NCBI GenBank assembly: GCA_004376295.1
Contig: SOJZ01000034.1
Location: 1 to 37,033 of the forward strand
Direction: 5' to 3'
DNA: 37,033 nucleotides
DNA from: Candidatus Bathyarchaeota archaeon
GTDB taxonomy: Archaea; Thermoproteota; Bathyarchaeia; Bathyarchaeales; Bathyarchaeaceae
Both the position numbers and the translations under genes were made by a program. The notes below the pieces were generated by a model. The model did not search any database, had not been told where the DNA came from, and saw only the letters and a list, made by a program, of their open reading frames with translations. Of this stretch, positions 1 through 37,033 are shown piece after piece; the first letter of the stretch is position 1; every line of letters begins with the position of its first letter.

Positions 1-26
1 ATAGACATCCACAGCACCTCAGAATG

Positions 27-2198
27 CTACGCAACAGGCGTCTCAGGCTTCTCCATCCGCCAAGCCTTCTTTATAAAACTCTTGTACCACGCCTCTATAT
101 TAGACGTAATAGTGGGCCCAATCTTACCCAAAGCTTCCTTGAAATCAGCAAAACTAACCTCCTTAGCGTTAATATCCGTACGCAAAGCATTCAAACCAGC
201 CTCCCGACAAACCGCATCAATATCCGCTCCCGAATAATTCTTCGTCATGCTGGTTAGTTGAGCCAGATCCACATCCTTCGTCAAAGGCATGCCCTTTGTA
301 TAAATCTGTAAAATCTCTAATCTAGCCTTCTCATCCGGATCAGGAACGTAAATTAAACGATCAAACCTACCCGGCCGAAGAATCGCAGGATCCACAATGT
401 CAGGTCTGTTCGTTGCAGCGATAACAACCACATCCTCCAAAGTGACGATTCCATCCATCTCAGTCAAAAGCTGACTAATAACACGTGACGTCACTCCGCT
501 GTCAGCGTAACCTAACCCTCTCCTGGGCACAAGCGAATCGAACTCGTCAAAGAAAATCACCGCTGGAGAAGCCATCCTCGCTTTTCTAAACACCTCGCGA
601 ATCGCCTTCTCCGACTCTCCAACCCACTTAGAAAACACTTCTGGACCTTTTATGGTGATGAAGTTAGCCTCGCTCTCGGTGGCAACAGCTCTTGCCAACA
701 AGGTTTTTCCACATCCGGGTGGCCCAAAAAGTAGAATCCCTTTTGGTGGTCGTATACCCATCCTCTTGAACACTTGTGGATTCTTTAACGGCCATTCAAC
801 GGCTTCTCTAAGCTCCTCCTTCACACTTTCTAAACCGCCTACATCCGTCCATTTAACCGTAGGCACCTCTATGTACACTTCTCTCATAGCGGTCGGCGTG
901 ATTTCCTTGTAGGCATTCAAGAAATCTTCCATTTTAATCTCCATTTTCTCCAAAACGCTGGGCGGAACTCGCTCCTCTTCTACGTTTATCTCAGGCAAGT
1001 ATCGACGCAACGCTTTCATAGCAGTCTCACGGCATAAACCAGCTAAGTCTGCTCCTGTGTAGCCATGCGTCATATCTTCAACTTTTTTCAAGTCAACATC
1101 CTTAGCTAACGGCATGCCTCTTGTGTGTATTTGCAGTATCTCATGTCGCCCCTTCTTGTCTGGAACTCCGATTACTATCTCCCGATCGAATCTTCCAGGT
1201 CTTCGTAGGGCAGGATCAAGGGCATCTGGCCTGTTTGTTGCACCTATAACGATGACGTTTTGTCTCCCAGTTAGTCCGTCCATTGACGCAAGAAGCTGAG
1301 CAACAACCCTTCTCTCAACTTCGCCTGTGACCTCTCCTCTTTTAGGTGCAATGGCGTCAAGTTCATCTATGAAAATAATGCTGGGCAAGTTTTTCTGAGC
1401 TTGTTGGAATATGTCGCGGACATTTTGCTCTGATCCTCCGTAGAACTTGTTCATTATTTCTGGGCCGTTTACGGGGAAGAAGTTGGCTTCTGATTCGTTT
1501 GCTACAGCCCTTGCCAACAAGGTTTTTCCACAGCCTGGTGGACCATGTAACAAAACCCCTTGTGGTGGTCTTATCCCTAGCCTTTGGAATAGCTCTGGGT
1601 GACGCATTGGAAGTTCAACCATTTCTCGTATTCGTTGGATTTCCTCATGGAGCCCACCTATATCTTCGTAGGTGGTACGGAGCATGCCCTTAGTTTCAGG
1701 TGCAGGTTCAGCTAAGATTTGCAGGTTTGTTTCATACGTCATCCTCACAATTCCGTGGGGGCGTGTTTTGGTTACAGTGAACGGTATGGCGTGGCCTAGC
1801 ATCATGACAAGTGTGGTGTCTCCTTCTACAAACGTTCTTTCCATAAGCCTGTTTTTCACAAAATTGGTAAAGTCTTCATCAACGTTTAACCGCATATCAA
1901 TTGGAGCTAAGACGACGCTTGTTGCGTTCTTAACTTTGCCTGGGCGGACTGTCACGTACTCGTTTATTGCTACTCCGGAGTTCTTGCGGCTGAACCCGTC
2001 GATTCGTATGATTTCTTTGTCTTGATCTTCGGAGTAGGCTGGCCAAGCTATTGCCGCTGTGTTTCTTTTCCCTAAAATTTCGATCACGTCACCTGCGGAG
2101 ATGCCTAGTTTTTGCATGGTTTTCTGGTTGATTCTGGCGATTCCTCTGCCCACGTCGCGTTGTCTGGCGTCTCCAACCTTTAGTTGAACTTCGCTCAT
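27..2198 (-). CDS. CDC48/VAT-type tandem AAA+ ATPase
   Basis: Hexameric unfoldase of the Cdc48/p97/VAT family, which extracts and unfolds proteins in the cytoplasm, often for the proteasome. The 723 residues show an N domain (about 1-180), a first AAA module with Walker A GPPGCGKT at 219-226 and Walker B IIFIDE near 274-279, and a second module with Walker A at 492-499 and Walker B VIFFDE near 547-552. Both modules have the second region of homology (GATNRPD, AATNRPD) and Arg fingers (RPGRFDR). Length is normal for archaeal CDC48. The C-terminus ends PVA, so no HbYX proteasome-docking tail is visible. The ATG has a GGGAG ribosome binding site about 8 nt ahead and a TATA box at 2251-2259. Identification is very secure; the client proteins are unknown. 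Confidence 0.97.
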   Translation of the reverse strand: MSEVQLKVGDARQRDVGRGIARINQKTMQKLGISAGDVIEILGKRNTAAIAWPAYSEDQDKEIIRIDGFSRKNSGVAINEYVTVRPGKVKNATSVVLAPIDMRLNVDEDFTNFVKNRLMERTFVEGDTTLVMMLGHAIPFTVTKTRPHGIVRMTYETNLQILAEPAPETKGMLRTTYEDIGGLHEEIQRIREMVELPMRHPELFQRLGIRPPQGVLLHGPPGCGKTLLARAVANESEANFFPVNGPEIMNKFYGGSEQNVRDIFQQAQKNLPSIIFIDELDAIAPKRGEVTGEVERRVVAQLLASMDGLTGRQNVIVIGATNRPDALDPALRRPGRFDREIVIGVPDKKGRHEILQIHTRGMPLAKDVDLKKVEDMTHGYTGADLAGLCRETAMKALRRYLPEINVEEERVPPSVLEKMEIKMEDFLNAYKEITPTAMREVYIEVPTVKWTDVGGLESVKEELREAVEWPLKNPQVFKRMGIRPPKGILLFGPPGCGKTLLARAVATESEANFITIKGPEVFSKWVGESEKAIREVFRKARMASPAVIFFDEFDSLVPRRGLGYADSGVTSRVISQLLTEMDGIVTLEDVVVIAATNRPDIVDPAILRPGRFDRLIYVPDPDEKARLEILQIYTKGMPLTKDVDLAQLTSMTKNYSGADIDAVCREAGLNALRTDINAKEVSFADFKEALGKIGPTITSNIEAWYKSFIKKAWRMEKPETPVA

Positions 2199-2250
2199 GT
2201 CTTAGCTCCCTCTGTTAATTTAAATGTCTAATTTGGAAAGGAGCACGTTC

Positions 2251-2259
2251 TTATATAAA
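2251..2259 (-). promoter_or_regulatory. TATA box of the cdc48 gene
   Basis: TTTATATAA read on the minus strand, about 55 nt ahead of the cdc48 ATG. That would place transcription start near 2228 with a leader of about 30 nt carrying the GGGAG site. Inferred from position and sequence only. Confidence 0.55.
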
Positions 2260-2273
2260 CTTTAAAGGGAGTA

Positions 2274-2543
2274 CTAAACTCTGTGGACCATTAATGTTTC
2301 TATTTGACTGATTTCTTCAATGTTTTGGAGCGATTTTTCGAGTTCGTCTAGTCCGCCTGGTTTTTCTTCGGGGATAGTTATGTGTGCGATTAATGCGACG
2401 AGCCCATAGGCTATAGGTTCTTCGGCGAATTTACGAATTGAGGCGTATTCCGGTAGTTCCTTTTTTATTTTCTCTTTCAGCAGGTTGAGGTCAACTGTGA
2501 CTTCGGATGGGAGGATTTTGTAGGATATAAGGACTTTTGCCAT
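2274..2543 (-). CDS. Archaeal elongation factor 1-beta (aEF-1B)
   Basis: Guanine nucleotide exchange factor that reloads EF-1 alpha with GTP during translation. The 89 residues match the short archaeal form, which is only the catalytic C-terminal domain of eukaryotic EF-1 beta: an alpha/beta sandwich with MAKVLISYKILPSE at the start, the GLVALIAHITIPEE strand in the middle and a final IETLMVHRV strand. The ATG is preceded by AGGAGA at a good distance. It lies 13 nt downstream of the zinc-ribbon gene, so the two are probably co-transcribed, an arrangement common in archaea. Nothing unusual in the sequence. Confidence 0.93.
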   Translation of the reverse strand: MAKVLISYKILPSEVTVDLNLLKEKIKKELPEYASIRKFAEEPIAYGLVALIAHITIPEEKPGGLDELEKSLQNIEEISQIETLMVHRV

Positions 2544-2556
2544 TTTTTGTTTTCTC

Positions 2557-2742
2557 CTATGGACCTGTGAATCCGCATTTTGGGCAGCGGTATGATCTTC
2601 CGAATTTTCGGCATTTTGAGCAGCGCCATATGATTATTTCTCCGCAGTTTGGGCATGGGAATTTTGTTGCTTCTGTTGTTGGGGCTATGATTCTGTGGCA
2701 TGATGTGCATGTGGGCATGGTGGTTGTTGTTTGTTCTGTCAC
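2557..2742 (-). CDS. Small zinc-ribbon protein (HVO_2753/DUF1610-like)
   Basis: A 61-residue protein with four CxxC knuckles (CTSC, CPNC, CSKC, CPKC) that would form two zinc ribbons, ending in the conserved CPKCGFTGP. The family sits next to EF-1 beta in many archaea and is thought to act around translation, though no biochemical role is established here. I chose the GTG at 2742 because GAGGA lies 8 nt ahead of it; the ATG at 2718 has no ribosome binding site and the ATG at 2823 would add a low-complexity extension. A TATA-like CATATAAACA lies at 2781-2790. First gene of a two-gene unit with EF-1 beta. Confidence 0.85.
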   Translation of the reverse strand: MTEQTTTTMPTCTSCHRIIAPTTEATKFPCPNCGEIIIWRCSKCRKFGRSYRCPKCGFTGP

Positions 2743-2997
2743 GGTTGATTCCTCATGGAATGTTCGATATAATGCGTGGTTGTTTATATGTGCTGTGTTT
2801 TTGTGTGTGCGTGTGTTTGTCACGTTATTTGTATTATTCTCTCTTATTAGACCCCCTATACGGGGGGAGGGGTAGTCAGTTTTGAATAGACGTGCATTCT
2901 CGTCGAGTGAATAGATAGTATTCCGTATCCTACAACGATGAGCCCGTGAATTACGAAGGTCTCAGAAAACTGAAATATACAGTTTGTGGACGTTTCC

Positions 2998-4176
2998 TTA
3001 GTCTTCTTTTAGTAGTTTCGATAGGGCTAAAATGCACAACAGCGGAGTTGCTGCGATTGCGACTATGAAAGGGTTGTGCGGTGAAGCGTCGTATAGCATG
3101 CCTCCAAGGTATGGGGCAAGAATCGTTGCCAGCATGCAAGTTGTTTGTGATACAGACATCCATCGTCCCCTTGAGGCTTCTGGAGCCATGGAACCCACCA
3201 CTGCCCCCATTAATGACCAAAACATGTATGTGGCACCCATTAGGAAAAAGGGGAAAATTAATGCAAAGAAATTATTGAAGAATAGAAGCCCGATGAATGC
3301 TGCGCAAACCAGCATGATTGAAACGGAAACGGCGCCTGCTTTCCTCCATTTATCACCTAGTCTGCCCAGAGTCACTGCTAATATTGCTGATCCCAGAAAG
3401 GTAACTGATCCTAAAACGCCGATGTGAAATCTGTTGAAGTGAAGTTCATCTTTAAGAAAAAGAGTAACGAATGGTCTAGCTAAGGTTATGACAAACATTA
3501 TCGCTGCGAAGAAGACTGCCCAGATGACAATTTTCTTTTTGCGGAATGGGATACCTGTAGAAGTCTGGGAAGGCTTTTTTGTTGCGCATTGACCGCTGAT
3601 AAAGAAGAGCCCTAATGTGCAGAGAGCATAGAAAACGAAGGATAGCCAGAAGACGTGTTTCATGCCGACGAGCGTTGAAAGATAGCCTCCTAAGGCGGGA
3701 GAGAAGATGTATCCAAGCGACCATGAAGCTGAGATCGTAGTAAAAGCCAACGTCATCTTGTCTTTTTCTGCTGCAGTTGCTATGTAAGCGCTGGAGGCCG
3801 GTTGACCTATCCAACAGCCATACAGGATCATGCCAGGCAACAGTTGACTCCAATTTTCCGCCAACGAAAGAATGATTGGAGTGGGTAACCATATGAGCCA
3901 GCCTAGGATCATAACTTTTTTCCGGTCGTACTTGTCCGCTAAGAGACCTCCGAGGAGAGGTGTGAATGCAGCCGCTAAACCCAACGCAGAGAACAGTATT
4001 CCTACTTCAACTGAGTTTGCGCCAAGCTCTTCCATGTGAAGCGGTAATATGTAGAAGTAAAGGCCGTCTCCGAAGGCGCCTATTAGGTTGGAGAAGAAGA
4101 GTAGTTTGAGGTCTCTGTTCAAGGTTTCAAAGACAAACCGGAGGGTTAGAATGTTCTTGTAATCTATCCTCGACAT
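2998..4176 (-). CDS. Major facilitator superfamily transporter
   Basis: A 392-residue multipass membrane protein of the MFS. The N-terminal half has the signature loop 2-3 motif GGLLADKYDRKK, and about 12 hydrophobic segments can be counted in two halves joined by a charged stretch (GQCATKKPSQTSTGIPFRKK). MFS proteins move small solutes by proton coupling or uniport; no substrate can be read from this sequence. A drug- or metabolite-efflux role is common for this subgroup but would be a guess. It stands alone: the flanking gaps exceed 200 nt and the next gene runs the other way. Ribosome binding site is weak, so the ATG at 4176 is the best but not the only possible start. Confidence 0.9.
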   Translation of the reverse strand: MSRIDYKNILTLRFVFETLNRDLKLLFFSNLIGAFGDGLYFYILPLHMEELGANSVEVGILFSALGLAAAFTPLLGGLLADKYDRKKVMILGWLIWLPTPIILSLAENWSQLLPGMILYGCWIGQPASSAYIATAAEKDKMTLAFTTISASWSLGYIFSPALGGYLSTLVGMKHVFWLSFVFYALCTLGLFFISGQCATKKPSQTSTGIPFRKKKIVIWAVFFAAIMFVITLARPFVTLFLKDELHFNRFHIGVLGSVTFLGSAILAVTLGRLGDKWRKAGAVSVSIMLVCAAFIGLLFFNNFFALIFPFFLMGATYMFWSLMGAVVGSMAPEASRGRWMSVSQTTCMLATILAPYLGGMLYDASPHNPFIVAIAATPLLCILALSKLLKED

Positions 4177-4510
4177 ATAGTGGTCGCCTTCTTCTGAAGT
4201 TATCTAAATTGAAGGGGAGTATTGAAATTTTAATATGTCTTTGGTTCGCCATCGGCTGAAGAGAAAGAATAAAAGGTTAGTTTATGGAGATTAGACGGAA
4301 GGTGGGGCAATTGCCTTTGAGGGAAGCATCATGTATGATTTAGAGAGGGTTAGGCTGGATGTCGAGAATTTTTGAACTAACTCGTGAAAACTATCCTGTT
4401 GGGAAACTTTTCGAGCAGCTCGGTGTGAAAATAAGCTATAATCTAAAGCATGTAAAGGAATGACAAAGATGAATGACGTAGAATATCTCAGAAGAATCTG
4501 AGGTAGAAAC
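4177..4510. other. Intergenic region before the oxygen-defence island
   Basis: This gap separates the outward-facing MFS and flavin reductase genes. A TATA-like GCTATAATC at about 4434-4442 could start the flavin reductase transcript with a leader of about 45 nt. A 34-codon open frame (4359-4463) is listed separately. No repeat or RNA gene seen. Confidence 0.4.
4359..4463 (+). CDS. Possible small ORF, 34 aa
   Basis: ATG frame encoding MSRIFELTRENYPVGKLFEQ and 14 more residues, ending at TGA 48 nt before the flavin reductase ATG. A purine-rich GAGAGGG lies upstream, but too far for a convincing ribosome binding site. I do not recognise it. It could be a real microprotein, a leader peptide or chance; codon content alone cannot tell. 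Confidence 0.15.
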   Translation: MSRIFELTRENYPVGKLFEQLGVKISYNLKHVKE

Positions 4511-5029
4511 ATGAATCTTGAAGCATTGCATAAAATTAGTTATGGCCTGTATGTCGTGACTTCTAGAAAAAGTGATAGTTTTAACGGTCAGATTGCCAAT
4601 ACGGTATTTCAAGTAACATCTGAACCGGCAACAATAGCGGCGAGTATTAATAAGCAGAACTTCACGCACGAGTTTATCCGAGAAAGCAACGTCTTTGTCG
4701 TTTCGGTTCTTTCAAAGGATACGCCATTAAAGTTTATAGGTCATTTCGGATTCAGATCTGGAAGAGATATAGACAAATTCAAAGGAATAAATTATAAAGT
4801 TGGCAGAACGGGTGCACCAATAGTTTTGGATCATGCAGTTGCATATGTAGAGGCTGAAGTGATTAAAGAAGTTGATGCGGGTACACACACCATTTTCATT
4901 GGTAAATTGGTTGATGCCGAAATCTTAACTAATGAGGAACCTATGACCTATGCTTATTACCATGATATGAAGAGAGGTGTAACTCCTAAGGCGGCTCCAA
5001 CTTACATAAAAGAAGAAAGGAGACGATAA
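4511..5029 (+). CDS. Flavin reductase-like protein (Hrb flavin domain, flavoredoxin type)
   Basis: A 172-residue FMN-binding split-barrel protein of the flavin reductase/flavoredoxin family. The sequence reads [20 protein letters not shown], then [20 protein letters not shown], then [13 protein letters not shown], which are the landmarks of the N-terminal half of Moorella high-molecular-weight rubredoxin (Hrb). In Hrb this domain takes electrons from NAD(P)H and passes them to a fused rubredoxin domain. Here the rubredoxin is the next gene, starting 1 nt after this stop codon, so the pair looks like a split Hrb serving the flavodiiron protein that follows. ATG is preceded by TGAGGT. Family is secure; electron partners are inferred from context. 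Confidence 0.92.
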
Positions 5030-5030
5030 A

Positions 5031-5192
5031 ATGATCAAATACCGATGCACTGTTTGTGGGTATATATACGACCCAGAGAAGGGTGATCCTGACTCTGAAA
5101 TACCAGCGGGAACTCCGTTTGAAGAACTACCGGATGACTGGATCTGCCCAGTTTGCGGCGTAACGAAAGATCAGTTTGAAAAGGTGGAATAA
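5031..5192 (+). CDS. Rubredoxin
   Basis: A 53-residue single-iron electron carrier. The two iron-binding knuckles are CTVCGY (C6, C9) and CPVCG (C39, C42), with the conserved YDPEKGDPD and [14 protein letters not shown] segments. It follows flavin reductase with a 1-nt gap (ribosome binding site GAAAGGAG inside the upstream gene's end) and precedes the flavodiiron gene by 8 nt. It is the probable electron donor to the flavodiiron protein and to the superoxide reductase at 7343. Full length, with all four Cys present. Confidence 0.97.
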
Positions 5193-5200
5193 AATAGGAA

Positions 5201-6388
5201 ATGAAGCCGAGGGAACTAAAGGCAAATATTTACTGGGTTGGAGCGGTAGATTGGGATAGGCGACTTTTTGACGAACTTATTCCGCTTCCTGATGGAACAA
5301 GTTATAACGCTTATCTAGTCAAGGGCAGCGAAAAAACGGCTCTAATAGACACTGTTGACCCACCCATGGCAAGCGTGTTGATAGACAACCTGAATCAGCT
5401 GGGTGTTAAAAACATAGATTATGTTATTGCAAATCATGCGGAACAAGACCATTCAGGAGCATTGCCTCAAATATTGAAGCTTTATCCGAATGCCGTGGTT
5501 GTTGCAACTCCTAAATGCAAAAATCTGCTCAAGGAGTTGCTCCTAATTCCTGAAAGCAAAATCATAACTGTAGAAGACGGGGGGACCCTCTCGTTAGGGG
5601 ATAAAACCTTAGAGTTTATCCATGCCCCTTGGGTTCATTGGCCAGAAACAATGCTCACATACTTAAGGGAAGACAAGATACTCTTCACCTGCGATTTTTT
5701 TGGTTCTCATCTTGCAACATCTGATTTGTACGTAACCGATGAAGCAACAGTTTACGAGGCGGCTAAGAGATACTATGCAGAAATCATGATGCCGTTTAAA
5801 ACGGTAATTCAGAAGAATCTAGAGAAAATAAAAGATGTGCAAATGGATGTGATAGCGCCAAGTCATGGGTCACTCTATGATAAGCCAGGGTTCATACTTG
5901 AAGCGTACAAAGACTGGGTTTACGCCCCGCCTAAAAACATCGTTGTATTACCCTATATCTCAATGCATGGTAGCACTAAAGAAATGGTGAGACACTTTGT
6001 TAGCGCTCTAATTGAAAGAGGCATAACCGTGAAACAATTCAATCTAGCCGAAACGGACATTGGAAAATTAGCAATAGCATTAGTGGATGCCGCTACAATT
6101 GTGATAGGATCACCCACAGTTCTAGTAGGGCCTCATCCGAATGTTGTTTATGCGGTTTATCTTGCGAATGCTTTAAGGCCGAAACTGAAGTTTGCATCAA
6201 TAATCGGGTCTTATGGCTGGGGTGGCAAGATGGTGGAACAAATCACGCGGATGCTATCCAACCTAAAGGTTGAGTTGCTTGAGCCCGTTGTCATAAAAGG
6301 GTTTCCAAAAGAACAAGATTTTGGGGCGTTAGACAGATTAGCTGATGAAATCTTAAACAAACATAAGGAACATAACTTAACGAACTGA
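5201..6388 (+). CDS. Flavodiiron protein (FprA, A-type O2/NO reductase)
   Basis: Reduces O2 to water and/or NO to N2O, using electrons from rubredoxin. The 395 residues have a metallo-beta-lactamase-like domain (1-245) with the complete diiron ligand set: HAEQDH at 79-84 (H79, E81, D83), H146, D165 and H222. A flavodoxin domain follows (about 246-390), with the FMN phosphate loop SMHGSTKEM near 254-262 and the FMN-ring loop SYGWGG further on. There is no C-terminal rubredoxin domain, as expected for class A. The gene is third in the operon after flavin reductase and rubredoxin. Preference for O2 or NO cannot be read from sequence. Confidence 0.96.
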   Translation: MKPRELKANIYWVGAVDWDRRLFDELIPLPDGTSYNAYLVKGSEKTALIDTVDPPMASVLIDNLNQLGVKNIDYVIANHAEQDHSGALPQILKLYPNAVVVATPKCKNLLKELLLIPESKIITVEDGGTLSLGDKTLEFIHAPWVHWPETMLTYLREDKILFTCDFFGSHLATSDLYVTDEATVYEAAKRYYAEIMMPFKTVIQKNLEKIKDVQMDVIAPSHGSLYDKPGFILEAYKDWVYAPPKNIVVLPYISMHGSTKEMVRHFVSALIERGITVKQFNLAETDIGKLAIALVDAATIVIGSPTVLVGPHPNVVYAVYLANALRPKLKFASIIGSYGWGGKMVEQITRMLSNLKVELLEPVVIKGFPKEQDFGALDRLADEILNKHKEHNLTN

Positions 6389-6403
6389 AAAGGAGGTGAG
6401 CGT

Positions 6404-6883
6404 TTGATTTCAAAGGATGAATTAGTAGGCTTTCTGAAGAAGCAGGTTAACATTGAAAATGAAATTGTAAATTCGGTAAATGGAGCCTTAGGTGAAATAG
6501 AAAATCCAGCTGTAAAAGGAGTTCTGAAAGGAATATCCTTAGATTCCCTGAAACATGCAGAAATGTACGGTGCAGCCATTAGTTTGCTAACGAGCGTTCT
6601 CCCTGCTCTCACACAAGAGAATCTCGACAAACAAAGAGAACTTGTGGAAAAGCATATGCACATGGAAGCAGAGCTCATTGAAAAAATCAGCAAGGTACTA
6701 CCTAACATTGAAAACAAGAATGTCAAACTTCTCTTAAACGCAATATCGTTGGATGAAAAAAGACATCATCAACTCTTGAAGGAAGTTCTGGAAATTCTTG
6801 TTCGAGGAGAAACTATAACCGAGGAAGACTGGTGGGAAGTTCTCTGGAAAAACGTTCCATTCCACGGTGCTCCCGGAGGATAA
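6404..6883 (+). CDS. Ferritin-like (rubrerythrin-related) four-helix protein
   Basis: A 159-residue helical protein with a ferritin-like pattern: acidic residues in helix 1 (NIENE, E18/E20), SLDSLKHAE in helix 2 (D47, H51), HMHMEAE in helix 3 and SLDEKRHHQ in helix 4 (E118, H121). One of the two ExxH sites has Ser48 where Glu is expected. It resembles the gene at 21378, a paralogue with the same substitution. Start is TTG with an ideal AGGAGGT 6 nt ahead. It follows the flavodiiron gene by 15 nt, so it is probably in the same operon. A role in iron handling or peroxide removal is inferred. The C-terminus has an unusual Trp-rich tail (EEDWWEVLW). Confidence 0.8.
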   Translation: MISKDELVGFLKKQVNIENEIVNSVNGALGEIENPAVKGVLKGISLDSLKHAEMYGAAISLLTSVLPALTQENLDKQRELVEKHMHMEAELIEKISKVLPNIENKNVKLLLNAISLDEKRHHQLLKEVLEILVRGETITEEDWWEVLWKNVPFHGAPGG

Positions 6884-6908
6884 TACATTTAGGATTAATG
6901 GAGGCAAG

Positions 6909-7028
6909 ATGAAGATGTCAGATGTTAAGGTTGGCTTGACAAATGTAACGGCGACGGAGTATGTGTTGACGTATGTCCTGCCATGTTTGAGACTTACTCT
7001 TATGTTTGACAGAAAGAATAATAGATAG
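6909..7028 (+). CDS. Possible small ORF, 39 aa
   Basis: ATG preceded by GGAGGC at 5 nt, a strong ribosome binding site. The frame begins MKMSDVKVGLTNVTATEYVL and ends 39 codons in at TAG. The opening faintly resembles the beginning of archaeal OB-fold nucleic-acid-binding proteins (M-x-V-x-D-L-x-x-G-x-x-x-V), which would make it a truncated relic, but that is weak. It sits between two iron/oxygen genes in the same direction. Could be a microprotein, a gene remnant or chance. Confidence 0.3.
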   Translation: MKMSDVKVGLTNVTATEYVLTYVLPCLRLTLMFDRKNNR

Positions 7029-7064
7029 TTGCGAACGTAGAATTCCTGAAGGTGGTTTGAGAAG

Positions 7065-7346
7065 ATGTTATCCCAAATACCTATACAGTTAGGGAAAGTT
7101 TCGAAGAAGTATGTGGACCGTGAAATACTACGAGTTGCGGTGATAGCTGAACTGGACGCAATAAGCCTATATGAACAACTGGCAGCCGCGACGGATAACG
7201 AAGGCATTAAAAAGATTCTGCTTGATGTGGCTAAAGAAGAGAAAACGCATGTGGGAGAGTTTCACACCTTACTGCTAAAAGAAGATAAGGAACAAGTTGA
7301 AGAGTTAGAAAAAGGTAAAGAAGAAGTTGAGGAGATGATCGAATGA
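7065..7346 (+). CDS. Encapsulated-ferritin-like (EncFtn-type) protein
   Basis: A 93-residue two-helix ferritin-like protein. The core [20 protein letters not shown] followed by [17 protein letters not shown] matches the EncFtn family and the ferritin-like segment fused to the Pyrococcus furiosus encapsulin. Conserved metal ligands are E in IAELDAI and the ExxH of EEKTH. EncFtn proteins assemble into annular decamers and oxidise Fe(II) for storage inside an encapsulin shell. The C-terminal 20 residues are highly acidic and charged. No encapsulin gene lies in this window, and no cargo-loading tail is obvious. It overlaps the superoxide reductase gene by 4 nt (ATGA), so the two are translationally coupled. 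Confidence 0.85.
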
Positions 7347-7720
7347 CCGAACAGAAACAAATTTACAAATGTAACATATGCGGCAACATCGTCGAAGTCA
7401 TACACACTGGAATAGGACAACTCGTCTGTTGCGGTGAGCCAATGGAACTACTTACAGAAAAAATCGAAGACGTTGGCTTGGAAAAACATGTTCCAGTAAT
7501 GGAAAAGGTCGGGAACAAAGTGAAGGTTAAGGTTGGCAGTGTTCCACATCCCATGGAACAAAAGCATTACATTGAGTGGATAGAAATAGTCGCCGACGGC
7601 AAAACTTGCAGAAAAATCTTAAAACCAGGAGACAAGCCAGAAGCAGAGTTCGAAACTAAAGCGGAGAAAATAAAGGCAAGAGAATACTGCAGCATCCACG
7701 GACTTTGGAAATCAAAATAG
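7343..7720 (+). CDS. Superoxide reductase (desulfoferrodoxin, 2Fe-SOR)
   Basis: Reduces superoxide to hydrogen peroxide without making O2, with rubredoxin as donor. The 125 residues contain an N-terminal desulforedoxin centre (C10, C13, C29, C30 in YKCNICG and LVCCGEP) and the catalytic centre II with H49 (EKHVP), H69 and H75 ([11 protein letters not shown]), C116 and H119 (CSIHG). The catalytic Glu47-Lys48 pair is present. It is the complete two-iron form. The start overlaps the EncFtn-like gene, suggesting that iron storage and superoxide removal are made together. A run of seven T residues at 7761-7767, about 40 nt after the stop, may end the transcript. Confidence 0.97.
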
Positions 7721-7830
7721 AATCTGACAGACCATTGAAAACATTTTCAACATCATCCTCTCTTTTTTTGTCTACTTAAGACGTAGTTGTTAAACCAAGA
7801 TAGCTCATTAGAGTCCTATTGCGTGATCTA

Positions 7831-8238
7831 ATGAAGAAAAAAGTGCTATTCATTTGTACTCACAATTCTGCCCGTTCCCAAATGGCAGAGGGATTATTGA
7901 ATGCTCTTTATGGAGATAAATATGAAGCTTACAGTGCTGGAATAGAACCTGCTAAAGTTAATCCTCATGCTGTTAGGGTAATGGCGCAAATCGGAATTGA
8001 CATATCAAAGCATCGTTCAAAGAGCATTAAAGAGTTTCGTGGAAAAAAATTCGACTATGTTGTTACAGTATGCGACCATGCAAAAGAGGCATGCCCCTTC
8101 TTTCCGGGAGGCGAAATCTTCCTTCACAAAGGGTTTAATGACCCAGCTAAGTTTAAGGGCACTGAAGATGAAGTATTGACAAAAGTCAGGCGAGTAAGAA
8201 ATGAAATTAATGAGTGGATCAGAAAAACGTTTAATTAA
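7831..8238 (+). CDS. Arsenate reductase, LMW-phosphatase fold (thioredoxin-coupled ArsC type)
   Basis: Reduces arsenate to arsenite by the three-cysteine relay of the pI258 ArsC class. The phosphatase-like P-loop is C9-T-H-N-S-A-R15, the two relay cysteines are C81 and C88 (VCDHAKEACPFFPG), and the DP loop is in KGFNDPAKF. The ATG at 7831 gives 135 residues and the canonical beginning MKKKVLFICTHNSARSQMAE; an in-frame TTG at 7819 is possible but unnecessary. The gene stands about 110 nt after superoxide reductase, with a candidate TATA element around 7772-7780. Low-molecular-weight tyrosine phosphatase activity is the alternative, but the two extra Cys favour ArsC. A thioredoxin that could recycle it is encoded at 27112. 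Confidence 0.88.
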   Translation: MKKKVLFICTHNSARSQMAEGLLNALYGDKYEAYSAGIEPAKVNPHAVRVMAQIGIDISKHRSKSIKEFRGKKFDYVVTVCDHAKEACPFFPGGEIFLHKGFNDPAKFKGTEDEVLTKVRRVRNEINEWIRKTFN

Positions 8239-8256
8239 GACAGTTAGCGTGCGCGA

Positions 8257-8748
8257 TTAATCTTTTCTCTTAAAATGACTTTTTGTGTAAACCTCAAAAT
8301 CTTTCCCTGGAACAGCTAGCTCGAAGACTTCGGTAAATTCATCGTCATTCAAGACTCTGTATGTTTCTTTTGCTCGCCAGTCAGGAGGAATATTCTCAAT
8401 GCTCTCGGTGACAAACACCATAGTCTTACCGTCCTCAGCAAGATCTTGAAGAACATACTGATTGACGAACCCTTCTACGTGGAATTGCCGCAAGACAAAC
8501 CTCTTTCTATTACTGTCGTAACTGAAGAAACCTATGTCTTCATGAACCTCTCCCTTTGGATTTCTAGCCTGTGGTGCGAATGTAGACTTGTTTCTTGCCT
8601 GAAGAAACTTTCCGTTTAACATGAATCTGTAATCCCGTTCAGTTTTTGACTTGCCTGAACATCCTTCGCTTGTGCCCTTCCATGAACCAACGAAGAACTT
8701 GAAAGGCGCCCAGACATCCTGTTTCTTCTCTTTTTCATTTTCTCTCAA
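8257..8748 (-). CDS. DUF1579-like beta-barrel protein
   Basis: About 163 residues with the features of the DUF1579/lipocalin-like small-molecule-binding barrels: FKFFVGSWKGTSEG near the start, RDYRFMLNGKFLQA, then FFSYDSNRKRFVLRQF. No enzyme motif is visible and no signal peptide is seen. Start is uncertain: there is no ATG before the MLNGKF segment. I chose the TTG at 8748 because a strong TATA box (8786-8795) predicts transcription start near 8764, which is downstream of the other in-frame TTG at 8772. Convergent with arsenate reductase, with only 18 nt between. Function unknown. Confidence 0.7.
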   Translation of the reverse strand: MRENEKEKKQDVWAPFKFFVGSWKGTSEGCSGKSKTERDYRFMLNGKFLQARNKSTFAPQARNPKGEVHEDIGFFSYDSNRKRFVLRQFHVEGFVNQYVLQDLAEDGKTMVFVTESIENIPPDWRAKETYRVLNDDEFTEVFELAVPGKDFEVYTKSHFKRKD

Positions 8749-8785
8749 AATCCCGTTACATCTCTTTGGCAACTTAATCTAGCAT

Positions 8786-8795
8786 GTTTTATATC
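8786..8795 (-). promoter_or_regulatory. TATA box of the DUF1579-like gene
   Basis: GATATAAAAC on the minus strand, close to the archaeal TATA consensus. It predicts transcription start about 25 nt downstream, near 8764, and helps decide the start codon of the gene at 8257-8748. Confidence 0.6.
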
Positions 8796-9054
8796 TCTTG
8801 CTGCTTTGTTGCTTGCTGCGTGTATCTCCGTGTCCGAGATCCGATGGCGCCCTCGGGCAACATCTTTGGACAAGTCGGGTTGAGCTTGAGGCCCCTGAGA
8901 GTTTACGGATTTGAACACGCTGAATATAATTCCTGACCTACTACGTGTACGCACGCGATATTAGCGAGAACGCATAAATCTACATTCCCTTTGGATAATG
9001 CACGCGCTAGTAAACCATAAAAGGGATTCTTAACTGTCATTAATAGGATTAAAA

Positions 9055-9426
9055 ATGGTGGAAGTTGTTTACGAGCCTTGGAAAAAAATCGTCATACATG
9101 AAATAGTCAAATATGTTTTAGACGATTTAGTGAAACTTCAGAGTTTAGGTGTGGAACCAGGTGGATTGGCTGACCCCTTACTTTGGGTGGGAGGAATAGT
9201 ATTTTCTAGTTCGACGATGCTTGAAACAAAGGATGTCATCAAAGAAAAATTAGAAGGTGCAGTTCATTGGTCATCAGTAGAATGGGCACTAATGCCTGAG
9301 TTTAAAGAAGTGATTATTATAAAGGAAACAAATGTAAAAGTCCCGATAATTAATGTCACCGCACATCCCATATACAAAACAGTTTCAAAATGGCTGAAAA
9401 AACACAAAGAGTTAGAACCAAAATAA
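9055..9426 (+). CDS. Unrecognised protein, 123 aa
   Basis: I do not recognise this protein. It is soluble, with no membrane segment, no Cys and no clear motif. It begins MVEVVYEPWKKIVIHEIVKY, has a hydrophobic centre (ADPLLWVGGIVFSS) and ends in a basic helix (KWLKKHKEL). A CCATAAAAG element at about 9014-9022 could be its TATA box, giving a short leader with no clear ribosome binding site. It precedes the amino acid dehydrogenase by about 50 nt in the same direction and may be co-transcribed with it. The clean frame and promoter position argue for a real gene. Confidence 0.65.
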   Translation: MVEVVYEPWKKIVIHEIVKYVLDDLVKLQSLGVEPGGLADPLLWVGGIVFSSSTMLETKDVIKEKLEGAVHWSSVEWALMPEFKEVIIIKETNVKVPIINVTAHPIYKTVSKWLKKHKELEPK

Positions 9427-9477
9427 CAGGTTTGCTCTGAAAATGTTCGTTCATTGGAACCTTTGGTGGCTGTAGGG

Positions 9478-10626
9478 ATGGTTGATATAGAAAAGTTTGC
9501 TGACGAATGGGGCCCCGAGAAAGTTTTGCAAGTTTATGATTCTAACACTGGAATGAAGGGAATTCTAATAATTGACAATACTGCGTTGGGTCCTGGCAAG
9601 GGCGGAATAAGAATGACGCCTACGGTAAGCGTCGAAGAGGTTTTCAGGCTTGCGAGGACTATGACTTGGAAATGTACCTTAGCAGAACTTCCATTTGGAG
9701 GAGCAAAATCCGGCATAATAGCGAATCCCAAGAAAATCTCGAAAGAGGAAAAGATGAACCTGATCAAAGCCTTCGCCGTGGCGTTAAAACCTTTTTCTCC
9801 AAGCCAATACATCGCAGCTCCAGACATCAACACCGGAGAGGAAGAAATGGCAGCTTATGCCCTCGCAAATGGCTCCTTAAGGTCTTGTACTGGAAAGCCT
9901 GCAGACATGTGTGTTAGGCCAGGCGAGGAATGCGGGATTCCTCACGAGTACGGTTCAACTGGCTACGGTGTGTTTCATGCAACCAAACTTGCGGCCGACC
10001 ACGTCGGCATTAAACTAAAAGAAGGAACAACAGCTATCGACGGCTTCGGTAACGTTGGTTCCTTCTTGGCAAAATACCTCAGCGAGTTTGGAGCGAAAAT
10101 AGTGGCGATAAGCGACAGTAAGGGATGCATATACAATCCAGATGGATTAGATTATGAAAAACTGAAGACAGTGAAGGAGGAGACGAGGTCAGTAACTAAC
10201 TATGAACAAGGCCAAGTTCTAAGGTATGAAGAGATCTTTGAGTTGCCGGTCGACATACTTGTCCCAGCGTCCATTCCAGACGTAATTAACGAGAAAAATG
10301 TAGATAAGATTAAGGCCAAGGTGGTTGTAGAAGCAGCTAACATCCCAGTTACTTATGAAAGCGAAAAGCGGCTCAACAAAAAAGGAGTATTAGTGATCCC
10401 TGACTTTATTGCAAATGCTGGAGGCGTAATATCCTCATACGCGGAATACATTGGCGAAAACCCACAAAGAATGCTTAAGATGGTTGAAGAAAAAATCGTT
10501 AAAAATGTAAGACTGGTTATAGAAAAGGCTGAGGAAGAAAAGATTGCTCCTCGGGATGCTGCATTGAAAATTGCGCAAAAAAGGGTTAAGGAAGCAATGG
10601 AAAAGAGAGAGAAAGTTGAAAATACA
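9478..10626 (+). CDS. Glu/Leu/Phe/Val dehydrogenase family protein
   Basis: NAD(P)-dependent oxidative deamination of an amino acid, most often glutamate in archaea. The catalytic domain has the two family lysines in MTWKCTL and PFGGAKSG and the Asp of AAPDINT; the C-terminal Rossmann domain has GFGNVGSFLAKYL. About 383 residues, slightly shorter than classic archaeal glutamate dehydrogenase because the N-terminal arm is reduced, and in this respect closer to leucine/valine dehydrogenases. Substrate is therefore not certain. I chose the ATG at 9478 (GGTGG 8 nt ahead) over the TTG at 9454, which has no ribosome binding site. Convergent with the DUF438 gene. The last coding base is 10626 and the stop follows it. 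Confidence 0.9.
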
Positions 10627-10642
10627 TAAGCTTGAGACCTGA

Positions 10643-11878
10643 CTAGCCTTTCCAATCCAGAAGTCTTTTTTCTCCCTTGATTTTCTTGATGTCGGTTATG
10701 TTTTGTGCCACTTCCATTGTTCCCAAATATTTTCTGTTCCTATCTCTAACTGCGAAATATCTGATGTGAATTAGGCTGTTGTCTTTCTGAATCCAAAACT
10801 CAGCCACATCCTTTTTGCCTGCCTTGAAAGCTTCAAGAAGCTTATCTACAATATGAACGCTTTTCTGTGGATGACATAACTGCACTTTTCTTCCGAGGAC
10901 AGCCTTTGTCCGAACAAAAATCCTCCCCTCAGCCTTGTTGAAATATTTTACACGGTCCTCTCTATCAACAAATGATATGTCGACTGGAAGCGAGTCTAAG
11001 ATGGCCTCAACTTCCTCTTTTGAAAGAACACCTGTTTCAAACTGCAACATTCCTTCAGGAGCAATTATTGTTTCAGTTTTCGGCTTTTCAATTTCTTTGG
11101 TTGGCGATATTTCTGTCAGGTGTTGCGGAGTGAAACAACAATATCCAATTTCATCGAATTCTTTTCGAATATCTTTCCATTCTTCATCTGTAACCACTCG
11201 TAATGCTGTAGGGAAGAGTATGTTGTTTTCCTTGAAAAAATGGCTTGGAAGAATGTTGCCTAAAGACTTGGCGGTTTCACCAAGTTGCTTTCTAAAGTCT
11301 TGAAAGCTTACGGCACTATAATTTTTGATTGTACTGTGAAGTTGTTTCTTTGTATCTCTTATTTGATTGTGTTCTATCCACATTACTGCGGGAGGTTCCG
11401 TGATTCCATGTTTTTCTAGGAATGGGAAAAGTACGTTTTCTTCTCTTAAATAGTGTTTTTCCGCATCCAGGAGTTCTTCTGCAATGTGCTTTAGCTGCTT
11501 TGCCTCGTCAGCTACATAATCTGCATTGCTTTCCTCTTGAATCCTGTTTACAATTGTGTTGAGTTTTTCCGAAAGTTGAAGGAGAATTTTATGTTCTTCC
11601 GTGAGGATGCTGATTGGATGACCAAGGGGAACCTCCAGTTTTTGTTTTTCTAGTTGTTCTCTAAAAACAGCCAGATGAACGTCGCATAGCCTTTGAATTT
11701 CTTGTCTGGGCATTCCTTCCTTTATGAGCTCTTGTTCAATTTTAGCGATTTCTAAAGGGCCTATGCCGCCTAAGACTCTCTTGAATGTTTCTTTAACCTC
11801 ACTTACTGGAGTTCCAGAGTGTAGCTGCGCAATTATTTTCTTCATTATTTTCTTTTTATTCTCGGCTGTTTCACTCAT
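10643..11878 (-). CDS. DUF438 - hemerythrin (HHE) - PAS protein
   Basis: A 411-residue soluble protein with three parts: an N-terminal DUF438 helical region (about 15-90), a hemerythrin-like HHE domain (about 105-245) with the conserved GHPISILTEEHKIL entry and metal-type His/Glu in EKHYLREENVLFP and HFFKENNILFP, and a C-terminal PAS domain with QLCHPQKSVHIV. Family members bind a diiron centre and probably sense O2 or NO; no output domain is attached here. The ATG at 11878 has GGAGG 8 nt ahead; the in-frame GTG at 11881 is less likely. It is divergent from korAB, an oxygen-sensitive enzyme, and its TATA lies inside an alternating purine-pyrimidine tract. Confidence 0.88.
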   Translation of the reverse strand: MSETAENKKKIMKKIIAQLHSGTPVSEVKETFKRVLGGIGPLEIAKIEQELIKEGMPRQEIQRLCDVHLAVFREQLEKQKLEVPLGHPISILTEEHKILLQLSEKLNTIVNRIQEESNADYVADEAKQLKHIAEELLDAEKHYLREENVLFPFLEKHGITEPPAVMWIEHNQIRDTKKQLHSTIKNYSAVSFQDFRKQLGETAKSLGNILPSHFFKENNILFPTALRVVTDEEWKDIRKEFDEIGYCCFTPQHLTEISPTKEIEKPKTETIIAPEGMLQFETGVLSKEEVEAILDSLPVDISFVDREDRVKYFNKAEGRIFVRTKAVLGRKVQLCHPQKSVHIVDKLLEAFKAGKKDVAEFWIQKDNSLIHIRYFAVRDRNRKYLGTMEVAQNITDIKKIKGEKRLLDWKG

Positions 11879-11919
11879 CACTTTTCCTCCTTATTTTGCG
11901 TAATCATTATGACATGCGC

Positions 11920-11943
11920 CATGCGTGCATACGTGCATATATA
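11920..11943. repeat. 24-nt perfectly alternating purine-pyrimidine tract
   Basis: Every step from 11920 to 11943 alternates pyrimidine and purine (a mix of TG/CA, CG and TA steps). Such tracts can flip to Z-DNA under negative supercoiling. It contains the probable TATA box (GCTATATATGC on the minus strand, 11935-11945) of the DUF438 gene. Two further 14-nt alternating runs lie at 11960-11973 and 12039-12052 in the same divergent gap. Confidence 0.6.
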
Positions 11944-11945
11944 GC
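11935..11945 (-). promoter_or_regulatory. TATA box of the DUF438 gene
   Basis: GCTATATATGC on the minus strand, centred about 62 nt ahead of the ATG at 11878. Expected transcription start is near 11914, leaving a leader of about 35 nt that contains the GGAGG site. Confidence 0.5.
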
Positions 11946-12068
11946 TTTTTCCAGTGTTAGCATACATGCATGCTTGCAAATTAAAGCTCAAAGTCTTTCG
12001 GCATTCATCTATTAATCGGTAAATTGATGCCTATGCATCATGCGCACGCGCGAGCAACAAACACCTAG

Positions 12069-12079
12069 CTTTTAAGTTT
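12069..12079 (+). promoter_or_regulatory. Candidate TATA box of korA
   Basis: CTTTTAAGTTT, about 40 nt ahead of the korA ATG. Transcription would start near 12099, leaving a short leader that carries GAAGAGGAA as ribosome binding site. Confidence 0.4.
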
Positions 12080-12113
12080 CCTCCTCCAGAGGTTGTTGTT
12101 GAAGAGGAACCAA

Positions 12114-13856
12114 ATGGAAAATAATAGTCTTTCATGGAAGATTGGTGGTGAAGCAGGCTACGGGATAATGACAACAGGGTTCATCTTTGCAAAGGCGTGT
12201 TCAAGGGCAGGTTTGCACGTTTTCGACCACGCTGAATATCCATCTCTCATAAGAGGAGGTCACAACACCTATCAGGTCAGGGCAGAGGTTGAAGAGGTTT
12301 TCTCTCATGTGAAGCATGTAGACTTGCTTGTGGCTTTGAACAAAGAAACCATTGACAGACATAAGGAGGAGCTAGCGCCTGGAGGGGGAATAATCTATGA
12401 TGGAGGTAAAACTCCTTTGAGCGAAGAGGGTTTGGGAAGAGAGGATGTTAAACTCAACTCTATTCCATTGCTCAGACTCGCTGAAGAGTCTGGCGGAAGA
12501 AGGATAATGATAAACTCAGTTGCCTTAGGCGCCTCAGTTGCATTCATCAACTTTGACTTTGAAATGCTTTCGAGCGTCATAAGAGATGTCTACCGAGGAA
12601 AAGCAAAGGAAACCATAGAATTCAACATCAAGGCTGCGAGACTAGGTTACAACTACGTGAAAAGCAAAGGCATGGAAGAGGATTTCGGACGTAGACTACC
12701 GAAGGTCGGTGGAAAAAAGCGAATGCTGCTCACAGGTAACGAGGCAACGGGTTTGGGGGCAATAAAGGCTGGATGCAAATTCTACGTTGCCTACCCAATG
12801 ACGCCAGCATCCTCGATACTCCATCTTATGGCAGCTCAAGAAAGAAACTTCAGTCTAGTCGTGAAGCATCCTGAGGACGAAATTGCTTCCATAAACATGG
12901 CCATTGGGGCTGGTTTTGCCGGGGTAAGAGCCATGACCGCTACCTCTGGAGGAGGATTCTCTCTTATGACCGAAGCCCTCGGCCTCGCTGCAATGACTGA
13001 AACCCCTGTAGTGATTGTAGTATGTCAGCGACCTGGACCAAGCACTGGACTTGCAACACGCACCGAGCAAGGAGACCTGAAGTTTGTGCTCCATGCATCT
13101 CACGGGGATTTCCCGAGGTTTGTAATTGCTCCTGGGGACGTTGAAGATTGCTTTTACAAGACTATTGAAGCGTTCAATCTCGCCGAGAGGTATCAATGCC
13201 CAGTGATTCTCATTCTGGACAAGTTCCTTTCAGAAAGTCACAAGACAGCCGAGAAATTCGATGTGAGTGGAGTTAAGACAGACCGGGGACTGCTGTTTAG
13301 CGATGAAGAGTTAGAAAGAATTGAGGAGTTTAAGAGGTACGAATTCACGGAAACAGGAATCTCTCCGAGGGCCATTCCTTCTCAAAGGGGAGGAATATTT
13401 ACAGCAACCGGAAACGAACATGATGAAACAGGATATTTGAGCGAGGACAAAACTGTTAGAACTAAAATGATGGACAAAAGGTTCAGGAAATTTGAACAGG
13501 CAGAAAGAGAGATACCTGAGCCCAAGCTTTTCGGTCCCAAGGAAGTGGAAGTGACAATAATAGGGTGGGGTTCCACGAAGGGACCTATAAGAGAGGCTAT
13601 GAAACTCCTTGACCGCGATGGAATAAAGGCAAATTTCCTTCAGATAATTTACATTAGCCCATTTCCAAAAAACACGGTATCAGAAATTTTTGAGACCTCA
13701 AAGAGAATAGTGATTGTAGAGAATAACAAAACAGCACAACTAGCCAGTTTGATTAAGGAGAAAACTGGAAAGGAAATTGAGCATAAGATTCTAAAGTATG
13801 ATGGAAGGCAGTTCTTTCCAACTGACATTTATCAGCGGGTAAAGGAGGTTTTATAG
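12114..13856 (+). CDS. korA: 2-oxoacid:ferredoxin oxidoreductase, alpha subunit (gamma-alpha fusion)
   Basis: Oxidative decarboxylation of a 2-oxoacid to its acyl-CoA with reduction of ferredoxin, together with KorB. The 580 residues contain an N-terminal gamma domain (about 1-190) with GGEAGYGI and SLIRGGHNTYQV, followed by the alpha pyrimidine-binding domain starting at LLTGNEATGLGAIKAG. The family motif YPITPSS reads YPMTPASS here, and the TSGGGFSLM and CQRPGPSTG loops are present. This is the two-subunit (OFOR/KorAB) organisation. ATG at 12114 has GAAGAGGAA 4 nt ahead. The stop is one nt before korB. 2-oxoglutarate is the usual substrate for the class; broader 2-oxoacid use is possible. 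Confidence 0.92.
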   Translation: MENNSLSWKIGGEAGYGIMTTGFIFAKACSRAGLHVFDHAEYPSLIRGGHNTYQVRAEVEEVFSHVKHVDLLVALNKETIDRHKEELAPGGGIIYDGGKTPLSEEGLGREDVKLNSIPLLRLAEESGGRRIMINSVALGASVAFINFDFEMLSSVIRDVYRGKAKETIEFNIKAARLGYNYVKSKGMEEDFGRRLPKVGGKKRMLLTGNEATGLGAIKAGCKFYVAYPMTPASSILHLMAAQERNFSLVVKHPEDEIASINMAIGAGFAGVRAMTATSGGGFSLMTEALGLAAMTETPVVIVVCQRPGPSTGLATRTEQGDLKFVLHASHGDFPRFVIAPGDVEDCFYKTIEAFNLAERYQCPVILILDKFLSESHKTAEKFDVSGVKTDRGLLFSDEELERIEEFKRYEFTETGISPRAIPSQRGGIFTATGNEHDETGYLSEDKTVRTKMMDKRFRKFEQAEREIPEPKLFGPKEVEVTIIGWGSTKGPIREAMKLLDRDGIKANFLQIIYISPFPKNTVSEIFETSKRIVIVENNKTAQLASLIKEKTGKEIEHKILKYDGRQFFPTDIYQRVKEVL

Positions 13857-13857
13857 A

Positions 13858-14715
13858 ATGGTTGAATTAGCCGACTTGAAGACCGTAGGGCAACCTAACT
13901 GGTGTCCTGGCTGTGGAAATTTTGCTATCTGGCATGCTCTGAAGAGTGCCATCGTTGAATTGCGTCTTGAGCCCCACAACGTTGTCATCTTTTCTGGAAT
14001 CGGATGCTCTTCAAAGATGCCTCACTGGGTTAACACCTACGGGTTCCATGGGATTCACGGGAGACCCTTGCCCATCGCGACTGGAGCAAGATTAGCCAAC
14101 AACAATTTGACAGTAATTGCGGTCGGTGGAGACGGTGACGGATATGGAATAGGGATCGGTCATTTCATACACGCCATGAGAAGAAACCTAAACATCACTT
14201 ACATCGTCACAAACAACCAAGTCTACGGTTTGACAACCGGGCAGACATCCCCAACCAGCGACAAAGGATTTACCACAAAATCAACTCCAACGGGAGTCAT
14301 CGAAATGCCGATAAACCCGATAGCCTTGGCCATCGCTTCTGAAGCAACCTACATTTCCAGAGGCTTCTCGAAGGAGATGAAACACCTTACAAAATTAATA
14401 GTAGATGGCGTGAGACACGAAGGATTCGCTCTCATAGACGTGCTGCAACCTTGCGTCACTTTCAATCGCAAAAACACCTACGAATGGTTTTCGGAGAGAG
14501 TTTACAAGCTGGAAGAAACAGGCTATGATGTCACAAACAAACAGGCAGCGTTCTTGAAGTCGTTGGAGTGGAATGGCCGTATTCCTATAGGGCTTTTCTA
14601 CAGGGAGATCCGACCAACATACGAAGATGAGTTGCCGCAAATAGCAGAAGCACCCTTGGTTAGACAAAGAATTGAAGAAATAAACATAACAGCTCTCATG
14701 GATGAATTCGTTTGA
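13858..14715 (+). CDS. korB: 2-oxoacid:ferredoxin oxidoreductase, beta subunit
   Basis: Beta subunit holding thiamine diphosphate and one [4Fe-4S] cluster. The 285 residues show the cluster ligands C16 and C19 (NWCPGCGNF), C50 (GIGCSS) and a fourth Cys in LQPCVTF, plus the ThDP/Mg motif starting GDGDGYGIG at 91 and ending VTNN at 117-120. It begins 1 nt after korA. No separate delta (ferredoxin) subunit is encoded nearby, so electrons must go to a free ferredoxin. Length is normal for archaeal KorB. Confidence 0.94.
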   Translation: MVELADLKTVGQPNWCPGCGNFAIWHALKSAIVELRLEPHNVVIFSGIGCSSKMPHWVNTYGFHGIHGRPLPIATGARLANNNLTVIAVGGDGDGYGIGIGHFIHAMRRNLNITYIVTNNQVYGLTTGQTSPTSDKGFTTKSTPTGVIEMPINPIALAIASEATYISRGFSKEMKHLTKLIVDGVRHEGFALIDVLQPCVTFNRKNTYEWFSERVYKLEETGYDVTNKQAAFLKSLEWNGRIPIGLFYREIRPTYEDELPQIAEAPLVRQRIEEINITALMDEFV

Positions 14716-14777
14716 CACATAATGAAGCGGAAATCGTTTATGTATGAAGGCTAAAAATATGTTGGAGAGAGAGGAAC

Positions 14778-14942
14778 TTGCCTGAGACCTTGGAAGAGAT
14801 TATGAAGGAAAGCGGTTGCTGCAACACGTGTAACGGATGTTTTGAGTGTGATTGCCCTAAGAATTTGGAGAATGGGCCAAAATGGCTTCAGGTAGACATG
14901 GCGCGAGTGGACTACGACCTAAATCTGGCAAGCGGAGACTAA
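14778..14942 (+). CDS. Small Cys-rich protein, 54 aa
   Basis: A TTG frame preceded by GAGAGGAA encodes a 54-residue acidic protein with six Cys packed into 12 residues (GCCNTCNGCFECDCPKN), then a tail ending NLASGD. The spacing would suit an Fe-S cluster or a zinc/thiol site. I do not recognise the family. It lies 62 nt after korB and 83 nt before tusA, all in one direction, so it may belong to the 2-oxoacid oxidoreductase or to the sulfur-transfer operon. An in-frame ATG at 14801 is a possible later start. The clustered Cys and the ribosome binding site argue against chance. Confidence 0.6.
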   Translation: MPETLEEIMKESGCCNTCNGCFECDCPKNLENGPKWLQVDMARVDYDLNLASGD

Positions 14943-15025
14943 TGCGCGCAATTGCCATGTCTCTTAAGTAGTTCAGGGGAAAACTTATCTCCCTTTCACG
15001 TGCACTCATTTTTGGGGAAATAATT

Positions 15026-15262
15026 ATGAAGGTTAAACCTGACAGGACGTTAGATTGTCTGGGTTTATACTGTCCTGAACCTGTCTTTAGAACAAGAATG
15101 GAATTGGATGACATTAGAATTGGAGAAATTCTGGAAGTTCTGGCTGATGATCCAGCGGCAGAGGCGGATATACGAAGTCTCGTAAAGCATTTAGAACAAG
15201 AGATAGTAAACGTAAGTAAGGATGGAAACACTGTTCGAATATTGATAAAAAAAGTGAAATGA
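15026..15262 (+). CDS. TusA-family sulfur carrier protein
   Basis: Small sulfur carrier that holds a persulfide on one Cys and passes it between sulfurtransferases. The 78 residues begin with the family signature LDCLGLYCPEPVF, where C16 (in CPEP) is the sulfur-carrying residue and C11 is an extra Cys. First gene of a tight cluster with a DsrE-like protein, a NifS homologue and IscU. In that context it probably delivers sulfur for iron-sulfur cluster assembly or tRNA thiolation. Plain TusA is the likeliest assignment; a SirA-like regulatory role is less likely. Confidence 0.9.
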   Translation: MKVKPDRTLDCLGLYCPEPVFRTRMELDDIRIGEILEVLADDPAAEADIRSLVKHLEQEIVNVSKDGNTVRILIKKVK

Positions 15263-15283
15263 CCCGTAGAAGTGAGGCATAAT

Positions 15284-15652
15284 ATGTCACAGAAAAAAAG
15301 GATACTGTACGTTCAAACAAGCGGAGTTGATACGCCAGAACGCACTTATGCGCCATTTGTTTTGGCTACTACAGCGGCAATGATGAACATAGACGCAACC
15401 ATCTACTTCCTCATAAAGGGTGTGACTGTAGTCAAAAAAGGAGAAGCGGAAAAGATCAAACTAGGCAGCTTCCCATCACTCAAAGAGGTAGTAGACCAAG
15501 CCACAAGAGCTGGGGTGAAACTACAGGTCTGTGAACAAAGCACGCAACTATTAGGGCTTTCCCGCGGAGACTTCATACCTGAAGCTAAAGTTGTCGGTGC
15601 TGCAACGTTAAATGATTTGGTGCTAGATGCTGACGCAATTCTATGCTTTTGA
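15284..15652 (+). CDS. DsrE/DsrF-like protein
   Basis: A 122-residue alpha/beta protein of the DsrE superfamily, which moves persulfide sulfur between TusA-type carriers and acceptors. It begins KKRILYVQTSGVDTPERTYA, has FVLATTAAMMNIDATIYF and ends DADAILCF. Cys residues lie in LQVCEQST and at the penultimate position (CF), both possible sulfur carriers. The ATG at 15284 has GTGAGG 7 nt ahead; the in-frame GTG at 15272 is less likely. It follows tusA by 21 nt and precedes the nifS homologue by 4 nt. TusA and DsrE proteins are known partners, so this is probably a two-step sulfur relay. Confidence 0.85.
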   Translation: MSQKKRILYVQTSGVDTPERTYAPFVLATTAAMMNIDATIYFLIKGVTVVKKGEAEKIKLGSFPSLKEVVDQATRAGVKLQVCEQSTQLLGLSRGDFIPEAKVVGAATLNDLVLDADAILCF

Positions 15653-15656
15653 GTGA

Positions 15657-16847
15657 ATGAGAATGTCAAGAGCAAAACGTATCTATATGGACCATGCGGG
15701 GGGGAAACCTGTTGATCCTCGCGTACTAGAGGCTATGTTGCCTTATACGAAGTCATTCTATGGTAATCCTTCATCTGTCCATTCATTTGGCCAAGAGGCA
15801 AGGCAAGCTATAGAAGAGGCGAGAACAAAAGTTGTGGAATTAATTAACGCTGAAAGAAAAGAATCAATAATCTTCACGTCAGGCGCAACCGAAAGCAACA
15901 ACATGGCAATTAAAGGGGTCGCTTACCGCAACAAAGACCGAGGAACACATATAATAACGTCGAGCATAGAACACATGTCAGTTCTTAATCCGTGCAAATT
16001 CTTAATGACAAATGGATTCAAGGTTACTTTCCTTCCAGTTGATCAGTACGGCTTTGTGAACCTCAGAAGTCTAGAAAAGGAATTGACCAGTGAGACAATC
16101 TTGGTTTCTATTATGTATGCAAATGGCGAAATTGGCACAATTCAGCCTATAAAAAAGATTAGTCAAATAGTACATGGGAAAAATGCCTATCTGCACGTTG
16201 ATGCTGCAGCTGCAAATGGACAGGTTCCAATAGATGTGAACGATGATGGCATAGACTTGCTCACCATCTCTTCTAATGATATGTACGGACCCAAGGGCGT
16301 GGGCGCTCTTTACATAAGAAAGGGTACACGATTAAAACCGTCAATTCATGGGGGAGGACAAGAACGAGGCTTAAGATCGGGAACAGAAAATCTTCCTGGC
16401 ATAGTAGGATTCGGAACAGCCGCAAAGATAGCAAAAAAAGAAATGCCCACTGAAAGTGAACGGTTGAAGAAACTGAGAGACAAACTCATCAAAGGGTTAC
16501 TTGACGTTATCCCACACTCGTTTTTGAATGGGCATCCAACCAAACGGTTACCCAACAATGCTGCGGTAAGATATAGCTTCATTGAAGGCGAATCAATACT
16601 GTTGGACTTGGACATGAAAGGAGTCGCTGCATCTTCAGGTTCGGCTTGCACTGCAAAAACTCTAGAACCATCTCATGTGCTAAGGGCTATCGGGTTGAAA
16701 CATGAAGAGGCTCATGGTTCATTATTGTTTACACTAGGCAAGCAAAACACTGAAGAGGAAGTAAACTATGTGATAAGGATAATGCCCGATATAGTCAAAA
16801 GACTAAGAAAAATGTCACCTTTAACCCCAAAGGAGTTGAAAGAATAA
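15657..16847 (+). CDS. NifS/IscS homologue lacking the PLP-binding lysine
   Basis: Fold-type I cysteine desulfurase homologue of 396 residues with all family landmarks: IYMDHAGGKPVD, TSGATESNN (75-82), SSIEHMSVL, MYANGEIGTIQPI and the mobile-loop Cys C331 in SSGSACTAK. The SGHK motif that carries the PLP Schiff-base Lys reads SSND here (206-208 within ISSNDMYGPKG), so the lysine is Asp208. The PLP-contacting Gln of DAAQ is Ala, and the substrate Arg (usual SLRFSLG) is Leu in SLLFTLG. A known precedent is Archaeoglobus fulgidus IscS, which has Asp at this place, lacks desulfurase activity and serves through its Cys as a cluster ligand with IscU. It overlaps iscU by 1 nt. Confidence 0.9.
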   Translation: MRMSRAKRIYMDHAGGKPVDPRVLEAMLPYTKSFYGNPSSVHSFGQEARQAIEEARTKVVELINAERKESIIFTSGATESNNMAIKGVAYRNKDRGTHIITSSIEHMSVLNPCKFLMTNGFKVTFLPVDQYGFVNLRSLEKELTSETILVSIMYANGEIGTIQPIKKISQIVHGKNAYLHVDAAAANGQVPIDVNDDGIDLLTISSNDMYGPKGVGALYIRKGTRLKPSIHGGGQERGLRSGTENLPGIVGFGTAAKIAKKEMPTESERLKKLRDKLIKGLLDVIPHSFLNGHPTKRLPNNAAVRYSFIEGESILLDLDMKGVAASSGSACTAKTLEPSHVLRAIGLKHEEAHGSLLFTLGKQNTEEEVNYVIRIMPDIVKRLRKMSPLTPKELKE

Positions 16848-17224
16848 TGTACAGCGAAAAAGTGATGGAACACTTTAGAAACCCACGTAATATGGGCGAA
16901 ATTCCAGACGCCGATGGCGTAGGAACCGTTGGAAATCCCGTTTGCGGGGACATGATGACAGTTTACATTAAAGTCAAAGACAACCGCATAGATGACATCA
17001 AATTCAAAACCTTTGGTTGTGGTGCAGCAATAGCTACCAGCAGTATGGTAACGGAACTAGCCAAGGGAAAAACATTGGAAGAAGCTAAGAAAATCGGTCG
17101 TTCAGATGTAGCAGACTCGTTAGGAGGGCTTCCTAAAGTCAAAATGCACTGCTCTAACCTTGCTGCGGACGCGCTGCGCGCAGCAATAGAAGAGTATGAA
17201 AAACATAAAGGGACGAAGAGGTGA
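16847..17224 (+). CDS. iscU: IscU/NifU-N iron-sulfur scaffold
   Basis: Scaffold on which [2Fe-2S] clusters are assembled before transfer to apoproteins. The 125 residues keep all cluster ligands: C33 with D35 (VCGDMM), C58 (FGCGAA) and C102 preceded by His (MHCSNL). Its ATG overlaps the nifS stop codon (TAATG), a strong sign that the two proteins are made together as an IscS-IscU pair. The partner lacks the PLP lysine, so the sulfur source for this scaffold must be different from the textbook route. Confidence 0.94.
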   Translation: MYSEKVMEHFRNPRNMGEIPDADGVGTVGNPVCGDMMTVYIKVKDNRIDDIKFKTFGCGAAIATSSMVTELAKGKTLEEAKKIGRSDVADSLGGLPKVKMHCSNLAADALRAAIEEYEKHKGTKR

Positions 17225-17228
17225 GGAA

Positions 17229-17417
17229 ATGAAAGCCAGATTTATCCAATGTGAGTTGTGCAAAAAAGAAATTCCATTAGAGTCATGTGAGCTTGCAGCC
17301 TATCGCACTGTTATTGACGGTGAAGAATATGTTTTCTGTTGCGAAGCATGTGCTGAGAGCTATCGGGAAAAGAGAAAAGAACAACGCGCGAAGACGAGAC
17401 AGATTTCCAGAGAATGA
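17229..17417 (+). CDS. TRASH/YHS-like small zinc-finger protein
   Basis: A 62-residue protein with CxxC (C8, C11), C20, and a CCxxC group (C37, C38, C41), the layout of TRASH/YHS-type treble-clef metal-binding modules, followed by a strongly basic tail (YREKRKEQRAKTRQ). The ATG at 17229 has AGGTGAGG just ahead; earlier in-frame starts run into iscU. It begins 4 nt after iscU and overlaps the acetyl-CoA synthetase gene by 4 nt (ATGA). The position suggests a metal-binding accessory to Fe-S assembly, or a metal sensor, but the role is unknown. A similar module is fused to the PadR regulator at 26036. Confidence 0.75.
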   Translation: MKARFIQCELCKKEIPLESCELAAYRTVIDGEEYVFCCEACAESYREKRKEQRAKTRQISRE

Positions 17418-19378
17418 CCTACAGCATGTATGCCTCGAAGGTTGACAACATGCAAACTGAATCTCTTCCAGTTGAACTGAAATTTTGGCCAACAAAAAGG
17501 TATATGGATATATACAAAAAGTCACTGGATGATATAGAAGAGTTTTGGGGGCAAGAAGCAAGAAAACTTGAATGGTTCAAAACATGGGATAAAGTTCTCG
17601 ATTGGGATCTACCCTTTGCAAAATGGTTTCCTGGTGGAATGCTAAATGCCTCCTACCTGTGTGTCGATAGACACCTGAAAAACTGGAGAAGAAACAAAGT
17701 CGCGATATACTGGGAAGGGGAAAAAGGTGAACAAAGAACACTGAGTTACTCGCAGCTTTATAGAGAAGTGAATCATTTTGCATCTGCACTTCAGAAATTA
17801 GGTGTCAATGACGGAGACCGCATAGCCATCTATTTACCAATGATACCAGAACTGGCTGTTGCAATGTTAGCGACAGCGAGAATAGGTGCAATACACACCG
17901 TGGTATTTTCTGGATTCAGCTCAATGGCTCTGGCAGACCGCATAAATGAGACCGCAGCAAAGGTGCTCATAACAGCAGATGGCGGGTTTAGAAGAGGAAA
18001 AATCATACCGTTAAAAGAAACAGCTGACGTGGCTGTGGGAAAAACGCCCTCAGTAGAGAAGGTGATAGTTGTAAAGAGAACAGGCCAAGGAATCAAGATG
18101 ACAGAGGGAAGGGACTTATGGCACGATGAAATCATAAAAGCCACAGGAAAAGATGTTCCTCCACTGCCAATCGAAAGCACTCACCCGCTTTACATTCTCT
18201 ATACGTCAGGCACAACTGGCAAACCAAAGGGCATAGTCCACAGCACAGGAGGCTATCTGACCTACATATACTGTATATATAAATGGGTCTTTGACATACA
18301 AGAAGACAGTGTTTACTGGTGCACCGCCGATGTGGGATGGGTAACTGGACACAGTTCAATTGTCTATGCACCATTAATGCATGGCGCATCCATAGTTATA
18401 TATGAAGGAGCACCTGACTATCCAAAACCCGACAGATGGTGGGAATTAATTGAGAAATATAAGGTAACGATTTTTTACACGTCGCCAACAGCCATACGCA
18501 TGTTCATGAGATATGGCGAGGAATGGGTCAAAAAACACGATTTAAGTAGCCTAACGATATTAGGCAGTGTAGGAGAGTCGATAAATCCAGAAGCATGGAT
18601 GTGGTATTTCAAGCACATAGGTGGAGAACGTTGTCCTATAGTAGACACGTGGTGGCAAACTGAAACAGGAGGCGTAATGATTTCACCAGCACCTGGCATA
18701 GGACTTGTTCCTCTTAAACCTGGTTCAGCAACATTCCCATTACCCGGCATAGACGCCGATGTAGTAGATGACAAAGGTAACCCTGTGTCTCCAGGTGTAA
18801 GAGGCTATATAGTCATAAAGAAACCTTGGCCTGGCATGTTAATGACGTTGTACAAGGATCCTGAGCGTTACAAGCAAACCTATTGGTCTAGATTCCCAAA
18901 CGTTTACTATGCTGGAGACTATTGCATGAGAGACAAGGATGGTTATTTCTGGCTTTTAGGCAGAGCAGATGAAGTTTTAAAGATAGCAGGTCACAGAATG
19001 GGCACTATGGAATTGGAAAGTGCAATGGTATCTCATGTCGCAGTAGCAGAGGCTGCAGTAATCGGCAAGCCTCATGAAATCAAGGGCGAAGCAATCGTGG
19101 TTTTTGCCGTTCTAAGGCAGGGCTATAGTCCAAGCGAGGAGTTGAAGAAGAAATTGAAAGGGCACTTGAGAAAAACGATTGGTCCTGTGGCAACACCTGA
19201 AGAAATATACTTCGTTTCAAAGCTTCCAAAAACGAGAAGCGGAAAAATCATGAGGAGAGTCCTAAAGGCACTGATTTCAGACAAGCCAATAGGCGACACT
19301 ACAACATTAGAAGACAAGGCTTCCGTAGAAGAAGCAAAACGTGCATACAAAGAATTCAAGAGAATAATGACACAATAA
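17414..19378 (+). CDS. acsA: Acetyl-CoA synthetase (AMP-forming)
   Basis: Makes acetyl-CoA from acetate, ATP and CoA with release of AMP and PPi. The 654 residues have the adenylation signature YTSGTTGKPKG at 263-273, the acetate-pocket motif DTWWQTETG, the hinge/ATP motif GRADEVLKIAGHRMG and the C-terminal lysine loop LPKTRSGKIMRR with the catalytic Lys. Length is normal for AcsA. The start overlaps the zinc-finger gene, so it ends an operon running from tusA. Coupling of an acetate-activating enzyme with a sulfur relay and Fe-S scaffold is unusual. AMP released here could feed the AMP pathway at 28084-31882. Propionyl-CoA synthetase is a less likely alternative. Confidence 0.93.
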   Translation: MTYSMYASKVDNMQTESLPVELKFWPTKRYMDIYKKSLDDIEEFWGQEARKLEWFKTWDKVLDWDLPFAKWFPGGMLNASYLCVDRHLKNWRRNKVAIYWEGEKGEQRTLSYSQLYREVNHFASALQKLGVNDGDRIAIYLPMIPELAVAMLATARIGAIHTVVFSGFSSMALADRINETAAKVLITADGGFRRGKIIPLKETADVAVGKTPSVEKVIVVKRTGQGIKMTEGRDLWHDEIIKATGKDVPPLPIESTHPLYILYTSGTTGKPKGIVHSTGGYLTYIYCIYKWVFDIQEDSVYWCTADVGWVTGHSSIVYAPLMHGASIVIYEGAPDYPKPDRWWELIEKYKVTIFYTSPTAIRMFMRYGEEWVKKHDLSSLTILGSVGESINPEAWMWYFKHIGGERCPIVDTWWQTETGGVMISPAPGIGLVPLKPGSATFPLPGIDADVVDDKGNPVSPGVRGYIVIKKPWPGMLMTLYKDPERYKQTYWSRFPNVYYAGDYCMRDKDGYFWLLGRADEVLKIAGHRMGTMELESAMVSHVAVAEAAVIGKPHEIKGEAIVVFAVLRQGYSPSEELKKKLKGHLRKTIGPVATPEEIYFVSKLPKTRSGKIMRRVLKALISDKPIGDTTTLEDKASVEEAKRAYKEFKRIMTQ

Positions 19379-19468
19379 CTCATGCACGCATATGGCTGAA
19401 ACAAAAGAATTGGCGCACAAAGATCAGAGATATATCTGGAATCAGACTGTTTGTTCAACTTTATCTAT

Positions 19469-20341
19469 CTAGATTAAGACTCCAATTAGATAGGCAATAC
19501 AACCCACCTGCATAGTCACAAAGACTCTTTTCTTCAACTGGAAAACGGTGTTCTTTGACTGATCTTTTATCAATGATCTTGAAGTGAAGAAATAAGAAAA
19601 TACAGGGATAAATATTAGGAAGAGGAAAACATAATCCACATAAAGTCTGGGGTCAATCAATTCGAAGAAGGGCAGAGGATCCAGAATCATGATTACTGCA
19701 TAAAGAGCAACGCAAAACCTGGCGGCTCTTTTCAATCCAAATCTTGCTGCTAAAGTGTCTATTCCAAGCTCCTTGTCTCCTTTTATGTCACCGATATCCA
19801 ACATGATTTCAACTGCCAAGCCAACGATGAACCCCATTAAGGCAAAGTAAACAATCAAAGGCTCAAGAACTCCGTCAGAAACAAGCGCTCCTAAGAAAAT
19901 CGTCGCCACATATGCATAGGCAACAAGAACATTTTTGACAAGAAATATCTTCTTCAAACCCAGACTATAGAGGAAAAAGAGGGCTAAGCTAGCAAGAACA
20001 AGAACCATAGCCAGTAGGTTCAAAAAAAACGAAAGAAGAATAACCCAGAAAAATGAAACTGATCCAGTTATGAGTGCCAGTTCCTTAGATAATAACCCCG
20101 ACACCAAAGGCCTATCAGATCTGTCATTTCTTTTGTCGACCTCAAAATCACAATAATCATTTAATGCAAAGGAACCAACAGCGGAAAGAAAGACAATAAG
20201 GAAGGCCACCAAATATTCCGGTTGGAATCCAAACAGATCTCCAGCCAACAAGCCAGATAAAAAAACACCTAGCCCACTAAACAAAGAATAGTCCAATCTT
20301 ATGAGTCTACAGAAAGATTGAAACAGTTCCTTATTTCTCAT
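19469..20341 (-). CDS. UbiA-family prenyltransferase
   Basis: Integral-membrane prenyltransferase that moves an isoprenoid chain from its diphosphate to an acceptor. The two Mg-diphosphate motifs are N61-D-x-x-D-x-x-x-D69 (NDYCDFEVD, followed by KRNDRSDRPL) and D182-x-x-D-x-x-G-D189 (DIGDIKGD). About eight or nine hydrophobic helices are visible. In archaea, candidates are geranylgeranylglyceryl-phosphate geranylgeranyltransferase (lipid synthesis) or a quinone/heme prenyltransferase; the sequence alone does not decide. I chose the ATG at 20341 because its N-terminus (MRNKELFQSFCRLIRLDYS) fits the family; an in-frame TTG at 20365 adds 8 residues. It follows the SRPBCC gene by about 30 nt. Confidence 0.9.
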   Translation of the reverse strand: MRNKELFQSFCRLIRLDYSLFSGLGVFLSGLLAGDLFGFQPEYLVAFLIVFLSAVGSFALNDYCDFEVDKRNDRSDRPLVSGLLSKELALITGSVSFFWVILLSFFLNLLAMVLVLASLALFFLYSLGLKKIFLVKNVLVAYAYVATIFLGALVSDGVLEPLIVYFALMGFIVGLAVEIMLDIGDIKGDKELGIDTLAARFGLKRAARFCVALYAVIMILDPLPFFELIDPRLYVDYVFLFLIFIPVFSYFFTSRSLIKDQSKNTVFQLKKRVFVTMQVGCIAYLIGVLI

Positions 20342-20370
20342 AAGTTTACACTTTGAGCGATTCAATTCCG

Positions 20371-20868
20371 CTATCTCGTGATCTCCTTGAATTTTGCGAC
20401 TGCTTCAGCGCTTCTCTTCATCTGTAGAAGCGTGTATTCTAAATGCTTTTCAAGATGTGTGTGGACAAATAGACGATACCATATTTTGCCCAAGACCCCA
20501 TATGGCGGTGTGTAATCCATTTCATAGGTCAATCTAGTCTCCTTATTCTCAGGTTCTATCGTGAAGCTATCCACCATATCCCAAGTGGAGATGGATTTCC
20601 ATGTTATCTTTTTCAATTCTTCCCATTCAACTACTTCATCATCCCATTCGAATGTGTAAAAGTAAAACTTGTAGTACCACCGAGTTCTAACACCGATTCC
20701 ACTCCTGTTTGGTGTCAGTGCCTTACCTTTTATGTTCTTTATAACAAGTTTATGCCATTCAGGTCCACGTTCAGTCTCCTTTTCGGGATATTTAAGATGT
20801 TGAACCATCAAGGTCCAGATTATTTTGGGAGGAGCTTCTATAGTGATCTCTCTAACTATCTCAGGCAT
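20371..20868 (-). CDS. SRPBCC/START-like protein
   Basis: A 165-residue single-domain protein of the SRPBCC (Bet v1/START) superfamily, whose members bind hydrophobic ligands in a helix-grip cavity. Landmarks are the first strand with EITIEAPPKIIWTLM, the central TRWYYKFYFYTFEWDDEV, TRLTYEMDYTPPYG and the long C-terminal helix (HLEYTLLQMKRSAEAVAKFK). No membrane segment. The ATG has GGGGTG 6 nt ahead. It is the first gene of a unit with the UbiA prenyltransferase, so its ligand may be an isoprenoid or the acceptor used by that enzyme; this is inferred from position only. Confidence 0.85.
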   Translation of the reverse strand: MPEIVREITIEAPPKIIWTLMVQHLKYPEKETERGPEWHKLVIKNIKGKALTPNRSGIGVRTRWYYKFYFYTFEWDDEVVEWEELKKITWKSISTWDMVDSFTIEPENKETRLTYEMDYTPPYGVLGKIWYRLFVHTHLEKHLEYTLLQMKRSAEAVAKFKEITR

Positions 20869-21068
20869 TTTTGCACCCCTTCTTCAAGCGTTCACAAAAT
20901 GCGGTGTGCACACGAATCGAACTATAGTTTCAGACTATTTAAGCATGCGTCGGTACTGCAAGCAATTTAACACACCCGGTAGAAAATGTACGTTGTAGCA
21001 AAAGAGGTGCACACGCATGAAGAGACTTGTAAACATTGTTCGGTAAACACAAAACACAGTTTTTTGTG
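20869..21068. other. Intergenic region left of the duplicated segment
   Basis: This stretch holds the likely promoter of the SRPBCC gene (CTTAAATAG on the minus strand near 20936-20944) and an 8-bp inverted repeat (ACACAAAA at 21047-21054, TTTTGTGT at 21062-21069) that abuts the duplicated thioredoxin-promoter segment. A nine-codon ATG frame at about 21017 with AGAGGTG ahead is too short to call. No gene found. Confidence 0.4.
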
Positions 21069-21321
21069 TGCATGCAACGAGAACTTGAATTTTGTGAGAA
21101 AACATGGCTCTCATGGTTCCACCCCATTTTCGGGGCTTTCCTCAATTGTTTGAGGCAAAAATGTTAGTAGATTAACTTTCCATCTCAACTGATGAGAACA
21201 GAGTGGCCTTGTTCAAAGTGTTTTATACTTGCATTTCGTGATAACTGAAGGGTGATCAGCAATGGGAATCGTTTTAGAAGTAAACGTGAGTAATTGGAAA
21301 CACGAGGTTTTACATTCTGAC
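21069..21321 (+). repeat. Copy A of the duplicated thioredoxin promoter and gene start
   Basis: About 250 nt aligning with 26911-27171, with about 28 differences by my hand count. It covers roughly 190 nt of non-coding DNA plus the first 20 codons of the thioredoxin-like gene. The TATA box (TTTTATACTT, 21221-21230) is kept, as are two short hairpins (CCCC/GGGG at 21122-21135; CCTCA/TGAGG at 21140-21155). The similarity ends sharply at TCTGAC, where the ferritin-like gene's own promoter begins. Confidence 0.85.
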
Positions 21322-21372
21322 ATAAACCTTTATAAAATAAACTCATATTTTGTAGGCACGCATAGGAGCTAG
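21262..21372 (+). pseudogene. Truncated thioredoxin start (copy of 27112 gene)
   Basis: The frame opens MGIVLEVNVSNWKHEVLHSD, matching MGSVLEVNGGDWAHEVLQSD of the intact gene at 27112, then diverges for 16 codons and stops at TAG. The CxxC active site is absent, so it cannot be an active thioredoxin. The stop lies 5 nt ahead of the ferritin-like ATG and the ribosome binding site AGGAG of that gene is inside this frame, so the remnant could act as a translated leader. A pseudogene is the simplest reading. Confidence 0.75.
21328..21340 (+). promoter_or_regulatory. TATA box of the second ferritin-like gene
   Basis: CTTTATAAAATAA, close to the archaeal consensus, lies about 44 nt ahead of the ATG at 21378. 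Transcription would start near 21359, with AGGAG in a short leader. It is just outside the duplicated segment, so the gene may have two promoters: this one and the copied thioredoxin promoter about 110 nt upstream. Confidence 0.6.
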
Positions 21373-21377
21373 ATCAA

Positions 21378-21815
21378 ATGGAAACAAGAGAAAGATTGAT
21401 TGAATTAATCAGAGCGCAAATTGAAGTCGAAAAGGAAAATGTTAGACAAGTTACCGAGACGGAAAAGAAGGTTGACAACGCAGCCGCAAAACTATCTCTG
21501 CTCGAAATACGACTGGACTCACAGAAACATGCTGATATCTTGAATGGAATTCTCGAAGTCCTAAGCGGGGTTCCTCCGTCCCAAACACTTTGGGAGTATA
21601 GAATTTCAAGGTACATCGACCCTTTTCTGGTGAAAGGGGAGCTTGAGAGCCACGAGAAGAGGGAAGCCAGAATGATAGATCATGTTGAGGAAGAAATCAA
21701 GCAGACAAAGGATGAAGGCATAAAACTGTTGTTACAGCATGTTCTAGAAGACGAAAGAAAACATCACAAAATACTAGAAACAATAGTCAAACATCTACAT
21801 AAGGTCAACCCATAG
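21378..21815 (+). CDS. Ferritin-like four-helix protein (paralogue of the 6404 gene)
   Basis: A 145-residue helical protein with the same pattern as the gene at 6404: helix 2 RLDSQKHADIL, helix 3 ESHEKREARMID and helix 4 LEDERKHHKIL. Both keep Asp and His in helix 2 but have Ser where the ExxH Glu is expected, so this is a family trait and not an error. It lacks the Trp-rich C-terminus of its paralogue and has an insert (PPSQTLWEYRISRYIDPF) between helices 2 and 3. AGGAG is 9 nt ahead of the ATG. It faces the FTR1 iron permease gene at 22086, consistent with an iron-related role. Exact activity is unknown. Confidence 0.78.
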   Translation: METRERLIELIRAQIEVEKENVRQVTETEKKVDNAAAKLSLLEIRLDSQKHADILNGILEVLSGVPPSQTLWEYRISRYIDPFLVKGELESHEKREARMIDHVEEEIKQTKDEGIKLLLQHVLEDERKHHKILETIVKHLHKVNP

Positions 21816-21907
21816 CAAGAAGAACCTATTTGTCTTGAGATTTCATAGCCTTTCTTCAAAAATCCTTATCCACACTCAAATATGTTCAAAATCTCATAAT
21901 CAAGAGA

Positions 21908-22033
21908 ATGACGACAACAGTTGCCGAAGAAGCCCAGTTAAAATCTCCCCTCTTTAACTTCGATTTCAGTAAGTCTTACCGATTTCACGAGGTGGAAGGG
22001 GGATGTCCTAGAGAACTCACGAAGGAAATCTAG
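21908..22033 (+). CDS. Possible small ORF, 41 aa
   Basis: ATG frame beginning MTTTVAEEAQLKSPLFNFDF and ending with ELTKEI at TAG 22031-22033. No good ribosome binding site (CAAGAGA only) and no family I recognise. It sits in the convergent gap between the ferritin-like and FTR1 genes. Could be a gene remnant or a microprotein. The rest of the 21816-22085 gap shows nothing else. Confidence 0.2.
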   Translation: MTTTVAEEAQLKSPLFNFDFSKSYRFHEVEGGCPRELTKEI

Positions 22034-22085
22034 TCGGAGTTTAGATTTTGTCTTTCTCTCTCTTGTTCTTGAAGCGGATCATAAT

Positions 22086-22964
22086 TTAGACAAAAGACGC
22101 ACTCTTCTGTTTTGATGCATGCATGTCTTTCCCTGTGTCTTCCTTTTTGTAGACCCAAACTACCAGCGGAAGCGCTATCGCCAAATAAGCAAGATGAACA
22201 ACTACTCTTATCCATTCAGCTTTTACTGTGTATCCAAACATCACTGCAAATACTGAGCCAATCATGCCTTTATGATGAAACAGACTCTCCGATGGTATAC
22301 CTAAGTTAAAAGCGTACTCACCTAACCAGCCCAATACAATCCCGGTATCTTTGGAATACTCTACTAGTTCATGAACTCCATAACCCGCCAACCCCCCAGC
22401 TAAAAGCACGAGCAATATGCTTGTGAAATAAAAGAATCTTCGAATGTTGATTTTCATACCCACAACAAATATTGCGTAAGCGAGAACCAGTGCCATTACT
22501 AATCCAAGAAAACCTCCGACTAATGTGCCTCTAGCATCATCTAATAAGAAAGGGGTCAAGAAAAGAACGGTTTCGAGCCCCTCTCGAAACACCACAATGA
22601 ACGAAAATGAAGCTAGAGCAAGAGTTGCTCCTCGAGTCACAAGGGCTTTTACCCGTCTCTCCACTTCTTTACGGAGTTCCTTGCCTTTTCCTGCCATCCA
22701 GTAAATCATATAAGATAAGACTAAAACTGCGAAAAGGGCAGCTACTCCCTCAAATAAAGCCTTACTAGGTCCGGAGAGGGCACCGTATATGAACCATACG
22801 AAGGCTCCAAAAACAAAACTTGCCGCAACTGCGAGGTAGACACCATACCAAACATAGCGTATCAATGGTTTTCTCTTTGTTCTTGCCAAATACGCTAAAA
22901 TTATGGCTGTTATTAGCGCCGCTTCTAAAGCTTCCCTGAAAACCAACAAAAGTTGAGCAAACAA
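22086..22964 (-). CDS. FTR1-family iron permease
   Basis: Integral-membrane iron transporter of the Ftr1/EfeU family. The 292 residues have the two iron-binding REXLE motifs, REALE at 10-14 and REGLE at 127-131, within two of about seven hydrophobic helices. Eukaryotic and bacterial members work with a partner oxidase or EfeO/EfeB; none is encoded beside it here. The C-terminus is short and charged. Start is a TTG with GGAGG 9 nt ahead; the REALE motif near the N-terminus leaves little room for a later start. It follows a small zinc protein and a copper operon on the same strand, forming a metal-transport region with ferritin-like proteins. Confidence 0.9.
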   Translation of the reverse strand: MFAQLLLVFREALEAALITAIILAYLARTKRKPLIRYVWYGVYLAVAASFVFGAFVWFIYGALSGPSKALFEGVAALFAVLVLSYMIYWMAGKGKELRKEVERRVKALVTRGATLALASFSFIVVFREGLETVLFLTPFLLDDARGTLVGGFLGLVMALVLAYAIFVVGMKINIRRFFYFTSILLVLLAGGLAGYGVHELVEYSKDTGIVLGWLGEYAFNLGIPSESLFHHKGMIGSVFAVMFGYTVKAEWIRVVVHLAYLAIALPLVVWVYKKEDTGKDMHASKQKSASFV

Positions 22965-23133
22965 TAATATCGTCCTCCCATTTTTCTTAAACTAGTTTTA
23001 CGAGTCTCTTTTCACTGTGGTCATGACATTTCGTGCATATTTAGATCCTCAGTATGTCAGGCTGAATCTCATCCTTTGCAGAATTCAAGTTAGCTCACAT
23101 TGAGATCGTGATATTGAAGGATAATTCCAAAGT

Positions 23134-23301
23134 TCACCTTTCCGCCATGTTGACAGCGTGACTCGTGATCTCTAGAGAACAAGCGTTGTATTTTGCGCAG
23201 AAATCTTGGCATTTTTCCGCCCATGCTCTTTCCTTATACAAGAGTTTGCAGATCTCACAAGCGTATAACTTCTCACCATTTTTACGTAATTCACGCACCA
23301 T
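23134..23301 (-). CDS. Small archaeal Cys-rich zinc-finger-like protein, 55 aa
   Basis: A 55-residue protein too short for most gene callers. It reads YACEICKLLYKERAWAEKCQ, then DFCAKYNACSLEITSHA: the C-x-x-C, C-x-x-x-C and C-S-L-E-I pattern of a small family found in many archaea, often annotated as hypothetical or C2H2-like. Function is unknown; metal binding is inferred from the Cys. The ATG has a weak GTGAT ahead. A perfect 7-bp inverted repeat with an A/T-rich core lies at 23316-23333, just upstream. It is between the YHS gene and the FTR1 gene, all on the minus strand. Confidence 0.75.
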   Translation of the reverse strand: MVRELRKNGEKLYACEICKLLYKERAWAEKCQDFCAKYNACSLEITSHAVNMAER

Positions 23302-23315
23302 ATCAAATCACTTGT

Positions 23316-23333
23316 CTACATATTTTTATGTAG
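23316..23333. promoter_or_regulatory. Palindrome overlapping a TATA-like element
   Basis: CTACATA-TTTT-TATGTAG is a perfect 7-bp inverted repeat with a 4-nt spacer, 15 nt ahead of the small zinc protein's start. It is A/T-rich and could be the TATA box and an operator at once, or a short hairpin after the YHS gene. Confidence 0.4.
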
Positions 23334-23371
23334 TGTGTGTCATAATTGGCCCTTCTTGCTTGTTTTTGATA

Positions 23372-23515
23372 CTATTTAATGTATTTTTGTGGATTTGCTT
23401 CGAAGGCTTTCTGGCATCCTGGTGCACAGAAGTAGTATGTCTTTCCCTTATGTGTCGTCTTGTACTTTGCCGTGTTCTCGTCCACATGCATACCACAGAC
23501 AAGATCTTTTGCCAC
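23372..23515 (-). CDS. YHS-domain protein, 47 aa
   Basis: A single YHS domain: DLVCGMHVD (C7-G-M) near the start, the YKTTHKGKTYYFCAPGC core with C30 and C34, and the KAFEANPQKYIK end. YHS domains bind metal and are common next to, or fused to, copper and heavy-metal P-type ATPases. The GTG start at 23515 has GGAGGTGA at an ideal distance, located just after the copA stop. The 13-nt gap makes it the last gene of the padR-copA-YHS operon. A role as a copper chaperone or scavenger is likely but inferred. Confidence 0.85.
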   Translation of the reverse strand: MAKDLVCGMHVDENTAKYKTTHKGKTYYFCAPGCQKAFEANPQKYIK

Positions 23516-23528
23516 TGTTTCACCTCCT

Positions 23529-26003
23529 TCATGTGTAATCTGGTTGTATGTTAGTTCTTCTTAGAAGGTTTGCGTTGGTGACCACGGTTATTGAACTGGT
23601 GGCCATGGCAATCTCGGCTATTACGGGGTGTGCAAGGCCTAACATCGCAAATGGAATCATCACGACGTTATAGAAGAACGCCCAGAACAAGTTCTGCTTT
23701 ATCTTTCGAAAAGTCGCTCGAGACAATTTGACAGCTTTAACCACGTCTGACAAGTTACCTCTCACGAGCACAATGTCTCCTGCTTCGATAGCTATGTCTG
23801 TTCCAGTGCCTATGGCGATGCCCACGTTGGCTTGAGTAAGAGCTGGTGCATCGTTTATCCCATCTCCTACCATAGCTACGAGTCCAACTTCGTTCTGAAG
23901 CCTCTGAATCTCCGCCACCTTCTTGTCTGGCAGCACCTCAGCCAATACTTTCGATATGCCGACTTTCCTTGCGATGGCCTCCCCAGTTCGTCGGTTATCT
24001 CCTGTAAGCATCGTTGTCTGAAGACCCAGCTTTTCCAGTTCAGCAATGGCGTCCACAGAATCGTCCTTGAGGGTGTCAGCTTCTGCGATTACTCCGACGC
24101 ACTTGTTGTTTTTAGCAACTAGCATCACGGTCTTCGCTTCCTCCTCCAACCTTTTAAGCTCCAATTCTAAGCTGCTGTAGTCAACTCCCTCTTCATCCAT
24201 AAGTTTCCTGTTACCGACCAGAACAGTGCCATGTCCTTCGATCTCCCCCTTGATTCCTCTACCGGTTATTGCCTCGAACTTCTCCATTTTCATTAATTTC
24301 AGTCGTTCTTCCTCAGCTTTCTTGATAATGGCTTCAGCCAAGGGATGCTCGGATCCCTTCTCGACACTGGCGGCTAACCTCAAAACCTCCCTCTCTTGAA
24401 CTCCCTTCACAGGAATTGTGTCCGTAACGTCAGGTTGTCCCTTAGTTATTGTGCCAGTTTTGTCGAAAACGATTACTTTCACGTCTTTGAGGGCTTGGAT
24501 TGCTTCTCCACGCCTGATCAAGACACCATTCTCAGCACCCATCCCACTTCCAACCATAAGAACCGTTGGTGTCGCCAGCCCGAGCGCACAGGGACATGCA
24601 ATAACCAGCGTCGCCACAGTCGCAAATACTGCCAATGAAAATACACTCAACGTCGGATCAACCCAAGGAAGGAACTGACTCGCCCATCCACCAACGCTAC
24701 CTATAACTCCGGGAAAGGCTAACCATAGGACAACGGTTAAGGAGGCTAGGACTAAGACTGCGGGAACGAAATAGCTAGTCACACGATCAGCGAATTCCTG
24801 AATAGGCACCTTAGAACCTTGGGCCTCTTCCACCATTTTTATGACCTGAGAAAGGAAGGTGTCCCTTCCGATCTTAGTTGCCCTGACCTTCAGGAGACCC
24901 CTTTGATTGATTGTGGCGCCAATGACCTCGTCGCCCAGCTTTTTGAGAACAGGCATAGACTCTCCAGTAGCCATCGATTCGTCTACGCCACTCTCACCTT
25001 CTATGACTACGCCATCTGTAGGTATCTTCTCTCCTGGCCGTACAATCATGACATCGCCTACTTCAACCTCGTCGATGGGGACCTCAACTTCCTTTTCCTC
25101 TCGAATGATCCTTGCGGTCTTCGCCTCAAGCTCTAGGAGTCTTCTGATGGCTTGAGATGCCCTTCCCTTGGCCTTTGCTTCAATATATCTTCCCGTGAGG
25201 TGGAAGGACATGATCATCGCGGCGACTCCTGCATAATTGGCTATGGGCGTGAAGAAAGATGGTGGACCTGTTAGGAAGGAAGCCAGCGTTCCCAGCATGA
25301 TAAGGACATCCATGTTCGCTGTGAAATGGGTTATAGCCTTTGCGGCTGATTTGTAGGTGGTCCATCCTGGATAGAAGAGAACTGGAGCTGCTAAGGCGAT
25401 CATGCCGAAATTGAACACCGTCGAGTTAGGCCAGCTAATTCCAAAGATCATTTCAGGGATCATCCAGACCATAATCGGTATCGTAAGCGCCCATGCGATG
25501 AAGACTCTTCTCCTTGCGCTTGAGAATACTTGGAGTTCTCTAGCTTCTTCTTCCTCAAACTTTGCCCGTTGATCCTCTCTACCCAGAACTTGGTACCCAG
25601 CATCTTCGACGACAATTCTAATTTCTTCATACTCTATTTCATTTGGATTGTAGGTGACGGTTGCCTTCTCGGTCGCCAGATTAACATTCGCTTCTTTTAC
25701 GCCCTTCGTTTTTCTTAGAGCGTTTTCGATGGTTTGGGCACAAGAAGCACATGTTATCCCGCCAATCCTCAGCACCACCCTCTGAGGTCCTTCGGCTATA
25801 TTATACCCTGTTTCCTTGATTATTTCTGATAGTTCCTTTTCATTTGCTTTGTCGTCTTCGTATTCAATGTATGCGGTTTCTGTTGTGAAGTTGACTACCG
25901 CTTTATCGACTCCTTCGGCTTTCAACAATGCCTTCTCTATTGTTTGCGCGCAAGCGGTGCAGTGCATTCCACTGATTTTAATCTGGCTTTTTTGTTTGGT
26001 CAT
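23529..26003 (-). CDS. copA: Copper-translocating P1B-type ATPase
   Basis: Exports Cu(I) from the cytoplasm using ATP. The 824 residues have two N-terminal heavy-metal-associated domains (CTAC at 15-18, CASC at 85-88), the actuator TGES at 346-349, the transport-site CPC at 470-472, the phosphorylation motif DKTGT with D514, the HP dipeptide at 553-554 and GDGINDAP at 713-720. The last helices carry FFYN and [12 protein letters not shown], residues typical of the Cu(I)-selective subgroup. ATG with GGAG 9 nt ahead, 32 nt after the PadR regulator gene. A complete, standard enzyme. Confidence 0.96.
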
Positions 26004-26035
26004 TCAAGTCTTCTCCTTCATGATCTCTCAGATTG

Positions 26036-26476
26036 TCAGGTTGCTGATGATAATTCGTTCTTGTAGGCTTGGGCACAGTGAACGCAGCAAAAGATCCTTT
26101 CTTTGTCGCCTATAACCTCTTTGTATCCTCCTTCGTAAATTTTGCAGCCGCAGTGGAAACATATATTTAGGTTCGGCTCGATGGCCATAGAGACCATAGA
26201 CGCAATTCGCTTGTAGATGCGGGTGGCTAATTCTTTTCCTGTAGCCGTCAACTCATACACTTTCTTTGGCTTCTGGCCCACCGGCTTTCTAGTCGATTTC
26301 ACCAAGCCATTTTTTTCAAGCTTTTTTAAAAATGGATAAAGCAGACTTGGATTGACTGGTTTGTCGATTCTGTCTTCAACCTCTTTCATGATTCCATATC
26401 CATGAAGAGGTTTTTCGCTGAGAAGTAGAATTATGGAGGATCTCATCATGTCTAAAGCAAAATCTTCGCTCAACAT
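26036..26476 (-). CDS. PadR-type regulator with C-terminal TRASH-like metal domain
   Basis: A 146-residue predicted transcription factor. Residues about 8-90 form a PadR winged helix (SIILLLSEKPLHGYGIMKEV, NPSLLYPFLKKLEKNGLV, YELTATGKEL). In place of the usual dimerising helix there is a Cys-rich module (C106, C109, C111, C130, C131, C134: CFHCGC and FCCVHC) like TRASH metal-sensing domains. It is upstream of copA in the same direction, so it most likely senses copper and controls the operon and itself. A perfect 8-bp inverted repeat at 26491-26515 is a good operator candidate. ATG has GGTGA 7 nt ahead. The fusion is unusual; ligand identity is inferred. Confidence 0.85.
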   Translation of the reverse strand: MLSEDFALDMMRSSIILLLSEKPLHGYGIMKEVEDRIDKPVNPSLLYPFLKKLEKNGLVKSTRKPVGQKPKKVYELTATGKELATRIYKRIASMVSMAIEPNLNICFHCGCKIYEGGYKEVIGDKERIFCCVHCAQAYKNELSSAT

Positions 26477-26490
26477 TATATATCACCCAA

Positions 26491-26515
26491 AAATATATTG
26501 GAAGTGGATATATTT
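26491..26515. promoter_or_regulatory. Perfect inverted repeat in the padR/SHOCT divergent promoter
   Basis: AAATATAT and ATATATTT flank a 9-nt spacer (TGGAAGTGG), a perfect 8-bp dyad 14 nt ahead of the PadR ATG. The adjoining A/T-rich stretch to 26520 (TATATTTAAATA) can serve as TATA box for both directions. This is the best candidate for the PadR-TRASH binding site. Confidence 0.6.
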
Positions 26516-26546
26516 AAATATTACTCATTTCATATAGATGTAGTGA

Positions 26547-26882
26547 ATGAAAATGTCCGAAAAAAATAGGGATTTGATTTGGCTCTTCATGCTTCTCGTT
26601 GTGTCGATAAGTATCCTGCCGGTGCTGATGTGGGGGTTAGGTGGTGGGTACATGTCAGGGATGCTGGGCATGATGGGATACGGGTGGGGCTCCATGGTTC
26701 TGATACCCATAGCTTTTCTCGTGTTGATAGTCTTGGGAGCATACTACCTCATTACCGGATCTTCAAGGACTGGTAGATCTAACCGTGGTGGAAGAGCCGT
26801 CGAAATACTCATGGAGCGATACGCAAACGGCGAGATCACAAGAGAGCAATTCTTGAAGATGAAGAAGGAGTTGGAATCGTGA
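26547..26882 (+). CDS. Small membrane protein with SHOCT domain and Met-rich loop
   Basis: A 111-residue protein with two hydrophobic helices (about 9-30 and 50-70) and a C-terminal SHOCT motif (ILMERYANGEITREQFLKMK). The loop between the helices is rich in Gly and Met (GGGYMSGMLGMMGYGWGSM), and Met clusters of this type can bind Cu(I). It is divergent from the padR-copA operon across a shared control region, which supports a copper-related role. SHOCT proteins are frequent near metal ATPases but their function is not known. The ATG at 26547 gives a very short leader; the ATG at 26553 is equally possible. Confidence 0.8.
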   Translation: MKMSEKNRDLIWLFMLLVVSISILPVLMWGLGGGYMSGMLGMMGYGWGSMVLIPIAFLVLIVLGAYYLITGSSRTGRSNRGGRAVEILMERYANGEITREQFLKMKKELES

Positions 26883-26910
26883 AGCAGAAGCGGTTGGCTT
26901 TAAGGCTTGT

Positions 26911-27171
26911 TCTGCATGCATGCCACGAGAGCTTGAATTTTATGAGAAAACATGGCTCTCATGATTCCACCCCATTTTCGGGACTTTCTCAATTGTTTGA
27001 GGCAAAAATACTAGTAGATTGACTTCTTCTTATCTCAACCGATGAGAACGGAGTGGCCTTGTTCAAAATGTTTTATACTTGCACTTGGTGATAACTTAAG
27101 TGTGATCGGCTATGGGAAGCGTTTTAGAAGTAAACGGGGGTGATTGGGCGCACGAGGTTTTGCAGTCTGAC
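26911..27171 (+). repeat. Copy B of the duplicated thioredoxin promoter and gene start
   Basis: Partner of 21069-21321. This copy keeps the intact thioredoxin-like gene. Sequence differences from copy A are spread evenly across coding and non-coding parts, and the non-coding 190 nt are as conserved as the coding part. Confidence 0.85.
27071..27080 (+). promoter_or_regulatory. TATA box of the thioredoxin-like gene
   Basis: TTTTATACTT, identical in both copies of the duplication, about 36 nt ahead of the ATG. It predicts a leader of about 12 nt. Confidence 0.5.
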
Positions 27172-27489
27172 GTGTTGACGGTTGTTGACTTCTGGCATAA
27201 CCGTTGCCCTTGGTGTCTGAAGCTCAATCTGATATTCAACGAGGTTGCTGAAGAATACAAAGATAAAATCAAATTTGTCAAGTTGAATATTTTAGAGAAT
27301 CCGAGTAATCAGGAGATAGCGGTTCATCATGGGATTATGAGTACGCCAACCTTAATGTTCTTCTGCGAGGGAAGATCCGTAGGCCAAGCTTTGGGTTTTA
27401 TGCCTAAAGACCGTCTAAAGGGGATACTTGATGATATGCTTAAGAAACACAGAGAATGCATTAAGCAGAGCACTGAGCTAAAGACTTGA
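27112..27489 (+). CDS. Thioredoxin-like protein
   Basis: A 125-residue thioredoxin fold with active site C32-P-W-C35 (FWHNRCPWCLKLN) and the cis-proline in GIMSTPTLMFF. The Trp before the motif is moved (usual WCGPC), so redox potential may differ from classical thioredoxin. A general disulfide reductant role is likely; arsenate reductase at 7831 and thiol-dependent peroxide enzymes are possible clients. No signal peptide, so cytoplasmic. The upstream region and first 20 codons occur a second time at 21069-21321. Convergent with cutA, 7 nt apart. Confidence 0.9.
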   Translation: MGSVLEVNGGDWAHEVLQSDVLTVVDFWHNRCPWCLKLNLIFNEVAEEYKDKIKFVKLNILENPSNQEIAVHHGIMSTPTLMFFCEGRSVGQALGFMPKDRLKGILDDMLKKHRECIKQSTELKT

Positions 27490-27496
27490 CGGGTTT

Positions 27497-27817
27497 TCAT
27501 TTCTTGAGTTCGCTTTCTAACCAATTAAGATAACTCTTACTGCCCTTTGTTACAATCATGGCTAGTATCTCAGGCACCTCATATGAATGAACTTGGTGAA
27601 TCGTAGATTCTAGTTCTTCATAAAGGTCAGTTCGAGATTTCATGAGACACAACCACTCTTCAGCCTTCTCGATCTTTTCTTTCCACCAGTAAGTACTGGT
27701 TATTGGACCAAAAACCTGCGCACATCCCGCTAATCGTTTTTCAACTACTATCTGCGAAATCTTATCCGCTTCTTCTCTGCTACCGGTGACTGTAATTACC
27801 TGAATGTATTCAACCAT
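27497..27817 (-). CDS. cutA: CutA1 divalent-cation tolerance protein
   Basis: Small trimeric ferredoxin-fold protein of the CutA1 family, linked to tolerance of copper and other divalent ions. The 106 residues read VITVTGSREEADKISQIVVE, then KRLAGCAQVFGPITSTYWWK, then HSYEVPEILAM, all family landmarks, including the conserved Cys and the YEVPEI segment. ATG has GAGGGAT ahead. It lies in the metal region next to thioredoxin and copper genes, though CutA is also found away from metal genes and its biochemical role remains unclear. Confidence 0.95.
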   Translation of the reverse strand: MVEYIQVITVTGSREEADKISQIVVEKRLAGCAQVFGPITSTYWWKEKIEKAEEWLCLMKSRTDLYEELESTIHQVHSYEVPEILAMIVTKGSKSYLNWLESELKK

Positions 27818-28083
27818 ATTTATCCCTCACTACTTCATCTCTTGCCAATACCCTTGATATTCATGCATAACTCTATTTTGAAGCTTTTCCATTAACATTA
27901 ACGTTATCTCCTCCGCAAAAGCTACAAAAACAATGTATATAGCGCTCCATGCATGCCGGCGCCTTATGGGCGCGTTGGATTATTGGTTAGCATGCGGACG
28001 TTCAGCGACCAATTCTGTTATTTTGTGTTCAGCGAAACATAGGAAAGGAAAATGATAGATGGAAGCTTTCAGGTTCTTCTAGA
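27818..28083. other. Intergenic region between cutA and AMP phosphorylase genes
   Basis: I find no gene here. It holds the cutA promoter region and two TGCATGC-type motifs (CATGCATGC near 27952 and GCATGC near 27995) like those in several other gaps of this window. Confidence 0.35.
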
Positions 28084-29628
28084 CTATCTTTCTAGCGTGA
28101 AGACTTTTCTTTGTATGACTCGTGTTGGGACGCGACCAATTAACATTCTTTCTTCTGGTTTTTTGCTTAACCCTATTGGTCGAAGTTTTTTTGCCAATTC
28201 TAAGGCTGTGTTCAATTTTGTGTTTCTTTCGGCGTAAATCTCAAAGAGAACATCACCCTTTTCAATGTGTTCTCCAAGTTTTATTTTCAGTACGACTCCA
28301 GATCCCTTGTCTTTGGGAGCGCCTGCCTCTCTGGCAACTTGAGCGATGCTTCTGTTGTTAATCCATAAGACTCTGCCGTCTTTGTCCGTTGTTATTTCCG
28401 CTTTTTTGTATCCAAGTTTTATGTCCTCAGGCTTTATTCTCGGGTTTCCGCCCTGTGCCTCTATTATTTGTCTGAACTTTCTTTCCGCTTTTCCTGATTT
28501 TAGGAGGCTCTCTGCCTTTTGTTTTCCATTTTCGACCCCAACCATTTCGAAGAGGATGCCTGCAATGCTTGTTGCTTTTTCTTGAAGGTCAACTGGACCC
28601 TTTCCCATGATTGTAGATAATGCTTCTCTTGCTTCTAACGCTGGGCCTATAGCGTATCCGATAGGTTGTTCTCCAAAGGTCACTGCACATTGAACATTCA
28701 TTCCCAATCGCTTCCCTAAATCTATGAAATCGTATGCAAGTACATTTGCGCTGCCGATTGTTTTTACTTTTGCACCTCTTCCAGTTGGGATGTCTATGAC
28801 TACATGTGTGGCGCCTATGGCTTTCTTCTTGCTCATAATTGACGGAAGAAGCAACGGATCTATCGCCAGCGGATACTCAACTTGAATGAAAATGTCATCG
28901 GCAGGAGCTAACTCTAAGGCGCCACCCCAAACCATACAACCATTTGTTTTCTTCACTACATCTCTTATTTCTTCAAGGGTTAGGTTTACTGGACAAAATG
29001 TTTCAACGCGGTCAGCGGTTCCTGCCGGAGAAGTCACTGCTCTAGAGGAAGTTTTAGGTATGATAAAACCAGCAGCGGCGATAATTGGCACTATTAAAAG
29101 TGATGTCTTGTCGCCGGGTACTCCACCTATACTGTGCTTGTCTAGAATTGGAGTTTTATCAAGGGTCAGGGTGCCACCAGTCTCCACCATGGCTTTCGAT
29201 AAAGCTTCAATTTCATCTATGCTTAACCCATGAATATAAAGCGCAGTTACAAAGGACGCGATTTCAATGTCGCTTAGGTGACGTTCCACAACTTCCTCAA
29301 CTATCATTTTTACTTCGTTTTCTCGTAATCTTTCACCACGTATTTTTGCTTGAACATAATTAAGTGCCTCAGGTCTTTCTGCAGGTTGTACTTCAATGAT
29401 TTCTCCGTTCTCTATTCCGAGCTTTGTTGAAATCTCTTGATAGACTCCCACATAGTTACGTGGAAAGTTGTCAGCAATGTTGACGATAGCAATTAAATGT
29501 TCATCTTTATGGGTTATTTTCACTCTGTCAGATGAATGTACACCGATAAGACTCGCGGTTTCATCGTCCAATATGGCGATTCTTCTTCCGCCAGCTTGGA
29601 TATCTAGAAGTCTGGCTTGCAGCTTCAT
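28084..29628 (-). CDS. deoA: AMP phosphorylase
   Basis: First enzyme of the archaeal AMP pathway: AMP + phosphate gives adenine + ribose 1,5-bisphosphate. The 514 residues include an archaea-specific N-terminal domain (about 1-85) and the nucleoside-phosphorylase catalytic region with DKHSIGGVPGDKTSLLIVP and KTSSRAVTSPAGTADRVE. Length and the N-terminal domain separate it from bacterial thymidine phosphorylase (about 440 residues). The ATG has GTGAG ahead. It is divergent from the RuBisCO gene across 95 nt, so the first two pathway steps share a control region. Confidence 0.95.
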   Translation of the reverse strand: MKLQARLLDIQAGGRRIAILDDETASLIGVHSSDRVKITHKDEHLIAIVNIADNFPRNYVGVYQEISTKLGIENGEIIEVQPAERPEALNYVQAKIRGERLRENEVKMIVEEVVERHLSDIEIASFVTALYIHGLSIDEIEALSKAMVETGGTLTLDKTPILDKHSIGGVPGDKTSLLIVPIIAAAGFIIPKTSSRAVTSPAGTADRVETFCPVNLTLEEIRDVVKKTNGCMVWGGALELAPADDIFIQVEYPLAIDPLLLPSIMSKKKAIGATHVVIDIPTGRGAKVKTIGSANVLAYDFIDLGKRLGMNVQCAVTFGEQPIGYAIGPALEAREALSTIMGKGPVDLQEKATSIAGILFEMVGVENGKQKAESLLKSGKAERKFRQIIEAQGGNPRIKPEDIKLGYKKAEITTDKDGRVLWINNRSIAQVAREAGAPKDKGSGVVLKIKLGEHIEKGDVLFEIYAERNTKLNTALELAKKLRPIGLSKKPEERMLIGRVPTRVIQRKVFTLER

Positions 29629-29723
29629 TCAGACTCACTCTTAATCAAAAAGTAAGGCGAATCATTGCTTAAAGGCTTTAAGCAACTCAATCCAATAAAC
29701 AAAATTGAGAGGCTGGAGTCAGT

Positions 29724-30953
29724 TTGAGATACATAGATTTTGTGGATTTCAAATACGAACCTGAAGAAACAGATGTTGTTTGCACGTTCTCCGTTCAACC
29801 AGAAGGCGTCAGCATAGAGGAAGCTGCAGGCGGGGTGGCTGCTGAAAGTTCGATAGGAACGTGGACAGAACTCACAACCGTAAAGTCCTATGTTCAGAAA
29901 CTTGCCGCTCGCGTATTTAGCATAGAAAGAAACAATGTGAAAATAGCTTATCCGATTGAACTTTTCGAGCCGAGAAACATGCCCAACATATTGAGTAGTG
30001 TTTCAGGGAATGTTTTCGGATTGAAAACTCTTAAGAACTTACGGCTTGAAGACATCCACTTTTCCTCGGAGCTTATCAGAAGCTTCAAGGGTCCAAAATA
30101 TGGTATTGGAGGAGTTCGAAAGCTTTTGAAAGTTTATGATCGGCCATTGGTGGGAACGATAATCAAGCCCAAACTTGGGTTGAAAACTTTGGATCACGCA
30201 AAAGTTGCTCATGAAGCTTGGGTCGGAGGATGTGACATAGTAAAGGACGATGAGAACCTAAGCAATCAAAGGTTTAATCCATTTGAAGACCGTGTCATTA
30301 AAACATTAGAGAGTAGAGACCGAGCTGAAGAAGAAACTGGTGAAAGAAAAGTTTACATGGTTAATATCACAGCGGAAACGAGGGAGATGATAAAAAGAGC
30401 TGAATTTGTGCTTAGCCGTAGTGGAGAATATGTCATGGTTGACATTCTAACTTGTGGTTTTTCCGCTTTACAGACGCTACTTGAACAAGACTTTAACCTT
30501 ATAATTCATGCGCATAGGGCTGGACATGCGGCGTTTACTAGGAATCCTAAGCATGGAATTTCGATGCGAGTAATAGCCAAAATAGCTAGGATAATAGGTG
30601 TAGATCAACTTCACGTAGGCACAGTTGTTGGAAAAATGTTTGAAACAAGAGAGGAAGTTGCGGAGAACTGTGAAGCATTAAAGGAGGAAATGAGCGGATT
30701 AAAACGAGTTTTACCCGTTGCTTCAGGCGGTTTGCATCCAAGATTAGTTCCAGCACTAATCGAGTTTTTCGGAAAAGACTTCGTCATTCAAGCTGGAGGA
30801 GGAATTCACGGTCACAGAGATGGAACAGTTGCAGGAGCAAAAGCTATGCGGCAAGCAGTAGATGCGACTTTAGAAGCCATATCTCTGAGAGAATATGCTA
30901 AAGAACACAGAGAACTTAAAACAGCACTGCAAATATGGGAACAGCACGCCTAG
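29724..30953 (+). CDS. rbcL: Form III RuBisCO large subunit
   Basis: Carboxylates ribulose 1,5-bisphosphate to two 3-phosphoglycerates, here as the last step of AMP salvage. The 409 residues keep every catalytic residue: K148 in GTIIKPKLGLK, the carbamylated K174 with D176 and E177 in DIVKDDEN, H264-R265 in HAHRAGHA, H297 in QLHVGT, K304 in VVGKMFE, and the phosphate loops ASGGLHP and GGGIHGH. It is shorter than plant forms and has no small subunit nearby, as expected for form III. Start is a TTG with GGAG 5 nt ahead. Confidence 0.96.
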   Translation: MRYIDFVDFKYEPEETDVVCTFSVQPEGVSIEEAAGGVAAESSIGTWTELTTVKSYVQKLAARVFSIERNNVKIAYPIELFEPRNMPNILSSVSGNVFGLKTLKNLRLEDIHFSSELIRSFKGPKYGIGGVRKLLKVYDRPLVGTIIKPKLGLKTLDHAKVAHEAWVGGCDIVKDDENLSNQRFNPFEDRVIKTLESRDRAEEETGERKVYMVNITAETREMIKRAEFVLSRSGEYVMVDILTCGFSALQTLLEQDFNLIIHAHRAGHAAFTRNPKHGISMRVIAKIARIIGVDQLHVGTVVGKMFETREEVAENCEALKEEMSGLKRVLPVASGGLHPRLVPALIEFFGKDFVIQAGGGIHGHRDGTVAGAKAMRQAVDATLEAISLREYAKEHRELKTALQIWEQHA

Positions 30954-30961
30954 CAGTTTGG

Positions 30962-31882
30962 TTACTCAAGAATCCATGGATATTTTCTATGCATCACTTG
31001 GATTATTGAGTGAGGAGAGATTATCCCCTCTTCACATATTATGCCGTGAACAAAGTCTCTCCTTGTAATATCAAAGGCAGGATTCCTTATGATTAAGTTT
31101 TTTGGAGGATTTTTCCAAATTTCGTTTTGTCTTCTTTCCTCTATTTTTTCATAGTCCCCGTACCTAGTTACAGGGTCGAACTTCAAAAGTTCAGAAACCA
31201 CGTAGAAGGGTGTTCTGGCTTCCTGAGCAATGAGGGCGATCATACTTGTTCCAATCTTGTTCACCACATTTCCCTCTGAGGTTATGGCATCTGCTCCCAC
31301 TAATACAAGGTCAACTTGATTCATGAAAAAGCGTGCAGCCGAATCCACAATCAAAGTAGTCTTCACGCCTAACTCTAACATTTCTTTCGCGGTTATTCTG
31401 CCTTGAAAGACAGGTCTACTTTCAGTACAGATAACTTCAAAGGATCTTCCTTCTAGTTTAGCTCTTCTCAACAAATAAGTGACTGTTGATGAGTGGCAGT
31501 GAGTTAGGACTACTGAATTGTTCCTAATTCTTCTAGCTCCTATTTCAGCAATTTTTCTCTTTGAATTTTCAAGATTTTTGAGAAACTGTTCAGAAGCCGA
31601 GGTGACTATCTCGGTTAGTTCCTCAACTTTTTCATGGATATTTTTTTCTACTTGACTTGTTATCAATCGAACAGCGTTTCTCATCAACGGTTCAGTCTCT
31701 CTGGAAGAAAAAAGGATTTCCTTTGCCTCTGAGAGTTCCTTCAAAAATTCCTTTTTGTTCTTCGCTTTTGTTTCTTTCGCTAGAGTTTCTATCGCTTTTA
31801 TGGCGGCTACAGCAACGTTTCTGGCACCTTGAACTTCAAGCTGTTTTATTCTCATAGCGGTTGCTTGAACTGTTTTCAACAA
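30962..31882 (-). CDS. Ribose-1,5-bisphosphate isomerase
   Basis: Converts ribose 1,5-bisphosphate to ribulose 1,5-bisphosphate, the substrate of RuBisCO. It belongs to the eIF2B-alpha/MtnA-like fold. The 306 residues have the catalytic Cys129 in LTHCHSST and Asp198 in LVGADAI, the residues assigned in the Thermococcus enzyme, and the conserved ending RDFVHGIICEEGIISP. MtnA-like methylthioribose-phosphate isomerase is the alternative, but with AMP phosphorylase and form III RuBisCO next door this assignment is safe. Start is a TTG with GGGTGA ahead. Convergent with rbcL, 8 nt apart. Confidence 0.94.
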   Translation of the reverse strand: MLKTVQATAMRIKQLEVQGARNVAVAAIKAIETLAKETKAKNKKEFLKELSEAKEILFSSRETEPLMRNAVRLITSQVEKNIHEKVEELTEIVTSASEQFLKNLENSKRKIAEIGARRIRNNSVVLTHCHSSTVTYLLRRAKLEGRSFEVICTESRPVFQGRITAKEMLELGVKTTLIVDSAARFFMNQVDLVLVGADAITSEGNVVNKIGTSMIALIAQEARTPFYVVSELLKFDPVTRYGDYEKIEERRQNEIWKNPPKNLIIRNPAFDITRRDFVHGIICEEGIISPHSIIQVMHRKYPWILE

Positions 31883-31951
31883 TAGTTTTCACCCATAAGG
31901 ACAGTTATCTTTTTAGTAAACGAAGGCACTAAAACTTTTGGTAGGATAATT

Positions 31952-32791
31952 TTGGCTGTCTTTGTTACAAAAGTTGACGGAACGAAACAGGTGTTTGACA
32001 GAGAAAAAGTTGTTAGGACATGTCTGAGAATGGGTGCTACTCGAGAAATCGCTGAGAAGATTGCTGAAAACATTGAAATGACGGTTTATGATGGCATAGA
32101 AACAAGGAAAATTCTCAAGATGATTTTTGGGCAGTTATGTAAGTATAAGCCAGCTGTCAAGCATCAGATTGACCTACGTAAAGCTTTGAGTTTGATGAAG
32201 CCGAAACCTGACTTTGAACGTTTTATCCAGATATTGCTGAGCGAGCACGGCTATAAAGTTACTCCGAATCAGATTATAAGGGGCAAATGTGTAGAACATG
32301 AAGTCGACGCTGTCGCAAGAAAAAACGGCGAAACATACATTGTAGAAGTGAAACACCATTTCAGCTATCACACTCCAACAGGTCTAGATGTAAGCCGCAT
32401 TACAAGAGCAGTTTTCGAAGATGTAACGGAAGGATTCAAACTTGGATTGAACAACTTGAAAATTGATAAAGCAATGATAGTTTGTAACACGAAACTTTCA
32501 GAACATGCTAAACGTTATGCAAAATGTAGAGGGATTCATCATATAGGATGGGGTTCACCTCCAAACCGTAACTTACAAACTATGATTGAAGAGAAGAAGC
32601 TGCATCCTTTAACTTATCTTAAAGGGTTAAACACCGCAACAAGAGAAAAATTAGCATCTGCCGGAATAGTTCTGCTAAAACAGCTAACCGCAAAAAATCC
32701 AGAAGAACTTAGGAGAGAAACAGGAATTCATAAAGAAACTCTTAAGTTAATGATTGAGAAAGCTGGAGCAATACTTTCAGAAAATGCATAA
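31952..32791 (+). CDS. ATP-cone / Mrr-like nuclease-fold / HhH protein
   Basis: A 279-residue protein with three parts. Residues 1-85 are an ATP-cone (VTKVDGTKQVFDREKVVRTC, then YDGIETRKILKMIF), a nucleotide-binding regulatory domain best known from ribonucleotide reductase. Residues about 88-210 look like a restriction-endonuclease fold, with D in EHEVDAVA and the E-x-K of YIVEVKHH as a possible PD-(D/E)xK site. The C-terminal 50 residues resemble helix-hairpin-helix repeats (LNTATREKLASAGIVLLKQL), often used to bind DNA. TTG start with AGGAT ahead; it is divergent from the isomerase gene, 69 nt apart. Function unknown; a nucleotide-controlled DNA-acting protein is inferred. Confidence 0.82.
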   Translation: MAVFVTKVDGTKQVFDREKVVRTCLRMGATREIAEKIAENIEMTVYDGIETRKILKMIFGQLCKYKPAVKHQIDLRKALSLMKPKPDFERFIQILLSEHGYKVTPNQIIRGKCVEHEVDAVARKNGETYIVEVKHHFSYHTPTGLDVSRITRAVFEDVTEGFKLGLNNLKIDKAMIVCNTKLSEHAKRYAKCRGIHHIGWGSPPNRNLQTMIEEKKLHPLTYLKGLNTATREKLASAGIVLLKQLTAKNPEELRRETGIHKETLKLMIEKAGAILSENA

Positions 32792-32887
32792 TTATTATTA
32801 ACCTTCAGCATGCCCGCAAATAACAGTAGGTCAATTTCCTAGGGCACAACGTGCGTCGAAAGCCCTTTATTCAATGACTTTGAGTTT

Positions 32888-33532
32888 ATGATGTGGATTT
32901 TGATGTCACAGGTAGAAACGAACCTCGAAGCTTTATGCAAATTAGCAAAAAAATTCGGGGTGACAAACGCAGTATCCTTTAATGCTAAACGTGTTGTTGT
33001 TGACGAAAGAGTTCGACTAAAGTGTCTTGTGCCAGTTTGCGACGACTACGGCTTGAATTTGATGTGCCCGCCTAACGTGATGAGTGTTCAGGAATTCAGA
33101 GAAATATTAGCCAGATATAATTGGGCGATTCTCATCCAGATTGAAGAGCTGATACCAGCTGAAATGATGAAGGAAATACAGCAAGCTGATGACGTTGCGG
33201 CGCTGTACAAAAGCACTAGGTTCAAGGATAGTTACAAGAAAACTTTTGATCCGATCAAATTGAATCTACATCGTGTAGTCCACAAAGTGGAGGCGCAGGC
33301 ATTTGCATTAGGGTATCGTTTTGCAACAGGTTTCATAGCGGGATCGTGTAAATTATGCCCCGAATGTGTGGCGAAAAAATCGCAAGAACCCTGCAGACAT
33401 CCCTTCCGAGCCCGACCTCCCATGGAAGCTGTCGGAATCGATGTGTTCAAGACAGCAGAAAACGCAGGCTTGTCTTTTGATATTCCTCCAAAGAACAAGA
33501 CAGTATGGAACGGACTTGTCTTAGTCACTTGA
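32888..33532 (+). CDS. DUF2284 metal-binding protein
   Basis: A 214-residue protein of the DUF2284 family, considered metal binding and found mostly in anaerobes. Cys groups are KCLVPVCDDYG and NLMCPPN in the N-terminal half, and the ferredoxin-like SCKLCPECVAKKSQEPCRHP in the C-terminal half, where the spacing suits a [4Fe-4S] cluster. The trailing RPPMEAVGIDVFKTAENAGL is a family signature. Activity is unknown, though members are often near radical-SAM or corrinoid enzymes. Several in-frame ATGs lie near the beginning (32888, 32903), and none has a strong ribosome binding site. Confidence 0.88.
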   Translation: MMWILMSQVETNLEALCKLAKKFGVTNAVSFNAKRVVVDERVRLKCLVPVCDDYGLNLMCPPNVMSVQEFREILARYNWAILIQIEELIPAEMMKEIQQADDVAALYKSTRFKDSYKKTFDPIKLNLHRVVHKVEAQAFALGYRFATGFIAGSCKLCPECVAKKSQEPCRHPFRARPPMEAVGIDVFKTAENAGLSFDIPPKNKTVWNGLVLVT

Positions 33533-33649
33533 TTGCGCGAATTGTATGCATGCTGACTTCAGGGACCTTTTGGTCACAACGCCCACTATATGCATGCATG
33601 AAGAATCGTGAAGGGCAAATTTGATGCCTTAAATTTTCCTCTTATCTCT

Positions 33650-34045
33650 TCATTTTGAAGTTGGCTCGTAGGTTAGGCAGAAGCTACATTCTTCCATTTT
33701 GATTTTTGGGTCTGTTTTCTGACAAAACGGGCACATCAAACCATTTTTGCGTATCACTATGCATATTTGGCAGAATAGTCCTAGAAATTCGGTTCTTTTT
33801 GAGCTTCCACCTACGAGCAGGTTTATCATACTATTTATCAGAGGTTGTATACCTTTTACGTTGTCAATTTTTATCACGTGACCCCTAACATGTCGAGTGT
33901 ATTTACTTACTGCAGATTGAGACACTCCTAGGATCTCAGCTACTTGGTCCTGTTTTAGACCGTATGTTTCCACGAGTTCTTTGGCCATTGTTGCTTTTAT
34001 TGCTGGTATAACTGACTTTACGGCGATTTCGCAGGGCAGTATCAA
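33650..34045 (-). CDS. HTH transcriptional regulator with zinc-ribbon tail (COG2522-like)
   Basis: A 131-residue regulator. Residues about 1-60 are a helix-turn-helix of the archaeal COG2522/ThiR N-terminal type: ILPCEIAVKSVIPAIKA, then LKQDQVAEILGVSQSAVSKY. The C-terminal 45 residues carry three Cys pairs (CQIC, CPFC, CSFC), likely a zinc ribbon; no ThiN or other ligand domain is attached. TTG start. The ribosome binding site GGTGA is inside a perfect hairpin (34045-34060). The gene is divergent from another HTH gene at 34142, with two identical palindromic sites between them, so it probably controls both. DNA target and signal are unknown. Confidence 0.85.
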   Translation of the reverse strand: MILPCEIAVKSVIPAIKATMAKELVETYGLKQDQVAEILGVSQSAVSKYTRHVRGHVIKIDNVKGIQPLINSMINLLVGGSSKRTEFLGLFCQICIVIRKNGLMCPFCQKTDPKIKMEECSFCLTYEPTSK

Positions 34046-34060
34046 GCGGTTTTCACCGCT
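34045..34060 (-). promoter_or_regulatory. Hairpin that buries the ribosome binding site of the HTH regulator
   Basis: On the minus strand AGCGGT-GAAA-ACCGCT forms a 6-bp stem closed by a GAAA tetraloop. The stem contains GGT of the GGTGA ribosome binding site and ends on the first base of the TTG start codon. Predicted transcription start is close to the 5' edge of the hairpin. Confidence 0.5.
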
Positions 34061-34078
34061 ATTTAGCTGTACGGGGAA

Positions 34079-34088
34079 AGTATATAAG
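34079..34088 (-). promoter_or_regulatory. TATA box of the HTH regulator gene
   Basis: CTTATATACT on the minus strand, about 38 nt ahead of the TTG start. It abuts the first palindromic site, so a bound regulator would block TBP/TFB. Confidence 0.5.
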
Positions 34089-34089
34089 G

Positions 34090-34124
34090 ATGACGTATGT
34101 CATATTAACTATGACGTATGTCAT
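34090..34124. promoter_or_regulatory. Tandem palindromic operators, ATGAC-GTAT-GTCAT twice
   Basis: Two identical 14-nt sites, ATGACGTATGTCAT at 34090-34103 and 34111-34124, have centres 21 nt apart, two turns of the helix. Each is a perfect 5-bp inverted repeat around a 4-nt core. The A/T-rich spacer (ATTAACT) between them could hold the TATA box of the rightward gene. A related site, ATGACATACATCAG, lies at 34212-34225 inside that gene. Confidence 0.7.
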
Positions 34125-34141
34125 AAGAGGACGTGAGAGAC

Positions 34142-35272
34142 ATGAAACCCACAGAAACTTCCCCTCTCCTTTTCCCTCAACCTACTTCTGAAAACATTTT
34201 CAACAATCCTTATGACATACATCAGCGGAAGTCTGGCGCCACGATGACCAAAATTCGTTCAAGACCACCACAAGTGACACAAAGAAAAATCGGCATAGCA
34301 GAAGTGCTGGGAGAGGCGAAAGAAACCTGCAAAGACTGCCATCCATTAACTCCAATGATATGTGTAACAAGATGCAACATTTGGAAACTGAAGAATGAAC
34401 TCAGAAAACTAGACCGAAAGATGAAAAACCCCAAGTTCATGACAAACTTACTAAACACGTTAAAGAATAGGAGACGCCTACAACTTTTGGAAACACTCTC
34501 GAAAGGACGATATTCCATGATTAGACTTCAGCAAAAACTGAAAAAACTCGGCTATTATCATAGCCGACGAACAATAGCCAAAGAATACGTTGCCCCCTTA
34601 ATAGAGGTTGGACTAGTTGAAGAAAACCATAACAACTATCACACGACGGTGTTCGGCTGCAAGCTTAACGAATTAATAAAAGATTTCAATGACATTGGGC
34701 AACTTCTGCCACCTCACTCCGAATGTTATGAAGAAAAAACGGTTAAAGCATTGTTTGAAAGCTCAAAAACCTATGAAGAACTAGAATTCCTAATCCCGAC
34801 TGAAAGCCTATCAAGAGTTCTTAAACGTCTTCACGTGGCAAACCTCATAACAAAAGACGATCAAAACAATTACATCTTCTACTTCAACACAAGAAGAGAT
34901 CCTCAACAAGAAAAGCTTTCACCAACGGAAAAACGCGTTCACCAAAGCATCCCAGAAGAAGGCATAACAGCCAAGAAACTTGCCAATAAAACAAACATTT
35001 CCCTACGGAGAACCTACAAATATCTAAGAAAACTCAGAGGCAAGAAACTTACATTTAAAAGGAAGCGTCCAAAAACATATGCCCTAACAAAAGAAGGAAC
35101 ACAGACCGCCAGACTTCTTGAAAAAATCCGCGTACTACTCATAGAGTTTGCACAAGCCTCGGCAGAAATCACAACAAAACCCTTGGGAATGATTCAGCAA
35201 ATCCCGGTGCCAAATGTTCCTAAAAAGAGAAGAGAGAAGCCAATGCAAATCTTGGCTCAGCCTAACGTCTAG
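34142..35272 (+). CDS. Multi-winged-helix archaeal DNA-binding protein
   Basis: A 376-residue predicted DNA-binding protein. An N-terminal disordered stretch leads to a Cys module (CKDCHPLTPMICVTRCNIWK; C-x2-C-H and two more Cys) seen in some archaeal transcription regulators and probably zinc binding. Three winged-helix-like segments follow: LQLLETLSKGRYSMIRLQQK (about 110-180), the region around YEELEFLIPTESLSRVLKRL, and IPEEGITAKKLANKTNISLR with LRKLRGKKL. The C-terminus is basic. The ATG at 34142 has GTGAG nearby; the in-frame GTG at 34133 is less likely. Divergent from the HTH regulator across tandem operators. Target genes unknown. Confidence 0.75.
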   Translation: MKPTETSPLLFPQPTSENIFNNPYDIHQRKSGATMTKIRSRPPQVTQRKIGIAEVLGEAKETCKDCHPLTPMICVTRCNIWKLKNELRKLDRKMKNPKFMTNLLNTLKNRRRLQLLETLSKGRYSMIRLQQKLKKLGYYHSRRTIAKEYVAPLIEVGLVEENHNNYHTTVFGCKLNELIKDFNDIGQLLPPHSECYEEKTVKALFESSKTYEELEFLIPTESLSRVLKRLHVANLITKDDQNNYIFYFNTRRDPQQEKLSPTEKRVHQSIPEEGITAKKLANKTNISLRRTYKYLRKLRGKKLTFKRKRPKTYALTKEGTQTARLLEKIRVLLIEFAQASAEITTKPLGMIQQIPVPNVPKKRREKPMQILAQPNV

Positions 35273-35539
35273 CATGCATCGGTGAAATTCCCTCAGTGGG
35301 CTCACAACTCATCAGCGACATCGGGTCGCTTTCTTCTAAGCTCTCTAGGAGTCAATTGATTCGGCATATATCATCTTCAGCATAACTCAATCTACAAATT
35401 CAGATTTGTACTATATTTTAATCTTAAAGGTTTTTCACGAGCGCGTATACTGGAGAATTCTATCTGGCGAATTGAACACTTGGCAGCGTTCATGTGGAAG
35501 AATTTAAAAGGGAAGAAAGATACGCCATAAGGAAAAGTA
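35273..35539. other. Intergenic region before the AEC transporter
   Basis: No gene found. An inverted repeat TACAAAT-TCAG-ATTTGTA lies at 35393-35410, followed by an A/T-rich stretch, and AATTTAAAAG at 35501-35510 is the probable TATA box of the AEC gene (about 35 nt ahead of its ATG). Confidence 0.4.
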
Positions 35540-36469
35540 ATGTCTGATATTATTTTACGAACAATAATTCCCATTCTTCTTCTAATGGGAACAGGTTTCC
35601 TATCAAGAAAACTTGGAATCTTGAAATCTGGTGACGAGCGGATACTTAGTGCTTATGTGTATTATTTTGCGCTGCCAGCCCTGTTTTTTGTTAACATGAC
35701 TGAAACGAACTTCACCGAAGGAACTCTGAGATTCATGCTTGCGGGAATTATCCCCATTCTGATAGCGCTGACAATTTACACCTCTCTTTACCTAGTATTC
35801 AAATTTTCAAAGAATATCCTCTATCTACTTATTCTAAGCACGATCTTTGGCAGCTTAGCCTTCTTTGGCATACCCTTCATAGCATTTGCCTTCCCAGGAA
35901 CAGGGGAACCTGTGGCGACATTGGCTGCAGCATCAATTTCTATTGTAAGCGTAACAATTTCTATCACTACTCTAGAATTGTATCGGCTCCAGCAATCCAA
36001 AATACTAACAGGATTAAAACTCGTTGCACAAAGACTTTCAAAAAACCCACTTATTCTATCAATTTTCTTCGGTATTCTGTTGTCACTCATCAAAATAGAA
36101 ATCCCCACGCCTATATCACAGCCGCTACACATGCTAGGAAGTACAACTTCCACAGTTGCCATCTTTATGCTCGGGGTCTTTCTCTACGGAAGAAAATATA
36201 CAAACATAAGTGAAGCCCTGAAACTAAGTATGCTAAGGATAGTATTTCTGCCAATAGTAGCCTTCTTAACCACAATGTTATTTGACTTTTCTACTCTTGA
36301 AAGATCAGCATTGATACTTATGCACGGTATGCCTGTTGCCATCTCTATGATAGTCCTCAGCGAACGTTACAGTTTTTACAAAGAGACAATCGCCTCTCTG
36401 ATTTTAATTTCCTCACTCGGAGCAGGGTTATATTTGAATTTATGGCTTCTATTGTTAGGACACTATTAG
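35540..36469 (+). CDS. AEC-family transporter (auxin efflux carrier family)
   Basis: A 309-residue integral-membrane protein with about ten hydrophobic helices in two inverted halves. The first has IPILLLMGTGFLSRKLGIL and YVYYFALPALFF, the second has HMLGSTTSTVAIFMLGVFLY and LILMHGMPVAISMIVLSERY, which are landmarks of AEC carriers. Prokaryotic members move organic anions such as malate or malonate; the substrate here cannot be read. ATG with GGAAAAG 2 nt ahead and a TATA box at 35501-35510. It stands alone as a single-gene unit. Confidence 0.92.
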   Translation: MSDIILRTIIPILLLMGTGFLSRKLGILKSGDERILSAYVYYFALPALFFVNMTETNFTEGTLRFMLAGIIPILIALTIYTSLYLVFKFSKNILYLLILSTIFGSLAFFGIPFIAFAFPGTGEPVATLAAASISIVSVTISITTLELYRLQQSKILTGLKLVAQRLSKNPLILSIFFGILLSLIKIEIPTPISQPLHMLGSTTSTVAIFMLGVFLYGRKYTNISEALKLSMLRIVFLPIVAFLTTMLFDFSTLERSALILMHGMPVAISMIVLSERYSFYKETIASLILISSLGAGLYLNLWLLLLGHY

Positions 36470-36743
36470 AAAGGTTCATTAGAATAAAGAGATCACTCAC
36501 GCACGTGCAACCATCTATAGGCTACTTGCTTAGTTCCCTTTCCATCTGTTCTATGCATGCAAGGGCAGACAGTTACCCATCTGTCGACGTTGCTGGCGTC
36601 ACATCGCAGACAAAAGCATCGAGTGGTGAGAAAAGCTTCAATTTTTATTGAGTTCTTAAACAGTTCGTCAAGGTTTGGTGCTGTCGGTTTCGATGAAGCC
36701 GACGTCGATGCAGTACAGCAGGTATCGATAAAAGTTTGCTGCT
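36470..36743. other. Intergenic region between AEC transporter and endonuclease III
   Basis: I find no convincing gene. One TATGCATGCA motif lies near 36552-36561. Short open frames are present on both strands but have no ribosome binding site or family match. Confidence 0.35.
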
Positions 36744-37033
36744 CTATTTGGTCTTAAGCACAGTCTTCTTTTCGTAGGCGCACAATGGGGTAATGGGGCA
36801 CTCGTAACATTTCGGGTTCTGAGCTTTACAGGTGTGTTTGGCGAGGAGCCAAAGCAAACCAGCTATTCTATCCCTGTTTTCTTCGGGTATGAAATTAATC
36901 ACTGCCTTTTGGATTTCGTCGTATTTTGCATTTTGTTCCACTAGACCCAGTCGCTTGGCTAATCTGTCATAATGAGTATCAACAGGAATCACCTCTCGGT
37001 AAGAGTAGGTGTCTGTCAACAGCACATCTGCGG
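36744..37033 (-). CDS. nth: Endonuclease III (partial, C-terminal part)
   Basis: DNA glycosylase/AP lyase for oxidised pyrimidines in base excision repair. The visible 96 residues begin ADVLLTDTYSYREVIPVDTH and cover the catalytic Asp (IPVDTHYDRLAKRLGL) and the [4Fe-4S] cluster loop C-x6-C-x2-C-x5-C (CKAQNPKCYECPITPLC) that ends the family fold. The helix-hairpin-helix and catalytic Lys lie outside the window, because the gene runs past position 37033. Apart from the window edge the part seen looks intact. MutY or other HhH glycosylases are possible, but VDTH with this cluster spacing favours endonuclease III. Confidence 0.9.
   Translation of the reverse strand, partial: ADVLLTDTYSYREVIPVDTHYDRLAKRLGLVEQNAKYDEIQKAVINFIPEENRDRIAGLLWLLAKHTCKAQNPKCYECPITPLCAYEKKTVLKTK

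Follow-up and report, generated by a model that had tools for sequence, protein, structure and literature searches.

A palindromic operator pair between divergent regulator genes of a Bathyarchaeota archaeon: predicted target of a small cysteine-rich HTH protein and putative arm of a leader RNA hairpin

Two identical palindromes separate two divergently oriented genes for helix-turn-helix (HTH) proteins in the genome of Candidatus Bathyarchaeota archaeon, and a related sequence lies within the rightward gene. This raises the question of which of the two proteins would bind there, which genes would respond, and whether the third site is an operator at all. The stretch of DNA analyzed (the window) comprises 37,033 nt (positions 1–37,033 of contig SOJZ01000034.1; assembly GCA_004376295.1) of a 1.89-Mb genome. 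The palindrome ATGACGTATGTCAT was found, exact and identical, at 34090–34103 and 34111–34124, its centres 21 bp apart, precisely as described in the initial annotation of this locus. Simulating the window 60 times with a Markov model never gave an identical pair of such palindromes within 60 bp. Nor does the motif occur at random throughout the genome, an objection foreseen from the start; exact ATGACRYRYGTCAT has two matches in 1.89 Mb, both at 34090–34124. The genome scan for an ATGAC-N4-GTCAT regulon, also suggested initially, yielded only three matches in the organism itself (the two palindromes and a chance-like ATGACTTCAGTCAT on contig C39), but in relatives the exact motif was found at further genes. 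Sequence comparison supports reading both 14-mers as genuine operators of one or the other HTH protein, placed to control both genes. The features of the locus are as follows:

33650–34045, minus strand: small HTH regulator of 131 aa, proposed autorepressor (Pfam HTH_3, invariant Cys, motif co-occurrence)
34073–34080, plus strand: GGGGAAAG, putative rightward BRE (from the pattern of GAAA presence)
34081–34088, no strand: TATATAAG, predicted TATA box common to both directions, conserved in all orthologous regions; leftward reading CTTATATA
34090–34103, no strand: operator 1, ATGACGTATGTCAT; beside all 30 orthologs, the sole one in genomes without the divergent gene; overlapping the leftward BRE position, directly 3′ of the rightward TATA
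34111–34124, no strand: operator 2, ATGACGTATGTCAT; second of the two-operator arrangement, co-varies with site 3, at the predicted rightward start; its RNA form supplies the leader hairpin's 5′ arm
34112–34127, plus strand: leader stem 5′ arm (RNAalifold on 20 leaders; also the window's own minimum-energy fold)
34142–35272, plus strand: divergent winged-helix regulator of 376 aa (HTH_45 and TrmB-like matches; conserved CxxC-x7-CxxxC)
34160–34178, plus strand: pyrimidine tract TCCCCTCTCCTTTTCCCTC in the hairpin loop, present in most relatives' leaders (alignment)
34209–34224, plus strand: leader stem 3′ arm, holding most of the "third site" at 34212–34225 (covariation, RNAalifold, window fold)

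Beyond the gene pair, the ORF at 31952–32791, which adjoins DUF2284 (32888–33532), has Pfam matches to Mrr_cat, ATP-cone, and an AF1548-like C-terminal region. The genes at 28084–31882 were recognized by eye from their translations as AMP phosphorylase, a form III RuBisCO-like protein, and ribose-1,5-bisphosphate isomerase, which we take to be the archaeal AMP salvage set.

Assignment of the operators to the small leftward protein

Orthologs of both HTH proteins were collected from 60 relatives and the regions compared in one orientation. Beside all 30 small-HTH orthologs read, an operator stands next to the conserved TATATAAG or a close variant of it; this operator is exact except in G039 and G048 (one mismatch each). 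A second operator is present at 18–22 bp wherever the divergent gene, or what remains of it, stands opposite, so the spacing of exactly two helical turns claimed initially holds for the window (21 bp) but is not strict among relatives; cooperative binding across the two sites would be possible at such distances. In the six genomes of genus g13 that were read, the divergent gene was not found and a single operator is kept, whereas three genomes (G013, G020, and G041) have two operators although no divergent gene was detected in them, through loss, decay, or the end of a contig. Where copies of the divergent gene lie away from the small gene (G045, G057, and G048b), no operator was found upstream of them.

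The motif was present in 33 of 36 genomes with a small-HTH ortholog and in 1 of 25 without (Fisher p = 1e-12), and its association with the divergent gene, from the same genome counts, was weaker (p = 1e-4). Class-wide, it occurred in 70 of 98 genomes with a small homolog versus 5 of 91 without (p = 2e-22). The exact motif accounted for 176 sites in the 189 class genomes, compared with 3 for the reversed control. About 28 class genomes contain a homolog (at E ≤ 1e-20) and no exact motif, probably reflecting paralogs or drifted sites, and five contain the motif and no detected homolog. Since the motif tracks the small gene from genome to genome and is kept even without the rightward gene, the operators can with good confidence be predicted to be bound by the small leftward protein; the initial proposal, which left the choice between the two HTH proteins, is thereby narrowed to the product of 33650–34045.

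This protein matches HTH_3 (PF01381) with 24.8 bits against a cut-off of 23 bits, at residues ∼22–51, only profile positions 2–31 of 55 being covered. Seven cysteines are invariant in 30 orthologs, namely C5 and the CxxC pairs C92/C95, C105/C108, and C120/C123. Pfam and NCBIfam searches revealed no second domain, and a PDB sequence search gave no convincing solved relative. The AlphaFold model (two-sequence alignment; mean pLDDT 58) contains helices only around the HTH and was too poor for a fold search.

Promoter layout and the leader RNA

The initial annotation placed a leftward TATA box at 34079–34088, next to the operators, and a likely rightward one between them. The former corresponds to the conserved TATATAAG at 34081–34088, which reads as a TATA box in both directions. 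The latter was discarded; the AT-rich spacer separating the two operators (ATTAACT in the window) is not conserved in relatives, and the pairing described below can be explained only if operator 2 is transcribed. To the left of the conserved box, GAAA, BRE-like for rightward transcription, is present in all two-operator regions read (in G048, by direct reading of the region) and absent from all six single-operator regions, where the divergent gene is missing. The covariation of operator 2 bases with site 3 requires that operator 2 is transcribed and, thus, that the rightward start lies at or before about 34111; operator 2 would roughly coincide with the start site, some 25 nt from the TATA centre. 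On the other side, an inverted repeat (AGCGGTTTTCACCGCT, 34045–34060) lies over the leftward start codon and its Shine-Dalgarno sequence; it is compensated to AACGGTTTTCACCGTT in G041 and is absent from distant relatives.

The divergent protein likely starts, in this genus, at ATG 34142 or GTG 34133; ATG 34244 is a possible alternative, not conserved, being ATA in the near relative G003 (JAUWDY010000004.1). The in-frame ATG 34142 of the window's genus is situated within the hairpin loop, with its AAGAGG reaching into the stem's 5′ arm.

The related variant reported within the rightward gene was confirmed as ATGACATACATCAG at 34212–34225, with two mismatches. Across 21 genomes, a directional core, ATGACATACG, is kept there, which is not a palindrome and is inverted with respect to both operators; it lies 64–111 nt from operator 2 without fixed phase. 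Comparison of the relatives' intergenic regions, as envisaged initially, confirmed the operator beside the small HTH orthologs but not the third palindrome, which is lost in many of them. Site 3 was picked by its match to the consensus (in G053, exceptionally, by eye), and duplexes of operator 2 plus its 3′ flank with site 3 plus its 5′ flank were evaluated. Native pairs averaged −26.8 kcal/mol; when operator 1 replaced operator 2, the mean was −14.9. None of 5,000 swapped arm pairs (−21.8 kcal/mol, SD 0.8) was as low as native, and none of 500 shuffles reached the native paired percentage or covariation score, although both tests use related sequences and their significance is therefore overstated. 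RNAalifold on a MAFFT alignment of 20 leaders returned only this helix, with 12 pairs, six of them changed on both sides; counting 16 pairs, 89% of cells were paired versus 16–57% for slid partners. In G050 (GUGAUAUACGUC), pairing is retained through three G-U pairs, in G039 both stem arms are changed, and in G002 the motif is lost and a GAGAG/CUCUC pairing gained. The stem also extends past the 14-mer (AGAA/UUCU in G056 versus AGGA/UCCU in G059). The leader of the window folds alike (34112–34127 with 34209–34224), with an overall energy modestly below that of shuffles (z −1.64). In G005, G007–G011, and G027, the 3′ arm is immediately succeeded by a Shine-Dalgarno-like sequence and an ATG.

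It is highly improbable, given these data, that the third site is a real auxiliary DNA operator and its complementarity to operator 2 a mere by-product of one near-palindromic consensus. The site is indeed near the operator consensus in G000, G003, G027, G018, and G010, but in G002, G050, G008, G011, G053, and G039, operator identity is lost while G-U or compensatory changes preserve the pairing, which runs beyond the 14-mer. Looping to a third operator, as originally suggested, was rejected because of the covariation together with the loss of the palindrome. The missing phase, the decayed palindrome, and the maintained pairing with transcribed operator 2 indicate that the third site serves not as an operator but as one arm of a conserved leader hairpin, as predicted from covariation. 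This also weakens the proposal of binding by the divergent winged-helix protein (34142), with control of both genes and looping to the third site, to which we assign very little weight. That protein is of a DNA-binding type and its presence accompanies the second site; yet sites are kept in 12 of 61 genomes without a detected divergent gene, copies of this gene apart from the small HTH gene are without sites, and the third site has the properties of an arm in an RNA stem.

Motif sites in relatives and the putative signal

Among non-self exact sites in relatives, 42 of 54 adjoin a TATA-like hexamer, compared with 4.7% of random positions, the true contrast being smaller because random positions include coding DNA. 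Targets were annotated from the nearest ORFs and Pfam. A YedY/MsrP-like molybdopterin protein (Oxidored_molyb) accounts for 18 flanking ORFs in 11 genomes, and a TFB paralog (TFIIB) for 10 ORFs in 10 genomes. Single or few neighbours encode NifU, thioredoxin, glutaredoxin with ferredoxin-thioredoxin reductase (FeThRed_B), flavodoxin, FMN reductase (FMN_red), DsrE, ferredoxin, HSP20, and DUF116 proteins. The motif also adjoins the TATA box of a structured RNA.

This non-coding RNA (CCCGAGACnGUUGAGG, a pyrimidine-rich loop, then CCUCAACnGCGGGAAAG) occurs in several genomes of family f1 (loci L076, at 1515–1735 plus a second copy, L080, L086, L092, L098, L128, L130, and L134), often directly 3′ of the operator and in tandem in G011. 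An Rfam search of 16 loci in relatives gave no match at E ≤ 0.1, and a tRNA scan of operator-linked non-coding stretches in relatives found none. The shared, 5′-terminal-like sequence AUCUCUC(A/C/G)GA(U/C)C follows the operator by a few bases in otherwise unrelated transcripts, both of genes and of RNAs (L061, L064, L068, L076, L082, L084, L090, L096, and L100) and is possibly an initiator or leader element. In three g13 genomes (L067, L068, and L072), a 336-aa winged-helix regulator of the SERTVRYHLQLLE type adjoins the operator-controlled TFB.

Exact sites in the genome of the window, as in that of G003, were found at this locus only. A regulon in the former was considered and rejected; one-mismatch matches on contigs C2 and C10 lie inside ORFs, and no operator was seen upstream of its two TFB genes. 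The redox regulon is therefore known from relatives only, and in the window's species the circuit may act solely on the gene pair and, via the divergent regulator, on further genes.

The target genes, together with the seven invariant cysteines, point to a redox or reactive-sulfur response as the signal. Another kind of stress (e.g. sulfur species or a metal) is conceivable, if less likely, with the Cys array forming a structural zinc ribbon; CxxC pairs are typical of zinc sites, and the targets include DsrE, the YedY-like protein, HSP20, and NifU. The identifiable small targets are, however, dominated by thioredoxin, glutaredoxin, ferredoxin-thioredoxin reductase, and flavodoxin. As to the direction of control, the small HTH protein might instead be an activator recruiting TBP/TFB at the leftward TATA, positive for its own gene and repressive rightward. 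An operator that directly precedes a TATA box might in principle serve an activator; operator 1 adjoins the leftward TATA on its upstream side, and the site also precedes TATA at several targets (TFB in L058 and L064). We nevertheless regard activation as unlikely; operator 1 overlaps the BRE position so that no gap is left, the site in L060 and L063 lies between TATA and gene, as for a repressor, and MsvR, with a like geometry, represses (PMC3729527).

Proposed mechanism and comparison with known systems

Operator conservation, its dependence on the small gene, the target genes, and the RNA covariation were computed directly. From these sequence data we infer protein–DNA binding, repression rather than activation, a redox signal, the start site, and an effect of the hairpin, and the small protein is a probable autorepressor of the redox type. 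It would sit over one TATA box common to both directions. With operator 1 covering the leftward BRE position, its own gene would be repressed; with operators 1 and 2 spanning the rightward stretch from TATA to start site, so would the divergent winged-helix regulator. Oxidation, reactive sulfur species, or loss of a metal or cluster at the CxxC sites would release the protein and derepress both genes. The rightward mRNA would begin at or just before operator 2, the RNA form of which would pair with the "third site" ∼100 nt further 3′; the stem, ending beside the ribosome-binding site in many relatives, probably tunes translation of the divergent regulator or stability of its mRNA. Taken as a whole, this model of an autorepressor, a shared TATA box, redox-type release, and an operator 2 leader stem appears fairly likely to be correct.

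Several archaeal regulators invite comparison. SurR of Thermococcales is a small ArsR-type winged-helix regulator with a CxxC switch that controls redox and sulfur genes. The small protein resembles it in size, CxxC motifs, and redox/sulfur targets, as judged by sequence, but has no ArsR-type winged-helix match. Its N-terminal LPCEIAVKSVIPAIKA...QxxVAEILGVSQSAVSKY presumably resembles the HTH part of archaeal ThiR/ThiN regulators (COG2522-like); unlike these, it has no C-terminal ThiN domain (131 aa; Pfam/NCBIfam) and carries a Cys-rich tail instead. A literature search on COG2522, ThiN regulators, and Bathyarchaeota regulators found none. MsvR of methanogens (Methanothermobacter and Methanosarcina) has a V4R domain and binds TTCGN8CGAA-type boxes; in Methanothermobacter, these overlap the BRE/TATA of its own promoter as well as the start site on the divergent side, and MsvR represses, with redox-dependent binding (PMC3729527). 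Shared features are the archaeal origin, conserved cysteines, and, as predicted for the small protein, autoregulation; the sequence layout here would fit inverted repeats over the own BRE/TATA and the divergent start, and the seven invariant cysteines and redox-type targets may hint at redox-dependent binding. The small protein differs in its HTH_3-type match and three CxxC pairs, in its predicted box (ATGACRYRYGTCAT rather than TTCGN8CGAA), in having no Pfam match to V4R at E ≤ 1, and in its divergent partner, which is a regulator and not an oxidative-stress operon. The best reading is that it would be MsvR-like in layout but unrelated to MsvR. Haloferax volcanii has a thiol regulator from the TrmB family that acts in oxidative stress (PMC9426492); it shares the archaeal thiol-type regulation but has a different DNA-binding domain, a TrmB-type winged helix.

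A more far-reaching version, which we consider rather doubtful, would have one 14-bp palindrome act at two levels, as DNA operator and as the leader-stem 5′ arm setting how well the divergent regulator is translated or how stable its mRNA is; the RNA helix might itself be recognised by the repressor, and in relatives the operator would also switch an alternative TFB and a structured small RNA, a redox regulon reprogramming the basal transcription machinery.

No regulatory circuit described for the Bathyarchaeota, a large uncultured lineage, was found in the literature, and here binder, operator, and target set could be named, as predictions, from sequence alone. A DNA operator that overlaps an RNA stem arm would be a clear instance of a single sequence under selection on two levels, and a redox-type regulon with a TFB paralog would bear on the archaeal use of multiple TFBs.
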